Of a stretch of DNA of 64,000 nucleotides, positions 1 to 64,000 are shown one piece after another. Under the pieces are notes generated by a model. It saw only the letters and a program-made list of their open reading frames with translations, searched no databases and was not told the DNA's origin. Both the position numbers and the translations under genes were made by a program. Position 1 is the first letter of the stretch; the number at the start of each line of letters is the position of its first letter. The DNA comes from Candidatus Rokuibacteriota bacterium. GTDB lineage: Bacteria; Methylomirabilota; Methylomirabilia; Rokubacteriales; CSP1-6. The stretch lies in the NCBI GenBank assembly GCA_016200085.1, contig JACQFL010000008.1, forward strand, positions 62,001 to 126,000, written 5' to 3'.

Positions 1-2
1 GC

Positions 3-872
3 TTCCTGCTCCGGGAGGGCTATCTCGCGATCCGTGACCGGCCGAGCGCCCGCTTCAAGCACCTGCTGTGGCGGCTGGGCTGGGGTCCGCAGACCCTCAT
101 CCGCCCGCTCCTGCGCCGGCCGCTCCGGTGGAAGTTCGTGCAGCGGCGCATCCTGAAGGCGTTCACCTCCCAGCAGCGCTTCCACGCCTGGGACGAGATC
201 ATGCGGATCCTGAACCGCGCCTGCTTCCTGGCCACCAGCGACATCGACTGGACGCGGAGCCGGGCCTACTGCCTCTCCGAGTTCGGCATGATCCGGCTCA
301 ACGTGCGCGGCCGCGAGCCCCACGGCGTGGTGGACCCGGCGGAATACCCCGCGCTGCGCGACCGGCTGGTCGAGCGGCTGCGCGCGCTGGTCGACCCCGC
401 GCGCGGGCCCGTGGACGCCGACGTCTTCACCAAGGAGGCCACGTACCACGGCGAGTACCTGGACGCCATGCCCGACATCGCCTTCATCCCGTTCAAGACG
501 CCGTACCTGGCCGTGAACTCCGTCACCTTCGTCACCCGCGGCGTCTTCATCGACGACATCGGGGTGACGGGCTTCCACCAGATGGACGGCATCCTGATCG
601 CCAAGGGGCCGTCGATCCGCAAGGGCGCGACCGTCGAGACGGCGACCCTGATGGACATCGCGCCGACCATCCTGCACGTGCTGGGACTGCCGGTGCCCGA
701 CGACATGGACGGCCGCGTGGTGACGGAGATGCTCGAGGCGCACGCGCTCGACGAGCGTCCCGTGACGTACGCCGCCGCCGCCGCCGGGCCCGTCCGGGAC
801 GAGCTCGAGCTGTCCGAGGCCGACCAGGCCGCCGTGCTCGAACGGCTCCGGGGCCTGGGCTACATCGACTGA
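3..872 (+). CDS. Alkaline-phosphatase-superfamily phosphodiesterase, C-terminal part (5' end outside window)
   Basis: The frame is open from the first bases of the window, so this is the last 289 residues of a longer protein. It aligns along its whole visible length with the next gene: shared stretches include LLWRLGW, YCLS.FGMIRLNV, MDGILIA.GPSIR.GA and the terminal RLRGLGYID. That neighbour is a complete type I phosphodiesterase/nucleotide pyrophosphatase-like protein, so this is a tandem paralogue. The visible part carries a late metal-binding His (FHQMDGILIA) but not the nucleophile region, which lies upstream. The substrate is unknown; phosphate-ester hydrolysis or phosphoryl transfer is inferred from the family only. 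Confidence 0.85.
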   Translation, partial: FLLREGYLAIRDRPSARFKHLLWRLGWGPQTLIRPLLRRPLRWKFVQRRILKAFTSQQRFHAWDEIMRILNRACFLATSDIDWTRSRAYCLSEFGMIRLNVRGREPHGVVDPAEYPALRDRLVERLRALVDPARGPVDADVFTKEATYHGEYLDAMPDIAFIPFKTPYLAVNSVTFVTRGVFIDDIGVTGFHQMDGILIAKGPSIRKGATVETATLMDIAPTILHVLGLPVPDDMDGRVVTEMLEAHALDERPVTYAAAAAGPVRDELELSEADQAAVLERLRGLGYID

Positions 873-882
873 GGCCGGGATC

Positions 883-2601
883 GTGCCCACCAAGGTCGTG
901 ATCATCGGGCTGGACGGCGCGACGTTCGCGCTCCTGCGCCCGTGGATGGACCAGGGGCACCTGCCGTACCTCAAGGCGCTGGTGGACGGGGGCACCAGCG
1001 GCCTGCTGCGCTCCACCATCCCGCCGGCGACGGTGCCGGCGTGGCAGTGCTTCATGACGGGCAAGAACCCGGCGAAGCACGGGGTGGTGTGGTTCCTGCG
1101 GCGGCGGCCGGACAGCTACGACGAGGTGCCGGTGGACGCCGCGTCGTGCGGCGCGCGCTCGCTGTGGGAGATCCTGAGCGAGCGCGGGCACCGCGTGCTG
1201 GTCCTCAACGTCCCCTATGCCACGGCGCCCCCGCGCTTCAACGGCGTGCTCATCGGAGGCTTCGACACGCCGCCCTCGCGCATGGCGGAGGTGGCGTACC
1301 CGCCGGGCATCCTGGGGCAGATCGAGCAGCGGCTCGGCCCCTACAAGGTCCAGGTGCGCACCCCGGGCTTGCTCCTGGCCGAGCGCTTCGAGCCGATCAT
1401 CGAGGCGTTCCTCGAGGACTGCGAGGCGCTCGTCGACTACCAGTTCCGCGCCGCCCACGACCTCCTGGACCGCCAGGCCTTCGACGTGGTGATGTTCTAC
1501 CAGCTGGTCACGGACCGCATCCAGCACTGGCTGTGGTACGTGCTCGACCCGACCCATCCGTGGCATGGTGCGCGCGCCGCCGGCCGGTTCCACGACGCGG
1601 TGGTCGCCTTTTACCGGAGGCTGGACGAGCGGCTCGCCCGCCTCGTCGAGCGCCTGGGGCCGGAGCCGGTGGTGCTGGTGGTGTCCGACCATGGGTTCGG
1701 GCCCGTGTACAAGGCGCTCGACCTCAGCACGTGGCTGCTCAAGGAGGGCTACCTCGAGATCCGGCGACGGCCCGCGTCGCAGCTCAAGCTCCTGCTGTGG
1801 CGGCTCGGCTGGTCGCCGGTGCTGCTCTCGCGCCTGGCGGGGTTCCTGCTGCGGCGGCCCGCCGTGCAGCGGTGGTTCTCGCGCGCGTTCGCGGCCCAGG
1901 GCGAGGTCGGCGCGCGGGATCGCCTGGGCGCGCTGTTCAACCGGCTGTTCCTGCAGCGCAGCGACATCGACTGGGCCCGCACCCGGGCGTACTGCCTGTC
2001 GGGCTTCGGGATGATCCGGCTGAACGTCGCCGGCCGCGACCCCCAGGGCGCGGTGCGGCCGGACGACTATCCCGCCGTGCGGGACGAGATCGCGGCCAGG
2101 CTCCGGCGGCTGGTCGACGACACCACGGGCCGGCCCATCGGCGGCGAGGTGCACCTGCGCGACGAGACGTACGAGGGCAAGTACCTCGAGGAGATGCCGG
2201 ATCTCGTGTACCTGACGCTCGAGCAGGGGTACATCATCGAGCAGCCGATGGCCTTGCCGCTCGTGTCCAGGCGCGTGGTCATCGACGATCCGAAGATCTC
2301 CGGGACGCATCGCATGGACGGCATCCTGATCGCCAGCGGACCGTCGATCCGGGCCGGCGCCTCGATCGAGGGCGCCCGGCTGATCGACGTGGCCCCCACG
2401 GTCCTGCACCTGGTCGGCGAGGAGATCCCCGACGACATGGACGGCCGCGTGCTGGAGGAGCTGCTGGAGGCGGATCCCCGCCGGCCCGCGCCACGTCGCT
2501 ACCGGGCGGAGGCCACCGCGGCGCGTGGTTCCCAGGACCTCTCGGCGGAAGACCAGGCGGTCATCCTCGACCGCCTGCGCGGGCTCGGCTACATCGATTG
2601 A
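883..2601 (+). CDS. Alkaline-phosphatase-superfamily phosphodiesterase (type I phosphodiesterase/nucleotide pyrophosphatase-like)
   Basis: 572 residues from a GTG start 10 bases after the preceding paralogue. The N-terminus reads VVIIGLDGATFALL, where the Asp is a metal ligand. The nucleophile region is PPATVPAWQCFMTGKNPAKHG (split: PPATVPAW, then TGKNPAKHG), with the Thr of PPAT as likely nucleophile. VVSDHGFGP supplies the Asp-His metal pair, and GTHRMDGILIA a further His. These are the hallmarks of the nucleotide pyrophosphatase branch of the superfamily. No signal peptide or membrane segment is evident, so it is probably cytoplasmic. The downstream halogenase-like gene starts 22 bases after the stop, suggesting one transcript. 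Substrate unknown. Confidence 0.88.
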   Translation: MPTKVVIIGLDGATFALLRPWMDQGHLPYLKALVDGGTSGLLRSTIPPATVPAWQCFMTGKNPAKHGVVWFLRRRPDSYDEVPVDAASCGARSLWEILSERGHRVLVLNVPYATAPPRFNGVLIGGFDTPPSRMAEVAYPPGILGQIEQRLGPYKVQVRTPGLLLAERFEPIIEAFLEDCEALVDYQFRAAHDLLDRQAFDVVMFYQLVTDRIQHWLWYVLDPTHPWHGARAAGRFHDAVVAFYRRLDERLARLVERLGPEPVVLVVSDHGFGPVYKALDLSTWLLKEGYLEIRRRPASQLKLLLWRLGWSPVLLSRLAGFLLRRPAVQRWFSRAFAAQGEVGARDRLGALFNRLFLQRSDIDWARTRAYCLSGFGMIRLNVAGRDPQGAVRPDDYPAVRDEIAARLRRLVDDTTGRPIGGEVHLRDETYEGKYLEEMPDLVYLTLEQGYIIEQPMALPLVSRRVVIDDPKISGTHRMDGILIASGPSIRAGASIEGARLIDVAPTVLHLVGEEIPDDMDGRVLEELLEADPRRPAPRRYRAEATAARGSQDLSAEDQAVILDRLRGLGYID

Positions 2602-2623
2602 CCTCGGGAACGGACGTGCGGCG

Positions 2624-4327
2624 ATGAGCGAGCGCCCGACGACGTACGACGTGGTGATCTGCGGCGGGGGCCTGGCGGGCCTGACGCTGGCGCGCCAGCT
2701 CCGCCAGACGCTGCCACGTCTGTCCGTGGCGGTGATCGACCGGCTGACCCGTCCATTGCCGGAAGCGGCCTTCAAGGTCGGGGAATCGCTCGTCGAGACC
2801 GGCAGCCACTATATGCGCGAGACGCTCAGGCTCGGCGATTACATGCGGACCGCGCACCTGCGCAAGCTCGGCTTCCGCTTCTTCTTCAGCCATCCGTCCG
2901 GCCGACTGCAAGATCGGCCCGAGTACGGCCTGTCGGAGTTCCCCCGCATCGAGTCCTACCAGATCGATCGGGGCATCCTCGAGAACGATCTTCGCCGGTT
3001 CAACGCGCAGGACGGCGTGGTGCTGCGGGAAGGCTGCACGGTCCAGGACATCGTGCTCGCGGGCGGCGGCGAGGACCACGAGGTCGTCTACGCGAGCGCG
3101 GACGGGCGCGCCGAGCGGGTGAGGACCCGGTGGGTGGTCGACGCGATGGGCCGGCGCCGCTACCTGCAGAAGCGACTCAACCTGACGCTGGCCCACGGCA
3201 AGAAGAGCAGCTCGGCCTGGTTCCGGCTCCCCGGCCGCATCGACGTGAGCGATCTCGTGCCGGACGACGTCGTGGCCTGGCATGCCCGCGTTCCCGGGCG
3301 GAACCGGTACTGGTCCACGACCCACCTGACGGGCAGCGGCTACTGGGTGTGGATCATCCCGCTGTCCTCGGGCAACACGAGCGTCGGGATCGTGACGCGG
3401 GACGAGCTGCACCCGTTCGCGGAGTTCAACACGTACCCGCGGGCGCTCGAGTGGCTGCAGAGGCACGAGCCGGCCTTCGCCGCGTACCTTCGGGGAAGGG
3501 AGCCGCTGGATTTTCGGTGCATGCAGGAGTACAGCTACGCGTCGCGCCAGATGTTCTCGCCCCAGCGGTGGGCGTGCATCGGGGACGCCTCCCTGTTCCC
3601 GGATCCCTTCTACGGCGTGGCCAACGACCTGATCGGCTACGGCAACACGATGCTCACCGACATGATCCGGCTGGATCAGGAGGGCCGGCTCACGCCCGAC
3701 GTGGTCAAGCGCTACGACCGCTTCGTCCTCTCCCTGAACTACTGGTACACGCAGAACGCCCAGCTCGGCTATCCCTTCATGGGCAACGGCGTGGTGATGG
3801 TCGCCAAGGTCCTCTGGGACACGATCGTGGGATGGGCGATGCTGGCGCCCCAGGTCTTCAATCGGGTGTTCCTGGACTGGGAGCTGGACGACGAGTACCG
3901 GCGCGTGTCGGCCGGCTTCTTCTTCCTGTCCCGCGCGGTGCAGCAGATGTTCGCGGACTGGGCCGCGAAATCGCCCGGGCGCGCCTCGTTCGAATTCGTC
4001 GACTTCCTGAAGATCCCCTTCGTCGGCAGCATGCAGCAACGCAATCTGCAGGCGCGAAGCGACAAGCGGGCGATCATCGAGAATCAGATCCTCAACGTGC
4101 AGGGCCTCGAGGACCTGGCGCAGGTGCTGTTCCTGATCGCCGTCGAGGACGTGATGCCGGAGCACCTCGATCGATTCAAGCCGCCGGTCTGGCTGGACGC
4201 CTGGGAGATCGGTCTCGACCCCGCGGCCTGGGGCGATCGTCTCTTCCAGCCGCAGTCCGCGCCCCGCGATCTGGCGCCGTTGCGCGCCGAGTTCCGGAGC
4301 CTGTTCCGGTTCAGCGATCGCCCGTAG
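2624..4327 (+). CDS. FAD-dependent oxidoreductase of the flavin-dependent halogenase type
   Basis: 567 residues. The ATG at 2624 is preferred because it directly precedes the dinucleotide-binding strand YDVVICGGGLAGLTLA (residues about 9-24). KVGES at 51-55 is the family's conserved block. W-V-W-I-I-P at 241-246 matches the WxWxIP motif of flavin-dependent halogenases, which is absent from monooxygenases, and a Lys in RKLGFRF (about residue 81) may correspond to the catalytic Lys. CIGDASLFPDPFYGVANDL is the C-terminal FAD-binding region. A halogenase needs reduced FAD from a separate reductase, which is not visible here. The gene is likely co-transcribed with the two phosphodiesterases. Halogenation is inferred; a non-halogenating relative remains possible. 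Confidence 0.78.
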   Translation: MSERPTTYDVVICGGGLAGLTLARQLRQTLPRLSVAVIDRLTRPLPEAAFKVGESLVETGSHYMRETLRLGDYMRTAHLRKLGFRFFFSHPSGRLQDRPEYGLSEFPRIESYQIDRGILENDLRRFNAQDGVVLREGCTVQDIVLAGGGEDHEVVYASADGRAERVRTRWVVDAMGRRRYLQKRLNLTLAHGKKSSSAWFRLPGRIDVSDLVPDDVVAWHARVPGRNRYWSTTHLTGSGYWVWIIPLSSGNTSVGIVTRDELHPFAEFNTYPRALEWLQRHEPAFAAYLRGREPLDFRCMQEYSYASRQMFSPQRWACIGDASLFPDPFYGVANDLIGYGNTMLTDMIRLDQEGRLTPDVVKRYDRFVLSLNYWYTQNAQLGYPFMGNGVVMVAKVLWDTIVGWAMLAPQVFNRVFLDWELDDEYRRVSAGFFFLSRAVQQMFADWAAKSPGRASFEFVDFLKIPFVGSMQQRNLQARSDKRAIIENQILNVQGLEDLAQVLFLIAVEDVMPEHLDRFKPPVWLDAWEIGLDPAAWGDRLFQPQSAPRDLAPLRAEFRSLFRFSDRP

Positions 4328-4961
4328 CCCGCGAGGCCCGGCGCCGGCGCTCCGCCGCCGTGCGCGACACCGGCGAGGACCGCCTCGCGACCCGCGGCAG
4401 CAGGCCGCGCCGCTCGAGGTGGCGCAGCGTCGTGCGCGCGTGGGCGTCCGGGGTGCCGCCGGTGGTCGTCAGCACGAGGTCCGGGGCCGTGGGCGGCTCG
4501 TAGGGGTCGTCGATGCCGGTGAAGTGCGGGATCTCGCCCCGCCGCGCGCGCGCGTACATGCCCTTGGGGTCGCGCTGCTCACAGATGGCCAGCGGCGCGT
4601 CCACGTACACGAGGACGAACCGCTCCGCCCCGACGATCCGCCGGCACTCCTCGCGCGTCGCCTCGTAGGGGCTCACCACCGCGCAGATCGCGATGCCCTG
4701 ATGTCGCACCACTTCCCCGGCGACGAAGGCGATGCGACGCACATTCGTGTCACGATCGTCCCGGCTGAAGCCGAGGCCCTTCGAGAGATGCGTGCGGACG
4801 ACGTCGCCGTCGAGCAGGGTGACCACGCGGCCGCGCCGCGTGAGGTGAGCGATGAGCGCGTGCGCGATGGTCGATTTGCCCGCGCCGCTGAGGCCGGTCA
4901 ACCAGAGGCAGAACCCTCGCGGCGCGCGCGCGCGGCCGGACGGGGACGGCCGCGCCGGCAT
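4311..4961 (-). CDS. cysC: Adenylylsulfate (APS) kinase, stand-alone
   Basis: 216 residues. It phosphorylates APS to PAPS, the sulfate donor for sulfotransferases or PAPS reductase. The P-loop GLSGAGKS is at residues 23-30, followed by DGDVVR, GFSRDDRDTN and KGMYARARRGEI, all typical of CysC. The arginine-rich C-terminal tail after about residue 190 is not part of the family fold. The start codon shares one base with the cysNC stop (TGATG), so it is translationally coupled. It overlaps the end of the convergent halogenase-like gene by 17 bases. The preceding gene already carries a fused APS kinase, so this one is apparently redundant. Confidence 0.9.
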   Translation of the reverse strand: MPARPSPSGRARAPRGFCLWLTGLSGAGKSTIAHALIAHLTRRGRVVTLLDGDVVRTHLSKGLGFSRDDRDTNVRRIAFVAGEVVRHQGIAICAVVSPYEATREECRRIVGAERFVLVYVDAPLAICEQRDPKGMYARARRGEIPHFTGIDDPYEPPTAPDLVLTTTGGTPDAHARTTLRHLERRGLLPRVARRSSPVSRTAAERRRRASRATGDR

Positions 4962-6823
4962 CAGCCGATGCGCCGAAGCACGAGCTCCAGGATGCGCGCC
5001 CCGATCTCGTCGATGGACGCCTCGCCGGTCTCCAGGCGCAGGGCCGGGTTCGCCGGGGCCTCGTAGGGGGCATTGAGCCCGGGCACCTGCACGCCGTCGC
5101 CCCCCGCCACCCGGGAGTACAGGCCGTGCGGATCGCGCTCGCGGAGCACCGCGAGCGGCGCCTCGAGGTGGATCAGGGTCAGGTGCTCGTCGCCCACGAG
5201 GATGCGCGCGTACTCCCGGTCGGCGACGAAGGGGCTCACGAGCGCCACGATGACGACCAGACCGGCCTGCTGGAACAGGCGGGCCACCTCGGCGGCGCGC
5301 CGGGCCTGCTCGGAGCGGTCGGCGTTCGTGAACCCCAGATCGGAGCTGAGGCCGAACCTCAGATTCTCGCCGTCGAGCACGAAGGTCTTGACCTGACGGG
5401 CGAAGAGCTCGCGCTCGAGATAGCGGGCGGCCGTGCTCTTGCCCGCGCCGGGCACGCCCGTCAGCCAGACGACGTGGCTGTGGTGGCCGTACGCCATCGC
5501 GCGGTGCGCCGCCGTCAGGGCGCCCTCGGTGGGCGCGATGCTGCCGCTCTTCGGCAGGCCGTGGGCGTAGGGACGGCGATAGAGCTCGTCCACCTCGAGG
5601 ACGATGCCGCCGCCCACCACGTCATAGCCGTCGAGGAGCACGAAGCGGCCGGTGGGGGGCACCTCGGCGGCGGCGTCGAAGACGAGGGGCCGCCCCGTCT
5701 GGAACACGACCTCGCCGGCCTCGTTCTGCCCGAGATGGGCCTTGCCATGCTCGACGACGAGGGAGGCCGCGTGCATGACGCGGTTGATGCTGAACACCGT
5801 CACCGTGCGCTCGGCCGTCGCGAGCTTGAGCGTGTACTCGCGGTTCAGGGTGAGGGGCGTCCGCCCGAGCCAGAAGATGTTCGCGGCCACGAAGCTCGAG
5901 AGATGCGGGGGCCGCGCGGGATCGGCGAGGACGTCGCCCCGCTGGATGAAGAGCGGTGAGTCGAGGGTGAGGCCGACGGTCTGGTAGGTCTCCAGGGCCA
6001 CGGGCGCCGGGGCGGTGGGCGGCCAGGCTTCGAGGGATTTCACCCGGGCCCGGTGCCCGGAAGGCCAGACCTGGATCTCGTCGCCGAGCTGGACCCGTCC
6101 GCTCTCGACGCGCCCGGTGACGATGCGGCGGTCGTCGAACTTGTAGACGTCCTGCACGGGGATGCGCAGGGCGCCCGCCGCGCCCTGGGCGGTGAGCGGC
6201 ACCTGCTCGAGCAGTCCCATGACCGACGGACCCTGGTACCAGGCCAGGCGGTCCGAGGGGCCGAGGAGATTCTCGCCGGCCACGGCCGAGATCGGCACGA
6301 AGGCGAGCGGGTGCAGGTTCAGCCCCGCCAGGAAGTGGGTGTACTCGTCACGGATGCGGTCGAAGATCGTCTCGGAGTACTCGACCAGATCCATCTTGCT
6401 GACGACCACCGCGACCTTCGTGATCCCGAGAAAGCTCAGGAGATACGCGTGCCGGCGGGACTGCTCCTGGATGCCCTCCTTGGCGTCCACGAGGAGGAGC
6501 GCGGCGTCGGCGTGGGCCGCGCCGGTGATCATGTTCTTGATGAATTCCCGGTGACCGGGGGCGTCGATGACGAGGTACTCGTGGTCGCGCCACGGGAAGC
6601 GCACCTCGGTGATGTCGATGGTGACGCCCTGGAGCTGCTCTTCCTCGAGGGCGTCGAGGAGGAACGCGTACTCGAACGGCTTGTGCTGCTCCTGGCAGAT
6701 GCGGCGGACCTTCTCGAGGCGGCCGTCCTGCAGCGCGCCCGTCTCCGCGAGGAGGCGGCCGACGAGGGTGGACTTGCCGTGGTCGACGTGCCCGACCACC
6801 ACGAAGGCGAGACGACGTATCAC
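4961..6823 (-). CDS. cysNC: Bifunctional sulfate adenylyltransferase large subunit / APS kinase
   Basis: 620 residues. The N-terminal half is an EF-Tu-like GTPase: GHVDHGKS at residues 11-18, DAPGHREF (G3) and SKMDLVEYS (G4). It couples GTP hydrolysis to ATP sulfurylase activity of CysD. From about residue 440 a full APS kinase domain follows ([10 protein letters not shown]-loop, [28 protein letters not shown]). The fused arrangement is the CysNC/NodQ type. The GTG start overlaps the cysD stop (GTGA), and this start is preferred because it begins directly at the GTPase strand. Catalytic motifs look intact in both domains. Confidence 0.93.
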
Positions 6824-7620
6824 ATGTAGCCTTTCACGCGGAGCTTCTCCATCGCATGGGAGTGCTCCTGATCCTGGGCGCGGCCGGAGCGCTCGCTGGT
6901 CCTGGTGGCCACGAGCTCGGCGATGATCTCCGAGACCGACTGGGCGGTGGAGGCGCAGGAGGCCGTGCACGGCTCGCAGCCGAGACTGCGATAGCGGCGG
7001 CCCTCGCGGGCGAGGTAGAGGTCGATGATCGGGATCTGCTCGCGCTCGATGTACCGCCACACGTCCACCTCGGTCCACCGGAGCAGCGGATGGACGCGGA
7101 CGTGCTCATCGGGCGGAAAGTCGGTCCGGTACTGGTCCCAGAACTCCGGTGGCTGATCGACGAGATCCCACGTGGATTGCCGGCTGCGCGCGCTGAACAC
7201 CCGCTCCTTGGCCCGGGAGCCCTCCTCGTCGCGGCGGATGCCGACGATGATCGCCGAGAACTTGTGCTCCTCCAGCACCTGGCGCAGGGCGTCCGTCTTG
7301 AGCGCGGTGCAGCAGACGAGGCGGCCTCGCATGTGGTTCATCCCGTCGGCCAGGGCCTGGGTGTTGCGGCCGATGATCAGCTCGAAGCCGAGCTCGCGGG
7401 CGAGGCGATCGCGATAGGCGATCATCTCCGGGATCTTGTACGTGGTGTCGATGTGGATCAGGGGAAAGGGGATGTGGCCGAAGAAGGCCTTGCGGGTGAG
7501 CCACAGGAGCACCGTCGAGTCCTTGCCCATGGACCACAGCATGGCGAGCCGGGGGATCTTGGCCCACGCCTCCCGCAAAATGTAGAGGCTCTGATGCTCG
7601 AGCTGGTCCAGGTGATCCAC
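6820..7620 (-). CDS. cysD: Sulfate adenylyltransferase subunit 2
   Basis: 266 residues, the usual size. This PP-loop ATPase subunit forms APS from sulfate and ATP in complex with CysN. The PP-loop SMGKDS is at residues 30-35; [17 protein letters not shown] and the C-terminal Cys-containing [15 protein letters not shown] segment are typical of CysD. The start is GTG, preceded by a purine-rich GAGGGG ribosome binding site. It heads a three-gene cysD-cysNC-cysC operon with no reductase (cysH/cysI) in the window. This suggests the product PAPS may serve sulfation rather than only cysteine synthesis. Confidence 0.93.
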
Positions 7621-7718
7621 CCTACCCCTCCCCCGAGGTCAGCCCCGCCGGCGGCGCCGAGATCGATCGCACGCATGCCTCCGGACAGGACGGTCACGTG
7701 CCGCACGCGTGGAGCGCC

Positions 7719-7747
7719 AGATTAGAACAAGCCGCGCTCTTTCGCAA
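7719..7747 (-). promoter_or_regulatory. Candidate sigma-70 promoter for the cysD operon
   Basis: Read on the minus strand: TTGCGA, 17-base spacer, TAATCT, about 92 bases upstream of the cysD start. Good spacing and position; no experimental support. Confidence 0.5.
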
Positions 7748-7878
7748 CGCGTCGTGACCATGTCGGAGCGGGGAACGACGGGGCGAGACCCGGGTCTGAT
7801 CCTTCGCGTGACGCGCCCGGCCCGGGCGCCGACCACGCCGCCGAAACCATCCTGACGACGCCCGAGGCGCCTGTGGGG

Positions 7879-7957
7879 ATATCGAGGAGCGCCACGGCTT
7901 GGGGGGGGGTGCTCCGAGCCCGGGGGGTCTGGGGGGCGCCCGGAGCCCCCCAGCGTC
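7879..7957 (-). repeat. Dispersed palindromic repeat family 1, copy 1
   Basis: Begins immediately after the stop of the minus-strand secreted-protein gene. On the minus strand it reads CTGGGGGGCTCCGGGCGCC, then CAGACCCCCC, then a second hairpin ending GCCGTGGCGCTCCTCGATAT. It closely matches the copy at 15435. Both hairpins could act as a terminator for the gene it follows. Confidence 0.7.
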
Positions 7958-7959
7958 AA

Positions 7960-8430
7960 CTAGTGGATCGATCCGACCAGGGTGGCCGGAACGGTGATGT
8001 TGTTCAGGACTCCGGTGAGCGTCAGGGTCCCGGTGCCGCCATACGTCTCCGAGAGGGAGGCGCTGACGGTGTAGGTGTTGGTGGGCTTGCCACGGAAGGT
8101 GTTGGCGGTGATGGTCCCGCTCGTGACCAGGCCACCGTAGACGCCCTGGGGCACGTAGATGACCCAGCCCCCCTGGGTGATCGCGGTGGACCCCGAGACC
8201 GGAAGCGAGCCGTACACGGGCGAGAACCCGAAGCTTCCGGCCGTGGACTGGCCGTTGATGGTCCCGAGGAACGACCCGCCGAAGATCGTGACGCCGCAGG
8301 TCGCCGCCGGGCAGATGACGGCGACGATGGCCTGTCCCGTGATAGGCGGGCTCGTGGCCAGCGCCATCGGGGGCGTGACGAGCAACAGGGTCACCAGCAG
8401 AGCGAGCGGCCAGCGGCGTGCGACGGTCAT
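7960..8430 (-). CDS. Secreted hypothetical protein
   Basis: 156 residues with a clear signal peptide (MTVARRWPLALLVTLLLVTP, likely cleaved near the ALA-TS junction, about residue 26). The mature part is rich in Gly, Thr, Ser and small residues with alternating beta-like segments (TITANTFRGKPTNTYTVSAS), suggesting an extracellular or periplasmic beta-rich protein. Two Cys (in VICPAATCG) could form a disulfide. I do not recognise a family. It is monocistronic, with a palindromic repeat directly at its 3' end. Confidence 0.6.
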   Translation of the reverse strand: MTVARRWPLALLVTLLLVTPPMALATSPPITGQAIVAVICPAATCGVTIFGGSFLGTINGQSTAGSFGFSPVYGSLPVSGSTAITQGGWVIYVPQGVYGGLVTSGTITANTFRGKPTNTYTVSASLSETYGGTGTLTLTGVLNNITVPATLVGSIH

Positions 8431-8515
8431 CTTTGCCTCCTCGGGAGTCGGGCAGCGTCGTGCCCCTACGGGAGGTGATCGGCCGGGACGAGCCGAAGCG
8501 GAGGCCCGCCCGGGC

Positions 8516-9163
8516 TTACGACGAGAGCGGAAGAGGCGGCTGCGACGCGCTGAAGGAGATCGCGCCGTACGGCTCGACGTCGACGGAGCCCTCGGCGAGC
8601 GCGAGAGTGTCGGCCAGCGTGAAGGCCCAGCAGAGCGCGGTCAGCGACACCCGGTCGGAGATCTGGCTGGCGCCCACGAGCCGGCGGATCCGGCGCACGT
8701 CGAACCACTGCAGCGCCAGCGTCCGGTCGCGATCCTCGGGCTCGGCGCGCTGGCTGAGCCCGCGCGCGACCATCACGTGGAAGGTCCGGGCGCCGGAGCC
8801 ACTCGACGACCGATACGGACCGAGCGGGATCCACGCATCGGCCCCGAGGCCCGTCTCGTCCAGGAGCTGCCGCTGGGCCGCCTCTTCGACCGACTCGCCC
8901 GGCGCGATCGCGCCGGCGGGAACCTCCCAGCGCCGCGGTCCGGCGTCGAGACGGTGGCGATCGACGAGGAGGATCCGGCCATCGTCTCCCACGGGAATGA
9001 CGGCGACGGCGGGCGACGCGGCCGCCAGCCCATCGTGATCCGCGAGGGCGGGCGCGGCGGGCGCTCCGACCGACGACAGCGCGAGGTCGATCCAATCGCT
9101 GGCCGGCATCGCGCGGTCCGGAACGGCCACCGACGCGCGTTCCCCTGGCTCCATCAATCGCAT
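8516..9163 (-). CDS. Nudix hydrolase (ADP-ribose pyrophosphatase-like)
   Basis: 215 residues. The ATG at 9163 has GGAGG 7 bases upstream and is preferred over an in-frame ATG 22 codons earlier. The Nudix box reads G-AIAPG-E-SVEEAAQ-RQLLDETGL, against the consensus Gx5Ex7REUxEExGU. The first Glu of RE is Gln and the first Glu of EE is Asp, so metal binding may be altered. RWEVPAGAIAPGE is typical of ADP-sugar pyrophosphatases, which hydrolyse ADP-ribose-like nucleoside diphosphate derivatives. Substrate and activity are inferred from the family; the changed box makes activity uncertain. Confidence 0.8.
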   Translation of the reverse strand: MRLMEPGERASVAVPDRAMPASDWIDLALSSVGAPAAPALADHDGLAAASPAVAVIPVGDDGRILLVDRHRLDAGPRRWEVPAGAIAPGESVEEAAQRQLLDETGLGADAWIPLGPYRSSSGSGARTFHVMVARGLSQRAEPEDRDRTLALQWFDVRRIRRLVGASQISDRVSLTALCWAFTLADTLALAEGSVDVEPYGAISFSASQPPLPLSS

Positions 9164-9361
9164 CGCGACGCCTCCTCGGACGGCTCCACGGGGTGTTCGG
9201 CAGCCGAGGGCCGAACCCGGACCCAGCATCGCGCGAGCGTCATGCCTCCGGGCCCGGTGTTCCTGGTCCCGATAAACGGACCGCCCCGTTTCCGGGGGTC
9301 GGCAGGGCGGCAGAGGCGGTGATCGCCCGTGGGCCGGTCGGGACGTCCGGCCTGGGAGGGC

Positions 9362-10225
9362 CTAGGAGAGTTCCCTCGCGCAGCGAAAGCCGATGAAGTC
9401 GAACCGCAGCCCGGGCGAGCGGTTGAGGCGAAGCGCCGACCGGAGATTCAGCGGGGCGCTGAACCAGGAACCGCCGCGCAGGACGCGGAACGTTCCGGCC
9501 TCCGGGCCCTTCGGGTTCCGCTCGGGACTGCGCCGGTAGTAGCCGCCGTCGTACCAGTCGGCGACCCATTGCCAGACGTTGCCCGCCATGTCCAGGGCCC
9601 CGTAGGGACTGGCCCCGGCGGGATAGGACCCCACCGGCGTCGGCTTGCCGAGCTTGCTCTCGTCCGAGTTGGCGCGGCCCGGGTCCCACTGCTCCCCCCA
9701 CGGGTACGTCCGGCCGTCGGTGCCCCGCGCCGCCTTCTCCCACTCCGCTTCCGTCGGCAGGCGCCTGCCGGCCCACGCGCAGTAGGCGCTGGCGTCGTCC
9801 CAGCTCACGCCGACCACGGGCTGTGCGGGCGCGTTGAAGCGCGCGCTCGTCCAGTACAGCGGGGCCGGGCGACCCGTGGCGCGCATGAAGCGCTCGTAGA
9901 GGGCGTTCGTCACCGGGTGGCGATCGATGGAGAACGCGTCCAGCGTCACGCGATGGCGTGGCAGCTCGCGCTCCATCCAGGGCCGGCACGTCGCCTCCGT
10001 GAAGCCGGGACGCTTGCACTCCTCGATGGCCCGGGCCACCTCCTGCTCGGTGCTCCCCATCCAGAACTCACCGGCCGGCACCCGCACCATCTCGGTGCCG
10101 TCCTCCGCCCGCGCCACCGGCGGCGGCTCGGTGACGTCGCGTGATTGCGCCAGCGAGGAACCGGTGCCGCCCAGCAGCGTCACGCCGAGGGCAATCGCGA
10201 GCCACCGGGCCGTCCGCGGGCGCAT
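9362..10225 (-). CDS. SUMF1/FGE-fold protein, exported
   Basis: 287 residues: signal peptide (about 1-28, ending SLAQS), then a formylglycine-generating-enzyme-sulfatase domain. Recognisable blocks are VRVPAGEFWMGS, RHPVTNALYERF, VSWDDASAYCAWAGRRLPTE, YPWGEQWD, DMAGNVWQWVADWY and VLRGGSW to IGFRCAR. The two catalytic Cys of true FGE, which follow the GGS motif, are absent (GGSWFSAPLNLRSALR), so it is probably not a sulfatase-maturing oxidase. It may be a structural or non-heme-iron relative. It starts 26 bases after the copper-monooxygenase-like gene on the same strand, so the two are likely co-expressed in the periplasm. Confidence 0.82.
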   Translation of the reverse strand: MRPRTARWLAIALGVTLLGGTGSSLAQSRDVTEPPPVARAEDGTEMVRVPAGEFWMGSTEQEVARAIEECKRPGFTEATCRPWMERELPRHRVTLDAFSIDRHPVTNALYERFMRATGRPAPLYWTSARFNAPAQPVVGVSWDDASAYCAWAGRRLPTEAEWEKAARGTDGRTYPWGEQWDPGRANSDESKLGKPTPVGSYPAGASPYGALDMAGNVWQWVADWYDGGYYRRSPERNPKGPEAGTFRVLRGGSWFSAPLNLRSALRLNRSPGLRFDFIGFRCARELS

Positions 10226-10251
10226 CGACCTCGCGGGCGCCTGCGGCGGGC

Positions 10252-11523
10252 TCACCGCGGGCGCGCGCCCAGGCGTTCGGAGTCCACGGTGACGCGGAGA
10301 AAGGCGATGCACATCTCGTCGGTGGTGCCTTCGCCCCAGCCCACCGGTCGGGGCGGGCGGTTGGGCTGCCGGGGGTTGTCGGCGGAGTTGTCGTAGATCG
10401 CCTGGACGTCGATCCGGGTGCCGCCCGGCAGCGGGATCGGCCGCGCGAACGTGTAGGCGCCCTGCCAGTTGAAGTCCCAGTCGTCGATGTAGATCAGCGG
10501 GCGCACGGTGCCGTCCGGATAGGTCGCGGTCACCTTCATCTCCCGCCCGAGCAGGTGCATGTGGGGCGCGATGCCGATGGTGTGGAGGTTCCACGCCAGC
10601 GGCACGGTCCAGGAGGCGCGGACCTCGTGGCGCGCGGCGCCGGCGGGAATCACGAACCCGCGGTTGAGGACGGGTACGACCCGCAGCCGCTTGTCCACCG
10701 GTTGCCGGATGAAGTGCAGGCCGATCCTCGTCCGGTCGGTCTCCGCCCGCTCGCTGCGGTTGTTGTAGTGGACCTGCGCCACCACACGCGCGCCGGCGGG
10801 CAGGAAGACTCCCACGTCGCTCGGCATCACGAGCGGCGGCGCGCCGGGGGCCCAGCCGCCCAGCCCGCCGGTGGCCGCGAATCCCGGCCCCCCGAAGCAG
10901 GTATAGCCGGGGCCGGGGTCGGCCCGGTCGAGCGCGAGCGAGGCGCCGGTGGTGTCGAGATAGGTGAGGACGTGGTGCACGATCTTCTTGTTGCCGGGGA
11001 TGACCTCGACGGCGGAGAGGTAGAGGTCGTAGCTGTAGCGGGTGGGCAGGGTGAAGCAGCGGTACACGTCGCCGGCGCCGGCGGCGACCGTGTACGCCTC
11101 GTCCATCTCGAGCACGAGGCCGGGCTGCCCCAGTGTCCACGTCGGCGGGAACGTGCGCGGGGGCGGGAGCCTGGCGGGATCGCCCTCGGGCGCGCCGGCC
11201 TTCACCCACCGGGCGATGAGCGCCAGGTCCGTGTCGGACAGGCGCCGGACCTCGGCGAAGTCTCCATGGCCGGCGACCGGCTTCCACGGCGGCATCCGGC
11301 GCGCCTGCGTGGCGACGTGGATCTGCTGCCGCCAGAGATACGCGTCCTGGTACGTCAGCAGCGAGAAGGGCGCGCCGCCTTCGGGACGATGGCACGTCTG
11401 GCAGTGGGCCTGGAGCACGCGCGAGATCTGGTCGCCGAACGTGACCGGCTCCTCGGCCGGCCGCGCCGGCTCCGCCGCCAGCGCGGCGGCGGCGATCAGC
11501 ACGAGCATCACGATGCGGCGCAT
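10252..11523 (-). CDS. Cytochrome c motif plus PHM/DBH-like copper monooxygenase protein, exported
   Basis: 423 residues; the ATG at 11523 has GGAGG 5 bases upstream. Signal peptide about 1-22. A heme-binding CQTCH lies at residues 41-45. From about residue 150 the protein matches copper type II ascorbate-dependent monooxygenases (peptidylglycine/dopamine hydroxylases). Likely CuM ligands are H183, H184 (VHHV) and H252 (VHYNN). Likely CuB ligands are H321 and H323 (PHMHLLG) and M404 in GTTDEMC, which matches the PHM Met region. A periplasmic hydroxylase fed electrons through its own heme is inferred; the substrate is unknown. The FGE-fold gene follows 26 bases downstream. Confidence 0.82.
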   Translation of the reverse strand: MRRIVMLVLIAAAALAAEPARPAEEPVTFGDQISRVLQAHCQTCHRPEGGAPFSLLTYQDAYLWRQQIHVATQARRMPPWKPVAGHGDFAEVRRLSDTDLALIARWVKAGAPEGDPARLPPPRTFPPTWTLGQPGLVLEMDEAYTVAAGAGDVYRCFTLPTRYSYDLYLSAVEVIPGNKKIVHHVLTYLDTTGASLALDRADPGPGYTCFGGPGFAATGGLGGWAPGAPPLVMPSDVGVFLPAGARVVAQVHYNNRSERAETDRTRIGLHFIRQPVDKRLRVVPVLNRGFVIPAGAARHEVRASWTVPLAWNLHTIGIAPHMHLLGREMKVTATYPDGTVRPLIYIDDWDFNWQGAYTFARPIPLPGGTRIDVQAIYDNSADNPRQPNRPPRPVGWGEGTTDEMCIAFLRVTVDSERLGARPR

Positions 11524-11676
11524 CGACGCCTCCATTCCAGGGAGGTGTTCTCGGCGGACGCGGCCGCCGCCTCCACCGAGATGGTCGCACGTTCCCGGGG
11601 AAAATCTCTTCGCGCGGCCGTGCTTCTGGCTGGCCCGCGCCACCCACGCCCCACCGCCACCACGCTCTGACCCTCA

Positions 11677-11718
11677 CCGGTCACGGAGCGGGCCGATGTC
11701 GGGTCATCCCGTGACCGG
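11677..11718. other. 10-base inverted repeat upstream of the sensor kinase
   Basis: CCGGTCACGG (11677-11686) and its reverse complement CCGTGACCGG (11709-11718), spaced by 22 bases, lie just upstream of the -35 box at 11733. It could be a regulator binding site or a hairpin shared by the divergent genes. Confidence 0.4.
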
Positions 11719-11732
11719 CGCTCTCCGGTGGC

Positions 11733-11762
11733 TTGACGCCGACCCGCCCGGCGCTGTGTACT
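11733..11762 (+). promoter_or_regulatory. Candidate sigma-70 promoter for the hybrid histidine kinase
   Basis: TTGACG at 11733-11738, 18-base spacer, TGTACT at 11757-11762, 40 bases before the kinase start. Confidence 0.5.
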
Positions 11763-11802
11763 AAACGCCTCGCACAGCCGGGTTCGTCCGGGGAGGCTCG
11801 TC

Positions 11803-13392
11803 ATGCGTCTCTCGAGTGAGTGGGCGGTCGTCCGCTACGCGGTGGGAATCCTCGCCGTGGCGGCAGCCTGCCTCCTCACGTGGCTGGGATGGCCGCATCT
11901 GCAGTCGAGCCCGACCCCCCTCTTCTTCGCCGCGGTCATGCTCACCGCGTGGTGGGTGGGGCTCGGCCCCGCGCTGCTCGTCTCGGCGCTCGCGGCGCTG
12001 TCCGTCGAGTACTTCTTCATCCCGCCGTTCAACGCGTTCGTCTTCAGCCTCGACGCGGTCGTCCGGGTCGTGGTGTTCTTCGCGGTGGCCGGGCTGATCT
12101 CCTCGCTCAACGGACGGCTGCAGCGCGCGGAGAGCGAGGTCCGCGAGGCGCACGCCGGTCTCGAACAGCGCGTGGCCGGGCGCACGGCCGCGTTGTCGGA
12201 CAGCAACCGGGTCCTCGAGGCGGAGATCGTCGAGCGCAGGCGGGCGGAGGCTGCGCTCCGCGAGCACGAGGAGCAGCTGCGCCACTCGCAGAAGATGGAG
12301 GCGTTCGGCCAGCTCGCGGGCGGCATCGCCCACGACTTCAACAATCTCCTGACCGTCATCCTCGGCCGCGCCCAGCTGCTGCAGGCGCGGATGGGCCGCG
12401 AGCACCCGCTGCGCGGCGAGATCGGGACCATCCACACCACCGCCATCCGCGCCGCGGCGCTCACGCGCCAGCTGCTGGCGTTCAGCCGCAAGCAGGTGCT
12501 GCAGCCCAAGCTGCTCGACCTCAACGCCGTCGTGGCCAGCATGGGCTCGATGCTGCGCCCGCTCATCGGCGAGGATATCGACCTCGTCATCACGCCCGGC
12601 GCCAACCTCGGCCGCGTGCGCGTGGATCCCGGCCAGATCGAGCAGATGATCGTGAACCTCGTGGTCAACGCCCGTGACGCCATGCCCACCGGCGGCTCGG
12701 TGACCATCCGCACCGCGAACGTCGACGCGGCGGCGACCGCGGAGGGCCTGAAGCCGGGCGGCTACATCCTGCTCGAGGTCGCCGACACGGGGCTCGGCAT
12801 GGACGCCGCGACGGCCGCGCGGATCTTCGAGCCGTTCTTCACCACCAAGCCGACCGGCCGGGGCACCGGGCTGGGGCTCTCGACGGTGTACGGCATCGTG
12901 CAGCAGAGCGGGGGACACATCGACGTCGACACCGCGCCCGGGCGCGGCGCGACGTTCCGGGTGTGGCTTCCGCGCCTCGAGGAGCCGGGCGAAGGGGCGC
13001 GCCCGCGCCGGGAGGCGGGCGCGTCGGGCGGCACCGAGACGGTGCTCCTCGTGGAGGACGAGATCGGCGTCCGGGAGCTGGTGCGCGACGTGCTCGTGGT
13101 GAACGGCTACACCCTGCTCGAGGCGGGGGACCCCGGCGAGGCCCTCGAGATCAGCGAGCGGCACCGCGGACCGATCCACCTGCTCCTCACCGACCTCGTC
13201 ATGCCCCAGCTGTCGGGCGCGGACCTCGCGGCGCGCCTGGCGGTGCTGCGTCCGCAGATGAAGGTGCTCCAGATGTCGGGCTACGCCCCGCCCGGCTTCA
13301 ACCCCGGCCCCGCGTTCCTCTCGAAGCCCTTCACGCCGGACAACCTCGCCCGCAAGGTGCGGGAAACGCTGGACGCCCCCGTCGCCCGGTGA
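11803..13392 (+). CDS. Membrane hybrid sensor histidine kinase / response regulator
   Basis: 529 residues. Residues about 10-100 form several membrane helices resembling the DUF4118 (KdpD-type) sensor (SVEYFFIPPFNAF). A coiled coil spans about 103-165. The HisKA phospho-acceptor is H177 in GGIAHDFNNLL. The ATPase domain follows: N box VNLVVNARDAM, DTGLGMD, FFTTKPTGRGTGLGLS. A C-terminal receiver domain has LVEDE, the phospho-acceptor Asp in LLTDLVMP, and the conserved Lys in SKPF. No output domain is fused, so the phosphoryl group presumably goes to another partner or the receiver tunes the kinase. Signal unknown. Confidence 0.9.
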   Translation: MRLSSEWAVVRYAVGILAVAAACLLTWLGWPHLQSSPTPLFFAAVMLTAWWVGLGPALLVSALAALSVEYFFIPPFNAFVFSLDAVVRVVVFFAVAGLISSLNGRLQRAESEVREAHAGLEQRVAGRTAALSDSNRVLEAEIVERRRAEAALREHEEQLRHSQKMEAFGQLAGGIAHDFNNLLTVILGRAQLLQARMGREHPLRGEIGTIHTTAIRAAALTRQLLAFSRKQVLQPKLLDLNAVVASMGSMLRPLIGEDIDLVITPGANLGRVRVDPGQIEQMIVNLVVNARDAMPTGGSVTIRTANVDAAATAEGLKPGGYILLEVADTGLGMDAATAARIFEPFFTTKPTGRGTGLGLSTVYGIVQQSGGHIDVDTAPGRGATFRVWLPRLEEPGEGARPRREAGASGGTETVLLVEDEIGVRELVRDVLVVNGYTLLEAGDPGEALEISERHRGPIHLLLTDLVMPQLSGADLAARLAVLRPQMKVLQMSGYAPPGFNPGPAFLSKPFTPDNLARKVRETLDAPVAR

Positions 13393-13441
13393 GCGGGGCG
13401 CTCTTCCGCGGGCTCTCCGTCTCTGGTAGAATTCCCGCACG

Positions 13442-13660
13442 ATGGCGCAGCGACTCCCGGAGCTCATCGGGCGCGCGATGATCGATCCCGACTTTCTCGC
13501 GGAGCTGCAGCGCGCGCCGGAGGCGATCCTCGCCGGGTTCGAGCTCAACGACGACGAGCGGGAGGCCGTGCGCCAGGCGCTCCGCCGGCTCGCCGAGACG
13601 CCCACCACCCAGCGCCCCCAGGCCTTCAGCAGCGCGCTCCTCCGCCGCGTCGCGACGTAG
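13442..13660 (+). CDS. Small protein resembling NHLP/Os1348-type RiPP precursors
   Basis: 72 residues, starting 49 bases after the kinase stop with no strong ribosome binding site. The pattern LIGRAMIDPDFLAEL, then APEAILAGFELNDDEREAV is like the short nitrile-hydratase-leader-peptide clan proteins (Os1348-like), in which 'DPxFxxxLxxDPexaLaGyxLtxxEr' is typical. The C-terminal 20 residues (TTQRPQAFSSALLRRV) lack Cys and carry few Ser/Thr, so a modified core peptide is not obvious. It precedes a cyclic-nucleotide-binding protein and a PqqD/M50-like protein on the same strand, which is why a precursor role is considered. Function unproven. Confidence 0.55.
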   Translation: MAQRLPELIGRAMIDPDFLAELQRAPEAILAGFELNDDEREAVRQALRRLAETPTTQRPQAFSSALLRRVAT

Positions 13661-13678
13661 CGACGGGAGCATCGCTCG

Positions 13679-14176
13679 GTGAAGCTCGCGGAGACCACCG
13701 AGTTCCTCAAGAGCGTCCGCCTCTTCAAGGAGTTCGCCGACGTCGACCGCGCCGCGCTCGCCCAGCGGCTGCGCGAGCGATCGCTCCGCAAGGGCCAGGT
13801 GCTCATGCGCGAGGGGGACGCGGGCGACGAGATGTACCTCGTCGTCAACGGCTCCCTCATCGTGTCCAAGGCCGTCACCGGCCGCGTCGAGCAGGTGCTC
13901 GCGCGCTTCGGTCGCGGTGATTTCACCGGCGAGATGAGCCTGTTCGACCGGGCCCCGCGCTCGGCCACGATCCAGGCCGACGCCGACAGCGTGCTCCTCG
14001 CCCTGGACGCCAAGAATCTGAAGACGCTGACCGACACCAACCCGCGCGCGGCGGCGGCATTCTTCTTCGCCCTCGTCCAGGTCTTCATCGAGCGCCTGCG
14101 GGCCTCCGGGGACCTCGTGGCCGAGGTCACGCGGTGGGGGCTCGAGGCCACGGGCATGGACGTCGAGCCGCGATGA
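13679..14176 (+). CDS. Cyclic-nucleotide-binding domain protein without DNA-binding domain
   Basis: 165 residues from a GTG start with GGGAG about 8 bases upstream. The whole protein is one Crp-like cNMP-binding beta-roll: VRLFKEFADVDRAALAQRL, GQVLMREGDAGDEMYLVVNGSL, then the phosphate-binding cassette region GDFTGEMSLFDRAPRSATIQA. No helix-turn-helix follows, so it is not a transcription factor and may be a regulatory subunit. Its stop overlaps the start of the downstream membrane protein (ATGA), indicating coupled translation and likely a shared function. Confidence 0.82.
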   Translation: MKLAETTEFLKSVRLFKEFADVDRAALAQRLRERSLRKGQVLMREGDAGDEMYLVVNGSLIVSKAVTGRVEQVLARFGRGDFTGEMSLFDRAPRSATIQADADSVLLALDAKNLKTLTDTNPRAAAAFFFALVQVFIERLRASGDLVAEVTRWGLEATGMDVEPR

Positions 14177-15399
14177 GCGATCAGCCGATCACGCGCCGGG
14201 CCAAGCTCGAGCTGCTCGTGCGGCGCGACGACGGGGAGAGCTTCGACGTCCGACAGGTCTCGAGCGCCGCCGCGTGGGTGCAGCTGCGCCCGCAGCGGCT
14301 GGAAGACGGCGCCTTCGAGCTGGTCGAGGTCGCCTCCCGGATGGGCCAGAGCCCGAGCTACATCCTCAAGAACACCAGGACCGACCGCTTCCTTCTCCTC
14401 TCCGACCGCGAGCGATTCCTGTGGAACCGCATGGACGGTCACACCGCGCTGCAGGACATGGCCACCGCGTACGTGCTCGAGTTCGGCCAGTTCGACTTCG
14501 AGGTCATCCCCGCGCTCATCCGCAAGCTGCAGGCCGCCGGCGTGCTGACGCTGCAGCCCGCCTCGCGCTTGCGCCAGGCGCTCGCGCGCAACCGGCGGCG
14601 GCGCATCCTGCGCGCGACGGAGACGGCGCTCACCGCGCTGGAGCGGATCAACATCTCGAGCCGCAAGGTCCAGCCGTTCTTCGCCGCCCTCTACCGGTGG
14701 GGCGGGGCCGTCCTGTTCACTCGCGGGGCGGTGGGGGTGGCCGCGGTGCTCACCGTGCTCGGGTTCATCGCGGCGGCCCGGATGTGGCACGACGCGGACG
14801 ACGTGGCCTCAGGGCTCAGGGCGAGCCCGGTGCTCGCGATCCTCGGCGTGAAGCTGCTGCTCCTGCTCACCATCGGGGTGCACCAGCTCGTGCACGGCCT
14901 GGCCGTCGTGCACTTCCGGCGCCGGGTGCGCGAGTTCGGCTTCACCTTCCTGCACGGCTTCGTGCCGACCTTCTACGTCGACGTCACCGACATCTTCATG
15001 GCGACCCGGCGCGGGCGCATCATCACCGCGGTCTCGGGCACGGTCGTGCACATCGTGCTCGGAGCGGTGGCCTTCATCGCGGCCTACCAGCTGCCGCCCG
15101 GCTTCGCCAAGGCGTTCCTGGCCACCTCGGCGGTCCTCCAGTGGCAGGCGTTCGTGGTGGCGCTCTACCCGTTCTGCTTCATCGAGATGGACGGCTACCA
15201 CGTCCTCGTCGACGTGCTCGGCGTGCCCACGCTCAAGCACGACGCCACCGCATACGTCGGCCGGCTCCTCCGGGGCGGCAAGCCCGGGCGGTGGACCCGC
15301 GAGAAGAAGCTGTGGGTCGGCTACGTCGCCCTCTCCGCCGTATCGATCGCGGCCTTCATCGTCTTCAACGTCTATCTGATCCACCACGCCACGACCTGA
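14173..15399 (+). CDS. PqqD-like / M50-peptidase-like membrane protein with degenerate HExxH
   Basis: 408 residues; the ATG overlaps the preceding stop (ATGA). Residues about 50-130 (SYILKNTRTDRFLLLSDRE, then FLWNRMDGHTALQDMATAY) look like a PqqD/RRE-type peptide-binding domain. Several membrane helices follow, with a motif HQLVH where active M50-type proteases have HExxH, and a later EMDGYHVLVD corresponding to the second metal-binding motif. The arrangement is that of putative peptide zinc metalloproteases of RiPP clusters (YydH-like). Glu-to-Gln in the HExxH predicts loss of proteolysis, so export or binding may remain. Role inferred from the three-gene cassette. Confidence 0.65.
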   Translation: MSDQPITRRAKLELLVRRDDGESFDVRQVSSAAAWVQLRPQRLEDGAFELVEVASRMGQSPSYILKNTRTDRFLLLSDRERFLWNRMDGHTALQDMATAYVLEFGQFDFEVIPALIRKLQAAGVLTLQPASRLRQALARNRRRRILRATETALTALERINISSRKVQPFFAALYRWGGAVLFTRGAVGVAAVLTVLGFIAAARMWHDADDVASGLRASPVLAILGVKLLLLLTIGVHQLVHGLAVVHFRRRVREFGFTFLHGFVPTFYVDVTDIFMATRRGRIITAVSGTVVHIVLGAVAFIAAYQLPPGFAKAFLATSAVLQWQAFVVALYPFCFIEMDGYHVLVDVLGVPTLKHDATAYVGRLLRGGKPGRWTREKKLWVGYVALSAVSIAAFIVFNVYLIHHATT

Positions 15400-15434
15400 T
15401 GCCATGGCGCCCCGCGCGCCGCTCGGCGATCGAG

Positions 15435-15514
15435 TTGAAGCTGGGGGGCTCCGGGCGCCCCCAGACCCCCCAACGCTCGGAGCACCCCGGCAAAGCCGTG
15501 GCGCTCCTCGATAT
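15435..15514 (+). repeat. Dispersed palindromic repeat family 1, copy 2
   Basis: Starts 36 bases after the M50-like gene stop, in the same orientation. Hairpin 1: GGGGGGCTCCGGGCGCCCCC. Hairpin 2: GGAGCACCCCGGC, AAA, GCCGTGGCGCTCC, then TCGATAT. Best-preserved copy in the window. Confidence 0.7.
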
Positions 15515-15537
15515 TCGGACAGGCTCCTGGCCTGGGA

Positions 15538-15579
15538 CTGGGGGGGCTCCGAGCGCCCCCCGAGCCCCCCGCGCTCGCG
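15538..15579 (+). repeat. Dispersed palindromic repeat family 1, partial copy 3
   Basis: Contains hairpin 1 only (GGGGGGCTCCGAGCGCCCCC) and the following CCGCGCTCG, 23 bases after copy 2, forming a tandem pair. Confidence 0.55.
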
Positions 15580-15631
15580 ACACCGCGGCTCGGCCGCGGG
15601 CCCCTCGACCGCGCGATTCGCCCACACGCGC

Positions 15632-16933
15632 TCAGGACACGTCCTCCAGGAGCGCCTCCACCGCGTCGGCGATCCGCCGCGCGTCTCCTGGATCGGCCGG
15701 CGGGGGGCTCGTGAGCGCAGCGGCCTGGCGCTCGGGGGTGACGGCGGCGAGCCGCGCCTGAGCCCGGAGCTGGAGCGTGTCGCCCAGCGCCACCGCGACG
15801 TCGCCGAGCGCGGCGAAGGCGAGGCCGAGGCGCTCGGGGTGTCCGGGCGCCGCGGCGATGCGCGCGACGAGGGCGCGGCGAAGCTGCATCGCGACTCGAC
15901 CGCGATCGCCGTCGAGCGTGACCAGCTCGCCGCCGAGGGCCGCCCATTCGAGCGTGAGCGCCGCGCCGGTCTCGCGCAGCGCCGGCCCGAGCGCGGCCGC
16001 GCTGGTGGCGGCGACGACGGCGACGACCCCGCGGGCGACGGCGCGCGGCAGCGGGCGCGGCGTCGCCTCGTCGGAGCGGACGGGCAGGACGGCGACGAGC
16101 CGACCGTCGGCGGTGAGCTCGAGGTGATCTTCGAGCGCGGAGCCGAGCGCCCACAGCGAGCAGCGGACGGCGCCGCCGGCGTCGCGCACGCGATGAGGAC
16201 CGCGGCGGCCGTGGCCCTGGACGCTGTCTCGACGATAGACGCGTCCACGCCATGCCACCGCCTCGACGCCGTCGCGCAGCTGGACGGTGAGACCGTCACC
16301 CTCGACCAGCGGCTCGAAGGGCGCCGGCCGCCACCCCAGGGTGCCCGCGGCGAACGCCGCGAGCGGATCCGGCACGCCGTCGTCGTGGCGGAACGAGTCG
16401 AGGAGGGTGGAGAAGAGCTGCTCGGTCGGATAGGGGCCGCCGTAGATGAGACGCTCGCGCCGCTGATCGGCGGCGAGCTCCGCGATGAGGTTGAGCACGG
16501 CGGTGCCGGCGCCGCGCGGCAGCCGCGCGGGCTCGGCGAGCGCGGGGAGGCGGTCGACGGCGTGGTACGCGACCGCCTCGCAGACCGTGAGCGCCGCCTG
16601 ACGCGCCCGCGGCCGTGGTCCGATCCACAGCCGGTCGGAGCGGCCCCATGGCGCGTCATGGGTCGCGCGCGGCTCGATCGTGATCCACGCCCCGCCGGGG
16701 AGGCGGACCGACGCTTCAGCGAGCGTGTCGTCCGCGCCCCAGTCGAGGACCGCGGCGAGCGTGCCCGCGCGGTCGACCGCGAAGCGTCGGCGCGCCGCGC
16801 CGTCCGCCCGCCGCACCACGCCGACGCGAGTGCCGTGGGGCGCGGGCGCGACGTCGACGGCGGCGAGCTCGTCCTCGCCGAGCCCGGCGGCGTCGAGCGA
16901 TGCGCGGAGGCGGGCGCGTTCGGCGGGGTCCAT
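15632..16933 (-). CDS. Uncharacterised protein
   Basis: 433 residues from the ATG at 16933. An in-frame ATG at 17008 would leave only two bases to the divergent amidase start and would cover the AT-richer promoter-like stretch near 16950, so the shorter form is preferred. The protein is Ala/Arg/Asp-rich and soluble, without signal peptide or helices. The N-terminal part (LPGGAWITIEPRATHDAPWG, then RSDRLWIGP) looks beta-rich, the middle has YGGPYPTEQLF and LLDSFRHDDGVPDPL, and the C-terminus is helical. I recognise no family. It sits back to back with the RiPP-like cassette across two palindromic repeats. Confidence 0.6.
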   Translation of the reverse strand: MDPAERARLRASLDAAGLGEDELAAVDVAPAPHGTRVGVVRRADGAARRRFAVDRAGTLAAVLDWGADDTLAEASVRLPGGAWITIEPRATHDAPWGRSDRLWIGPRPRARQAALTVCEAVAYHAVDRLPALAEPARLPRGAGTAVLNLIAELAADQRRERLIYGGPYPTEQLFSTLLDSFRHDDGVPDPLAAFAAGTLGWRPAPFEPLVEGDGLTVQLRDGVEAVAWRGRVYRRDSVQGHGRRGPHRVRDAGGAVRCSLWALGSALEDHLELTADGRLVAVLPVRSDEATPRPLPRAVARGVVAVVAATSAAALGPALRETGAALTLEWAALGGELVTLDGDRGRVAMQLRRALVARIAAAPGHPERLGLAFAALGDVAVALGDTLQLRAQARLAAVTPERQAAALTSPPPADPGDARRIADAVEALLEDVS

Positions 16934-17010
16934 CAGCGCGACGTCACACGCCGGATGATACAATGCGCGGGTGTCCGGGATCGGTGCGGCATCGTTCCCG
17001 AGTGTCATCG

Positions 17011-18414
17011 ATGAGTGACGCGCTCACCTGGGGCTCCGCGCTCGAGCTGGCGGCGATGATCCGCGGCAAGCAGGTCTCGCCCGTCGAGGTCGCGGAGGCG
17101 CACCTCGCCCGCATCGAAGCCCTGAATCCCGCGCTCAACGCGTACTGCACCGTCACCGCCGACGTCGCGCGCCGCGCGGCGCGCGAGGCGGAGATCGCCG
17201 TGCAGAAGAACGAGCCCCTCGGGCCGCTGCACGGCGTGCCCGTGTCGATCAAGGACGCGATCTACACGCGCGGCATCCGTACCACCTGCGGCTCCCGGCT
17301 CTTCGCCGACTTCGTCCCCGAGGAGGATGCCATCGCCGTCGCGCGGCTGCGCGCGGCGGGCGCGGTGATCCTCGGCAAGACCATGACCTCCGAGCTTGGC
17401 CACATGGCGACCACTCGCAACGCGATGTTCGGGCCGACGCACAACCCGTGGCGCCGCGAGCGCACCGCCGGCGGCTCGAGCGGCGGCGCCGCGGCGGCGG
17501 TGGCCGCGGGGCTCGGTCCGCTCGCCCTCGGCACCGACGGGGGCGGCTCCGTCCGCATCCCGGCCTCGTTCTGCGGGGTGGTGGGCTTCAAGCCGTCGTA
17601 CGGGCGGGTGCCGCAGCATCCCGGGTTCCCCGGCTACGAGCACCTGCTCGTCACCGGCCCGCTGACGCGCACCGTGCGCGACGCGGCCGCGATGCTCGAC
17701 GTGATCGCGGGCGGCGACGACCGCGACCGCGTGTCGTTGCCGCGCGAGCCGGGCGCGTACCTCGAGGCGTGCGACGAGGACGTCAAGGGCCTGCACGTCG
17801 CCTGGAGCCCGGACCTCGGCTACGCCGCCGTGGATGCCGCCGTCCTCGCGCGGTGCGAGGATGCCGCGGCCGAGTTCGAGACCCTCGGCTGCCACGTCGA
17901 GGTGGTGAACCCGGCCTGGGAGGACATCGAGGAGTTGTTCCGGACCCTGGTGGCGGCCCAGTTCTACGCCCACTGGTCCGATCAGCTGCCCGCGGCCGAG
18001 GCGCAGATGGATCCCCTGCTCGTCAGGCTGATCCGCAAGGGCGGCAGCATCACGGCGCGCGAGTACGTCCTGGCCGAGGAGCGGGCCAAGGCGTACTGGA
18101 CCGAGGTGGTGACCTTCCTCTCGCGCTTCGACTTCCTGCTCACGCCCACGGTGGCGGTGCCGCCGTTTGCCGGCGAGAGGCCGCCGCACGAGGTCGCGGG
18201 CCGGGAGGTCTCCGTGCTGGGCTGGATGCCGTTCTGCTTTCCCTTCAACCTCACGGGGCAGCCGGCGGCCAGCGTGCCGGCCGGCTTCACCGACGACGGC
18301 CTGCCGGTCGGCCTGCAGATCGTCGGCCGCCGCCACGCCGATCGCGCCGTCCTCGCGGCGGCCGCGGCGTTCGAGGCGGCGCGCCCGTGGAGCGAGCGAC
18401 GCCCCACGCCGTGA
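17011..18414 (+). CDS. Amidase (amidase signature family)
   Basis: 467 residues; ATG at 17011. The Ser-cisSer-Lys catalytic machinery is complete: Lys in GVPVSIKDAIYT, the cis-Ser in the glycine/serine stretch GGSSGGAAAAVA, and the nucleophile Ser in TDGGGSVRIPASFCG. Length and the C-terminal GLPVGLQIVGRRHAD are typical of GatA-like and acylamide amidohydrolases. No gatB/gatC is near, so it is more likely a catabolic amidase hydrolysing amide bonds of small molecules than part of the Glu-tRNA amidotransferase. The DedA-like gene begins 7 bases downstream, so they are probably co-transcribed. Confidence 0.88.
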   Translation: MSDALTWGSALELAAMIRGKQVSPVEVAEAHLARIEALNPALNAYCTVTADVARRAAREAEIAVQKNEPLGPLHGVPVSIKDAIYTRGIRTTCGSRLFADFVPEEDAIAVARLRAAGAVILGKTMTSELGHMATTRNAMFGPTHNPWRRERTAGGSSGGAAAAVAAGLGPLALGTDGGGSVRIPASFCGVVGFKPSYGRVPQHPGFPGYEHLLVTGPLTRTVRDAAAMLDVIAGGDDRDRVSLPREPGAYLEACDEDVKGLHVAWSPDLGYAAVDAAVLARCEDAAAEFETLGCHVEVVNPAWEDIEELFRTLVAAQFYAHWSDQLPAAEAQMDPLLVRLIRKGGSITAREYVLAEERAKAYWTEVVTFLSRFDFLLTPTVAVPPFAGERPPHEVAGREVSVLGWMPFCFPFNLTGQPAASVPAGFTDDGLPVGLQIVGRRHADRAVLAAAAAFEAARPWSERRPTP

Positions 18415-18421
18415 GCGCGCC

Positions 18422-19198
18422 GTGAGCCCGCCGCGCCGGCGCCGCACGTATGGGGACGCCGCCCGCTGGGCGCTCATCGCCGCCCTGCTCGCCGCCTGCC
18501 TCATCTTCGTGGTCTGGCTCGTCGTCATGGACAAGCCCATCGTGCGTTACATGGTGCGCCTGTACGGCGACAAGGCCTTCCTCAAGGAGACCGTCCTGCA
18601 ATGGGGCTGGGCGGCGCCGCTCATCTTCATGGCGATCCAGGCGTTGCAGGTGATCATCTCGCCGATCCCGGGCGAGATCACCGGGCCGATGGGTGGCATC
18701 CTCTTCGGCACGCTCTGGGGCGTGATCTACTCGACGATCGGGCTGACCTTCGGCACGCTCTTCTGCTTCTGGGTCGGGCGCAAGTGGGGCGAGCCGCTCG
18801 TCAAGCCCTGGCTCAGCGAGCATCACTGGAACCGGCTGAACTTCATCCTGGAGGCCGAGGGCGCGATCATCTGCTTCATCCTCTATCTGATCCCGGGCTT
18901 CCCGAAGGACATCATCTCGTACCTGTTCGGCATCAGTCCCATGCCCTTCTGGCTGTTCGCGGTCGTCTCCACCGTCGGGCGGCTGCCCGGCACCTGGATC
19001 TCGTCGTACCTCGGCGCCCAGGTGGGCGAGCAGGAGTACATCTACGCCATCGCGTTCATGGCCCTGATGCTCGCGCTCTGCCTGCCGCTCTGGTACTACC
19101 GCGAGAAGATCCTGCGCCGCTTCCACAGGCCTGGCGCCGGGCGGGTCCATCAGCGCCGCCGGGAGAAAAGGCTTGACGGTCCTGCCGGTGGCGAGTAG
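18422..19198 (+). CDS. DedA/TVP38-TMEM64 (SNARE-associated, VTT) family membrane protein
   Basis: 258 residues from GTG. After an N-terminal helix (about 18-38) come GWAAPLIFMAIQALQVIISPIPGEITG and GGILFGTLWGVIYSTIGLTFGTLFCFWVGR, then ILYLIPGFPKDIISYLFG with the conserved Pro/Gly-rich re-entrant segment of the VTT domain. Such proteins act as lipid scramblases or flippases or in membrane homeostasis; the exact substrate here is unknown. The last codons overlap the candidate aroF promoter. Confidence 0.85.
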   Translation: MSPPRRRRTYGDAARWALIAALLAACLIFVVWLVVMDKPIVRYMVRLYGDKAFLKETVLQWGWAAPLIFMAIQALQVIISPIPGEITGPMGGILFGTLWGVIYSTIGLTFGTLFCFWVGRKWGEPLVKPWLSEHHWNRLNFILEAEGAIICFILYLIPGFPKDIISYLFGISPMPFWLFAVVSTVGRLPGTWISSYLGAQVGEQEYIYAIAFMALMLALCLPLWYYREKILRRFHRPGAGRVHQRRREKRLDGPAGGE

Positions 19199-19201
19199 CA
19201 T
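19173..19201 (+). promoter_or_regulatory. Candidate sigma-70 promoter for the aroF leader
   Basis: TTGACG (19173-19178), exactly 17 bases, TAGCAT (19196-19201). The expected start near 19208 gives a leader RNA of about 240 bases before aroF. The promoter lies within the last codons of the DedA-like gene. Confidence 0.65.
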
Positions 19202-19214
19202 ACTCGGCACGCTT

Positions 19215-19280
19215 ATGGGCAGCCACGCTCGGCCGTTCGGCGTCTTCTTTTACTTCGCCGAGGTCTGCCCAGGCGTTTGA
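19215..19280 (+). CDS. Phe/Tyr-rich leader peptide of the aroF attenuator
   Basis: An ATG-to-TGA frame of 21 codons in the aroF leader. Residues 8-14 read F-G-V-F-F-Y-F: four Phe and one Tyr in seven codons, including three of the four Phe plus Tyr within F11-F12-Y13-F14. This is the pattern of pheA/pheST-type leader peptides, in which ribosome stalling at Phe codons senses charged tRNA-Phe. It begins about 7 bases after the predicted transcript start, so translation would be nearly leaderless; no Shine-Dalgarno is present. The frame is too short for routine calling. The hairpins at 19293-19371 follow 12 bases after its stop. Confidence 0.65.
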   Translation: MGSHARPFGVFFYFAEVCPGV

Positions 19281-19292
19281 TCCCAGATCGAG

Positions 19293-19371
19293 CGCCGCGG
19301 GCGGACCGAGGCCCGCGGCGAGGCTCCTCCTCCAAGGCCGCGGGTCACGAGCCCGCGGCCGTTCGATTTTT
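19293..19371 (+). terminator. Attenuator: mutually exclusive hairpins ending in an intrinsic terminator
   Basis: Arm 1 (19293-19302, CGCCGCGGGC) pairs with arm 2 (19311-19320, GCCCGCGGCG) over 10 bases. Arm 3 (19336-19344, GGCCGCGGG) pairs with arm 4 (19352-19360, CCCGCGGCC) over 9 bases, followed by GTTCGATTTTT. Arm 2 is also complementary to arm 3, so a 2:3 antiterminator would disrupt the 3:4 terminator. The pieces match a 1:2 / 2:3 / 3:4 attenuator. The Phe codons lie about 40 bases upstream of arm 1, more than a stalled ribosome covers directly, so the exact coupling is unresolved. Confidence 0.6.
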
Positions 19372-19372
19372 G

Positions 19373-19411
19373 GGCTGGGGGGCCCCGAGATGGCCCCCAG
19401 ACCCCCCAACG
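19373..19411 (+). repeat. Dispersed palindromic repeat family 1, partial copy 4
   Basis: Hairpin 1 only: CTGGGGGGCCCCGAGATGG, then CCCCCAGACCCCCCAACG. It lies directly after the terminator-like hairpin in the aroF leader. Confidence 0.55.
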
Positions 19412-19451
19412 TGTGCGCGTCGGGTGAGTGGAGGAGGAGGGAGGAGTCACC

Positions 19452-20468
19452 GTGATCATCGTGCTGCGCTCGGGAGCCACCAGCGAGGAAGTCGACGACG
19501 TCTGTCGCCGGATCGAGGCGATGGGTTACAGGCCGCACACCATCCGCGGCGAGCTGCGCACCGTCATCGGCGCCGTCGGCGACGACCGGGGCAAGGAGCG
19601 GCTGCGCGCGCTCGAGTCGCTGGAGTGCGTCGAGAACGTCCAGCCGATCCTGCAGCCGTTCAAGCTGGCGAGCCGTGAGGTCAAGAGCGAGCCCACGATC
19701 GTCGAGGTCGACGGCATCGCGATCGGTGGCCGGCGGCTGGCCATCATGGCCGGGCCGTGCTCGGTGGAGTCGCGCGAGCAGATGTTCGAGGTCGCGGCCA
19801 AGGTCAAGGCGGCGGGCGCCAACGTCCTGCGCGGCGGCGCGTTCAAGCCGCGGACCTCGCCCTACGCCTTCCAGGGCCTCGAGGAGGAAGGCCTCAAGCT
19901 CCTGAAGGAGGCGAGCCGAGAGACCGGGCTGCCCGTGGTCACCGAGGTCATGGAGCCGGAGAAGGTCGACGTGGTCGCCGAGCACTCCGACATCCTCCAG
20001 ATCGGTGCGCGCAACGTGCAGAACTTCTCGCTCCTGCGCCGCGTCGCGGAGACGCGCAAGCCGGTGCTCCTCAAGCGCGGCATGTCGACGTCGATCCAGG
20101 AGTGGCTGCTGTCCGCCGAGTACGTGCTGAGCGGCGGCAACCCCAACGTCATCCTGTGCGAGCGGGGTATCCGGACGTTCGAGACCGCGACACGCTTCAC
20201 CCTCGACCTCAACGCGGTGCCCGTGCTCAAGCGGCTCACGCATCTGCCGGTCGTGGTCGATCCCTCGCACGGCACGGGCCACTGGGAGTACGTCGAGTCG
20301 ATGGCCATGGCGGCAATCGCGGCCGGCGCCGACGGCCTGATCATCGAGGTGCACCCGCGTCCGGCCGAAGCCCTGTCGGACGGACCGCAGTCGCTCAAGC
20401 CCGAGCGCTTCGCCCAGGTGATGGCGCGGGTCCGACGCGTGGCGTTGGCCCTGGACCGCGAGGCCTAA
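19452..20468 (+). CDS. aroF: 3-deoxy-7-phosphoheptulonate (DAHP) synthase
   Basis: 338 residues from a GTG with a strong GGAGG-rich site just upstream; an earlier in-frame GTG at 19428 lies within that site. It catalyses PEP plus erythrose 4-phosphate to DAHP, the first shikimate-pathway step. The N-terminal 70 residues are a ferredoxin-like regulatory domain ([17 protein letters not shown]), as in the Thermotoga-type I-beta enzymes of the same length. The barrel has [50 protein letters not shown] and [12 protein letters not shown], all conserved. The upstream leader peptide and terminator suggest control by aromatic amino acid supply. Confidence 0.95.
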
Positions 20469-20506
20469 GGCCGCGTCCGGACTGGGGAACCGGGCCCTGG
20501 ACGTTC

Positions 20507-20512
20507 TATAAT
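20507..20512 (+). promoter_or_regulatory. Candidate -10 element upstream of the TonB-like gene
   Basis: A perfect TATAAT 11 bases before the start codon. No good -35 box is seen at the right distance, so initiation would give a very short leader. Confidence 0.35.
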
Positions 20513-20522
20513 CGACGCCAGC

Positions 20523-21470
20523 ATGCTCACGCGCGCCCGGGAAGTCTTCGCGCAGCGGCCGACGGTCACGCTGGGGGGCTCGGTCCTCGCGCACGTGCTG
20601 CTGCTGGTGGCGCTCTTCTGGACGCATGCCGGCGGCCAGGTGACTCCGATCAAGCGTGGGGAGCCCCTGTTCGTCGAGCTCCCCGATCTCAAGGAGCCTG
20701 CGCCTGCCGGCAATCCCGCCGCGCGCTCACCGGAGCCTGCGGCCCAGTCGGCGCCCCCGGCGCCGCCCGCCCGGCCGGCCCCCGCGCCTGCGAAGCAGAT
20801 CGCGAAGGCGCCGCCCCCGCCGCCGGCGCCCCGGGCCCGCCCGGCCCCGACGCCCAAGCCGAGCGCGCCCGAGACTCCACAGCCCTCGCCGGACCATGCA
20901 GCGGCCGACACGGCGAAGCCGACGGAGACCGCCCGCGGGGAGACATCGGCACCCCAGCATCCGCCGGCTCCGGACGGCGCGCCGAGCGAGCGGAGCCCGA
21001 GCCAGCACCAGGTGGCGCGGGCGACTCCGGGGGCGCCCGACATGCGCGCGGCGCTCCGGCGCGGCGGCGGCGCCGGGGGGCTCACCCAGGGCGGCCGCGG
21101 CGGGATCGAGGGCGAGCCGATCCCGCTCGAGACGAACGATCCCAAGTACGGCGAGTACTTCGAGCACCTGCGGCGGAGGATCAAGTCGAACTGGGGCTAC
21201 CCCTGCATCAAGCAGGCGAGCGGGGAATGCGAGTACAAGTCCGCCGAGGTCGTGGTGGAGTTCGGCATCGGACGACAAGGGGATCTCAAGTACGTCGACG
21301 TGGTCAAGTCGTCGGGCTTGCCGGTCTACGACGACTACGCAGTGAACGCGATCAAGCTCTCACCGATGTTTCGCCGCGTGCCTGAGGGCCTCGGCTATCC
21401 CTCCGGCCTGCCCATCGTCGCCATCTTCTCGTATCACGTCGAGACTTCACTACGGGGGATCCTGCGCTGA
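20523..21470 (+). CDS. TonB-family energy transducer (TonB C-terminal domain protein)
   Basis: 315 residues. An N-terminal transmembrane helix (about 17-34, TLGGSVLAHVLLLVALFWT) anchors the protein in the inner membrane. A Pro/Ala-rich periplasmic linker runs from about 55 to 165. The C-terminal 95 residues are a TonB_C-type domain (YFEHLRRRIKSNWGYP, VVVEFGIGRQGDLKYVDVVKSSG). It would couple proton-motive force to outer-membrane receptors or act in a Tol-like complex. Cys in YPCIKQASGECEYK could form a disulfide. No exbB/exbD is adjacent. Confidence 0.82.
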   Translation: MLTRAREVFAQRPTVTLGGSVLAHVLLLVALFWTHAGGQVTPIKRGEPLFVELPDLKEPAPAGNPAARSPEPAAQSAPPAPPARPAPAPAKQIAKAPPPPPAPRARPAPTPKPSAPETPQPSPDHAAADTAKPTETARGETSAPQHPPAPDGAPSERSPSQHQVARATPGAPDMRAALRRGGGAGGLTQGGRGGIEGEPIPLETNDPKYGEYFEHLRRRIKSNWGYPCIKQASGECEYKSAEVVVEFGIGRQGDLKYVDVVKSSGLPVYDDYAVNAIKLSPMFRRVPEGLGYPSGLPIVAIFSYHVETSLRGILR

Positions 21471-21497
21471 AAACCTTCGACTTCACGCCACGTTGGC

Positions 21498-21527
21498 TTG
21501 ACACCTCCGCGCGGGCGTGTGTAGCAT
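21498..21527 (+). promoter_or_regulatory. Candidate sigma-70 promoter for tRNA-Val
   Basis: TTGACA (21498-21503), 18-base spacer, TAGCAT (21522-21527), 17 bases before the tRNA. It may also serve thrS and the genes behind it. Confidence 0.65.
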
Positions 21528-21544
21528 GGGCGGTACTTTTGGAC

Positions 21545-21619
21545 AGGCTCGTAGCTCAGTGGGAGAGCGCCTCTCTGACGCAGAGGAGGTCGGCGGTTCG
21601 AAACCGCCCGAGCCTACCA
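21545..21619 (+). tRNA. tRNA-Val (anticodon GAC)
   Basis: 75 bases folding perfectly: acceptor AGGCTCG/CGAGCCT (7 pairs), D stem GCTC/GAGC, anticodon stem CCTCT/AGAGG with loop CTGACGC (GAC reads GUC/GUU Val codons), variable AGGTC, T stem GGCGG/CCGCC with loop TTCGAAA, discriminator A and an encoded CCA end. No mismatches in any stem. Confidence 0.96.
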
Positions 21620-21674
21620 TTCAATTCGCTGCTCAATTCCCTGCCGGCTACGGTCAGGTCGGTCGAAGAGGTTT

Positions 21675-23468
21675 ATGGCTGAAGTTTCGCCCGAAGAGCG
21701 TCACCTCCGGCTGATCGGCGAACTCGACTGCGACCCCACGCCGCTCGCCACGCTGCGCCACTCGACGTCCCACGTCATGGCCCAGGCGGTCAAGCGGCTG
21801 TTCCCCGGCGTGAAGGTGGCCATCGGCCCCGCGATCGACGACGGCTTCTACTACGACTTCGCGAAGGCCGAGCCGTTCACGCCCGAGGATCTCGTGAAGA
21901 TCGAGGCCGCGATGGCCGAGATCGTCGCCGCGAACCTGCCCTTCGAGCGGCAGGAGCTGGACCGCGCCGCGGCCATCGCCTTCTTCCGCGAGCGGGGCGA
22001 GCCGTACAAGGTCGAGATCCTCGAGGGCCTCGACGCGCCCCGGGTGTCGCTCTACCGGCAGGGCGACTTCATCGACCTGTGCCGCGGACCGCACGTGCGC
22101 TCCACCGGCGAGATCAAGGCCTTCAAGCTGCTCTCGTCCTCCGGCGCGTACTGGCGCGGCGACGAGCGCAACCCGATGCTCCAGCGGATCTACGGGACGG
22201 CCTGGCTCAGCCAGGAGGATCTCGACAAGCATTTGTGGCGCCTGGACGAGGCGAAGAAGCGCGACCACCGTAAGCTCGGCCGCGAGCTGGAGCTGTTCGT
22301 CTTCCACGACGTCGCCCCCGGCGCTCCGTTCTGGCTGCCCCGGGGCATGACGGTGTTCCGGCAGCTGGAGGCGTACTGGCGCGAGGTCCACGACGCCAAC
22401 GGTTACCTCGAGACCTCGACGCCGATCCTCGTCAACAAGAAGCTGTGGGAGCAATCCGGGCACTGGGACCACTACAGCGACAACATGTTCAAGCTCGAGG
22501 TCGAGGAGCAGACCTTCGGCCTCAAGCCCATGAACTGCCCGGAGTCGACGTTCGTCTACCGCCACGCGCTGCGCTCGTATCGCGACCTGCCGCTGCGCGT
22601 GGCCGAGATCGGCCGGCTGCACCGCAACGAGCGCTCCGGCACGCTCACGGGGCTGTTCCGCGTCCGGCAGGTCACCATGGACGACGCGCACATCTATTGC
22701 CGGCCCGACCAGGTGCAGGACGAGATCACGAGCGTGCTGGGGTTGATCCGGCAGTTCTACAAGCTGCTCAACCTGGAGCCCAGGTTCAAGCTCGCGACCC
22801 GGCCCGACGACTACATGGGCACGATCGAGATGTGGGACGGCGCCGAGCACGGGCTACACGAGGCCCTCAAGGCCAACGGGCTCGCCTACGAGCTCAAGCC
22901 GAAGGACGGCGCGTTCTACGGGCCCAAGATCGACATCCACGTCGAGGATGTGCTCGGGCGCGACTGGCAGATCGCCACGATCCAGCTCGACTACAACCTG
23001 CCCGAGCGCTTCCAGCTCGAGTACGTCGACGCCGACGGCCACGCCAAGCGCCCGGTGATGATCCACCGCGCGATCTTCGGGTCGTTCGAGCGCTTCATCG
23101 GCATGCTGACCGAGCACGTGGCCGGCGCCTTCCCGACGTGGCTGGCCCCGGTGCAGGCGCGGGTGCTGCCGGTGAGCCAGAAGCACGAGGACTACGCGCG
23201 CGCCGTGCACGCCCGCCTGCGCGCCGCCCGCGTCCGCGCCGAGCTCGACGACCGCAACGAGAAGCTCGGCTACCGCATCCGCGAGGCGCAGGTCCAGAAG
23301 GTCCCGTACATGATGATCGTCGGCCAGCAGGAGCGCGAGGCCGGCACCGTCAGCCTGCGCCACCGCAGCGGCGAGGAGCTGAAGGGCGTGCCCGTCGACC
23401 GCGTGCTCGCCGACCTCGCGCGCGAGATCTCCTCGCGCGCCTCCGACCTCACCGTGGGCCGCCCGTGA
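21675..23468 (+). CDS. thrS: Threonyl-tRNA synthetase lacking the N-terminal TGS domain
   Basis: 597 residues, about 45 fewer than the usual length. It charges tRNA-Thr. The editing domain begins near residue 28 (LRHSTSHVMAQAVKRLFPG) and includes DLCRGPHVRSTG. The class II core has PMNCPES, RNERSGTLTGLFRVRQVTMDDAH and the C-terminal HRAIFGSFERFIG. The anticodon-binding domain closes the protein. The roughly 60-residue TGS domain normally ahead of the editing domain is missing; the tRNA gene 55 bases upstream leaves no room for it. Start ATG at 21675, preceded by AGAGG. Confidence 0.95.
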   Translation: MAEVSPEERHLRLIGELDCDPTPLATLRHSTSHVMAQAVKRLFPGVKVAIGPAIDDGFYYDFAKAEPFTPEDLVKIEAAMAEIVAANLPFERQELDRAAAIAFFRERGEPYKVEILEGLDAPRVSLYRQGDFIDLCRGPHVRSTGEIKAFKLLSSSGAYWRGDERNPMLQRIYGTAWLSQEDLDKHLWRLDEAKKRDHRKLGRELELFVFHDVAPGAPFWLPRGMTVFRQLEAYWREVHDANGYLETSTPILVNKKLWEQSGHWDHYSDNMFKLEVEEQTFGLKPMNCPESTFVYRHALRSYRDLPLRVAEIGRLHRNERSGTLTGLFRVRQVTMDDAHIYCRPDQVQDEITSVLGLIRQFYKLLNLEPRFKLATRPDDYMGTIEMWDGAEHGLHEALKANGLAYELKPKDGAFYGPKIDIHVEDVLGRDWQIATIQLDYNLPERFQLEYVDADGHAKRPVMIHRAIFGSFERFIGMLTEHVAGAFPTWLAPVQARVLPVSQKHEDYARAVHARLRAARVRAELDDRNEKLGYRIREAQVQKVPYMMIVGQQEREAGTVSLRHRSGEELKGVPVDRVLADLAREISSRASDLTVGRP

Positions 23469-23563
23469 CCGGGCGCCCCGCCCTCCGCGCGCGCCGCGCG
23501 CGGGCGGCCACTTCCACCGTGCCCCGCGCGCGCCGCGCGCCGGGCTTCTGAGGAGCCACGCCT

Positions 23564-24091
23564 ATCAGTCAAGCCAGAGCCCCCGAGATCCGCATCAACG
23601 ACGCCATCCGCGTGCGCGAAGTGCGCGTGGTCAGCGAGACCGGCGAGCAGCTCGGCATCATGGCGATCCAGGACGCGATGGAGAACGCGCGCTCCAAGGA
23701 GCTCGACCTCGTGGAAGTGGCGCCCGAGGCGCAGCCCCCGGTCTGCCGCATCATGGACTTCGGCAAGTACAAGTACACGCAGGCCCGGCGGCAGAAAGAG
23801 GCGCGCAAGAAGCAGACGACCATCATGGTCAAGGAAGTGAAGATGGGCCCCAAGACGGAGCGCCACGACTTCGACTTCAAGGTCAAGCACGTGCGCCGCT
23901 TCCTCGACGAGGGCCACAAGGCCAAGGTGACCGTCCGCTTCAAGGGCCGCGAGATGGCGCACACCGAGCTCGGGTGGAAGATGCTCCAGAAGATGGTGGA
24001 GGCGGTCCAGGACATCGCGGTGGTGGAGAACAACCCCCGCATGGAAGGACGCATGCTCCACATCATGCTGAGCCCGAAAGCCCAGCACTAG
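23564..24091 (+). CDS. infC: Translation initiation factor IF-3, ATC start codon
   Basis: 175 residues. The start is ATC at 23564, 8 bases after AGGAG. An in-frame TGA at 23549 rules out earlier starts, and the first ATG/GTG (GTG at 23612) would remove the conserved ISQARAPEIRINDAIR N-terminus. AUU/AUC initiation is the classic infC autoregulatory device: IF-3 itself discriminates against the rare start. The N-domain (VCRIMDFGKYKY) and C-domain (VKEVKMGPKTERHDFDFK, VTVRFKGREMAH) are both complete. It binds the 30S subunit and controls initiator tRNA and start-codon selection. rpmI and rplT follow. Confidence 0.95.
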   Translation: MSQARAPEIRINDAIRVREVRVVSETGEQLGIMAIQDAMENARSKELDLVEVAPEAQPPVCRIMDFGKYKYTQARRQKEARKKQTTIMVKEVKMGPKTERHDFDFKVKHVRRFLDEGHKAKVTVRFKGREMAHTELGWKMLQKMVEAVQDIAVVENNPRMEGRMLHIMLSPKAQH

Positions 24092-24126
24092 ACGGGATCG
24101 TTCGATGAACGGGCAGGCGCGTGAGG

Positions 24127-24228
24127 CGAACGGGTGCGGCGGGGGGCAGCCCCGCTCCGCTCGCCACCCCCGCCCGGTGTGGGGTCCCCCGGCTCGCTTC
24201 GGGGGCTGCCCCCCGCCGCACCCGTTCG
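24127..24228 (+). promoter_or_regulatory. Long perfect inverted repeat between infC and rpmI
   Basis: The 27-base arm 24127-24153 (starts CGAACGGGTGCGGCGGGGGG) is perfectly complementary to 24202-24228, enclosing 48 bases. Outer segments GATCGTTC (24097-24104) and GAACGATC (24250-24257) are also complementary. The RNA would form a very stable hairpin about 40 bases before rpmI. L20-binding leader structures occur at this site in other bacteria, but this shape does not obviously copy a known one. It could equally be a palindromic repeat. Confidence 0.5.
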
Positions 24229-24299
24229 GTCACCGTTGGCGCGTTCGGGGAACGATCGAGGGGGCGCTTGGCGCGCTCCGCTGATACGAAAGGACGACC

Positions 24300-24497
24300 A
24301 TGCCGAAGATGAAGACGAAGAGGGGGGCGGCGAAGCGGCTGAAGAAGACGGGCACCGGCCGACTGAAGCGGGCCGGGGGCTGGAAACAGCACAAGCTCGA
24401 GGGCAAGCACCCCAAGCGCCGCCGGCGCCTCCGGAAGAACAAGATGGTCGCGAAAGCGGACGAGGCGCGGCTGAAGGTGCTCGTCCCGTATCTCTGA
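24300..24497 (+). CDS. rpmI: 50S ribosomal protein L35
   Basis: 65 residues, standard length. MPKMKTKRGAAKRLKKTGTG and the basic KHPKRRRRLRKNKMV segment are diagnostic. It begins 5 bases after AAAGGA, between infC and rplT in the conserved infC-rpmI-rplT order. The long inverted repeat upstream may regulate it together with rplT. Confidence 0.97.
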   Translation: MPKMKTKRGAAKRLKKTGTGRLKRAGGWKQHKLEGKHPKRRRRLRKNKMVAKADEARLKVLVPYL

Positions 24498-24538
24498 TCC
24501 GACGACTCTGATCTCACCACGCGGGGAGGAGCGAAGGC

Positions 24539-24895
24539 ATGCCACGGGCGAAGGGTGGACCGAAGACGCGCCAGCGGCGCAAGAAGGTGCTCAAGAAGGC
24601 GAAGGGCTACTTCGGCGGCCGGCGCAAGCTGTACCGGCCAGCGGCCGAGACGGTCCTGCGCGCGGGGGCCTTCGCGTACCGTGACCGCAAGCGGAAGAAG
24701 CGCCTCGCGCGCGGTCTCTGGATCGTGCGCATCAATGCCGCCTGCCGCGAGACGGGTCTCTCGTACTCGAAGTTCATGGCCGGCCTGAAGAAGGCCGGGG
24801 TGCTGCTCGATCGCAAGGTGCTCGCCGAACTCGCCGTGGACGATCCCACCGCGTTCGGCCGGCTCGCCGAGACCGCCCGGGCCCACGCCGGCTGA
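24539..24895 (+). CDS. rplT: 50S ribosomal protein L20
   Basis: 118 residues, standard length. It binds 23S rRNA early in assembly and in many bacteria represses its own operon. Recognised from [33 protein letters not shown] and [27 protein letters not shown] precedes the ATG. pheS begins 10 bases downstream. Confidence 0.97.
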
Positions 24896-24905
24896 CGCGC
24901 CCGTC

Positions 24906-25927
<1,022 letters not shown>

Positions 25928-25931
<4 letters not shown>

Positions 25932-28336
25932 AGATCCTCTACGGCTGGGTCCGCGAGCTCGTCGACGTCACCCTGACGCCCGAGCAGGCCGCCGAGCGCC
26001 TGATCGGCGCGGGCACCGAGGTCGCGAGCGTGACCCGGCTGGCGCCGGCCGGACTGCGGGGCGTGGTGGTCGGCGAGATCCGCGCGATCGAGCGCGACCT
26101 CGGCGAGAGCCACGGTCACCGCCTCCTGCTCTGCCGCGTGTCCACCGGGCGCGAGGAGCTCAGCGTGGTGAGCGGCGCGCCGAACACGCGCGTCGGGGTG
26201 CGCGCCGCGTTCGCGCCGCCCGGGGCGAGCCTGCCCGGCGGCCGCGCCATCGGGATGGCGACCATCCGCGGCGCGCCGTCGCAGGGGATGCTCTGCTCCG
26301 AGCGCGAGCTGGGGCTCGGCGAGGAGCACGAGAGCGGCCTCTTCGAGCTGGAGCCGGACGCGCGGCTCGGCGCCGACCTCGTGGCGCACCTCGGCCTCGA
26401 GGACAGCGTGCTCGAGATCGAGATCACGCCCAACCGGCCCGACTGCCTCTCCATCCTCGGCATCGCCCGCGAGCTCTCGGCCCTCACCGGCGCGCCGCTC
26501 CGGGAGCCGGCGGTCGCTCTCAAGGAATCGAACGAGGCCGCCGCGGACCTGGCGCGGGCCCGGATCGACGCCCCCGACCTCTGCGCCCGCTTCACCGCGC
26601 GCGTCATCACCAACGTCACCGTGGGGCCCTCGCCGGCGTGGCTGGCGGTGCGGCTGCGCGCGGTGGGGCTGCGGCCGATCAGCAACGTGGTCGACGTGAC
26701 CAACTACGTGCTGTGGGAGCTCGGCCACCCGCTGCACGCCTTCGATCGCGACACCGTCGCCGACCACGCCATCGTCGTGCGCCGCGCGGCGCGAGGGGAG
26801 CGCTTCACCACGCTCGACGGCCAGGAGCGGACGCTCACGGAGGCGATGCTGGTGATCGCGGATCCGCGGCGGGCGATCGGGCTGGCCGGCGTCATGGGGG
26901 GCGCCAACACCGAGGTGGGCCCGCGCACGACGCGCGTGCTGCTCGAGGCGGCGTGGTTCGATCCCGCCTGCATCCGCCGCACGTCCCGCGCGCTCGGCCT
27001 GCGCACCGACGCCGCGTATCGCTTCGAGCGCGGCGCCGACGTCGAGGCGCTGCCGGTGGCCGGCGCCCGGGCGGCCCAGCTCATCGCCGACCTGGCCGGC
27101 GGCAGCGTGGCGCGCGGGCTGATCGACGTCTATCCGGCCCCGCGCCCGCGGCGCCGGGTCAGCCTGCGCATGAGCCGCGTCCGGCGCGTGCTCGGCATCG
27201 CCCCGCGGGTGGCGGAGGCGGCGCGCATCCTCGGCGGGCTCGGGCTGCCGGTGACCGAACGCGGCGAGGAGCTCGAGGTCGAGGTGCCGGGCTTCCGGCG
27301 CGACCTCGTCATCGAGGACGACCTCGTCGAGGAGGTCATCCGGGTCTGGGGCTACGACCGCATCCCGTCGACCGTGCCGGGCGGCGTCACCGGCGTGGTG
27401 AGCCAGCCGCGGACCCTGCGTCAGGAGGCCGCCCTGCGCCAGGCCCTGGCGGGCGCCGGCCTCAGCGAGATCGTCGCGACGAGCTTCACCGACCCGGTCA
27501 CGGACGAGGCGCTCGCCGGCGACGGGCCGCTCGAGCCGCTGCCCCTGTTGAATCCGCTCTCCGAGGACGCCTCGCTGATGCGGCGCCATCCCCTCGCCGG
27601 CGTGCTGGCCGCCATCGCGACGAATGCGCGCCGGCAGCAGCCCGACGTGCGGATTTTCGAGATCGGCAAGACCTACGGCCAGCACCAGGCCGACATCGTG
27701 GAGCCGCGCTGGCTCGCCGTCGCGGTGACCGGCGCGCGCGGCCCGGCCGCCTGGTATCGCGCCCCCGAGGCGGCCGACGCCTACGACGCCAAGGGACTCG
27801 CCGAGCACGCGCTCGCGGCCCTCGGCGTGACGGCCACCGAGGTCGCGACCCCCGAGCCGGCGGCGGCCTTCGAGCCCGATCTCCACGGCGTCCTGGTCAC
27901 ACCGGACGGCCGCGGGGTGGTGGAGTTCGGCGAGGTGAGCGCGACGGTGCGCGAGCGCTTCGGCATCGACGCGCCGGTGTTCGCGGCGCTCGTGGGGCTC
28001 GACGCGCTGCTCGACCACGAGCCGGCGCCCTCGCGCCACCAGCCGCTGCCGCGCTACCCGGCGGTCGCGCGCGACCTGGCGTTCCTGATCGGCGCCGGGC
28101 AGCCGGTGACGGCGGCGGAGATCGAGAGCGCGCTGCGCGCCGAGGCGGGGCCGCTGCTTCGCGACCTGACGCTCTTCGACGTCTACCGCTTTCCCGACGG
28201 CCGGCGGAGCCTCGCCTGGCGGCTCACCTTCCAGGCCGAGGACCGCACCCTCACCGACGACGAGGTCAACACCATCCAGGCCCGCGTGGCCGAGCGCGCG
28301 ACGGCGGGCTTCAGCATCGCGCTCCGGAGCCGGTGA
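25928..28336 (+). CDS. pheT: Phenylalanyl-tRNA synthetase beta subunit
   Basis: 802 residues, typical. The order is an N-terminal B1 segment (KILYGWVRELVDV), a tRNA-binding EMAP-like domain (VVVGEIRAIERD), the B3/B4 editing region (ITPNRPDCLSILGIARELSALTG), the B5 DNA-binding-like fold, the catalytic-like core (VRIFEIGKTY) and the C-terminal anticodon-binding ferredoxin fold (RYPAVARDLAFLI). It uses GTG overlapping the pheS stop, and its stop shares a base with the next ATG (TGATG). Confidence 0.96.
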
Positions 28337-28533
28337 TGAGCGACGCGGCGGCGGAGCGCCTGGGCCAGCTGGAAGCCGCGGTCCGGCGCGCCGTGGAGGC
28401 GCTGACGCGCCTGCGCGAGGACAACGAGCGCCTGCGCCGCGACGTCGCCCGGCTCACCGCCGAGCGGCAGTCGATGGTCGCGCAGATCGACGGCATCCTG
28501 AAGGACATCGCCCGGCTGGAGCTCGACGGATGA
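28336..28533 (+). CDS. Small coiled-coil protein (ZapB-like)
   Basis: 65 residues, almost entirely a predicted coiled coil (LGQLEAAVRRAVEALTRLRE, then DNERLRRDVARLTAERQSM). Size, heptads and position immediately before zapA suggest a ZapB-like cell-division accessory, though coiled-coil resemblance alone is weak evidence. The start overlaps the pheT stop and its stop overlaps the zapA start (ATGA), so the three genes are translationally coupled. Confidence 0.7.
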   Translation: MSDAAAERLGQLEAAVRRAVEALTRLREDNERLRRDVARLTAERQSMVAQIDGILKDIARLELDG

Positions 28534-28805
28534 CGGACACCCAGCGCATCGAGCTCACCGTCCTCGGCCAGAAGCTCACCATCCGGAGCGCCGAATCGCG
28601 CGAGTACCTCCAGAGCCTGGTGCGCCACCTCGAGGGCCGCGTGGCCGCGCTGCGCTCGTCCGGGGTGAAGGACCCCCAGACCGCGCTCGTCCTGGCGGCG
28701 CTCGAGATCGTCGACGATCTCTTCCGCGCCCGGGCCGCCGACGGCGACCTCGGCCAGCGCCTCGACGCCCTCCTCACCCTCCTGGACCGCGCCACCCCCC
28801 GCTGA
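28530..28805 (+). CDS. zapA: Cell division protein ZapA
   Basis: 91 residues. It cross-links and stabilises FtsZ filaments at midcell. The ZapA signature is visible: IELTVLGQKLTIRSAESREYLQ, then LEGRVAALR and ALVLAALEIVDDLF followed by a C-terminal coiled coil. The gene ends the pheS-pheT operon. The 6S RNA candidate lies just downstream, the same zapA-ssrS arrangement known from many proteobacteria. Confidence 0.92.
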   Translation: MTDTQRIELTVLGQKLTIRSAESREYLQSLVRHLEGRVAALRSSGVKDPQTALVLAALEIVDDLFRARAADGDLGQRLDALLTLLDRATPR

Positions 28806-28814
28806 GCGGGAACC

Positions 28815-28883
28815 GAGGCGCGCCCCGGCTGCGCCGGGACGGGCCGAGCGTCGGGGGGCTTGGGGGACCCGCCGAGGCCCCCC
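28815..28883 (-). repeat. Dispersed palindromic repeat family 1, copy 5
   Basis: Inverted relative to zapA. On the minus strand: GGGGGGCCTCGGCGGGTCCC, then CCCCGACGCTCGGCC and a diverged second hairpin. It lies between zapA and the 6S RNA promoter. Confidence 0.55.
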
Positions 28884-28890
28884 ATGTAAC

Positions 28891-28919
28891 TTGACGGCGG
28901 CCCCCGGGGCGGGTACACA
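28891..28919 (+). promoter_or_regulatory. Candidate sigma-70 promoter for the 6S RNA
   Basis: TTGACG (28891-28896), 17-base spacer, TACACA (28914-28919). The predicted start near 28926 coincides with the first base of the closing stem of the RNA. Confidence 0.55.
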
Positions 28920-28925
28920 GGAAGG

Positions 28926-29103
28926 GTCCCTGCGCTGCCCGTGATGTCGGCGGGAAGTTTCAACCTCGTACTCACATCGGGAGCCGCAAGCGAGGGTGGT
29001 GTGCAAGCCCCTCTTCGAAGGGGAAGCCTGAAGCCCTCCGAGCCGGCGCCCACCTGGTACATACCAGGTTCGAAACACCTCGGCACACGACAGAGGTGGG
29101 GAC
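28926..29103 (+). ncRNA. ssrS: 6S RNA candidate
   Basis: About 178 bases between zapA and rny. The ends pair: GTCCCT with GGGGAC, CTG with CAG, CGTG with CACG, and TGTCGG (28945-28950) with TCGGCA (29080-29085), giving a long interrupted closing stem. An open central region follows, and an apical hairpin (CCCCT, loop CTTCGA, AGGGG) is followed by GAAGCCT, matching the E. coli 6S apical stem and its AAGCCU. A small hairpin ACCTGG/CCAGGT sits in the 3' side of the bubble as in E. coli. 6S RNA binds the sigma-70 holoenzyme in stationary phase. Confidence 0.72.
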
Positions 29104-29104
29104 C

Positions 29105-29184
29105 GATTGAATCGGGGGCTCCGAGCGCCCCCAAGCCCCCCACGCTCGCAATCGCCCCGGGGTACCCGGGGCGCTGCTCGATTC
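29105..29184 (+). repeat. Dispersed palindromic repeat family 1, copy 6
   Basis: Directly after the 6S RNA candidate. Hairpin 1: GGGGGCTCCGAGCGCCCCC. Hairpin 2: CGCCCCGGGGTACCCGGGGCG, then CTGCTCGATTC. It could terminate the RNA. Confidence 0.6.
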
Positions 29185-29193
29185 TGCGAGCAG

Positions 29194-29257
29194 GTCCGGG
29201 CGCCCCCAGACCCCCGACGCTCGGAGCGCCCCGGGTCCCCGGGGCGCTCCTCGATTC
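29194..29257 (+). repeat. Dispersed palindromic repeat family 1, copy 7
   Basis: Tandem to copy 6. Contains CGGGCGCCCCCAGACCCCCG, then a near-perfect palindrome GGAGCGCCCCGGG/TC/CCCGGGGCGCTCC and TCGATTC. Confidence 0.6.
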
Positions 29258-29269
29258 CGGCCCTTCGTC

Positions 29270-29299
29270 TTGACTCGGCAGCCTGCCCGCCCCTATACT
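29270..29299 (+). promoter_or_regulatory. Candidate sigma-70 promoter for rny
   Basis: TTGACT (29270-29275), 18-base spacer, TATACT (29294-29299), 58 bases before the rny start. Confidence 0.6.
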
Positions 29300-29357
29300 C
29301 GTCAAATCTGACGGACACTTGCGAGCCACCAGCCCCACGGCACAGGGGATGACATAG

Positions 29358-30941
29358 ATGATGCTGGCCTTCTCCGTCCTCGACTCCATCGTGGCCGTGC
29401 TGTGCGTGCTCCTCGGCATCCTCGTCGGCCTGCTCCTCTACAAGTGGCTCAACGACCGCTTCACCGACAAGAAGCTCGGGGACGCGACCGCCCGCGCGCA
29501 GCAGATCGTCGCCGACGCCGAGCAGAAGGCCGCGGCGGCCCACAAGAGCGCCGAGCTCGAAGCCAGGGAGGCCGCCCTCAAGGCGCGCGCCGAGTTCGAC
29601 GCCGAGGTGCGCCAGCGCGAGCGCGAGATCCAGCAGATCGAGCAGCGCATCCTCGGCAAGGAAGAGCAGCTCGCGCGCAAGCTCGACGACATCGATCGCC
29701 GGCTCACCGAGCACTCCACGAAGGACCGGGCGCTGGTCGAGCGCGAGCGGGCCATCGGCGACAAGGAGAAGCGCCTGGCTTCTGCCCTCGAGGAGCATCT
29801 GCGCCGGCTCGAGATCGTCGCGGGCCTCACCGCCGAGGAGGCCCGCCGCCAGCTCCTGGCCCAGATCGAGGAGGACGCGCGCCGCGAGGCCACGCTGCTG
29901 ACGATGCGTCTCGAGGAGCAGGCCCGCGAGACCGCGCACGAAAAGGCCAAGGAAGTCCTCGCCACCACGATCCAGCGCCTGGCGCCGGACTACACCGTCG
30001 AGACCGCGGTGTCGGTGGTGGACCTGCCCTCGGACGACATGAAGGGGCGCATCATCGGGCGCGAGGGCCGCAACATCCGCGCGCTCGAGCTGCACACCGG
30101 GGTGGACCTGATCGTCGACGACACCCCCGAGGCCGTCCTGATCTCGGCCTACGACCCGTACCGGCGGGAGATCGCGCGCCGCTCGCTGCAGAAGCTGATC
30201 GCCGACGGGCGCATCCACCCCGCGCGCATCGAGGAGGTCGTGATCAAGGTCAAGCAGGAGATGGAGCAGCACCTGCGCGAGGAAGGTGAAAAGGCCTGCT
30301 TCGAGGTGGGCATCCACGGCCTGCACCCGGAGCTGGTGAAGCTGGTCGGCCGCCTGAAGTTCCGCACGTCCTACGGGCAGAACTGCCTGCAGCACAGCAA
30401 GGAAGTCGCCTGGCTGGCCGGCATGATGGCGGCGGAGATCAAGGCGGACGCCAAGCTCGCCAAGCGCATGGGGCTCCTGCACGACATCGGCAAGGCGCTC
30501 ACCCACGAGCAGGAGGGCAGCCACCCGGAGCTGTCGCTGCAGGTGCTCACCAAGTACAACGAGAGCCCCCAGGTCATCAACGCGGCGCTCTGCGGCCACG
30601 AGAACGTCGAGCCGGAGACCATCGAGGCGGTCCTCGTCGAGGCCGCCGACGGCATCTCGGCCGCGCGGCCCGGCGCCCGCCGCGACGTGCTGGAGTCGTA
30701 CATCAAGCGGCTGGCCAAGCTCGAGGAGATCGCGCTGTCGTACAAGGGCGTGGAGATGTGCTACGCGATCCAGGCCGGCCGCGAGCTGCGCGTGATGACC
30801 AAGGCGGACATCGTCTCGGACCTCGACGCCCACCAGCTGGCCAAGGACATCGCCCGGCGCATCGAGACGGAGATGCAGTACCCCGGCCACATCAAGGTGG
30901 TCATCATCCGCGAGACGCGCGCCGTCGAAGTCGCGAAGTAG
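29358..30941 (+). CDS. rny: Ribonuclease Y
   Basis: 527 residues. A single N-terminal helix (about 5-28) anchors it to the membrane, followed by a long coiled coil (about 35-200), a KH RNA-binding domain (GRIIGREGRNIRALELHTGVD) and an HD metal-dependent nuclease domain (HSKEVAWLAG, LLHDIGKALTHEQEGSH). It initiates mRNA decay. A second ATG follows directly at codon 2. The ymdB-type gene lies 9 bases downstream, an order common in Firmicutes and many other bacteria. Confidence 0.96.
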   Translation: MMLAFSVLDSIVAVLCVLLGILVGLLLYKWLNDRFTDKKLGDATARAQQIVADAEQKAAAAHKSAELEAREAALKARAEFDAEVRQREREIQQIEQRILGKEEQLARKLDDIDRRLTEHSTKDRALVERERAIGDKEKRLASALEEHLRRLEIVAGLTAEEARRQLLAQIEEDARREATLLTMRLEEQARETAHEKAKEVLATTIQRLAPDYTVETAVSVVDLPSDDMKGRIIGREGRNIRALELHTGVDLIVDDTPEAVLISAYDPYRREIARRSLQKLIADGRIHPARIEEVVIKVKQEMEQHLREEGEKACFEVGIHGLHPELVKLVGRLKFRTSYGQNCLQHSKEVAWLAGMMAAEIKADAKLAKRMGLLHDIGKALTHEQEGSHPELSLQVLTKYNESPQVINAALCGHENVEPETIEAVLVEAADGISAARPGARRDVLESYIKRLAKLEEIALSYKGVEMCYAIQAGRELRVMTKADIVSDLDAHQLAKDIARRIETEMQYPGHIKVVIIRETRAVEVAK

Positions 30942-30950
30942 GGCCGCGGC

Positions 30951-31727
30951 ATGAACATCCTGATGGTCGGCGACATCTTCGGCGAGCCGGGCCGGTCGGC
31001 GCTCCACAAGCTGCTGCCCGCGCTCAAGCGCGAGCACGCCATCGATTTCACGGTGGTCAACGTCGAGAACGCGGCCGCCGGGTTCGGCGTCACGCCGCAG
31101 ATCTGCAAGGGCTTCCTGGACCTGGGCGTGGACGTGATGACCTCGGGCAACCACATCTGGGACAAGCGCGAGATCGTCGAGTACATCGGCCGCGAGAACC
31201 TCCTGCTCCGTCCGGCCAACTTCCCGCCGGGCACCCCGGGCGCGGGCTGGATCACGGTCAAGGCCGGGCCGTACCGGATCGCGGTCCTGAACCTCATGGG
31301 GCGCGTGTTCATGACCCCGATCGACTGCCCGTTCCGCAAGGCGGACGAGGTCGTGCCCGAGCTCAAGCGCGAGACCCCGATCGTCCTCGTCGACATGCAC
31401 GCGGAGGCCACCAGCGAGTCGGTCGCCATGGGCTGGTACCTCGACGGCCGCGTCACCGCCGTGGTCGGCACGCACCGCCACGTGCAGACGGCCGACGAGC
31501 GCCTGCTGCCCCAGGGGACGGCGTACATCACCGACCTCGGGATGACGGGCCCGATCGACTCCGTCATCGGCGTCGACAAGGACATCATCCTGCAGCGCTT
31601 CCTCAACCAGATGTCCGTGCGATTCGAGCCGGCGCGGGGGCCGGCGATGCTCTGCGGCGTCGTGATCGCCGTCGACCCCGACACCGGCCGCGCCACGGAC
31701 ATCAAGCGCCTGCGCGTGCCGGCTTGA
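30951..31727 (+). CDS. ymdB: YmdB-family metallophosphoesterase
   Basis: 258 residues. It opens with MNILMVGDIFGEPGR (metal-binding Asp) and has VNVENAAAGFGVTP, TSGNHIWDKRE (Asn-His) and VGTHRHVQTADE (His), matching the dimetal 2',3'-cyclic-nucleotide phosphodiesterase YmdB family of about 260-265 residues. In Bacillus it affects biofilm versus motility programmes; the role here is inferred from the family. Its stop overlaps the TTG start of folD. Confidence 0.92.
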   Translation: MNILMVGDIFGEPGRSALHKLLPALKREHAIDFTVVNVENAAAGFGVTPQICKGFLDLGVDVMTSGNHIWDKREIVEYIGRENLLLRPANFPPGTPGAGWITVKAGPYRIAVLNLMGRVFMTPIDCPFRKADEVVPELKRETPIVLVDMHAEATSESVAMGWYLDGRVTAVVGTHRHVQTADERLLPQGTAYITDLGMTGPIDSVIGVDKDIILQRFLNQMSVRFEPARGPAMLCGVVIAVDPDTGRATDIKRLRVPA

Positions 31728-32590
31728 TCCTCGAGGGGGCGCCCGTCGCCGAGAAGGTGCTGGGCGAGGTGCGTGCCGGCGTGGCCCGCCTGCGCCAGGT
31801 GCGCGGGGTCACCCCGATGCTCGCCGTGGTGCTGCTGGGTGACGACCCGGGGTCGAAGATCTACGTGGCGAACAAGAAGACGGCGGCGGAGAGCGTCGGC
31901 ATCGCGTCGCGGGACTACGTCCACCCGGAAGGCATGAGCCAGCCCGCGCTGCTCAAGCTCCTCGGCTCGCTCAACGACGACCCGTCGATCCACGCCATCC
32001 TGCTCCAGCTGCCGCTGCCGGCCGGGCTCGACGAGGACGAGGCCATCGCCACCATCGCCCCCGAGAAGGACGCCGACGGGCTGCACCCCATGAATCTCGG
32101 CTACCTGCTGGCCGGCGCCCCGCGCGTGCTGCCGTGCACTCCCGCCGGCTGCCTGGAGATCCTCGACCACTACGGCTGCGAGCTGAAGGGCGCGGAGGCC
32201 GTGGTCGTGGGCCGCTCGCGGCTCGTGGGCAAGCCGCTCGCGCAGCTCCTCCTCGCGCGGCACGCGACCGTCACCATGTGCCACACGCGCACCCGCGACC
32301 TCGCCTTCCACACCCGCCGCGCCGACGTCCTGTGCGTCGCGGCGGGGCGCGCCGGCGTGGTGACCGGGGACATGGTCAAGGAGGGCGCGTGGGTGATCGA
32401 CGTCGGCATCAACCGCATCGCGCCCCGCAAGGTGGTGGGCGACGTGGACTTCGCCTCTGTCAGCCCGCGCGCCGGCGCCATCACGCCGGTGCCCGGCGGG
32501 GTGGGCAGGATGACGGTGGCCATGCTCCTGCGCAACACCCTCCGCGCCGCCGAGCGCCAGGTCGGGGCGTCGTCGCCTTCGAGGCCATGA
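31724..32590 (+). CDS. folD: Methylenetetrahydrofolate dehydrogenase / cyclohydrolase
   Basis: 288 residues starting at TTG within TTGA, overlapping the ymdB stop; no ATG or GTG is available near the conserved N-terminus (ILEGAPVAEKVL). It interconverts methylene-, methenyl- and formyl-tetrahydrofolate with NADP. Conserved blocks: GDDPGSKIYVANKKTAAESVGI with the catalytic Lys, LLQLPLP, PEKDADGLHP, CTPAGCLEIL, VVGRSRLVGKPLAQLL and VPGGVGRMTVAML. The stop overlaps the xseA ATG. Confidence 0.94.
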   Translation: MILEGAPVAEKVLGEVRAGVARLRQVRGVTPMLAVVLLGDDPGSKIYVANKKTAAESVGIASRDYVHPEGMSQPALLKLLGSLNDDPSIHAILLQLPLPAGLDEDEAIATIAPEKDADGLHPMNLGYLLAGAPRVLPCTPAGCLEILDHYGCELKGAEAVVVGRSRLVGKPLAQLLLARHATVTMCHTRTRDLAFHTRRADVLCVAAGRAGVVTGDMVKEGAWVIDVGINRIAPRKVVGDVDFASVSPRAGAITPVPGGVGRMTVAMLLRNTLRAAERQVGASSPSRP

Positions 32591-33942
32591 GCGATCGTAC
32601 GGTCCTCACCGTCTCGGAGCTGAGCGAGCGGCTGCGGCAGGTCGTCGAGGAGACGTTTCCCGCGGTGTGGGTCGAGGGCGAGATCAGCAACTTCAAGATC
32701 TACTCCTCCGGACACGCGTACTTCACGCTGAAGGACGCGAGCGCCCAGCTCCGCGCCGTGCTCTTCCGCACCCGCGTGCGACGGCTCCGCTTCGAGCCGG
32801 GCGACGGGCAGCACGTGCTCGCGTTCGGCAGCCTGGAGGTCTATGCCCAGCGCGGCGACTACTCGCTCGTGGTGGAGCTCCTCGAGCCGCGCGGCGTCGG
32901 CGCGCTCCAGGTCGCTTTCGAGCAGCTCAAGGCGCGGCTCCAGGACGAGGGCCTGTTCGATCCGGCGCGCAAGCGGCCGCTGCCGCGCTTCCCCCGCAAG
33001 ATCGGCATCGTCACCTCGCCCACCGGCGCGGCCATCCGCGACATGCTGCGGGTGATCGGGCGCCGCTTCGCGGGCCTGCACATCGTGCTCGCGCCCGCGA
33101 AGGTCCAGGGGGAGGGCGCGGCCGCCGAGATCGTGCACGGGATCGAGGATCTGAACCGCCTGGGGGACGTGGACGTCATCATCGTCGGGCGCGGGGGCGG
33201 CTCGCTCGAGGACCTCTGGGCGTTCAACGAGGAGAGCGTGGCGCGGGCCATCGTGGCCTCCAAGGCGCCGGTGATCAGCGCCGTCGGCCACGAGGTGGAC
33301 TTCACGATCGCCGACTTCGTCGCCGATCTCCGCGCCCCCACGCCCTCGGCGGCCGCCGAGCTGGTGGTGCGCGAGAAGCAGGCGGTGGTCGAGACCGTGA
33401 GTGAGCTGCGAGAGCGCTTGCATCGCGCGATGCGCCGGCGGCTCGAACGCCAGCGCGACCGTCTCGACGGGCTGGCGCGCCGCCGCGTGCTCACGGATCC
33501 GGCGCGCCCGCTGCGCGACCTGGCGCGCCGGGTCGACGACGCGCGGGCGCGGCTGCGGCACGCCGGCCTCGCCGCCGTCCGCCGGGCGCGGCACACCACC
33601 GACGTGGCGACAGAGCGCCTGCGCGCGGCGAGCCCGTTCGCCCGCCTGGCCGCCGGCCGCCACCGGCTCGAGCGCCTGGAGACCGCGGTGCGCGGAGGCA
33701 TGGCGCGCCACCTGACCGTGTCCCACCACCGGCTGGGCGCGGCCGTCGGGCGCCTGGGCTCGCTGTCGCCGCTCGGGGTGCTGGCCCGCGGGTACAGCCT
33801 GACCCGGACGGCGGAAGGGCTCGTCGTCAAGAGCCACCGCGACGTCAGCCCGGGAGATCCCGTGAGGGTCCTGCTCGGCGAGGGCGGCCTGGATTGCCGC
33901 GTGGAGCGGACGAGGGAGCACGATGACCGATTTCCGATTTGA
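32587..33942 (+). CDS. xseA: Exodeoxyribonuclease VII large subunit
   Basis: 451 residues. The N-terminal OB fold (TVSELSERLRQVVEETFP, VWVEGEISNFKIYSSGHAYF) binds single-stranded DNA. The catalytic domain has IGIVTSPTGAAIRDML, VIIVGRGGGSLEDLWAFNEE, VISAVGHEVDFTIADFVAD and RAPTPSAAAE. A long coiled coil and C-terminal LARGYSLTR follow. With XseB it degrades single-stranded DNA to oligonucleotides. It starts within ATGA at the folD stop and overlaps the xseB start by 20 bases. Confidence 0.95.
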   Translation: MSDRTVLTVSELSERLRQVVEETFPAVWVEGEISNFKIYSSGHAYFTLKDASAQLRAVLFRTRVRRLRFEPGDGQHVLAFGSLEVYAQRGDYSLVVELLEPRGVGALQVAFEQLKARLQDEGLFDPARKRPLPRFPRKIGIVTSPTGAAIRDMLRVIGRRFAGLHIVLAPAKVQGEGAAAEIVHGIEDLNRLGDVDVIIVGRGGGSLEDLWAFNEESVARAIVASKAPVISAVGHEVDFTIADFVADLRAPTPSAAAELVVREKQAVVETVSELRERLHRAMRRRLERQRDRLDGLARRRVLTDPARPLRDLARRVDDARARLRHAGLAAVRRARHTTDVATERLRAASPFARLAAGRHRLERLETAVRGGMARHLTVSHHRLGAAVGRLGSLSPLGVLARGYSLTRTAEGLVVKSHRDVSPGDPVRVLLGEGGLDCRVERTREHDDRFPI

Positions 33943-34158
33943 AGACTGTCTCACCCGACTCGAGCAGACCGTCACGGCGCTCGAGACCGGCAACCTGTCG
34001 CTCGAGGAGTCGCTGAAGGTCTTCGAGGAGGGCGTGGCGCTCTCGCGCCACTGCGCGAAGTACCTCGACGAGGCCGAGCGGCGCCTCGAGATCCTGGCCA
34101 AGGACGAGACGGGCGCCACCACCGCGGGGCCGCTCGGGTGGAACGCCGAGGACGAGGC

Positions 34159-34162
<4 letters not shown>
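33923..34162 (+). CDS. xseB: Exodeoxyribonuclease VII small subunit
   Basis: 79 residues, typical. RFEDCLTRLEQTVTALETGN, then LSLEESLKVFEEG is the family signature; the rest is a second helix (LDEAERRLEILAKDE). Small subunits decorate the long XseA coiled coil. It overlaps xseA and is followed by ispA through a GTGA overlap. Confidence 0.95.
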
Positions 34163-36714
<2,552 letters not shown>

Positions 36715-38403
36715 GTGGGCTGGGTCTGGACCGCGCTGTTCGTGGTGTCCTCCGCCTTCAACCTGCGCGCCGTCTTCAAGCTCCTCGTCGACTGGAAGGG
36801 CATGCTGACCACCGTCCGCTTCGTCGAAGAGGCCTACGATCGGATCGACGCCCTGCCCGAGGCAGCGGCGCTGGCGGAGGCACCGAGCGCTCCGATCTTC
36901 GTGCACCTGGTGCCGGCCTACCAGGAGCCGGACGTCGCCGTCACCCTCCGCGCGCTGCTCGGCTCCCGGTACCCGGACGATCGGCTGCACGTCATCGTCG
37001 CCACCAAGGAGGAGGAGGACCGCGCGCCGCACCCCGCGATGGGAATCTCGACCGCAGAAGTCGTCCGGCGCTTTCGCGCGGGGCTGCCGCCCGCCCAGCA
37101 GGCGCGGCTCTCGGTCGTCGCGATGCCGGGCGAGGGTCGCAAGGCGCACCAGCTCAACTGGGCGCTCCGGCCGGAATCGCTGCGGGCGCTGCTCGGCGAC
37201 CGCGCCGCCGCGGGCGTCTACGTCGGCGTCAGCGACGCCGACTCGATCCCCGATCCCGACGTCTACCGCTGGATCGCCGCCGACGTGCTGAAGGACGGCG
37301 GCAGCGAGGCCTATCAGGGGGTCACCCTGTCGCTGGCCAACTTCGAGGCGCTCGACACGAAGGGGCGCGTCTGCGCCGTGCAGCAGTCGTCGATCTTCGT
37401 GCGGGTGTCCATCGCGCGGCTGATCAACGAGGCCCGGCGCATCCGCTGGTATGCGCGCTTCGCGGCGCGCGCGCCGCGCCTGGGCCGGGCGCTGCGCCCC
37501 GTCTTCGAGTTCATGTTCCGCCGCTCGCAGATCTGCCTCGGCCACAATCAGTTCGTCCGGCTCGACGCGCTGCAGGCCCTCGGCGGCTTTCCCACCGCGG
37601 GGGCCACCGAGGACTCCACGCTGGGCTACGCGCTGGCCGCGCGCGGGGTGCTCGTGCGGCCCATGCCCCTGCTCGAGCTCAACGACCTGCCCGAGACGAC
37701 CGAGAAGATGGTCCGGCAGAACGCGCGCTGGTACCAGGGCGTGCTCGACGACGTCGCCTTCCTGCGCGCGACGTGGCGCCGCGCCCCGACGGCGTTCAAC
37801 CTTGCCCAGCTCCTGCGTCACGTCGGCAACAAGGTCGTGGAGTGGCCCATCGCGGCCATTGTCTATCCGGTCATCGGCTTCCTGGGCTGGCACCTGGCCT
37901 ACCGGTTTTCCGACCGGCCGCTCGTCTTCACCCTCGGCATCGCGCTGCCGTCGATCTCCCTGGGGCTCTCGATCTGGGTCGGCGGCCTCGTCACCCAGGA
38001 GCTGATCGAGAGCCTGACGCCGTACGCGCCACGGGCCGTCGACGTGCAGCGGCGCACCCTGTGGCTGAGGCTGTGCGGGACGTTCCGCACCCAGACGTAC
38101 TGGCTGCTCGCCACCCGCGGCGCCTGGCGCGTGCTCTGGGCGACCGCGCGCCACGGCGAGTTCCGCCCGGCGAAGACGGATAGAACTCGGAGGGGGGCTT
38201 TGCCCCCTTTCCGACGCTCCGGCGGGCCTGACGGCCCGCTCGTCGCTGCCTGCCGCCAGGATGGGATTGCGCCGGCGGAGCCGGCGATCTCTTCGAAGGG
38301 GGCCTCGACGGCCCCCTCCGAGCCGCCCCCAGGAAACCACTGGATTGCGCCGGCGAAGCCGGCGCTCGGAGCGGTGATGCAATCGGGTGACGGGGATGGC
38401 TGA
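36715..38403 (+). CDS. Family 2 glycosyltransferase, membrane-bound, with repeat-derived C-terminal tail
   Basis: 562 residues from a GTG directly after the ftsB stop. The GT-A domain has LVPAYQEPDVAVTLRALL, SDADSIPD (DxD), a TEDSTLGYALAARG acceptor motif and QNARWYQG (Q/RxxRW), as in processive or synthase-like GT2 enzymes. C-terminal membrane helices span about residues 375-430. Residues from about 492 onward are encoded by two copies of a palindromic repeat (GIAPAEPAI and WIAPAKPAL echo each other), so the original protein probably ended near residue 490. Sugar and acceptor are unknown. Confidence 0.85.
   Translation: MGWVWTALFVVSSAFNLRAVFKLLVDWKGMLTTVRFVEEAYDRIDALPEAAALAEAPSAPIFVHLVPAYQEPDVAVTLRALLGSRYPDDRLHVIVATKEEEDRAPHPAMGISTAEVVRRFRAGLPPAQQARLSVVAMPGEGRKAHQLNWALRPESLRALLGDRAAAGVYVGVSDADSIPDPDVYRWIAADVLKDGGSEAYQGVTLSLANFEALDTKGRVCAVQQSSIFVRVSIARLINEARRIRWYARFAARAPRLGRALRPVFEFMFRRSQICLGHNQFVRLDALQALGGFPTAGATEDSTLGYALAARGVLVRPMPLLELNDLPETTEKMVRQNARWYQGVLDDVAFLRATWRRAPTAFNLAQLLRHVGNKVVEWPIAAIVYPVIGFLGWHLAYRFSDRPLVFTLGIALPSISLGLSIWVGGLVTQELIESLTPYAPRAVDVQRRTLWLRLCGTFRTQTYWLLATRGAWRVLWATARHGEFRPAKTDRTRRGALPPFRRSGGPDGPLVAACRQDGIAPAEPAISSKGASTAPSEPPPGNHWIAPAKPALGAVMQSGDGDG
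38188..38288 (+). repeat. Dispersed repeat family 2, copy 1 (inside the glycosyltransferase frame)
   Basis: CGGAGGGGGGCTTTGCCCCC hairpin, then GGCGGGCCTGACGGCCCGC hairpin, ending GGATTGCGCCGGCGGAGCCGGCG. Translated as part of the C-terminal tail of the glycosyltransferase. Confidence 0.55.
38296..38372 (+). repeat. Dispersed repeat family 2, copy 2 (inside the glycosyltransferase frame)
   Basis: AGGGGGCCTCGACGGCCCCC hairpin, CTCCGAGCCGCCCCCAGG, then GGATTGCGCCGGCGAAGCC, GGCGCTCGGAGC. It matches the reverse complement of 55170-55242. Confidence 0.6.
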
Positions 38404-39508
38404 GGCGCGGTGGGAGCGGGGGTACGAGCGGCTGCTCGCGCGTGTCGATGCGACGGGGGCGTCGGTGCGGGAGGGGTTTCCGCACTACGGGGATCCGCTG
38501 ACGGGAGAGTGGACGAGGTCGCCATCCGGGGACTGGACGGGTGGGTTCTGGAATGGGATGTGCTGGCTGGCGGCGCACTCGACGGAGAAGGCGCGGTACC
38601 GCGGGTGGGCGCTGCGGTGGGCCGAGGCGCTGCTGCCCCGGGCGATGTCCGACACGGTGTTCCGCGGCTTCCTCTTCTACTACGGCGCGCTCCTCGGCGA
38701 CGTCCTGCTCGGCGACGCGCGCGCCCGCGAGATCGCACTGGCCGGCGCGCGGGCCTGGGCGGCCTCCTTCAACGAGAAGGCCGGGGTGTTCGGCCTCGGG
38801 GCGGAGGCCGAGGAGGCGTCCGACGTGGGCGCGGGCGAGGCGAGCATCGACACCGTGCAGGGCGCCGCGCTGCTGGTGTGGGCGGCCGCCAACGGGGGCG
38901 ACTCCGCGTGGCGCGACATGGCCATCAGCCACGCGCGGCGCCACGTCGAGCTCTGTGTGCGCGACGACGGCTCCATCTGTCAGTCCGCGTCGTTCGATTC
39001 CACCACGGGCGCGATGACCCGGCGCTACACCCACAAGGGCATCCGGCCGGACAGCACGTGGGCGCGCGCCCAGGCCTGGGGCATCGTCGGGTACGCCGTC
39101 ATGTACCAGTGGACGAAGGAGATCGAGTTCCTCGACGCCGCGCAGTTCGCCGCCCAGTGGTGGCTCGGTCACGTCGCCGGCGACCGGGTGGCGTACTGGG
39201 ACTTCGACGACCCCGACATCCCCGACACCGCGCGCGACACCTCGGCCACCGCCATCGTGGCCGCCGCGCTCCTGAAGCTCGCGGCGCTGACCGGCGAGGA
39301 GCACAAGCAGCGCCAGTACCGCGTCGCCGCCGAGGAGACGGCGGCCGCCCTGGTCGATCGCTACCTGGATCCGCGCGGCGTGCTCTCTCACGGGTGTTAC
39401 AACCGGCGCATCGGGCTGGCCACGCAGAACGAGCTGATCTGGGGGTCGTACTATCTGTTCGAGGCGTTGCACGTCCTCACGGGCCGGCTCGAGCCGGCCA
39501 GGTTCTAG
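38396..39508 (+). CDS. Glycoside hydrolase family 88-like (unsaturated glucuronyl hydrolase-like)
   Basis: 370 residues from the ATG at 38396 (a GTG at 38387 is possible); it overlaps the glycosyltransferase end by 8 bases. The alpha/alpha-toroid pattern is visible: DWTGGFWNGMCWLAA near the N-terminus, FRGFLFYYGA, EASIDTVQGAALLVWAA (catalytic-type Asp), DSTWARAQAWGIVGYAVMY, then DTSATAIVAAALL and NELIWGSYYLFEAL. GH88 enzymes cleave unsaturated glucuronyl or rhamnogalacturonyl residues. No signal peptide is seen, so cytoplasmic action is expected. Its pairing with a glycosyltransferase suggests polysaccharide metabolism, but the substrate is unknown. Confidence 0.8.
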   Translation: MAEARWERGYERLLARVDATGASVREGFPHYGDPLTGEWTRSPSGDWTGGFWNGMCWLAAHSTEKARYRGWALRWAEALLPRAMSDTVFRGFLFYYGALLGDVLLGDARAREIALAGARAWAASFNEKAGVFGLGAEAEEASDVGAGEASIDTVQGAALLVWAAANGGDSAWRDMAISHARRHVELCVRDDGSICQSASFDSTTGAMTRRYTHKGIRPDSTWARAQAWGIVGYAVMYQWTKEIEFLDAAQFAAQWWLGHVAGDRVAYWDFDDPDIPDTARDTSATAIVAAALLKLAALTGEEHKQRQYRVAAEETAAALVDRYLDPRGVLSHGCYNRRIGLATQNELIWGSYYLFEALHVLTGRLEPARF

Positions 39509-39524
39509 CGAACCGGAGGCTGAC

Positions 39525-39695
39525 ATGCTGAGGTTCTTGATCGGGCTCGTGGCGGGGGCGGTGGCGGTGTGGACCTGGCGGGAGGAGATCCAGAAGTTCA
39601 TGGACGACAAGGGACGGGAGGGGATCCGCCGGGCGCAGAGCGCGGCGGGCGACGTGATCAACAAGGTGACCGAGCTCAGGAAGGACCGGCCGTGA
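39525..39695 (+). CDS. Small membrane-anchored protein (YtxH-like)
   Basis: 56 residues: an N-terminal hydrophobic segment LRFLIGLVAGAVAVWTW, then a charged helix (EEIQKFMDDKGREGIRRAQS, ending KVTELRKDRP). The layout resembles small YtxH-type proteins. CGGAGG lies about 6 bases before the ATG. Its TGA overlaps the GTG of the acyl-CoA synthetase (GTGA), which supports it as a real translated gene. Function unknown. Confidence 0.7.
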   Translation: MLRFLIGLVAGAVAVWTWREEIQKFMDDKGREGIRRAQSAAGDVINKVTELRKDRP

Positions 39696-41311
39696 GCAGC
39701 GGCGAGAGCCACAAGCGCGTTCCGACGATCTCGAAGGAGACGGCGGTCTACCGCACGGAGCTGACGCCCGTCAGCTTCCTGCGCCGGAGCGCGTACGTCT
39801 TTCCGGAGAAGACCGCGGTCGTCCACGGCGATCGGCGGTACACGTACGCGCAGCTGGAGGAGCGGGTCAACCGGCTGGCCTCCGGGCTGCGGCGGGCCGG
39901 CCTCGGGAAGCACGATCGCGTCGCCTTCATCTGCCCCAACACCCCGGCCATGCTCGAGGCCCACTTCGGCGTGCCCGCCGCCGGCGGGATCCTGGTGGCC
40001 ATCAACATCCGGCTCAACGGCGACGAGATCGGCTACATCCTCAAGCACTCGGGCTCGAGGTTCCTGTTCGTCGACCAGGAGTTCGAGGGCGCGGTGAAGC
40101 CGCTCGATCTCTCGTCGGTCAAGGTCGTGCGCGTGGACGACACCGGCGCGGCGGGCGACCCCTACGAGGGCTTCCTGGCCGCCGGCTCGCCGGAGCCCTG
40201 CGAGACCTGGCTCGAGGACGAGGCGGAGACCCTCGCGATCAACTACACCTCGGGGACGACCGGGCGTCCGAAGGGCGTCATGTACTCGCACCGCGGCGCC
40301 TACCTCAACGCCATCGGCGAGCTCCTCGAGACCGGGATCAACGCGGACAGCCGCTATCTCTGGACGCTGCCGATGTTCCATTGCAACGGCTGGTGCTTCA
40401 CCTGGGGCGTCACCGCCGTGGGCGCCACCCACGTCTGTCTGCGCCGGGTGGAGTCGGCACGGATCTGGGACATGATCGACCGGGAAGGCGTCACCCACTA
40501 CAACGGCGCGCCCACCGTGCAGATCGGCGTGGTCAACGACCCCAAGGCCCACACGCTCGCCCGGCCGGTCACGGTGACCGTGGCGGGCGCGCCGCCGTCG
40601 CCCACGCTCCTCGGCAAGCTGAAAGAGCTGGGCTTCAGGCCCGTGCACGTCTACGGCCTCACCGAGACCTACGGTCCGCACACCGTGTGCGCCTGGAAGC
40701 CCCAGTGGGACGCGCTGCCCGGGGACGACCAGGCGCGGCTGGCCGCCCGACAGGGGCAGGGCTACGCGCTCTTCGACCTCGTGCGCGTGGTCGACGGCGA
40801 CATGCGCGACGTCCCCCAGGATGCCGACACGCTCGGCGAGGTCATCATGCGCGGCAACAACGTCATGGAGGGGTACTTCGAGCAGCCGGAGGCCACCGCC
40901 GAGGCCTTCCGCGGCGGCTGGTTCCACTCGGGCGACATCGGCGTCTGGCACCCCGACGGCTACATCGAGCTGCGGGACCGCAAGAAGGACATCATCATCT
41001 CCGGCGGGGAGAACATCTCGACCATCGAGGTGGAGCAGACGGTGGCCAAGCACCCCGCGGTGATGGAATGCGCCGTGGTGGCGATCCCGGATGAGAAATG
41101 GGGCGAGCGGCCGAAGGCGTTCGTGACCCTCAAGCCCGGGCAGAAGGCGACCGAGGCGGAGGTCATCGAGTTCTGCCGCGAGCACATCGCCCACTTCAAG
41201 TGCCCGGCGGCGGTGGAGTTCGGCGACCTGCCCAAGACCTCGACCGGCAAGGTGCAGAAGTTCGTGCTCCGCGACCGGGAGTGGCAGGGCAAGGCGAAGC
41301 GGATCAACTGA
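39692..41311 (+). CDS. AMP-forming acyl-CoA synthetase
   Basis: 539 residues from GTG overlapping the preceding stop. ANL-superfamily motifs: YTSGTTGRPKGVMYSHRG (A3, P-loop), GLTETYGPH (A5), WFHSGDIGVWHPDGYIELRDRKKDIIISGGENIS (A7-A8, hinge) and KTSTGKVQKF with the A10 catalytic Lys. The N-terminus FLRRSAYVFPEKTAVVHGDRRYTY and overall length resemble medium-chain or aromatic acyl-CoA ligases. It activates a carboxylic acid to its CoA ester via an adenylate. Substrate not predictable from sequence alone. The murA start overlaps its stop. Confidence 0.9.
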   Translation: MSSGESHKRVPTISKETAVYRTELTPVSFLRRSAYVFPEKTAVVHGDRRYTYAQLEERVNRLASGLRRAGLGKHDRVAFICPNTPAMLEAHFGVPAAGGILVAINIRLNGDEIGYILKHSGSRFLFVDQEFEGAVKPLDLSSVKVVRVDDTGAAGDPYEGFLAAGSPEPCETWLEDEAETLAINYTSGTTGRPKGVMYSHRGAYLNAIGELLETGINADSRYLWTLPMFHCNGWCFTWGVTAVGATHVCLRRVESARIWDMIDREGVTHYNGAPTVQIGVVNDPKAHTLARPVTVTVAGAPPSPTLLGKLKELGFRPVHVYGLTETYGPHTVCAWKPQWDALPGDDQARLAARQGQGYALFDLVRVVDGDMRDVPQDADTLGEVIMRGNNVMEGYFEQPEATAEAFRGGWFHSGDIGVWHPDGYIELRDRKKDIIISGGENISTIEVEQTVAKHPAVMECAVVAIPDEKWGERPKAFVTLKPGQKATEAEVIEFCREHIAHFKCPAAVEFGDLPKTSTGKVQKFVLRDREWQGKAKRIN

Positions 41312-42606
41312 GCCGCCAGCGCTTCGAGATCGAGGGCGGCCAGCCGATCGCGGGCCGCATCCGTCCGAGCGGGAACAAGAACGCCGCGCTTCCGCTGCTC
41401 GCCGCCGCGCTGCTCACCTCCCAAGATGTGGTGCTCCGCAACGTGCCGGCGATCCGCGACGTCGAGGTCATGCTGGAGATCCTCGCGGACCTCGGCGTGG
41501 CGGTGAGCCGCCGGGGCCCGGGCGTGGTGGCGCTGCGCGCCGCCGCGGTGGACGTCAAGGATCCCGAGGTGCGGATGGCGCGGCGGATCCGCGCGTCCAT
41601 CCTCCTCGTCGGCCCCTTGCTCGCGCGCCGCGGCCACGTGCGCACCCCGCCGCCGGGCGGCGACGTCATCGGCCGCCGCCGCATCGACACCCACGTGCTC
41701 GCGCTCCGGGCGCTGGGCGCGACGTTCGAGCCGGGCGCCGAGGTCTACGACTTTCGCGCGCACAGCCGCCTGCGCGGCGCCGAGATCTTCCTCGACGAGG
41801 CCTCCGTGACGGGCACCGAGAACGCCGTCATGGCCGCCGCGCTGGCCGACGGCCGCACCACGATCATGAACGCCGCCTGCGAGCCGCACGTGCAGGACCT
41901 CTGCCGCCTGATCAACGCCATGGGCGGTCGCATCACGGGCATCGGCACCAACGCGCTCGCGATCGACGGCGTGGAGCGGCTCGGCGGCGCGGACTACACG
42001 CTCGGCCCGGATTACACAGAGGTCGGCTCGCTGATCGTGCTTGCGGCCGTCACGGGCGGCGACCTGGTCATCGAGGACGCGCGGCCCGCCGAGCACCGCG
42101 CCACGCGCCTGGCCCTCGGCCGGCTGGGCATCGGCTGGGAGGTGACCGCCGACGGGCGCGACGTCCACGTGCCCGCCGGGCAGGCGCTGCGCGTGGCGGC
42201 CGAGATCGCCGGCGCGGTGCCCAAGATCGAGGACGCGCCGTGGCCGGGCTTCCCCGCGGACCTCACCTCCATCGCGGTCGTGGCGGCCACCCAGGCCGAC
42301 GGCATGGTGCTGGTGCACGAGAAGCTCTTCGAGTCGCGCCTGTTCTTCGTCGATCGGCTCATCGCCATGGGCGCGCGGCTGATCCTCTGCGATCCCCACC
42401 GCGTGGTGGTCTCGGGCCCGTCGCGCCTGCGCGGCCAGGACCTCGTCTCGCCCGACATCCGCGCGGGCATGGCGCTGGTCATCGCCGCGCTCTGCGCCGA
42501 GGGCCGCAGCGTGATCCACAACGTGCAGCAGATCGACCGCGGCTACGAGCGCATCGACGAGCGCCTGGCCGCGCTGGGAGCCAAGATCACCCGCGCGGAC
42601 GACTGA
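41308..42606 (+). CDS. murA: UDP-N-acetylglucosamine 1-carboxyvinyltransferase with Asp in place of the active-site Cys
   Basis: 432 residues if started at CTG 41308, which overlaps the preceding stop (CTGA); the alternative is GTG 41281, nine codons upstream inside the previous gene. It transfers enolpyruvate from PEP to UDP-GlcNAc, the first committed step of peptidoglycan synthesis. SGNKNAALPLLAAALL (Lys24-Asn25), VTGTENAVMAAALA, PAIRDV and VHEKLFESRLFFVDRL are conserved. The loop that normally reads GGCAIG has GGDVIGRRRIDTH, so the catalytic Cys is Asp119. Cys-to-Asp enzymes are active and intrinsically fosfomycin-resistant in other bacteria. Confidence 0.93.
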   Translation: MSRQRFEIEGGQPIAGRIRPSGNKNAALPLLAAALLTSQDVVLRNVPAIRDVEVMLEILADLGVAVSRRGPGVVALRAAAVDVKDPEVRMARRIRASILLVGPLLARRGHVRTPPPGGDVIGRRRIDTHVLALRALGATFEPGAEVYDFRAHSRLRGAEIFLDEASVTGTENAVMAAALADGRTTIMNAACEPHVQDLCRLINAMGGRITGIGTNALAIDGVERLGGADYTLGPDYTEVGSLIVLAAVTGGDLVIEDARPAEHRATRLALGRLGIGWEVTADGRDVHVPAGQALRVAAEIAGAVPKIEDAPWPGFPADLTSIAVVAATQADGMVLVHEKLFESRLFFVDRLIAMGARLILCDPHRVVVSGPSRLRGQDLVSPDIRAGMALVIAALCAEGRSVIHNVQQIDRGYERIDERLAALGAKITRADD

Positions 42607-42684
42607 ATGGGCCGGGGCCCGACATGGGCCCCAGACCCCCGGCGCTCGGACCGCCCCGGCGCAGCCGTGGCGCTCCTCGATGTC
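42604..42684 (+). repeat. Dispersed palindromic repeat family 1, copy 8
   Basis: Begins at the murA stop, in the same orientation. Hairpin 1 is shorter (GGGGCCCGACATGGGCCCC); then CAGACCCCCGGCGCTCGGA and hairpin 2 ending GCCGTGGCGCTCCTCGATG. Confidence 0.65.
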
Positions 42685-42698
42685 GTCGAGCTTGATTA

Positions 42699-42717
42699 TG
42701 ATATCATTCAGATATCA
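42699..42717 (+). promoter_or_regulatory. Palindromic operator candidate of the toxin-antitoxin operon
   Basis: TGATATC (42699-42705), ATTCA, GATATCA (42711-42717): a perfect 7-base inverted repeat in an unusually AT-rich island, 12 bases before the antitoxin start. It fits autorepression by a ribbon-helix-helix antitoxin. Confidence 0.6.
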
Positions 42718-42728
42718 CGGAGGTGGGG

Positions 42729-42968
42729 ATGCCTGACGTGCTCATCCGGGGTCTTGACGCCAGGCTGATCGCATCGCTCAAGGCCCGCGCGCGCACGAAC
42801 GGGCGCTCGCTCCAGGCCGAGCTCCGCGACCTGGTCGAGCGAGCGGCCGCCACGCCGGTGGACCCCAAGAAGGAGTTCCTGGCTCGGCTGCGTAGATTTC
42901 GCAAGCGCTTCGGCGATCGCCGCTTTACCTCAAGCGTGGACCTGATCCGCGAGGACCGACAACGGTGA
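42729..42968 (+). CDS. Ribbon-helix-helix antitoxin (FitA/VapB-like)
   Basis: 79 residues; the ATG at 42729 follows GGAGGT by 4 bases. The N-terminal strand plus two helices (MPDVLIRGLDARLIASLKAR, ARTNGRSLQAELRDLVERA) is the CopG/Arc fold of FitA/VapB antitoxins, which bind operator DNA and mask the toxin. The basic C-terminal tail would bind the PIN toxin. Its stop overlaps the toxin GTG (GTGA). Confidence 0.85.
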   Translation: MPDVLIRGLDARLIASLKARARTNGRSLQAELRDLVERAAATPVDPKKEFLARLRRFRKRFGDRRFTSSVDLIREDRQR

Positions 42969-43387
42969 GCCGGCTCGTCGTCGATGCCAGCGTCGGCGTG
43001 AAGTGGTTCCTCCCCGAGCCCGACGACGAGCGGGCGCTGGCCCTCTTGAGGTCCGAGCACGATCTGTCGGCACCCGACCTCATGTACCCCGAGGTCGGCA
43101 ACGCGCTGTGGAAGCGTTGCCGCCGGGGCGACCTGACGCTCCGGGATGTCGACGACGCGGTCGACAGGCTGCTGGCGGCGCCGATCATCGTCCATCCGTC
43201 GTCGGCGCTGTTGCCGCTGGCGCTCACCCTCGCGCTCCGCATGGCCCAGCCTGTCTACGACTGCCTGTACGTCGCCGCCGCGCTCGCCCACGACGGCCGG
43301 CTGGTCACGGCGGATCGCAGACTTCTGAACGCCTTCGGGCGCGGGCCGTTGAGCCGGCGCGTCGTCGCGATCGAAGACGTGAGATGA
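42965..43387 (+). CDS. PIN-domain toxin (VapC/FitB-like ribonuclease)
   Basis: 140 residues from GTG. Acidic residues expected in the PIN active site are visible: Asp7 in LVVDASVGVKWF, Glu in YPEVGNALW, Asp in VYDCLYVAAAL and Asp in LVTADRRLLNA. VapC toxins are Mg-dependent endoribonucleases that stop translation by cleaving tRNA or rRNA. It is translationally coupled to the antitoxin and only 10 bases precede the next gene. Confidence 0.88.
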   Translation: MSRLVVDASVGVKWFLPEPDDERALALLRSEHDLSAPDLMYPEVGNALWKRCRRGDLTLRDVDDAVDRLLAAPIIVHPSSALLPLALTLALRMAQPVYDCLYVAAALAHDGRLVTADRRLLNAFGRGPLSRRVVAIEDVR

Positions 43388-43397
43388 TGGGCGCCCT

Positions 43398-44801
43398 ATG
43401 AACGGCATCCTCTCCTACGCGGCGTATGTTCCCTTCTGGCGGCTGGATCGGAAGGCCATCGGCGATGCCCTCGGAGCCTCCGCGGGCAAGGGCACCCGCG
43501 CGGTGGCCTCTCACGACGAGGACACCACCTCGATGGGCGTGGAGGCGGGGCGCGCGGCGCTCCGCGGGGTCACGACTGGGCCCGAGGCCCTGTACTTCGC
43601 CACCGCGGTCCCGGGCTACCTCGACAAGACCAACGCCACGGCGATCCACGCCGCGCTCGCGCTGCCGGGCTCCGCCATGGCGGTCGACATGGTCGGCTCG
43701 ATCCGCTCCGGTGTCGGCGCGCTGCGCGCGGCCCTCGATGCCCCCCGCCCGACGCTCGCCGTGCTGTCGGACGTCCGTACGGGCCTGCCCGGCGGAGGCG
43801 ACGAGCGTGACGGCGGCGATGCTGCGGTCGCGTTCCTCTGCGGTCCCGGCGATGCCGGCGTGCCGGTGCTCGCGGAGCCCGTCGCGTGGGCGTCGGCCAC
43901 GGCAGAGTTCCTCGAGCGCTGGCGGGTGCCCGGCGAGCCGGCCTCGCGCCAGTGGGAGGAGCGCTTCGGCGAGCACGCATACGTGCCACTCGCCCAGGCG
44001 GCGATCACCGAGGGGCTCACGCGCGCCGGCGTGGCGCCCGGCGGGCTCCACCGCGTGATCGTCGCGGGCCCCCACGGCCGCGCCAACAAGCGCGTGGCGG
44101 GCGGCCTCGGCGCCAAGCCCGATGCGATCGCCGACGATCTCGCGGGCTCCACCGGCAACACGGGCACGGCCCACGCCGGGCTGATGCTGGCGGACGCGCT
44201 CGACACCGCCGCGCCCGATCAGCTGATCCTCGTCGTCTCCCTGGCGGACGGCTGCGACGTCACCATCTGGAAGACGACCGCCGCGCTGGCGTCCCGTCGC
44301 GCGGCGAAGCCGGTGTCGAGCCAGCTTGCCGGCGGCGGCAAGGTCTCGTACGCGACGTTCCTCACCTGGCGCGGCTTCCTCGATCGCGAGCCGCCGCGCC
44401 GGCCCGACCCCGAGCCGCCTGCGGCCCCGCCGTCGTTCCGCGCCGAGGACTGGAAGTTCGGCTTCACGGGCAGCCGCTGCGAGGCCTGCGGCGCGCGGCA
44501 CCTGCCGCCGCAGCGCGTGTGCGTCAAGTGCCACGCCATCGACCGGATGAAGCCCGAGCGCCTGGCCGACGTGCCCGCCACCATCGCGACCTTCACCGTC
44601 GACCGGCTGGCCTACTCGCTGTCGCCGCCCGTCGTCGCCGCGGTCATCGACTTCGAAGGCGGCGGGCGCTACCAGTGCGAGCTCACGGACGTGGACCCGG
44701 CGGCGGTGCAGATCGGCGACCGGGTGGAGATGACCTTCCGTCGCCTGTACACGGCCAATGGCGTGCACAATTACTTCTGGAAGGCTCGACCCATCCGATA
44801 G
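43398..44801 (+). CDS. HMG-CoA-synthase-like thiolase-fold protein fused to a DUF35 zinc-ribbon/OB domain
   Basis: 467 residues. Residues 1 to about 330 form a KAS III/HMG-CoA-synthase-like fold (GILSYAAYVPFWRLDRKAIG, then SMGVEAGRAAL, then DLAGSTGNTGTAHAGLMLAD). The expected active-site Cys position reads VDMVGSIRSGVGAL, with no Cys, so condensing activity may be lost. From about 350 comes a zinc ribbon CEACG and CVKC, followed by an OB fold, i.e. a DUF35-type acyl-CoA-binding module usually encoded separately. Such pairs channel intermediates with thiolases; a thiolase-like gene lies 1.25 kb downstream. Substrate unknown. Confidence 0.78.
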   Translation: MNGILSYAAYVPFWRLDRKAIGDALGASAGKGTRAVASHDEDTTSMGVEAGRAALRGVTTGPEALYFATAVPGYLDKTNATAIHAALALPGSAMAVDMVGSIRSGVGALRAALDAPRPTLAVLSDVRTGLPGGGDERDGGDAAVAFLCGPGDAGVPVLAEPVAWASATAEFLERWRVPGEPASRQWEERFGEHAYVPLAQAAITEGLTRAGVAPGGLHRVIVAGPHGRANKRVAGGLGAKPDAIADDLAGSTGNTGTAHAGLMLADALDTAAPDQLILVVSLADGCDVTIWKTTAALASRRAAKPVSSQLAGGGKVSYATFLTWRGFLDREPPRRPDPEPPAAPPSFRAEDWKFGFTGSRCEACGARHLPPQRVCVKCHAIDRMKPERLADVPATIATFTVDRLAYSLSPPVVAAVIDFEGGGRYQCELTDVDPAAVQIGDRVEMTFRRLYTANGVHNYFWKARPIR

Positions 44802-44883
44802 GAGCAAACAAACGCGACCGTCTCGGGGCTCACGAGAACCGCAACAGCGACGAATCCCCGTATCCCGCGACTGGAGGTCAACG

Positions 44884-45816
44884 ATGTTCAGTCGCCTGCT
44901 TCTCGTCGCGACAGGGCTCGTCGTGTTGCTCTGTCCCATCGCGGTCACGGCGCAGAAGGACGTCAAGGATCACCCACTCGTCTCGCGGTTCCAGGGATCC
45001 GAGGTACTGGAATACAAGACGTCGGAGTTCGATGAATTTCCCCTCGCCCTCGGACCGATCGTCGATAAAGACGTCTTCACGAAAGTTCAGCGCCTCGAAG
45101 GCCAGGTGACGAAGTTCAAGTACAGTGTTCCCGTCACTCGATCAGGAGTGGAAATCAGCCGAAGCTACCGGGATGCCCTGCAGCGGAGCGGATTCGAAAT
45201 CCTTTTCGCCTGCGATGGGAAGGCGTGCATATCGGACAAGTTCAAGTACGGCTACACGGGCACTGCTTCCGGAATATGGTGCACGAACTGCGAAGAGCCC
45301 ATGCGCTACCTTGCCGCGAAGCTGTCTCGGCCGTCCGGGGATGCGTATGTCTCACTCGTCGTCGAGAAGGATAAATACGAAGGCGGCACGTGGCTGAGCA
45401 TCATCGAAGTCAAGCCGATGGCGGGCGGAACAGTGACGGTGAACGCGCAGGCTCTCGCCACTGACATCACGGCGGCGGGTCACGTCGCGGTGTACGGCAT
45501 CTACTTCGACACCGGCAAGGCCGCCATCAAGCCTGAATCGAAGCCAGTCCTCGAAGAGATCGCCAAGCTTCTCGGTATGCAGCCGGCGCTGAAGCTCCAT
45601 GTCGTGGGGCATACGGACAACGTCGGCGCGTTCGCGTCGAACATCACGCTTTCAAAGCAGCGCGCGGATGCGGTCGTCAGCGCGCTGGTGACCGAGTATC
45701 ACATCACGGCCGCACGGCTGCAGGCCAATGGGGTCGGTTCGCTGGCCCCTGTCGCTTCGAATGCCGCGGAAGAGGGACGAGGCAAGAACCGTCGCGTCGA
45801 GCTCGTCGCGCAGTAG
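44884..45816 (+). CDS. OmpA-family outer membrane lipoprotein-like protein (DUF4892-like N-terminus)
   Basis: 310 residues. Signal peptide about 1-23 (LLLVATGLVVLLCPIAVTAQ). Residues 25-190 are beta-rich with a Cys-containing segment (FACDGKACISDKFKYGYTG), like DUF4892 proteins. The C-terminal OmpA domain has VAVYGIYFDTGKAAIKPESK, LHVVGHTDNVG, LSKQRADAV and GKNRRVEL, and binds peptidoglycan. Base composition is noticeably less GC-rich than neighbouring genes, which may indicate transfer. GGAGG precedes the ATG at 44884. Confidence 0.87.
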   Translation: MFSRLLLVATGLVVLLCPIAVTAQKDVKDHPLVSRFQGSEVLEYKTSEFDEFPLALGPIVDKDVFTKVQRLEGQVTKFKYSVPVTRSGVEISRSYRDALQRSGFEILFACDGKACISDKFKYGYTGTASGIWCTNCEEPMRYLAAKLSRPSGDAYVSLVVEKDKYEGGTWLSIIEVKPMAGGTVTVNAQALATDITAAGHVAVYGIYFDTGKAAIKPESKPVLEEIAKLLGMQPALKLHVVGHTDNVGAFASNITLSKQRADAVVSALVTEYHITAARLQANGVGSLAPVASNAAEEGRGKNRRVELVAQ

Positions 45817-45850
45817 TCGGCGCCACGCCCATGGCGGCGTGCCGGCCCCG

Positions 45851-45871
45851 CGTGAGGCGTCGCGCCTCACG
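45851..45871 (+). terminator. Hairpin downstream of the OmpA-like gene
   Basis: CGTGAGGCG, loop TCG, CGCCTCACG: 9 perfect pairs 35 bases after the stop. No T-tract follows. The rest of the 241-base gap to the thiolase-like gene shows a possible -10 (GATACT, 45996-46001) but no clear -35 box. Confidence 0.45.
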
Positions 45872-46057
45872 GCGAGGGAGGCGCTTCTGGCGGCGGCGGC
45901 GGGGGGGGAGACCCTCGAGCCGGCAGGGTCGGAAGGACGGCTGGTCGGCGGGCGCCGGGGCTCTCGCGGACAAGTCCGCAGGCGCGCAATTGTGCGATAC
46001 TCCGGGGTGAGCTACCACGGCGAGAACATCCGCCCCGGCATCGAGGGAGGCAAGTAC

Positions 46058-47257
46058 ATGGCGAGCAACGGCATTCGTGACCGGGTGGCGATCGTCGGCA
46101 TGGGGTGCACGCAGTTCGGCGAGCGCTGGGACAAGAGCGTCAACGACCTGCTCGTCGACGCCACCAAGGATGCGCTGGCCTCGGCGGGGATCGAGCTGCC
46201 CATGGTCGACGCCTTCTGGCTCGGCACGCTCTTCTCGGGCCAGAGCGGGCTCACGCTGAGCCGCCCGCTCAAGATCGACTACAAGCCCGTGAGCCGGCTC
46301 GAGAACTACTGCGCGACCGGCTCCGAGGCCTTCCGCAACGCCTGCTACGCCGTCGCCTCCGGCGCCTACGACGTGGCCATGGCCATCGGCGTCGAGAAGC
46401 TGAAGGACTCAGGCATCTCCGGCCTGCCCGGCCTGGCCGCGCCGAGCGACGGGACGAAGGCTCCGCTCACCGCGCCCGCCAGCTTCAGCCTGCTCGCGCC
46501 CGCCTACTCCAAGAAGTACGGCGTGGAGAAGGACCAGCTGAAGGAGGTCATGACCCGCATCGCGTGGAAGAACCACAAGAACGGCGCGCTCAACCCCCGC
46601 GCGCAGTTCCGCAAGGAAGTGCCGAAGGAGACGATCGCGTGCTCGCCGCTGGTGGCCGGGTCGCTCGGCATCTTCGACTGCTCGGGTGTGAGTGACGGCT
46701 CCGCCGCGGCGATCGTCGTCCGCGCCGAGGACGCCCACCGCTACACCGACCGGCCGCTCTACGTGAAGGCGCTCTCGTTCGTGGCCGGTCCGGCCAACGG
46801 CCCGATGGACCCCGACTACGACTACACGACCTTCCAGGAGGTCGTCGTCTCCGCCGCCGACGCCTACGCCCAGGCGGGGATCAAGGACGCGCGCGCCGAG
46901 CTGGCCATGGCCGAGGTCCACGATTGCTTCACCCCGACCGAGCTCATCCTCATGGAGGACCTTGGCTTCTCCGCGCGGGGCACGGCATGGAAGGACGTCC
47001 TCGCGGGCACGTTCGACCTCGAGGGCGAGCTGGCCGTCAACCCGGACGGCGGCCTGAAGTCGTTCGGCCACCCGATCGGCGCCTCCGGCCTGCGCATGCT
47101 CTTCGAGTGCTGGCTGCAGCTGCGCGGCGAGGCGGGCAAGCGCCAGATCGCCAGCGTCGGTCGCGGCCGCAGCCTCGCGCTCACCCACAACCTCGGCGGG
47201 GCGCCGGGCGAGTGCGTGTCATTCGTCAGCGTGGTGGGCTCCCAGCCCAGCAAGTGA
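46058..47257 (+). CDS. Thiolase-like acyl-CoA acetyltransferase
   Basis: 399 residues; the ATG at 46058 has GGAGG 7 bases upstream. The family is the lipid-transfer/SCP-x-type thiolase group: RVAIVGMGCTQFGERWDKS, the nucleophile Cys in LENYCATGSEAF, AEVHDCFTPTELI, and the base motif GHPIGASGLRML. The C-terminus reads HNLGGAPGECVSFVSVVG. It likely works with a DUF35-type protein such as the fused domain encoded at 43398, in thiolytic or condensing steps on an unknown acyl-CoA. Confidence 0.88.
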   Translation: MASNGIRDRVAIVGMGCTQFGERWDKSVNDLLVDATKDALASAGIELPMVDAFWLGTLFSGQSGLTLSRPLKIDYKPVSRLENYCATGSEAFRNACYAVASGAYDVAMAIGVEKLKDSGISGLPGLAAPSDGTKAPLTAPASFSLLAPAYSKKYGVEKDQLKEVMTRIAWKNHKNGALNPRAQFRKEVPKETIACSPLVAGSLGIFDCSGVSDGSAAAIVVRAEDAHRYTDRPLYVKALSFVAGPANGPMDPDYDYTTFQEVVVSAADAYAQAGIKDARAELAMAEVHDCFTPTELILMEDLGFSARGTAWKDVLAGTFDLEGELAVNPDGGLKSFGHPIGASGLRMLFECWLQLRGEAGKRQIASVGRGRSLALTHNLGGAPGECVSFVSVVGSQPSK

Positions 47258-47277
47258 CGCCGTCCCGGTGGTGCCAC

Positions 47278-47301
47278 GGCCGGTCGCGCGCGCGACCGGC
47301 C
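47278..47301 (+). terminator. Terminator-like hairpin after the thiolase-like gene
   Basis: GGCCGGTCGC, loop GCGC, GCGACCGGCC: 10 perfect pairs, followed by GTTCGTCGTTCGT, 21 bases after the stop. It lies between convergent genes. Confidence 0.6.
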
Positions 47302-47349
47302 GTTCGTCGTTCGTGAGGCCTCATTCGATCCTGACGATGATTCCCGCGA

Positions 47350-48582
47350 TCACCCCGCGTCCTGCCGCGGCGCCACGCGCCCCGCTGGCGGACCGAGCGC
47401 CATGGCGGCGAGCAGCGGCAGCAGCGGGACGTAGTTGCGCGACTCGTAGAGCCAGCTGAAGCAGAGCCCGCCGAGCAGGATCAACGGCACCAGCGTCAGG
47501 CCGAGCGCCTTCAGCCGCGGGTCGATCACGCGCCATCGCCGCGCGATCGCCGGCACGAAGATGCCGACGAACAGGATCACCTGCAGGTAGTTCTGGTAGA
47601 CGGGCACGTCGGTGATGACGGCGGGATCGCCGACGAGGTTCGCCTTGATCATCAACCCGGAGAAGGAATGCAGCGGGCTCGCGCCGCGCCAGCCGAGCGG
47701 CCATCGCGTCCCGACGAAGGCCGCCGCGCACCCGGCGCCGAGCGCCGCTGCCTTCCACGTCACGGCGCGGCCCTCGCCCCGGTGACAGACCCAGTACGCC
47801 GGCACCAGGACGGCCGCCGTCTCCTTCGCGAGCATGCCCAGCAGCACCGCCGCCACCACCCCGGGCCACCAGTCCTCGACGATCCAGAGCAGGGCGAGCA
47901 CGAACAGCGCGTGGCTGATCGGATCGGTGAGCTGGCCCCAGTAGTACATGATCGAGAATGGGTAGAGCGCCAGGAGGATGCCGACGGCGATCCCCGCCTT
48001 CGCGGGGTCGTGGAAGAGGCGGACGAACCGGTAGCACGCGGCGGCGAGCCAGAAGTCGAAGAACCAGCGATAGGCCGCGCAGGCGAAGGCCCAGTCGCCG
48101 GTCAGGCGCTCGAGGCTCCGCGTGAACCCGTAGGGCAGCGGCCGGTAGATGTGCGGGAGCACGCTCGCGAGGAACGGCTCCGTCCAGTGGTTGAACACGG
48201 CGGCGTAGAGGTACTGCTGCCAGGCCCGGGCGTAGAAGAGCTCTTGCGGCCGGCCGCCGGGGGTGAGCGGCACGACGGCGACCCGGCGGTCCACGATCCA
48301 CCAGTGCAGCGCGGTCATGAGCCCGCCCGCCAGGACGAGCCCGAGGCCGAGGAGGACGGGGTGGCGCTCCGTCCGCCGCTGCGCCCTGATCCACAGCACG
48401 ACGGGCACGGCGAGGAGGGCGACGACCACGAGCTTCAGCCACAGGACGGGCAGCGCCGGCGGAAGCGCGGCGGGGCGCACCGGCCTGGGCTCGAGGAGGA
48501 GCGGGCCGAGCGAGGCGGCGGCGAGCGCGAGGAGACCGAGCGAGGCGAGCAGCGACGCCGGGGCGACGCGCCGCGGGGTCAC
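47350..48582 (-). CDS. Polytopic membrane protein, glycosyltransferase family 39/87-like
   Basis: 410 residues from GTG. About ten membrane helices are visible (LLASLGLLALAAASLGPLLL, LVVVALLAVPVVLWI, VGILLALYPFSIMYYWGQ, ALFVLALLWIVEDWW, VAAVLLGMLAKETAAVLVPA and others). The motif LLGMLAKETAAVLVP between helices and the PFSIMYYWGQLTDP loop resemble polyprenyl-phosphate-dependent mannosyltransferase-like proteins. The first extracytoplasmic loop lacks a convincing DE/ED motif, so the assignment is tentative. The start overlaps the stop of the thioesterase gene (GTGA). Confidence 0.65.
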   Translation of the reverse strand: MTPRRVAPASLLASLGLLALAAASLGPLLLEPRPVRPAALPPALPVLWLKLVVVALLAVPVVLWIRAQRRTERHPVLLGLGLVLAGGLMTALHWWIVDRRVAVVPLTPGGRPQELFYARAWQQYLYAAVFNHWTEPFLASVLPHIYRPLPYGFTRSLERLTGDWAFACAAYRWFFDFWLAAACYRFVRLFHDPAKAGIAVGILLALYPFSIMYYWGQLTDPISHALFVLALLWIVEDWWPGVVAAVLLGMLAKETAAVLVPAYWVCHRGEGRAVTWKAAALGAGCAAAFVGTRWPLGWRGASPLHSFSGLMIKANLVGDPAVITDVPVYQNYLQVILFVGIFVPAIARRWRVIDPRLKALGLTLVPLILLGGLCFSWLYESRNYVPLLPLLAAMALGPPAGRVAPRQDAG

Positions 48583-49016
48583 GCTCCCTTCGCGGCCTTC
48601 CAGCGATTCATCTTGTCCTGCAGCCGCGGCATCCGCTGCGCGCCGTCGACGATGAAGCGCTCGTGGCGCCCCTTGCCCACCTCGTCGAGCTCGTCGCGGA
48701 CCTCCACGCGGAAGGCGAGCCGCCGGCGATCCACCTCTTCGAGCTCCACCGTGATCGTCAGCGTCATCCCGACGGGCGTCGCGGCCAGGTGGCTGATGTC
48801 GACCCGGGTGCCGACGCTCGACTGGCCGGGGGCGAGGTGGGGCTGGACGGCCTCGATGGCCGTCTGCTCCACGAGCCGGATCATGTCGGGGGTCGAGAGC
48901 ACGCGGATGGGCTCGCTGCGCAGGTGCGCGGGCGTCATCTCGTCGGTCACCGTGACCGAGCGCGAGTAGTTGAGTCCGGCCGACAGCGGTGTGGGCGCCC
49001 CGCTCGTGGCGGTCAC
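48579..49016 (-). CDS. Hot-dog thioesterase, fluoroacetyl-CoA thioesterase (FlK)-like
   Basis: 145 residues from GTG. Conserved features of the FlK-like group are LSTPDMIRLVEQTAIEAVQP with the catalytic-type Thr/Glu region, PGQSSVGTRVDISHLAATPVGM with the His, and GKGRHERFIVD. FlK-type hot-dog proteins hydrolyse small acyl-CoA esters; most homologues do not act on fluoroacetyl-CoA. It overlaps the thioredoxin-fold gene stop and the downstream membrane protein start, forming a three-gene coupled unit. Confidence 0.85.
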   Translation of the reverse strand: MTATSGAPTPLSAGLNYSRSVTVTDEMTPAHLRSEPIRVLSTPDMIRLVEQTAIEAVQPHLAPGQSSVGTRVDISHLAATPVGMTLTITVELEEVDRRRLAFRVEVRDELDEVGKGRHERFIVDGAQRMPRLQDKMNRWKAAKGA

Positions 49017-49717
49017 AGCGAGCCCAGCGTCAGCCGCGTGTAGAGCAGGCTGATCATCTCGTCGACGGCGGCACACTGCCAGACGCGGAAGAACGGCGAG
49101 GCCTGCAGCGCCATGAACTCCCGGCCTCCACGCTGCTTCGTCTGGTCCTCCGTCTCGCCCGGCCGCGGGCGGCGGATGTGCCCGTACAGGATGCGATCCT
49201 TGTGGTAGATCGCGGGGAACTCGAGGTAGGTGTAGAGGTGCTGGAAGTCCTTGGTGAAGAAGGCCGCCACCGGGATGGACTGGAAGCGCTGGCCGTCGCG
49301 CTCCTTCAGGAACTGCGCCATGAGATCGGCGTTGGGCGATTCCGTCGGGTCGGGCAGCCCCGCGCCGAAGCGGGTGCCGTCGCGCGTGAAGATGCGCAGC
49401 TCGAGCCCCGCCGTCTCCGCGATGCGGGCCAGCATCGGCACGTCGCGCCGGCAGTCCGACGACCACTCCTCCGAGATGACGAGGATCTTCGCGGGCCCGT
49501 CGGGCCGCGCGGCGAGCCACTTCCAGGCCGCCGCCTGGGTGTCGGACAGGCGCGCATCCCGCAGGGCGTCGCGCAGGAACTGGCTGTAGTCCACGCGCAC
49601 GCCGCGGCCGTCCTCGCGCTTGAGGTTCTCGGGGGTGCCGACGTAGGCGACGTACTGGCCGAAGGTCATGCCGGAGGCGAACCGCGCGGGGCTGACGGCG
49701 GGCGGCTTGCGATCCAC
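49013..49717 (-). CDS. Thioredoxin-fold protein
   Basis: 234 residues. The GTG at 49717 has a perfect AAGGAGG 5 bases upstream and is preferred over a frame extension to 49768. The middle shows a thioredoxin-like strand and active-site region ILVISEEWSSDCRRDVPML, with one Cys where thioredoxins have CxxC, then RIFTRDG and SIPVAAFFTKDF (cis-Pro region). It resembles the thioredoxin-family proteins of about 200 residues often seen in soil bacteria. With a single Cys it may act as a peroxidase-like or structural protein. Function inferred from fold only. Confidence 0.75.
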   Translation of the reverse strand: MDRKPPAVSPARFASGMTFGQYVAYVGTPENLKREDGRGVRVDYSQFLRDALRDARLSDTQAAAWKWLAARPDGPAKILVISEEWSSDCRRDVPMLARIAETAGLELRIFTRDGTRFGAGLPDPTESPNADLMAQFLKERDGQRFQSIPVAAFFTKDFQHLYTYLEFPAIYHKDRILYGHIRRPRPGETEDQTKQRGGREFMALQASPFFRVWQCAAVDEMISLLYTRLTLGSL

Positions 49718-49785
49718 GACGATCCTCCTTAGAGTCTGAGGGCCAGCGGGTCGCTGGCACTGTAGCACAGCCAGGGAGGCCGCCG

Positions 49786-50865
49786 GTGAAGGTCACCCGC
49801 ATCGAGAGCGCCGTGCTCGCCGTGCCCATGGTCAAGCCCGTGGCGCTGTCGTTCGCCGAGCATCGCCTCGTCGTCGCCACCCTCCACACCGACGACGGGC
49901 CGACGGGTCTCGGCTACAGCCTCTGCTTCGGCGGCGGCGGCGCCGAGGCGGTGCAGGTCTACCTCGAGACGCGGCTCAAGCCGCTGCTCCTCGGCGAGGA
50001 CCCGCTCTTCGTCGAGCGGCTCTGGGAGAAGATGTACCGCGCCGATCGCGGCATCAAGCGCCAGGGCGTGGCCGCCTACGCGCTGAGCGCGCTCGACATC
50101 GGGCTCTGGGACATCGTCGGCAAGACGGCCGGGCTGCCGCTCTACAAGCTCTGGGGCGCGGTCACAGACCGCGTGGACGCCTACGGCAGCGGGGGCTGGG
50201 GCGACTACGCCATCGACGACGTCGTCGGCGAGGCGCAGAAGTACGCCGCCGCCGGCTGCCGCTACTACAAGATGAAGATCCACGATCCGGATCCACGCGA
50301 GAATCGCCGGCGCGTGGAGGCGGTGCTGAAGGCCCTCGGCGAGCGGGTGCGGCTGATGGTCGACGCCAACCAGAAGCTCGACGTGCTCGGCGCCATCCGC
50401 CAGGCCCAGGCGCTCGAAGACCTCGACCTCGTGTGGCTCGAGGAGCCCGTGCTCGCCGACGACGTCGCCGGCTGCGCGGAGGTCGCGCGCGCGATCAGGA
50501 TCCCCGTGGCCACGGGGGAGAACGCCTACAGCCGCTACGAGTTCCGCGAGCTCATCGAGCGCGGGGCCGCCCGGTACCTGATGCCGGACGTCTGCCGCGC
50601 CAACGGCTTCAGCGAGACGCTGAAGATCGGCCGCCTCGCCGCCGCCCACCAGCGACTGCTCTCGCCCCACGTCGTCCACGAGCTGTCGCTGCACGTGGCC
50701 GCGGCGCTGCCCAACGCCTTCCTGGTGGAGTACATGGACTGGGCGCCGGCCGATCTCTTCACCGGCCTGCCGCACTGCGAGGGCGGCGCCTTCCGCGTCC
50801 CCGACCGCCCGGGCCATGGCATCGCGCTCGCCCCGGACGCCCTCGCGAGGTACCGGGCCCGCTGA
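49786..50865 (+). CDS. Mandelate racemase / muconate lactonizing enzyme (enolase superfamily)
   Basis: 359 residues from GTG, with GGGAGG upstream. The capping domain (residues 1-120) and the barrel carry superfamily residues: KMK (catalytic Lys) in CRYYKMKIHDPDP, metal ligands Asp in LMVDANQ, Glu in VWLEEPV and Glu in ATGENAYSR, and a His in LSPHVVHELS as the second base. This is an acid-sugar dehydratase or racemase type of enzyme abstracting a proton alpha to a carboxylate. Substrate not assignable. It is divergent from the thioredoxin/thioesterase unit and convergent with the FKBP gene. Confidence 0.88.
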   Translation: MKVTRIESAVLAVPMVKPVALSFAEHRLVVATLHTDDGPTGLGYSLCFGGGGAEAVQVYLETRLKPLLLGEDPLFVERLWEKMYRADRGIKRQGVAAYALSALDIGLWDIVGKTAGLPLYKLWGAVTDRVDAYGSGGWGDYAIDDVVGEAQKYAAAGCRYYKMKIHDPDPRENRRRVEAVLKALGERVRLMVDANQKLDVLGAIRQAQALEDLDLVWLEEPVLADDVAGCAEVARAIRIPVATGENAYSRYEFRELIERGAARYLMPDVCRANGFSETLKIGRLAAAHQRLLSPHVVHELSLHVAAALPNAFLVEYMDWAPADLFTGLPHCEGGAFRVPDRPGHGIALAPDALARYRAR

Positions 50866-50866
50866 C

Positions 50867-51544
50867 CTACTGCTTCACGATCTCCAGCAGCTCCACCTCG
50901 AACACCAGCGTGGCGCCGGGCTTGATCATCGGCGGCCGTCCCTGGTCGCCGTAGGCGACGTTCGACGGGCACACCAGCTTGGCCTTGCCGCCGACCTTCA
51001 TCTGCTGCACGCCCTCGGTCCAGCAGGGGATGACCCCGTTCAACGGGAACGTGACGGGCTGGCCGCGCTGCACCGAGCTGTCGAAGACGGTGCCGTCGGT
51101 CAGCGTGCCGTGGTAGTTGACCTTCACCGAGTCCGTCGTCTTGGGCGAGGCGCCCGTGCCCGCCTTGAGCGTGGTCATGATCGCCCCCGACGGCAGCTTG
51201 GTCGCGCCCTTCTCCGCTACGGCCTTGTCGAGGAACGCCTGGCCGACCTTCTTCTCCGTCATCGCCAGGGCGGCGAGCCGGGTCTTCTGAAGCTCCTGGA
51301 GCTTCGGACCGTAGACTTGTAAATCGACCTTGCGCTCGTGCCTGAGCACGCCGTCCTCGAGGCCGGAGGCGACGAACTTCAGCTCGGTCTCGCTCAAGTT
51401 GAACCCCGCCAGGCTCTGGCTGATCGCCAGCCCGAGAGCGTACAGCATCTTCTGGTCCTCGCTCTGCAGCGCGGGGCCGGCGGCCCCGGCGCTCGAGACG
51501 ACCAGGAGCAGGACGAGGATCGACGGCAGGAGGGCCTTCCTCAT
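50867..51544 (-). CDS. FKBP-type peptidyl-prolyl cis-trans isomerase, exported (FkpA/Mip-like)
   Basis: 225 residues; the ATG at 51544 has AAAGGA 6 bases upstream (an ATG five codons earlier is possible). Signal peptide about 1-22, then an N-terminal helical dimerisation domain (DQKMLYALGLAISQSLAGF, then LSETELKFVASGLEDGVL) as in Mip/FkpA. A C-terminal FKBP domain follows (VKVNYHGTLTDGTVFDSSVQ, VIPCWTEGVQQMKVGGK, then PSNVAYGDQGRPPMI). It assists folding of periplasmic proteins. It ends one base after the convergent enolase-superfamily gene. Confidence 0.92.
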   Translation of the reverse strand: MRKALLPSILVLLLVVSSAGAAGPALQSEDQKMLYALGLAISQSLAGFNLSETELKFVASGLEDGVLRHERKVDLQVYGPKLQELQKTRLAALAMTEKKVGQAFLDKAVAEKGATKLPSGAIMTTLKAGTGASPKTTDSVKVNYHGTLTDGTVFDSSVQRGQPVTFPLNGVIPCWTEGVQQMKVGGKAKLVCPSNVAYGDQGRPPMIKPGATLVFEVELLEIVKQ

Positions 51545-51628
51545 GATGAGTCCTTTCATCGACGCCAGGATGGGACCATGAAACCACCGTACCAGCCCCC
51601 GCGGAGAAAGCGAAGCGAATCCAGCCGT

Positions 51629-52480
51629 CTAGATCCCACGCTCCATCCTCGGGTCGAGGGCGTCGCGCAGCCAGTCGCCGACCAGGTTGATCCCGAGCAC
51701 GAGCAGGAGGATGGCGAGCCCGGGGAAGAGGGCGAGCCACCAGCCCGTCGTGATGTAGTTCCGGCCCTCGTCGAGCATCGCGCCCCAGGACGGCGCCGGC
51801 GGCGGGATGCCGAGCCCGAGGAAGGAGAGGGAGGCCTCGGCGATGATGATCCGCGCCACCGAGAACGTGGCGACCACCGTGATGGGGGCCAGCACGTTGG
51901 GCAGGATGTGCCGCAGCATCAGATAGCCGTCGGCGGCACCGAGCGCGCGCGCCGCCTCGACGAAGTCGCGGTGCTTGAGCGAGAGGACCTCGCCGCGCAC
52001 GATGCGCGCGTACGTCACCCAGCCGCTCACCCCGAGGACCAGGATCACGTTGAGCAGGCTCGCGTCGAGCACCGCGAGCACGGCGATGGCGAGCACCAGC
52101 GCGGGAAAGCCGAGCTGGATGTCGCCCAGGCGCATGAGCGCGTCGTCCGGCCAGCCGCCGTAGAAGCCCGCCACCAGCCCCAGCACGACGCCGAGCACGC
52201 CCGCGATCGCGACCGACGCGAAGCCGACGACGAGCGAGACGCGCGCGCCGTAGAGCAGGCGGCTCAGCACGTCGCGTCCGAGAGTGTCGGTACCGAGCGG
52301 ATGGGTCCACGAGCCCCCGGCCGCCCACGCCGGCGGCGTGAGCCGGTCGATGAGGCGGTTCTTGATCGGATCTGACGGGGCCAGCGCCGGCGCGAGCAAG
52401 GCCATCAGCACGGTCGCGACGATGACGACGAGCCCCGCGAGGGCCAGCCGGTGACGGCCCGCCCGGGCCAGGGAGCTCAC
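51629..52480 (-). CDS. Dipeptide/oligopeptide-type ABC transporter permease (DppC-like)
   Basis: 283 residues from GTG, six membrane helices. HPLGTDTLGRDVLSRLLYGAR is the DppC/OppC N-terminal signature. The cytoplasmic EAA loop (FVEAARALGAADGYLMLRHILP) contacts the ATPase. PSWGAMLDEGRNYITTGWWLALFPG is also typical. It forms a heterodimer with the DppB-like protein encoded 13 bases upstream. No ATPase genes are adjacent: the next gene on this strand is the FKBP. Confidence 0.92.
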   Translation of the reverse strand: MSSLARAGRHRLALAGLVVIVATVLMALLAPALAPSDPIKNRLIDRLTPPAWAAGGSWTHPLGTDTLGRDVLSRLLYGARVSLVVGFASVAIAGVLGVVLGLVAGFYGGWPDDALMRLGDIQLGFPALVLAIAVLAVLDASLLNVILVLGVSGWVTYARIVRGEVLSLKHRDFVEAARALGAADGYLMLRHILPNVLAPITVVATFSVARIIIAEASLSFLGLGIPPPAPSWGAMLDEGRNYITTGWWLALFPGLAILLLVLGINLVGDWLRDALDPRMERGI

Positions 52481-52493
52481 ACGCGCCTCGCGC

Positions 52494-53417
52494 TCACGGC
52501 AGGCGCACCCGCGGATCGACCACCGTGTAGAGGAGGTCGACGAGCACGTTGAGCGCGACGAAGATCACCGCGAAGACGAACACGCCCGCCTGGATCACCG
52601 GGAAGTCGCGCGCCGGCACGGCCTGGACGACCAGCCGGCCGAGCCCCGGCCACGAGAACACGGTCTCGATGATGATCGCGCCGCTCAGCATGAAGCCGAG
52701 CGAGAGGCCCGTCACCGTGATCACCGGGATCGCCGCGTTGCGCAGCGCGTGGCGGTAGATCACCAGCCCCTCGCCGAGACCCTTGGCGCGCGCCGTGCGG
52801 ACGTAGTCCTGCTGCAGGACCTCGAGCAGCCCCGAGCGGACGAGGCGGACGTTCTGGGCGAGCGGAGCCGCCGCCAGCGTCACCGCCGGCAGCACGAGGT
52901 GACGCCAGCTGCCCGCGCCGTACGCGGGGAGCAGCCCCCCCAGATGGACCGCGAAGAGCAGGATCAGCATCAGCCCCAGCCAGAAGCTCGGCATCGATTG
53001 AAGAAACAGCGAGCCGAGGCGGCTCAGGTGGTCGGGCGCCCGGTCGCGGTGCGTGGCCGAGACGACCCCGAGCGGGACGGCAAGGACCGTCGAGAGGACC
53101 AGGGACGCCAGCGCGAGCTCGGCGGTGGCCGGCCAGAAGTGCTCGAGCACCATGCGCATGGCCGGGCGCCGGTCGCGGATCGAGGTGCCGAAGTCGCCGC
53201 GCGGCACCGATCCGAGGAACTCGACGTACTGGACCCACATCGGCCGGTCGAGGCCGAGCAGGTGGCGGGCGTGGGCGATCTCGGCCTGGGTCGCCGTCTG
53301 GTCGACGAGGAACGCGCTCGGGTCACCCGTGAGGCGGACGAGGAAGAAGACGACGGTGACGACGCCCCAGACCACGAAGAGGGCGTGCAGCAGCCGCCGG
53401 AGCAGGAAGCGCCGCAT
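52494..53417 (-). CDS. Dipeptide/oligopeptide-type ABC transporter permease (DppB-like)
   Basis: 307 residues. LLRRLLHALFVVWGVVTVVFFLVRL is the DppB N-terminus. GDFGTSIRDRRP, PSFWLGLMLILLFAVHL and the EAA loop VRTARAKGLGEGLVIYRHALRN are family hallmarks, and ETVFSWPGLGRL closes the last loop. Located between the substrate-binding protein gene and the DppC-like gene, with 9 bases from the former. Confidence 0.93.
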   Translation of the reverse strand: MRRFLLRRLLHALFVVWGVVTVVFFLVRLTGDPSAFLVDQTATQAEIAHARHLLGLDRPMWVQYVEFLGSVPRGDFGTSIRDRRPAMRMVLEHFWPATAELALASLVLSTVLAVPLGVVSATHRDRAPDHLSRLGSLFLQSMPSFWLGLMLILLFAVHLGGLLPAYGAGSWRHLVLPAVTLAAAPLAQNVRLVRSGLLEVLQQDYVRTARAKGLGEGLVIYRHALRNAAIPVITVTGLSLGFMLSGAIIIETVFSWPGLGRLVVQAVPARDFPVIQAGVFVFAVIFVALNVLVDLLYTVVDPRVRLP

Positions 53418-53426
53418 GCGGCGCGG

Positions 53427-55070
53427 TCACTTCCGGAGCGCGACGCCCCGGAAGTCCATGTTCAGCTCGGGGATCGGGGTGAAGCGGAGCACGCGCGCGG
53501 TCGCCGCGTAGATCTTGACCTCCTGGTAGAGCGAGACCACGGGCGCCCAGTCGCGGACCTGCCGCTGCAGGTCGGCGAGCAGCTTCAGGCGCTTCGCCGG
53601 ATCCAGCTCGCGGCGGCTCGCCGTGAAGAGGGCCAGGAGCTCGGGCGGGTAGGGCGCCCAGTTGATGAGCGTGAAGGCCGTCCAGTCGCGCAGGAAGTCG
53701 TCGGCGTCGAGCGCGTTGCTGGTGCGGCACGCGGTGAACGCCCCGTTGGGCGCCAGCGTGCCCTTCTGCAAGACCTGCAGCTGCGTGCCGAAGTCGACGG
53801 GCTTGACCGTCACCGGCACCCCGATCTCCTTGATCATCTCCACGACGGCGGTGGTCATCTCGTCGAAGGCCTGACCATAGTGCTTGGCGGGGAACAGGAG
53901 GGAGACATTCACGGGCTCGCCGTTCCGGTCGATCCAGCCGCCGCCGCTCTCCTTCCAGCCCGCTTCCATCAGGAGCGCCTTCGCCTTCCTGGGATCGTAG
54001 GCGTAGGGCTCCTGGGGGGCGTAACCAAACGAAACGGAGGCGACGGGCGAGGCGTTGACGCGCGCGTAGCCGTTGAAGATCTTCCGGACGATCGCCTCCT
54101 TGTTGACGGCGAGGTTGAAGGCCATCCGCACCCGGGCATCCGTGAAGAGACCGTCCTTGCCGCCCGAGTCGTACTTGTCCCTGGGCCGGCCGTTCAGGTA
54201 GAGCCGGCAGACGAGCTTCTGCACCGCGGTCGACACCTGGACCTTGGGCTCCGCCTTGAGGACGTCGGCGTCCAGCGGGGGCACCGCCTCGATGAGACCT
54301 ACCTGGCCGGCGCGCAGCGCCGCGATGCGCGCGGCCGCTTCCGGGATCGTCTGGAAGCGCATGCGCTTGTAGAGCGGCGGGTTGCCCCAGTAGCGCTCCC
54401 AGCGCTCGAAGCTCATGTGGTCCTTGCGCTTCCACTCGACGAGCTTCCACGGGCCCGTGCCGATGGGCCGCTCGTTGAGCGCCTCCACGCCGTGCTTGGT
54501 CGTCCAGGCCCTGGGCACCAGGGGCTCGCGGCCGATGAAGTCCCAGAGCGTCGCCGACGGCTCGCTCGTGTGCACCCGCACGGTGTAGTCGTCGACCTTC
54601 TCCCAGCGCGAGACGAAGGGGAACACCTTCTCGAACGACGTCCCCGCCGCCACGTCCTTGATGCCCCAGCGGTCGAGGTTCCGGCGGAACATGCGGTCGA
54701 GGTTGAAGAGGACGACCTCCGCGTTGAACGGCTCGCCGTCGTGGAAGGTCACGCCGCGGCGGAGGCTGAACTCCCACGCCAGGTCGCCGACGGGCTTCCA
54801 GGCCAGGGCCAGCCCGGGCACCGGCTTGCCCTGGCTGTCCACGTCCACCAGGCTCTCGAAGACCTGACGGATGTAGTTGGACCGGATCGAGCCCATCCCG
54901 ATCCGCGGGTCCATGTTGTTGGTATCGTCGGCGAGGGCGACGACGAGCTCGGCGTCCGGATCGATGGCCACCCCGTCGAGGGCGCGCGCCTGCGCGTCGA
55001 CAGCGGCCGGCGCGAGCGCCAGCGTGAGCCCGGTGAGCGCGCACAGCATCGAAGCGGTCCAGTGGGTCAT
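53427..55070 (-). CDS. ABC transporter substrate-binding protein, family 5
   Basis: 547 residues with a signal peptide (about 1-26, ending AAVDAQA). The SBP_bac_5 domain is clear: NNMDPRIGMGSIRSNYIRQVFESLV, GLALAWKPVGDLAWEFSLRRGVTFHDGEPFNAEVV, RPIGTGPWKLVEW, TDARVRMAFNLAVNKEAIV. It delivers peptides or other amphipathic ligands to the DppBC-like permeases. The ligand is unknown; homologues near amidohydrolases often serve catabolic uptake. It heads the operon. Confidence 0.92.
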   Translation of the reverse strand: MTHWTASMLCALTGLTLALAPAAVDAQARALDGVAIDPDAELVVALADDTNNMDPRIGMGSIRSNYIRQVFESLVDVDSQGKPVPGLALAWKPVGDLAWEFSLRRGVTFHDGEPFNAEVVLFNLDRMFRRNLDRWGIKDVAAGTSFEKVFPFVSRWEKVDDYTVRVHTSEPSATLWDFIGREPLVPRAWTTKHGVEALNERPIGTGPWKLVEWKRKDHMSFERWERYWGNPPLYKRMRFQTIPEAAARIAALRAGQVGLIEAVPPLDADVLKAEPKVQVSTAVQKLVCRLYLNGRPRDKYDSGGKDGLFTDARVRMAFNLAVNKEAIVRKIFNGYARVNASPVASVSFGYAPQEPYAYDPRKAKALLMEAGWKESGGGWIDRNGEPVNVSLLFPAKHYGQAFDEMTTAVVEMIKEIGVPVTVKPVDFGTQLQVLQKGTLAPNGAFTACRTSNALDADDFLRDWTAFTLINWAPYPPELLALFTASRRELDPAKRLKLLADLQRQVRDWAPVVSLYQEVKIYAATARVLRFTPIPELNMDFRGVALRK

Positions 55071-55121
55071 GACAGCATCCTCCCGGTCGATCTCGAGCCG
55101 ATGACGTGCCGGCCGTGACAG

Positions 55122-55152
55122 TATATGGACCCGCCCGCGGGCCGACGCAAGT
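55122..55152 (-). promoter_or_regulatory. Candidate promoter for the ABC transporter operon
   Basis: On the minus strand TTGCGT, 19-base spacer, TATACT (plus-strand 55122-55127), about 52 bases before the substrate-binding protein start. The spacer is longer than ideal. Confidence 0.35.
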
Positions 55153-55169
55153 GGCGTCGACCGGTGTCG

Positions 55170-55242
55170 TCCGAGCGCCGGCGTCGCCGGCGCGACACCC
55201 TGAAAGGGGGGTGGCCTCGGAGGGGACCGTCGCGGCCCCTTC
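55170..55242 (-). repeat. Dispersed repeat family 2, copy 3
   Basis: Reverse complement reads GGGGCCGCGACGGTCCCCTCC, GAGGCCACCCCCC, then GCGCCGGCGACGCCGGCGCTC GGA. It matches the repeat at 38296-38372 in order and content. Located between the ABC operon and the divergent amidohydrolase. Confidence 0.55.
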
Positions 55243-55303
55243 CGGATGTGAAATGCGGGCCGGCTTGTCGTATGCTTTCGGCTATTCCGTGAGGAGGGGC
55301 GAG

Positions 55304-56761
55304 ATGGCGTACTCGAGGGATTCGAAGTCCGCGGCGGTGCGCTCCCGGCTCGACCACCCCGTGATCGACGGCGACGGCCACTGGCTCGAGCCCGTGCCGA
55401 TCCTTGTCGACTACCTCCGCCAGGTCGCGGGCCCGTCGGTCGCCGACCGCTACGTGAAGAAGAACACGGAGGCGGGCTGGTACGAGTGGACGCCGGCCGA
55501 GCGCATGGAGCGCCGGGTGCACCGCCCGACGTGGTGGGGGGAGCCCGCGCGCACGATCGACCGCGCCACCGCGATGATCCCGCGGCTCTTCTACGAGCGC
55601 CTCGACGACTTCGGCATCGACTTCTGCTTGCTCTACACCTCGCTCGGCCTCTTCAACGTCGGCAACCCGGACGAGGAGCTGCGCCGCGGCGTCTCGCGCG
55701 CGGTGAACGTCATGAACGCCGAGATGTTCAAGCCGTACGCGGACCGCATCGCGCCCGCCGCCGTCGTGCCTGTGCACACCCCCCAGGAAGCCATCGAGGA
55801 GGCGCAGTACGCCGTCCGCGAGCTGGGCTTCAAGGTCATCATGATCGCCAATCACGTCCGGCGGCCCGTCCCCACGGCGGCGCGCCAGACCACCGACCCC
55901 GCCAACGCCCGGCAGTTCGTGGACTCGCTGGCCCTCGACAGCGCCCATGACTACGACCCGTTCTGGCGCGCGTGCGTCGACCTCAAGGTGGCGGTCACCG
56001 CGCACTCCGGCAGCATGGGCTGGAACGGGCGCGAGTCGGTCAACAGCTTCACGTACAACCACATCGGGCACTTCGCCAACGCCAGCCACGCCTTCGCCAA
56101 GGCCCTCATCCTGGGCGGCGTCACCCGGCGCTTCCCCTCGCTGCGCTTCGCGATGCTGGAGGGCGGCGTGGGCTGGGCGTGCAACCTCGTCACCGACCTC
56201 GTCAGCCACTGGGAGAAGCGCCGGCGCGAGGCCTGCGAGGCCAACCTGAACCCCTCGAACCTCGACGTCGCGATGCTGCGTGACCTCTTCGTGAAGTACG
56301 GGGGCGACGGATACGAGAAGAAGCTGGACGAGCTCATCGGTTCCGTGAGCCTGGTGCCGCCCTTCAAGACGATCCAGGAGATGACGGAGCGCGAGCGCCG
56401 GGAGGACTGGGACGACTTCGGCGCGGTCCAGGCGGCCAGCGCCGAGGAGCTCCGGCGCGAGTTCGCCGGGCACTTCTACTTCGGCTGCGAGGCCGACGAC
56501 CCGACCACCGCCTGGGCCTTCGACACGCACGGCCACCACCGCCTGAACCCCATCTTCTCGTCCGACGTCGGCCACTTCGACGTGACCGACATGACGGAGG
56601 TCCTCGAGGAGGCTCACGAGCTGGTGGAGGACGGCCTCATCACCGCGGCCGACTTCCGCGAGTTCACCTTCGAGAACGCCGCGCGGCTGCACACCGCGCT
56701 GAACCCCGACTTCTTCAGGGGCACGGTGGTGGAGAGCGCCGTGGCCAGGCTGAGAGGCTAG
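55304..56761 (+). CDS. Amidohydrolase family 2 (ACMSD-like metal-dependent hydrolase)
   Basis: 485 residues; the ATG at 55304 follows GAGGAGGGG. The first metal motif VIDGDGHWLEP corresponds to the DxH variant of ACMSD-like TIM-barrel enzymes. The barrel continues with FCLLYTSLGLF, AVTAHSGSMGW (His), RFAMLEGGVGWACNL and FSSDVGHFDV (Asp). The family includes decarboxylases and hydrolases of aromatic or cyclic substrates using Zn or Mn. A similar amidohydrolase lies at 60160. Substrate unknown. The ThDP-enzyme operon starts 8 bases downstream. Confidence 0.87.
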   Translation: MAYSRDSKSAAVRSRLDHPVIDGDGHWLEPVPILVDYLRQVAGPSVADRYVKKNTEAGWYEWTPAERMERRVHRPTWWGEPARTIDRATAMIPRLFYERLDDFGIDFCLLYTSLGLFNVGNPDEELRRGVSRAVNVMNAEMFKPYADRIAPAAVVPVHTPQEAIEEAQYAVRELGFKVIMIANHVRRPVPTAARQTTDPANARQFVDSLALDSAHDYDPFWRACVDLKVAVTAHSGSMGWNGRESVNSFTYNHIGHFANASHAFAKALILGGVTRRFPSLRFAMLEGGVGWACNLVTDLVSHWEKRRREACEANLNPSNLDVAMLRDLFVKYGGDGYEKKLDELIGSVSLVPPFKTIQEMTERERREDWDDFGAVQAASAEELRREFAGHFYFGCEADDPTTAWAFDTHGHHRLNPIFSSDVGHFDVTDMTEVLEEAHELVEDGLITAADFREFTFENAARLHTALNPDFFRGTVVESAVARLRG

Positions 56762-56769
56762 AGGCGCTT

Positions 56770-57327
56770 ATGCCCGAATCGATCCCCGCGCCGCTGATCA
56801 TCGACGTCCTGAAGGACACGTTCCGCGAGGCCCGCGCCGCGCTCGCGCAGGAAGGCTGGCGGCAGAAGGGCGACCATCTCGGCACCATCCTGAGCGTGCC
56901 CGACACCCACCAGAAGTCCGTGCTCGCCGCGCTGGACAAGGAGCAGGCGATCCGCGTGATCACCTGCGCCACCGAGGACGAGGCGGCCACCATCAACGCC
57001 GGGCTCTGGATGGGCGGCGAGCCGGTGGTGCTGATGATCCAGCACGCCGGGCTCTACGCCTCCATCAACACGCTGCGCGGGGTGGCCATGGACGGCAAGG
57101 TGCCGACCTTCTACATGATCGGCCTGCTGAGCCGCGAGAAGGACAAGGACCCGAAGGACTCGCGGCACTCGATGGTCCGCTTCGCCGAGCCGCTGCTCGA
57201 CACCTTCGGCGTGCCCCACGCGCGCATGGAGGGACCCGATGACGTGCACCTGATCCCCGAGTACTATCGGCTGGCCCAGCAGCGCAAGGGGCCCGCGGCC
57301 GTGCTCGTCGGGCTGGAGACCGCGTGA
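56770..57327 (+). CDS. Thiamine-diphosphate decarboxylase-like, PYR-domain subunit (sulfopyruvate/phosphonopyruvate decarboxylase alpha-like)
   Basis: 185 residues, corresponding to the pyrimidine-binding domain alone. TCATEDEAATINAGLWMGGEP contains the conserved Glu that activates the ThDP aminopyrimidine; VLMIQHAGLYASINTLRG and GPDDVHLIPEYYRLA match the ComD/phosphonopyruvate decarboxylase N-terminal domain. The catalytic PP domain is on the next gene, whose start is coupled (TGATG), so the two form a split heteromeric enzyme. The decarboxylated 2-oxo acid is unknown. Confidence 0.85.
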   Translation: MPESIPAPLIIDVLKDTFREARAALAQEGWRQKGDHLGTILSVPDTHQKSVLAALDKEQAIRVITCATEDEAATINAGLWMGGEPVVLMIQHAGLYASINTLRGVAMDGKVPTFYMIGLLSREKDKDPKDSRHSMVRFAEPLLDTFGVPHARMEGPDDVHLIPEYYRLAQQRKGPAAVLVGLETA

Positions 57328-57914
57328 TGGCGATGAAGCCGGAAGAGATCCTCCAGGCCATCCACGCCGCGCGCGGCGGCGCGATCTGCATCCCCACCAT
57401 GACCACGTCGCCCGCCTGGCGGACCATCGCGCCCGACGACCTCTCGGTCGGCTGCGTCGGCTTCATGGGCGGCGCCTCCTCGCTGGGCCTGGGGCTGGCC
57501 CTGGCGAACCCGGACCGGCGCGTCGTCATCTTCGACGGCGACGGCTCGCTGCTGATGCAGCTCGGCTCGCTCGCGACGATCGCCGGGGCCCGCCCGCGCA
57601 ACCTCACGCACCTGCTGTTCAAGAACGGCGTCTACCACACCTCCGGCTCGCAGGTGACGCCGGGCGGGCTCACCGTCGACTTCGTGCAGATGGCGCGCGG
57701 GGCGGGCTACCGGAACGCCTACGCCGTGCGCGACTTCGAGGACTTCAAGAAGCGGTTGCCCGCGGTGCTGAGCGAGGAAGGCCCACTGTTCGTCGAGCTG
57801 CACACCGGCCTGGCCGAGAAGACCCCGATGACCGACCGTGGCGGCAAGCCGTTTCACGAGCAGGTGGACACGCTGCGCCGGAGGCTCCTCACCGCCGCAG
57901 GGGGTGCCGCATGA
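57327..57914 (+). CDS. Thiamine-diphosphate decarboxylase-like, PP-domain subunit (ComE-like)
   Basis: 195 residues. The diphosphate/Mg-binding motif is GDGSLLMQLGSLATIAG..., from GDGS to the Asn in FKNGVYHT, the ThDP signature. LSVGCVGFMGGASSLGLGLALANPDRR precedes it. It pairs with the PYR-domain subunit encoded immediately upstream, like sulfopyruvate decarboxylase alpha/beta or phosphonopyruvate decarboxylase halves. Starts considered: ATG 57327, or GTG one codon earlier. Its stop overlaps the OsmC-like gene (ATGA). Confidence 0.86.
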   Translation: MAMKPEEILQAIHAARGGAICIPTMTTSPAWRTIAPDDLSVGCVGFMGGASSLGLGLALANPDRRVVIFDGDGSLLMQLGSLATIAGARPRNLTHLLFKNGVYHTSGSQVTPGGLTVDFVQMARGAGYRNAYAVRDFEDFKKRLPAVLSEEGPLFVELHTGLAEKTPMTDRGGKPFHEQVDTLRRRLLTAAGGAA

Positions 57915-58327
57915 GCGACCTCAAGATCGACACGGTGAAGTCCTACTCCAGCGGGACGGTCGGCCGCGCGCTCAACACCGCGCGCACCCAGCACTTCGTC
58001 ATCGACTCGCCGTCGGGGCCGAACGAAGCGCTGACCTCGGGCGAGGCCTTCCTCGCCGGCGTGTCGTCGTGCGGGGTGACGCTGGTGGAGCGCCACGCCC
58101 AGGAGACCGGGGTGCCGCTCACGCGCATGGCCGTCACCATCGAAGGGGTGCGCGCCGTCGCGAATCCCACGGTCTTTCAGTCCGTGACCATGCGCTTTGA
58201 ACTGGCGGGTGTCAGCCAGGCTCAGGCGGACGCGCTCGTGGAGACGTACAAGAATCGCTGACCGCTCTATCGCACGGTCGCGGTCGCGACCAAGGTGACG
58301 GTCGAGGTGGCGGCGAAGCCCGCGTGA
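57911..58327 (+). CDS. OsmC-like protein, probable selenoprotein with in-frame TGA read as selenocysteine
   Basis: OsmC/Ohr proteins reduce organic hydroperoxides with two conserved Cys, one in an SSCG-type motif and one in a C-terminal CP motif. Here the first is present (GVSSCGVTLVERHA), but the frame meets TGA (58259-58261) directly before Pro-Leu-Tyr-Arg: ETYKNR-TGA-PLYRTVAVATKV. Reading through gives Sec117 at the expected CP position and a 138-residue protein, the usual family length, ending at the TGA 58325-58327. That second stop overlaps the next gene's GTG (GTGA), as at most junctions here. A SECIS-like hairpin follows the TGA. Stopping at 58261 would leave 116 residues without the second redox residue. 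Confidence 0.8.
58262..58301 (+). promoter_or_regulatory. SECIS-like hairpin for Sec insertion
   Basis: GGTCGC (58276-58281), loop GGTC (58282-58285), GCGACC (58286-58291), with a lower CAC/GTG pairing across an AAG bulge and CCG/CGG (58262-58264 with 58299-58301) closing it. The apical loop lies 20 bases after the TGA and contains GGUC, the same loop bases and nearly the same distance as in E. coli fdhF. Confidence 0.65.
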
Positions 58328-58737
58328 GGCTCGCGGACCCGCAGATCCAGGCCTTCCTGGCCACCAAGGACGTCGTCGTCCTGGCCACCGTGCGCCCCGA
58401 CGGCGGTCCGCTCGCCATGCCCATGTGGTTCGTCCACGACGCGGAGGCCGTCACCATGCTGAGCGTGAACGGCCTGGCCAAGATCGCCAACATGCAGCGC
58501 GACCCGCGCGTGTGCGTGGTGGCCGAGGCGGGCACCCGCGGCGACGTGCGCGGGGTGACGGTTGTCGGCCGCGCCGCGTTCCTGGCCGACTCGCCGGAGC
58601 GCCGCGCGCTGGTCGAGCGCTTCCACGCCAAGTACGATCCCCACCTCGTGCGCCTCTGGAACGGCCGCGCGATGCCCGCCAACCGGGTGATGTTCCGGAT
58701 CACGCCCGACCGCGTGGGCGCCTGGGGGCTCGGCTGA
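58324..58737 (+). CDS. Pyridoxamine 5'-phosphate oxidase-fold flavin/F420-binding protein
   Basis: 137 residues from GTG overlapping the read-through OsmC stop. The split-barrel fold is clear: VVVLATVRPDGGPLAMPMWFVHD, then LSVNGLAKIANMQRDPRVCVV and VTVVGRAAFLAD. The length and pattern fit the PPOX-class proteins (TIGR03618-like) that use FMN or F420 to reduce small molecules. It is not PdxH, which is encoded at 63263. Cofactor and substrate are uncertain. Confidence 0.85.
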   Translation: MRLADPQIQAFLATKDVVVLATVRPDGGPLAMPMWFVHDAEAVTMLSVNGLAKIANMQRDPRVCVVAEAGTRGDVRGVTVVGRAAFLADSPERRALVERFHAKYDPHLVRLWNGRAMPANRVMFRITPDRVGAWGLG

Positions 58738-59456
58738 CCGATCCCGCGAGCGGCTGGCGGGAGGCGGACTCCCGCACCTTCGTGGACCTCGCGGCGGTGT
58801 TCGTGCCGTCGCGCGACGAGCAGCACGACGCCCTCTGCTCGCTGCTCCCCGCCGCCCCCGACGAGGCGTTCACCGCCGTCGAGCTCGGGGCCGGCGACGG
58901 CACGCTGGCGCGCGCGGTGCTCGGCCGGTTCCCGCGCTGTCGCTACGTGGCCCTCGACGGCTCCGCCGTGATGCGCGACCGCCTGACCGCCACGCTCGGA
59001 GCCCGCGGCGAGGTGCGCGGGTTCGACCTCGCGGCGGTCGACTGGCGCGAGGCGCTGCCGCGGCCGCTGCGCGCCGTGGTCGCATCGCTCGTCGTGCATC
59101 ACCTCGACGGCGCGGGCAAGCGCCGCCTCTTCGCCGACCTCGCGCGCCGGCTCGAGCCGGGCGGCGCGCTCCTGCTCGCCGACATCGTCGAGCCCGTGGA
59201 CGCGCGCGCGAAGGCGCTGTTCGCGCGGCAGTGGAGCGACGCCGCGCGTGCGCAGAGCCTGGAGGTCACCGGCGGCCTCGAGGCCTTCGAGGCGTTCACC
59301 GCCGAGGGCTGGAACTTCTACGCGACGACGCCCGACCTCTACGACCAGCCCTCACGGCTTGCCGACCAGCTGGCGTGGCTGCGCGAGGCCGGCTTCTCGC
59401 GCGCCGACTGCTGGTGGCTGCGCGCCGGCCACGCGATTTACGGCGGATACGTCTGA
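58734..59456 (+). CDS. Class I SAM-dependent methyltransferase
   Basis: 240 residues if started at CTG 58734 within CTGA at the preceding stop. No ATG, GTG or TTG precedes the conserved N-terminal segment SGWREADSRTFVDLAAVFVP; the first GTG would delete it. Motif I is TAVELGAGDGTLARA, acidic loop VALDGSAVM, post-I GFDLAAVDW, motif for the strand before helix E VVASLVVHHLDGAGKR. The substrate is unknown. It is the last gene of the coupled operon that begins with the ThDP subunits. Confidence 0.8.
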   Translation: MTDPASGWREADSRTFVDLAAVFVPSRDEQHDALCSLLPAAPDEAFTAVELGAGDGTLARAVLGRFPRCRYVALDGSAVMRDRLTATLGARGEVRGFDLAAVDWREALPRPLRAVVASLVVHHLDGAGKRRLFADLARRLEPGGALLLADIVEPVDARAKALFARQWSDAARAQSLEVTGGLEAFEAFTAEGWNFYATTPDLYDQPSRLADQLAWLREAGFSRADCWWLRAGHAIYGGYV

Positions 59457-59526
59457 GCGCCGCAGCCGACTCCTGGCCGCGCAGCGCTTGCTTCATCGCG
59501 GGTGTGGCGTCATTGCCCGCTAGTCG

Positions 59527-59649
59527 ATGATCTCCATCCTGACGGATCTGTGCCCGCGTCGCACGCGGTACGTCGCCATGGGCCTCCTCCTGGTCCTCCT
59601 GATGCTCTTTCCCGACCTCGCGCTCTTCATCCCGAGGACGATGAAGTAG
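59527..59649 (+). pseudogene. Fragment resembling the C-terminal helix of a TRAP transporter large permease
   Basis: A 40-codon ATG-to-TAG frame ending YVAMGLLLVLLMLFPDLALF, IPRTMK. The FPxLALFxPxxM ending is like the last helix of TRAP DctM subunits. A stop lies two codons upstream of the ATG and nothing DctM-like precedes it, so it would be a remnant or a small membrane protein. It overlaps the 3' end of the opposite-strand VOC gene by 23 bases. Weak evidence. Confidence 0.3.
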
Positions 59650-60145
59650 GCCCCTGGGCGCCGCGCGGCGGCCCGTTCTTCTCCTCGAAGGACCGCGCGA
59701 AGGCGAGCAGGTCGGCGTCCGGGCGATCCAGGTCGATGGGCTCGCCGAGCGGCTGGCGCACCTTGTACGGCGTCGTGTAGTACAGCTCGATGCGGTTGTC
59801 CTCGGGATCGTAGAAGTAGACGCTGCACGCGATCCCGTGGGTGACCGTGCGGTCGATCTTCACGCCCGCGTCCCTCAGCCGGTGATAGAACGTTCGCACG
59901 TCGTCCAGGCTCTTCACCTTGAAGGAGACCTGCTGCACGTTGTGGGTCTTCTGCGCGGGGTCCTTGGCCCGGACGAGGGCCAGCTCGTGATGCTCGGCCT
60001 CGGGCGCGGCGCTGAGGAAGCAGATCCCGCGCTCGGGGTCCTCGTCGCTGATGGTGAGGCCGAGGACGCGGGCATAGAAGTCCCGCATCGTCCCGAGGTC
60101 GCTGCAATAGAGTCCCACGTGGCCCAGCCCGGTGATCTGCGGCAT
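59627..60145 (-). CDS. VOC-family metalloenzyme (extradiol dioxygenase / glyoxalase-like)
   Basis: 172 residues. Two beta-alpha-beta modules with the metal triad expected of type I extradiol dioxygenases: His in TGLGHVGLYCSDL, His in AEHHELALVRAKD, and Glu in PEDNRIELYYTTPY. Ring-cleavage or isomerase activity on an unknown substrate is inferred. Its ATG lies 14 bases after the amidohydrolase stop on the same strand, suggesting a catabolic pair. The C-terminal tail (GPPRGAQGPTSSSSG) is low-complexity. Confidence 0.85.
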   Translation of the reverse strand: MPQITGLGHVGLYCSDLGTMRDFYARVLGLTISDEDPERGICFLSAAPEAEHHELALVRAKDPAQKTHNVQQVSFKVKSLDDVRTFYHRLRDAGVKIDRTVTHGIACSVYFYDPEDNRIELYYTTPYKVRQPLGEPIDLDRPDADLLAFARSFEEKNGPPRGAQGPTSSSSG

Positions 60146-60159
60146 ACGCCCTCCCGCCC

Positions 60160-61308
60160 TCAGGCCTGCTTGTAGAACCGCGCCGCATTGTCCCAGAGCA
60201 ACTTGCGCCTCGCCTCCGGCTCGAGGCTCGACCAGCCCAGGATGTTGTCCACGGAGTCGGGGAACTGGCACTCCGAGTGGGGATAGTCCGAGGCGTACAT
60301 CAGGACGTCGTGCCCCAGCACGCTCGTCACGTAGTTGAACAGGCCCTCGCCCTCGTGCCGCTCGATGGTGCAGAAGAACCGCCCGCTGGTCAGGTACTCG
60401 CTCGGGGCGTGCTTGAGCGGCGCGGTGCCCTTGACGTACACCGCCTTTTCGTCCATGCGCTTGGCCCAGAAGGGGAGCCAGCCGAACCCGCATTCCAGGA
60501 TGCCCATGCGCAGGCGGGGATAGCGGTCCAGGATCCCCGCGCCGATGAAGGCGGCCATGAACCGCATCCCGCCCCAGGGGTGGGACGCGAGACGTCCGAG
60601 GAAGATGTTGTCCCACAGGTCCTGGTAGCCGGGGAAGTACGGTGGGTTCCAGGTGTTGCTGTGGTGCACGACCGCGAGGTCGTGCTCCTCGGCCGCCCGC
60701 CAGATGGGTTCGAGATCCGGGTGGTCCACCGGCATGTCCCGGCCGAGCAAGGGCAGGACGGCCACCGCCCACTTCGAGGTGCCCCACCGCCTGATCTCGC
60801 GGACGGCCTCGTCGACGGCGCGGGCGGAGACCACGATTGCGGTCTTGAGACGCGCCGGAGACTGCCCGCAGAAATCCGCCGCGTGCCGGTGGTAGGCGCG
60901 GACCAGCCCGACTTCGAGCTCGACGTCGGGGAGGCCGACGACGCTGACCCACGACGTCGGGACGAGAAAATGCGCGTCGGTCCCCTCGTCGTCCATGTCC
61001 TGCACGCGGTTGGCGGCCTGATCGTCCTGCACCCCGACCCTGGGCTGCTTCGTCCCCATCCAGTGGGTGCCCCGCCCGGTGAACGTCTCGTCCGGGCCCG
61101 CCTCGCCCAGGATCCGCCGGTAGAGCTTCGTGCCGACGCGATACTGATGCGTGTCGGGCGTGCCTCCGATCATCCGGCCGGAGGGGGTCCGGTACGGCGC
61201 CAGGTCGGCGAGCCGCGCACGAAAGCCCGGATCGACGTACCGCTCGAGAACCTCCGCGGCGGGGTTGACGTGCGTATCGGCGTCCCACGCGCGCAAGCCA
61301 GTCTTCAT
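60160..61308 (-). CDS. Amidohydrolase family 2
   Basis: 382 residues; the ATG at 61308 has AAGGAG 7 bases upstream. It opens with RAWDADTHVN (DxH metal motif). HYSN-like VHHSNTWNPPYFPG, MAAFIGAGILDRYPRLRMGILECG and MYASDYPHSEC (catalytic Asp) place it in the ACMSD-like amidohydrolase_2 family. Probably a Zn/Mn-dependent hydrolase or decarboxylase of cyclic substrates. Followed by a VOC-type dioxygenase-like gene and preceded by a coupled small ORF (ATGA overlap). Confidence 0.88.
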   Translation of the reverse strand: MKTGLRAWDADTHVNPAAEVLERYVDPGFRARLADLAPYRTPSGRMIGGTPDTHQYRVGTKLYRRILGEAGPDETFTGRGTHWMGTKQPRVGVQDDQAANRVQDMDDEGTDAHFLVPTSWVSVVGLPDVELEVGLVRAYHRHAADFCGQSPARLKTAIVVSARAVDEAVREIRRWGTSKWAVAVLPLLGRDMPVDHPDLEPIWRAAEEHDLAVVHHSNTWNPPYFPGYQDLWDNIFLGRLASHPWGGMRFMAAFIGAGILDRYPRLRMGILECGFGWLPFWAKRMDEKAVYVKGTAPLKHAPSEYLTSGRFFCTIERHEGEGLFNYVTSVLGHDVLMYASDYPHSECQFPDSVDNILGWSSLEPEARRKLLWDNAARFYKQA

Positions 61309-61478
61309 GGGCGTCTCCTTCCCGCGGCGCTCCAGGGGCGCTCGCAGTGCTCGTCGAACGTGACGTGGGGCGCAGGGTACGGCGTGGGCTCGATCCCGAG
61401 CAGCCGTGCCTCCCACGCGGCGGAGGCCTTGGGGTCGCTGACGAACTGGGTCGCCGTCTCGATGGGGCGCACGCGCAT
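61305..61478 (-). CDS. Small protein coupled to the amidohydrolase gene
   Basis: 57 residues; ATG at 61478 with GAGGAG 9 bases upstream, and a TGA that overlaps the amidohydrolase ATG (ATGA). This is the coupling seen throughout the window, which supports translation despite its size. The sequence (RPIETATQFVSDPKASAAWE, then LLGIEPTPYPAPHVTFDEHC) is soluble with no recognised domain. It could be a small subunit or a regulator of the amidohydrolase. Function unknown. Confidence 0.55.
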   Translation of the reverse strand: MRVRPIETATQFVSDPKASAAWEARLLGIEPTPYPAPHVTFDEHCERPWSAAGRRRP

Positions 61479-61491
61479 GGTCAGGGACTCC

Positions 61492-61998
61492 TCACGGATA
61501 CGGGCGGCCGTCGATGAAGAGGCGGGTGAGATACGCGCCGCCCCCGTCCGGGAGCGCGATCTCGGCCTGGAGGCGACCGCGCGGCAGCGTGCCCCTGCCT
61601 TCGGGGACGTAGTAGCGCCCGAGGCCGTAGTCGACGTGGACCCCGCGGTAGGTCGAGGTCACCTGGCCGCGGATGAGGCGCGGGTCCGCCGCCGCCACGG
61701 CATCGCGTTGGGTCGCCGCGGACGCCATTTCCCACCCGTCGCCGGCTGGACGGAGCGCCACCCACACCGTATCGCCGGGTCGGGGCGCCTCGCCGTGTCC
61801 GAACGCCGCCTCCGGGATCTCGTCGATCGCGAAACGGAGCGCGACGTAGTCACCACGCAGCAGATCGCGAGGGTCGCGCTGCAGGACGTCGAGCCGGATG
61901 CGTGGAGCCCGCGCCAGCGCGCTCTCGATCGTCGCGACCCAGCCGACGAGCACGGCGGCGTGAACGAGTACGGCGAGAGCGAAGAGGCGTCGGCGCAC
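61492..61998 (-). CDS. GDYXXLXY-family membrane-anchored protein
   Basis: 168 residues from GTG. One N-terminal helix (FALAVLVHAAVLVGWVATI) followed by LRGDYVALRF, the name-giving motif of the family, and GRYYVPEGRG. Such proteins are typically encoded next to DUF2157/DUF4401 membrane proteins, as here (three bases separate the genes). Function unknown; an envelope role is likely. Confidence 0.85.
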   Translation of the reverse strand: MRRRLFALAVLVHAAVLVGWVATIESALARAPRIRLDVLQRDPRDLLRGDYVALRFAIDEIPEAAFGHGEAPRPGDTVWVALRPAGDGWEMASAATQRDAVAAADPRLIRGQVTSTYRGVHVDYGLGRYYVPEGRGTLPRGRLQAEIALPDGGGAYLTRLFIDGRPYP

Positions 61999-62001
61999 GG
62001 C

Positions 62002-63219
62002 TCAGACGGCCTTCACACGGCCGGTCACGTCTGCCGTCAGGCGCCGTCGCGCCCGTTCGAGGAACCAGCCCAACACCAAGAGCAGTGCACCCGACGAGAA
62101 GAACAGCGCGCTGGTCTGGAGCATTCCTCCGAGGAGATCGACGTAACGGGCGAACGCGTGGATCGCGACGAACACCACGCCGCAGTTGATCCAGCTCGTG
62201 CGTCCCCAGCGAGCTCCCGCGACGATGAGCATGATCGAGAGTCCGAGCAGGAGAGCCTGAGAGACCAGCGCCAGCCCCCGCACGGCGGGGGCGTTGCCCA
62301 CGCCGTGCGCCGCCGCCTCACCGACGAAGAAGGCGACCGTGAGGACGAGTGAGGCCACGACGCCGGCGCGCCCCTGGGCGTGCGGCAGGCGACGAGCCAC
62401 GACGCCGACGGCAATGAGCGTCGGCGTCACCAGGACGCGCACGACGAAGGAAAGGAGACCCGGCATTGCCGCGATGTCTCGGTCGGGCTTGTGCCAGCCG
62501 AACGTCAGCCACAGGAGGGCCCCGAACAGGAGCATGAGGCCCACGGGCTCGACCATCTGGCGCACCCGGCGATAGGTCCCCTCACCATGGGCGATGCCGA
62601 CGGCAAACAGTACGATGGCGAACATGCCGATCTCGACGGGGATCGCGTCGGAACGTGGGAGATAGGCCACGGTCGGCACCGAGGCTCGGCCCAGCATCGT
62701 CGTGGGATCGAATGCGGCCATCACGTACCAGGTGGTGGCGGCGCCGTATCCGAGCACGATCAGCGCGACCGAGGGCAGCGTGTACGCCGCGGGCAGGAGC
62801 AACACCCACCACATCAGGACGGCGTCTGACGGGCGCCCGTGGAGGTTGTAGATCTGGCCGACGAGCGCGATACCCACCATGAGCAGGGCGCCGCCGATGA
62901 GAAGGATCCCTTCGCCGAGCCGATCCCCGCCTCGCTTTCGCAGCGCCAGGCCACCGCCGTGGGCGGCCAGCATGAGCGCCACGAGCGCGCCGACCTTGAC
63001 CAGGCGATGGATCCCATCCCAGTTGTGGGCGATGACCAGGGCGATGGCGGCGGCGATCAGGGCGCCGCCGAGCAGCGAGAACGCCGCCATGGGGCGGTTC
63101 CGCCACGAGGCCCCGGCCGGGTACCGCGCGACGATCGCGCGCGCCTGATCGGCGGAGAGCAGCCCATCGCGCACCCACCGCTCGGCCTCCGTGGCGAGGC
63201 GCCCTGGGAAGTCGCCCAT
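62002..63219 (-). CDS. DUF2157-domain polytopic membrane protein
   Basis: 405 residues from the ATG at 63219. The N-terminal cytoplasmic helix-turn segment (RWVRDGLLSADQARAIVAR) and then about ten membrane helices fit DUF2157. Helices include AFSLLGGALIAAAIALVIAH, VGALVALMLAAHGGGLAL and GILLIGGALLMVGIALVGQI. Paired with the GDYXXLXY gene downstream; together they probably form a membrane complex of unknown function. Alternative upstream in-frame starts exist within the pdxH end region. Confidence 0.8.
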   Translation of the reverse strand: MGDFPGRLATEAERWVRDGLLSADQARAIVARYPAGASWRNRPMAAFSLLGGALIAAAIALVIAHNWDGIHRLVKVGALVALMLAAHGGGLALRKRGGDRLGEGILLIGGALLMVGIALVGQIYNLHGRPSDAVLMWWVLLLPAAYTLPSVALIVLGYGAATTWYVMAAFDPTTMLGRASVPTVAYLPRSDAIPVEIGMFAIVLFAVGIAHGEGTYRRVRQMVEPVGLMLLFGALLWLTFGWHKPDRDIAAMPGLLSFVVRVLVTPTLIAVGVVARRLPHAQGRAGVVASLVLTVAFFVGEAAAHGVGNAPAVRGLALVSQALLLGLSIMLIVAGARWGRTSWINCGVVFVAIHAFARYVDLLGGMLQTSALFFSSGALLLVLGWFLERARRRLTADVTGRVKAV

Positions 63220-63262
63220 CAGCCACTCGTCTCGCGCATGTTCGCGATCGCGCCGGGCGCGG

Positions 63263-63895
63263 TCACGGCTGGAGCCTGGTGGCTTGCCACGGGCTGCCCT
63301 TGAAGCCATCGCCGACGGGCGTCAGCTCGCGCGACCACACCGCGCGGTCGTGGGCGCGCGCGGGCTGGCCGACCCAGAGCTCCAGCCGCTCGGCCCACAC
63401 GCGATAGCCGCCCCAGCGCGGCGGGCGCGGGATCTCGCGGCCCTCGAAGGCGCGCGTGAGCCCGTCGAGCCTCGACAGGAACGCCGCGCGCGAGTCGATC
63501 GGTCGGCTCTGCTCGCTCGTCGTCGCGGCGATGCGCGCCTCCGGCGGGCGCGTGTTCCAGTAGGCGTCCGAGTCGGCGTCGGGGGCGAGCGTCACCGGCC
63601 CCTCGACGCGCACCTGGCGCTCGAAGGTGTCCCAGTGGAAGACGAGGGCCGCGCGCGGATGGGCCGCCAGCGCGTGTCCCTTGTGGCTCTCGCGGTCCGT
63701 GTAGAAGACGAACCAGCCCTCGCCGGCGTCGAAGCCCCGGCAGATGACCATGCGCGCCGTGGGCCGCCCCTCGGGATCGACGGTGGCGAGCGCCATGGAG
63801 GTGGCGTTCCGGACCGCGGCGGCGGCCTCGCCCAGCCAGTCCTGGACCAGCGGCAGCGGGTCGTCGGGAAGGGGCTCAGGAAGCGGCGGCTTCAT
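63263..63895 (-). CDS. pdxH: Pyridoxamine 5'-phosphate oxidase
   Basis: 210 residues, standard length. It oxidises pyridoxine or pyridoxamine 5'-phosphate to pyridoxal 5'-phosphate with FMN. Typical blocks: AMALATV-like SMALATVDPEGRPTARMVICRGFD, FYTDRESHKGHALAAHPRAALVFHW, QVRVEGPV, SEQSRPIDSR, FEGREIPRPPRWGGYRVWAE, and the C-terminal catalytic-type RLQP. It is divergent from the gene at the right edge. Confidence 0.94.
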   Translation of the reverse strand: MKPPLPEPLPDDPLPLVQDWLGEAAAAVRNATSMALATVDPEGRPTARMVICRGFDAGEGWFVFYTDRESHKGHALAAHPRAALVFHWDTFERQVRVEGPVTLAPDADSDAYWNTRPPEARIAATTSEQSRPIDSRAAFLSRLDGLTRAFEGREIPRPPRWGGYRVWAERLELWVGQPARAHDRAVWSRELTPVGDGFKGSPWQATRLQP

Positions 63896-63928
63896 GTGGA
63901 CGGGAATGTTAGATTGTCTGGGCCCGAA

Positions 63929-64000
63929 ATGCCAACGCTCGAGACCGGGATCCCGGCCCCGCTGGACGCGTATCGCGACGTGGTCCGTCCGGAGTGGATC
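63929..64000 (+). CDS. Partial gene at the right edge, possible hot-dog thioesterase
   Basis: 24 codons from ATG 63929 run off the window (PAPLDAYRDVVRPEWI at the end of the visible part). The visible VRPEWI matches the start of 4HBT-type thioesterases, which usually continue with DYNGHMN. No domain is visible, so this is a guess from the N-terminus. The start lies 33 bases from the divergent pdxH start. Confidence 0.4.
   Translation, partial: MPTLETGIPAPLDAYRDVVRPEWI

Follow-up and report, generated by a model that had tools for sequence, protein, structure and literature searches.

The gene at positions 57911-58327 (forward strand) of the window, i.e. of the whole 64,000-nucleotide stretch analysed here (G000:C26:62001-126000), almost certainly encodes a genuine selenoprotein of the OsmC/Ohr superfamily, as judged from its reading frame and from its relatives. 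Its predicted selenocysteine (Sec) does not replace the first cysteine of the fold. The family keeps Cys in the first column and carries Sec as U-P-L-Y in the second (resolving) one, and from the alignments it appears to be a new positional variant in which the second redox position of the OsmC fold bears Sec. A known selenoprotein family would thereby gain a subfamily that differs in where Sec sits, and the benefit of selenium at this position becomes open to direct study. A gene caller that halts at the in-frame TGA reports a 116-residue product without the second redox residue. The features of the gene are as follows.

57911-58327, forward strand: OsmC-family selenoprotein gene, 138 residues with the predicted Sec117, plus the final TGA
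57965-57967, forward strand: Arg19, invariant (Arg in 37 of the 37 copies that reach this column), only a candidate for the catalytic Arg of Ohr
58043-58045, forward strand: Glu45, invariant (39 of 39 copies), nine residues ahead of Cys54
58070-58072, forward strand: Cys54 (TGC), first (peroxidatic) Cys column, Cys in 39 of 39 family copies
58259-58261, forward strand: TGA, predicted to be read as Sec117 and followed by PLY; codon 117, TGA in 39 of 39 copies, second (resolving) Cys column of Ohr/OsmC, in alignment with the Cys of the CP motif in Ohr chains of known structure
58276-58291, forward strand: SECIS-like hairpin GGUCGC-GGUC-GCGACC, whose loop begins 20 bases past the UGA

Reading frame and domain structure

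The open reading frame starts with ATG at 57911, contains the in-frame TGA at 58259-58261 and ends with a second TGA at 58325-58327. Residues 36-132 match the OsmC domain PF02566 over profile positions 1-100 with 51.3 bits (gathering cut-off 27.5), and this match crosses the TGA, so that the claim of the initial annotation that translation past this codon is still OsmC-like was borne out. Equally, its placing of the TGA at the resolving-Cys position of OsmC proteins, followed by Pro, is supported by alignment to Ohr chains, in which the first Cys is matched by Cys54 and the Cys of the CP motif by codon 117. An AlphaFold model built from two sequences, with Cys replacing Sec, reached a mean pLDDT of 66 with residues 14-41 below 50; the fold search with this model returned OsmC/Ohr and structural-genomics entries on ranks 1-38 and S-adenosylmethionine synthases from rank 39. 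A single-sequence structure model (pLDDT 51) was rejected as poor.

Selenocysteine machinery

The source genome is a draft of 3.57 Mb with 94.6% completeness. The initial annotation had proposed the presence of Sec machinery as a test of its claim, and the genome contains tRNA-Sec (selC, C54:9397-9490, 69.8 bits), selB (C54:12343-14226, 362.7 bits) and selD (on C12, 334.8 bits), each above its model cut-off. The open reading frame between tRNA-Sec and selB (C54:10934-12331) was recognised as selA by visual inspection rather than by a model match. The selD gene (L048, G000:C12:115796-116740) likewise contains a TGA in frame, together with a hairpin of similar type. Above their cut-offs, tRNA-Sec was detected in 31 and selB in 34 of the 39 family-carrying genomes. 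One or both were detected in 35, leaving four genomes (G058, G061, G078, G087) with neither selB nor tRNA-Sec above cut-off. In the source genome selB and tRNA-Sec lie close together, and a single assembly gap could remove both.

Distribution in the phylum

In the set of 95 genomes of the phylum the protein search matched 40 and the profile search 41 genomes. With the weak TGA-free matches in G007 and G088 excluded, the family is present in 39 of the 95 genomes at 41 places. The analysis comprises 39 copies that are intact around the TGA, including the window, two copies from G092 and two copies without the N-terminal part; their pairwise identity in the alignment ranges from 46 to 95%. A fragment (G069:C461) and the copy of G064, which is broken two codons past the TGA, were left out of the counts. 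The former still has the TGA, PLYRTVA and the hairpin codons. In the latter (G064:C333, L089) homology to the focal gene stops at the break, which may represent a decayed gene or an assembly join.

A scan of a genome collection for Cys relatives outside the phylum, which finds close relatives only, yielded one locus, from Candidatus Rokubacteria 13_1_40CM_69_27 (L017). Its gene region matches the one of G086 in the set without any difference, and on this basis we take the phylum to be the one that includes Rokubacteria (Methylomirabilota). The search of plasmids for such relatives gave none. Close Cys homologues, which would support a selenoprotein without being indispensable, were sought in the 95 genomes, and the TGA-free matches were only weak (E about 2e-4 to 3e-4). 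In the phylogenetic tree the focal set forms one group (support 0.79) with L072 beside it; as nearest kin of the family L072 was set aside, since only 19 of 129 positions are identical. In these data, Sec at the second column of the OsmC fold occurs, by the alignments, in a single lineage.

We favour the selenoprotein reading because the Sec machinery is present and because the homologues keep the PLYR-like extension, which had been named in advance as a test and is found in 39 of the 40 near-full copies with G064 as the exception. An ordinary stop at the TGA, followed by a merely fortuitous open frame, is extremely improbable: the loss of homology two codons past the TGA in this one copy of 40 would suit it, but TGA, PLY and extension are kept in all 39 intact copies and the Pfam domain runs through the TGA.

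Codon conservation around the in-frame TGA

All 39 copies have TGA at codon 117. The final stops of the same copies are mixed (TGA 23, TAG 11, TAA 5), and the codon of Cys54 is TGC in 36 and TGT in three copies, never TGA. For codons 36-116 the mean entropies at the first, second and third codon positions are 0.55/0.42/1.00 bits; for codons 118-121 they are 0.12/0.00/0.81 bits, for the hairpin codons 122-127 0.03/0.29/0.22 bits and for codons 128-136 0.73/0.66/1.21 bits. After the final stop they amount to 1.83/1.77/1.86 bits, counted unaligned, which exaggerates randomness. Codons 118-127 are therefore more conserved than those before the TGA; codons 128-136 are conserved somewhat less and show a third-position excess of the coding type.

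The downstream hairpin

The hairpin of the window, GGTCGC(GGTC)GCGACC, has a stem of 6 bp. In the sequence of the window alone this is weak evidence, because a 6-bp hairpin arises at such a distance in 23% of synonymous resamplings. Likewise, the folding energy of the 45-base stretch of the window is not significant, as 29% of synonymous resamplings are at least as stable. The argument comes from recurrence: the initial annotation had described a hairpin with loop GGUC 20 bases past the TGA, and a stem of 6-7 bp with a four-base loop starting at exactly this distance was found in 39 of 39 family copies, against a mean of 29% in synonymous resamplings. The stem is invariant among the 39 copies and shows no compensatory changes.

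The second loop base is G in every copy. Residue 125, to which it belongs, is variable, with Gly in 16 copies, Val in 11, Ala in 10 and Asp in two. All of these are encoded by GNN codons, and the G is thereby preserved. Silent sites around it are frozen: Thr122 is ACG in 38 of 38, Val123 GTC, Ala126 GCG and Thr127 ACC in 39 of 39 copies each, and Ala124 is GCG in 35 and GCA in four. Among 42 conserved Ala, Thr, Val, Gly, Pro, Leu, Arg and Ser columns only Thr122, Val123, Ala126 and Thr127 use a single codon, all of them within the hairpin, and none of the other 38 is codon-frozen. For all four to fall among the five hairpin columns the odds are 5 in 111,930, a figure that ignores relatedness and the after-the-fact choice of region. 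Two Ile columns outside the hairpin (59 and 77) are likewise codon-frozen (ATC).

As a positive control, 48 other TGA-bearing OsmC genes were examined by a laxer criterion (stem of 5 bp or more, a G at loop base one or two) to which no chance rate is attached, and 46 of them have such a hairpin. Their loops start mostly 17-20 bases past the UGA, two of them at 26.

Position of selenocysteine among OsmC selenoproteins

The comparison set consists of these 48 TGA-bearing OsmC genes outside the focal family, picked among the phylum matches listed. In all 48 Sec is aligned to focal Cys54, i.e. to the first (peroxidatic) column; their motifs are UxxT in 13, UxxxT in 33 and neither in two cases. The column of the focal Sec is occupied by Cys in 46 and by Ser in two of them, and by Cys in 13 of 19 TGA-free OsmC paralogues sampled. 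The alternation of TGA with TGC or TGT, which the initial annotation had proposed to look for, consequently exists across the wider OsmC family only; among the close relatives all 39 copies have TGA.

OsmC-like selenoproteins with the motif UxxT were detected in the Sargasso Sea and GOS surveys (NF041052, OsmC_like_Se). They share with the focal family the PF02566 fold, a UGA followed by a hairpin and one Sec per protein, but the focal motif is UPLY and resides at the other Cys column. Hence, the connection with survey selenoproteins made by the initial annotation holds for the OsmC family and not for the Sec position. The focal protein scores 25.5 bits with NF041052, below the curated cut-off of 95. 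We take UxxT to denote the first column because L116, which has U-L-M-T there, passes this model; the portions of the cited papers available to us name no column. In the accessible parts of PMC1088965, PMC2398784, PMC9312934 and PMC13188914 UxxT is the only motif given for an OsmC selenoprotein, and the accessible part of PMC12013277 does not mention OsmC. Within such partial texts we found no OsmC/Ohr selenoprotein beyond the UxxT type, and an earlier mention elsewhere is possible. The catalogue of 2026 lists 119 families and subfamilies and, according to its Table 1 in the portion available, treats different Sec positions as distinct subfamilies (PMC13188914). The same source, in its available part, cites Deng et al. 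2026 for 63 selenoprotein genes in a Methylomirabilota MAG.

Eight paralogues were scanned with NF041052 as domain pieces and only L116 passes (131.6 bits versus 95). Below the cut-off, with Sec at the first Cys, are L076 (LGAUTSMT), L070 (LGSUTSIT), L071 (LGTUVGIT), L078 (LGAUTVLT), L125 (VAGUMTGT), L127 (LGAUTLSN) and L119 (LATUMTTT), some of which may represent uncatalogued subfamilies. L119 and L136 (UMTTT) are without a hairpin of the searched kind and show no Cys in the region read; they must therefore be the two paralogues with Ser at the second column. The source genome itself encodes another OsmC selenoprotein (L143, G000:C15:75222-75527) with Sec at the first Cys and LAFULMTQ as in L116.

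Active site and possible reaction mechanism

In Ohr the first Cys attacks the hydroperoxide, helped by Arg and Glu; the sulfenic acid so formed condenses with the second Cys, and the bond between them is finally reduced by a lipoylated protein (PMC5962072, PMC8945050, in the parts available). The focal family shares with Ohr (TIGR03561) the fold and the two redox columns, with the first Cys in place in 39 of 39 copies, but differs by Sec in the second column, by a Glu column that is not kept and by an Arg column that is not clearly kept; the focal protein scores 23.1 bits with TIGR03561 (curated cut-off 88.85). The catalytic Glu of XfOhr stands ten residues ahead of its Cys (PMC5962072, in the part available). 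The corresponding focal residue is Ser in 28, Gly in eight, Ala in two and Val in one of the copies. For Arg19 the alignments disagree: at the edge of one alignment it stands opposite Arg20 of 9jxc, and in another opposite an Ala of 4mh4. The Arg of the GGRDG motif of 4mh4, which we take to be the catalytic one, falls on focal Thr16. With Glu shifted by one position and Arg inconsistently aligned, retention of the Ohr triad Arg-Glu-Cys is not supported. PDB 2opl, a solved relative, has the first Cys and a PVYNTVA stretch (compare PLYRTVA of the family) but Ser in the Sec column, so that proteins of this kind do not necessarily use the second position for redox chemistry.

The UGA at 58259-58261 would be decoded as selenocysteine by SelB with Sec-tRNA, directed by the downstream hairpin. 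The alignment suggests that Cys54 and Sec117, which lie on the two redox columns, probably constitute a redox pair that most likely passes through a selenenyl sulfide during the cycle. We infer that a dithiol partner would reduce this bond, either an AhpD-like or a lipoylated protein in line with reports on Ohr/OsmC, with an organic hydroperoxide as the most likely substrate. The order of attack is more delicate. In most selenoenzymes Sec is the attacking residue. Since the residues that activate the first Cys of Ohr are not kept in their columns, we lean tentatively towards an inverted active site with swapped roles, in which Sec at the former resolving position would attack and Cys at the former peroxidatic position would resolve. 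This arrangement is plausible from the aligned columns but somewhat short of an even chance, and the same holds for the explanation as a whole, i.e. redox pair, hydroperoxide substrate, dithiol reductant and attack by Sec117 taken together.

The conventional order, with Cys54 attacking as in Ohr and Sec117 as resolving residue, is rather unlikely. It agrees with the match of both columns to those of Ohr, peroxidatic for Cys54 and resolving for Sec117, and in the other selenium paralogues sampled Sec is at the first column, the site of attack; however, with Ser, Gly, Ala or Val in the Glu column and the Arg column not clearly kept, Cys54 would be left without the known activation. The same apparent loss of both columns also bears on a different proposal, namely that the selenoprotein serves some redox function apart from hydroperoxide reduction, by analogy with the YhfA branch. 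This branch has the same fold (1ml8 was matched), and the Ohr-type Arg and Glu are apparently absent from the focal family as is reported for the surroundings of the first Cys in YhfA (PMC8945050, in the part available); the focal family differs from it by Sec in the second column, and PRK10738 (NF008009) matches only three of 25 members, and these weakly. Scores under the curated cut-offs of both the Ohr and the OsmC models would fit such a role, but Ohr chains are the best profile matches among the solved proteins in the PDB, and we consider it unlikely. If the inverted site with attacking Sec117 is correct, one fold would offer two natural selenium placements in the same cell, in the focal protein and in its paralogue on C15, so that the effect of moving selenium would become directly measurable.

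Genomic neighbourhood

The gene is embedded in a compact arrangement on the forward strand.

56770-57327, forward strand: N-terminal-type subunit of a ThDP enzyme, upstream, weakly similar to sulfopyruvate decarboxylase alpha (below cut-off)
57324-57914, forward strand: C-terminal-type subunit of a ThDP enzyme, upstream, overlapping the OsmC start by ATGA at 57911-57914
58324-58737, forward strand: PPOX/PNPOx-class gene, downstream, its start in GTGA at 58324-58327 shared with the second TGA

The split ThDP subunits (56770-57914) resemble models of sulfopyruvate and phosphonopyruvate decarboxylases with scores below cut-off, and a methyltransferase gene also lies downstream of the focal gene. 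The coupling of the next gene to the second TGA by GTGA, noted from the outset, is seen in the overlap at 58324-58327. The operon described in the initial annotation does exist in the window, but no trace of the partner genes was seen next to the gene in relatives: in tblastn searches the five window neighbours gave nothing at E <= 1e-5 in 49 loci of 38 other family-carrying genomes. These loci span 2.1-7.0 kb and the linkage test is limited to that range. As controls, the window itself was recovered with each of the five neighbours, and every one of the 49 loci with the OsmC part. The partners consequently do not define the function of the focal gene. Clustering of open reading frames gave as the largest shared neighbour cluster one present at nine of 39 loci and restricted to one genus (among the 25 clusters listed, with clusters over the gene itself excluded). 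Elsewhere in the window, at 28924-29106, a 6S RNA was detected (RF00013, 80.9 bits).
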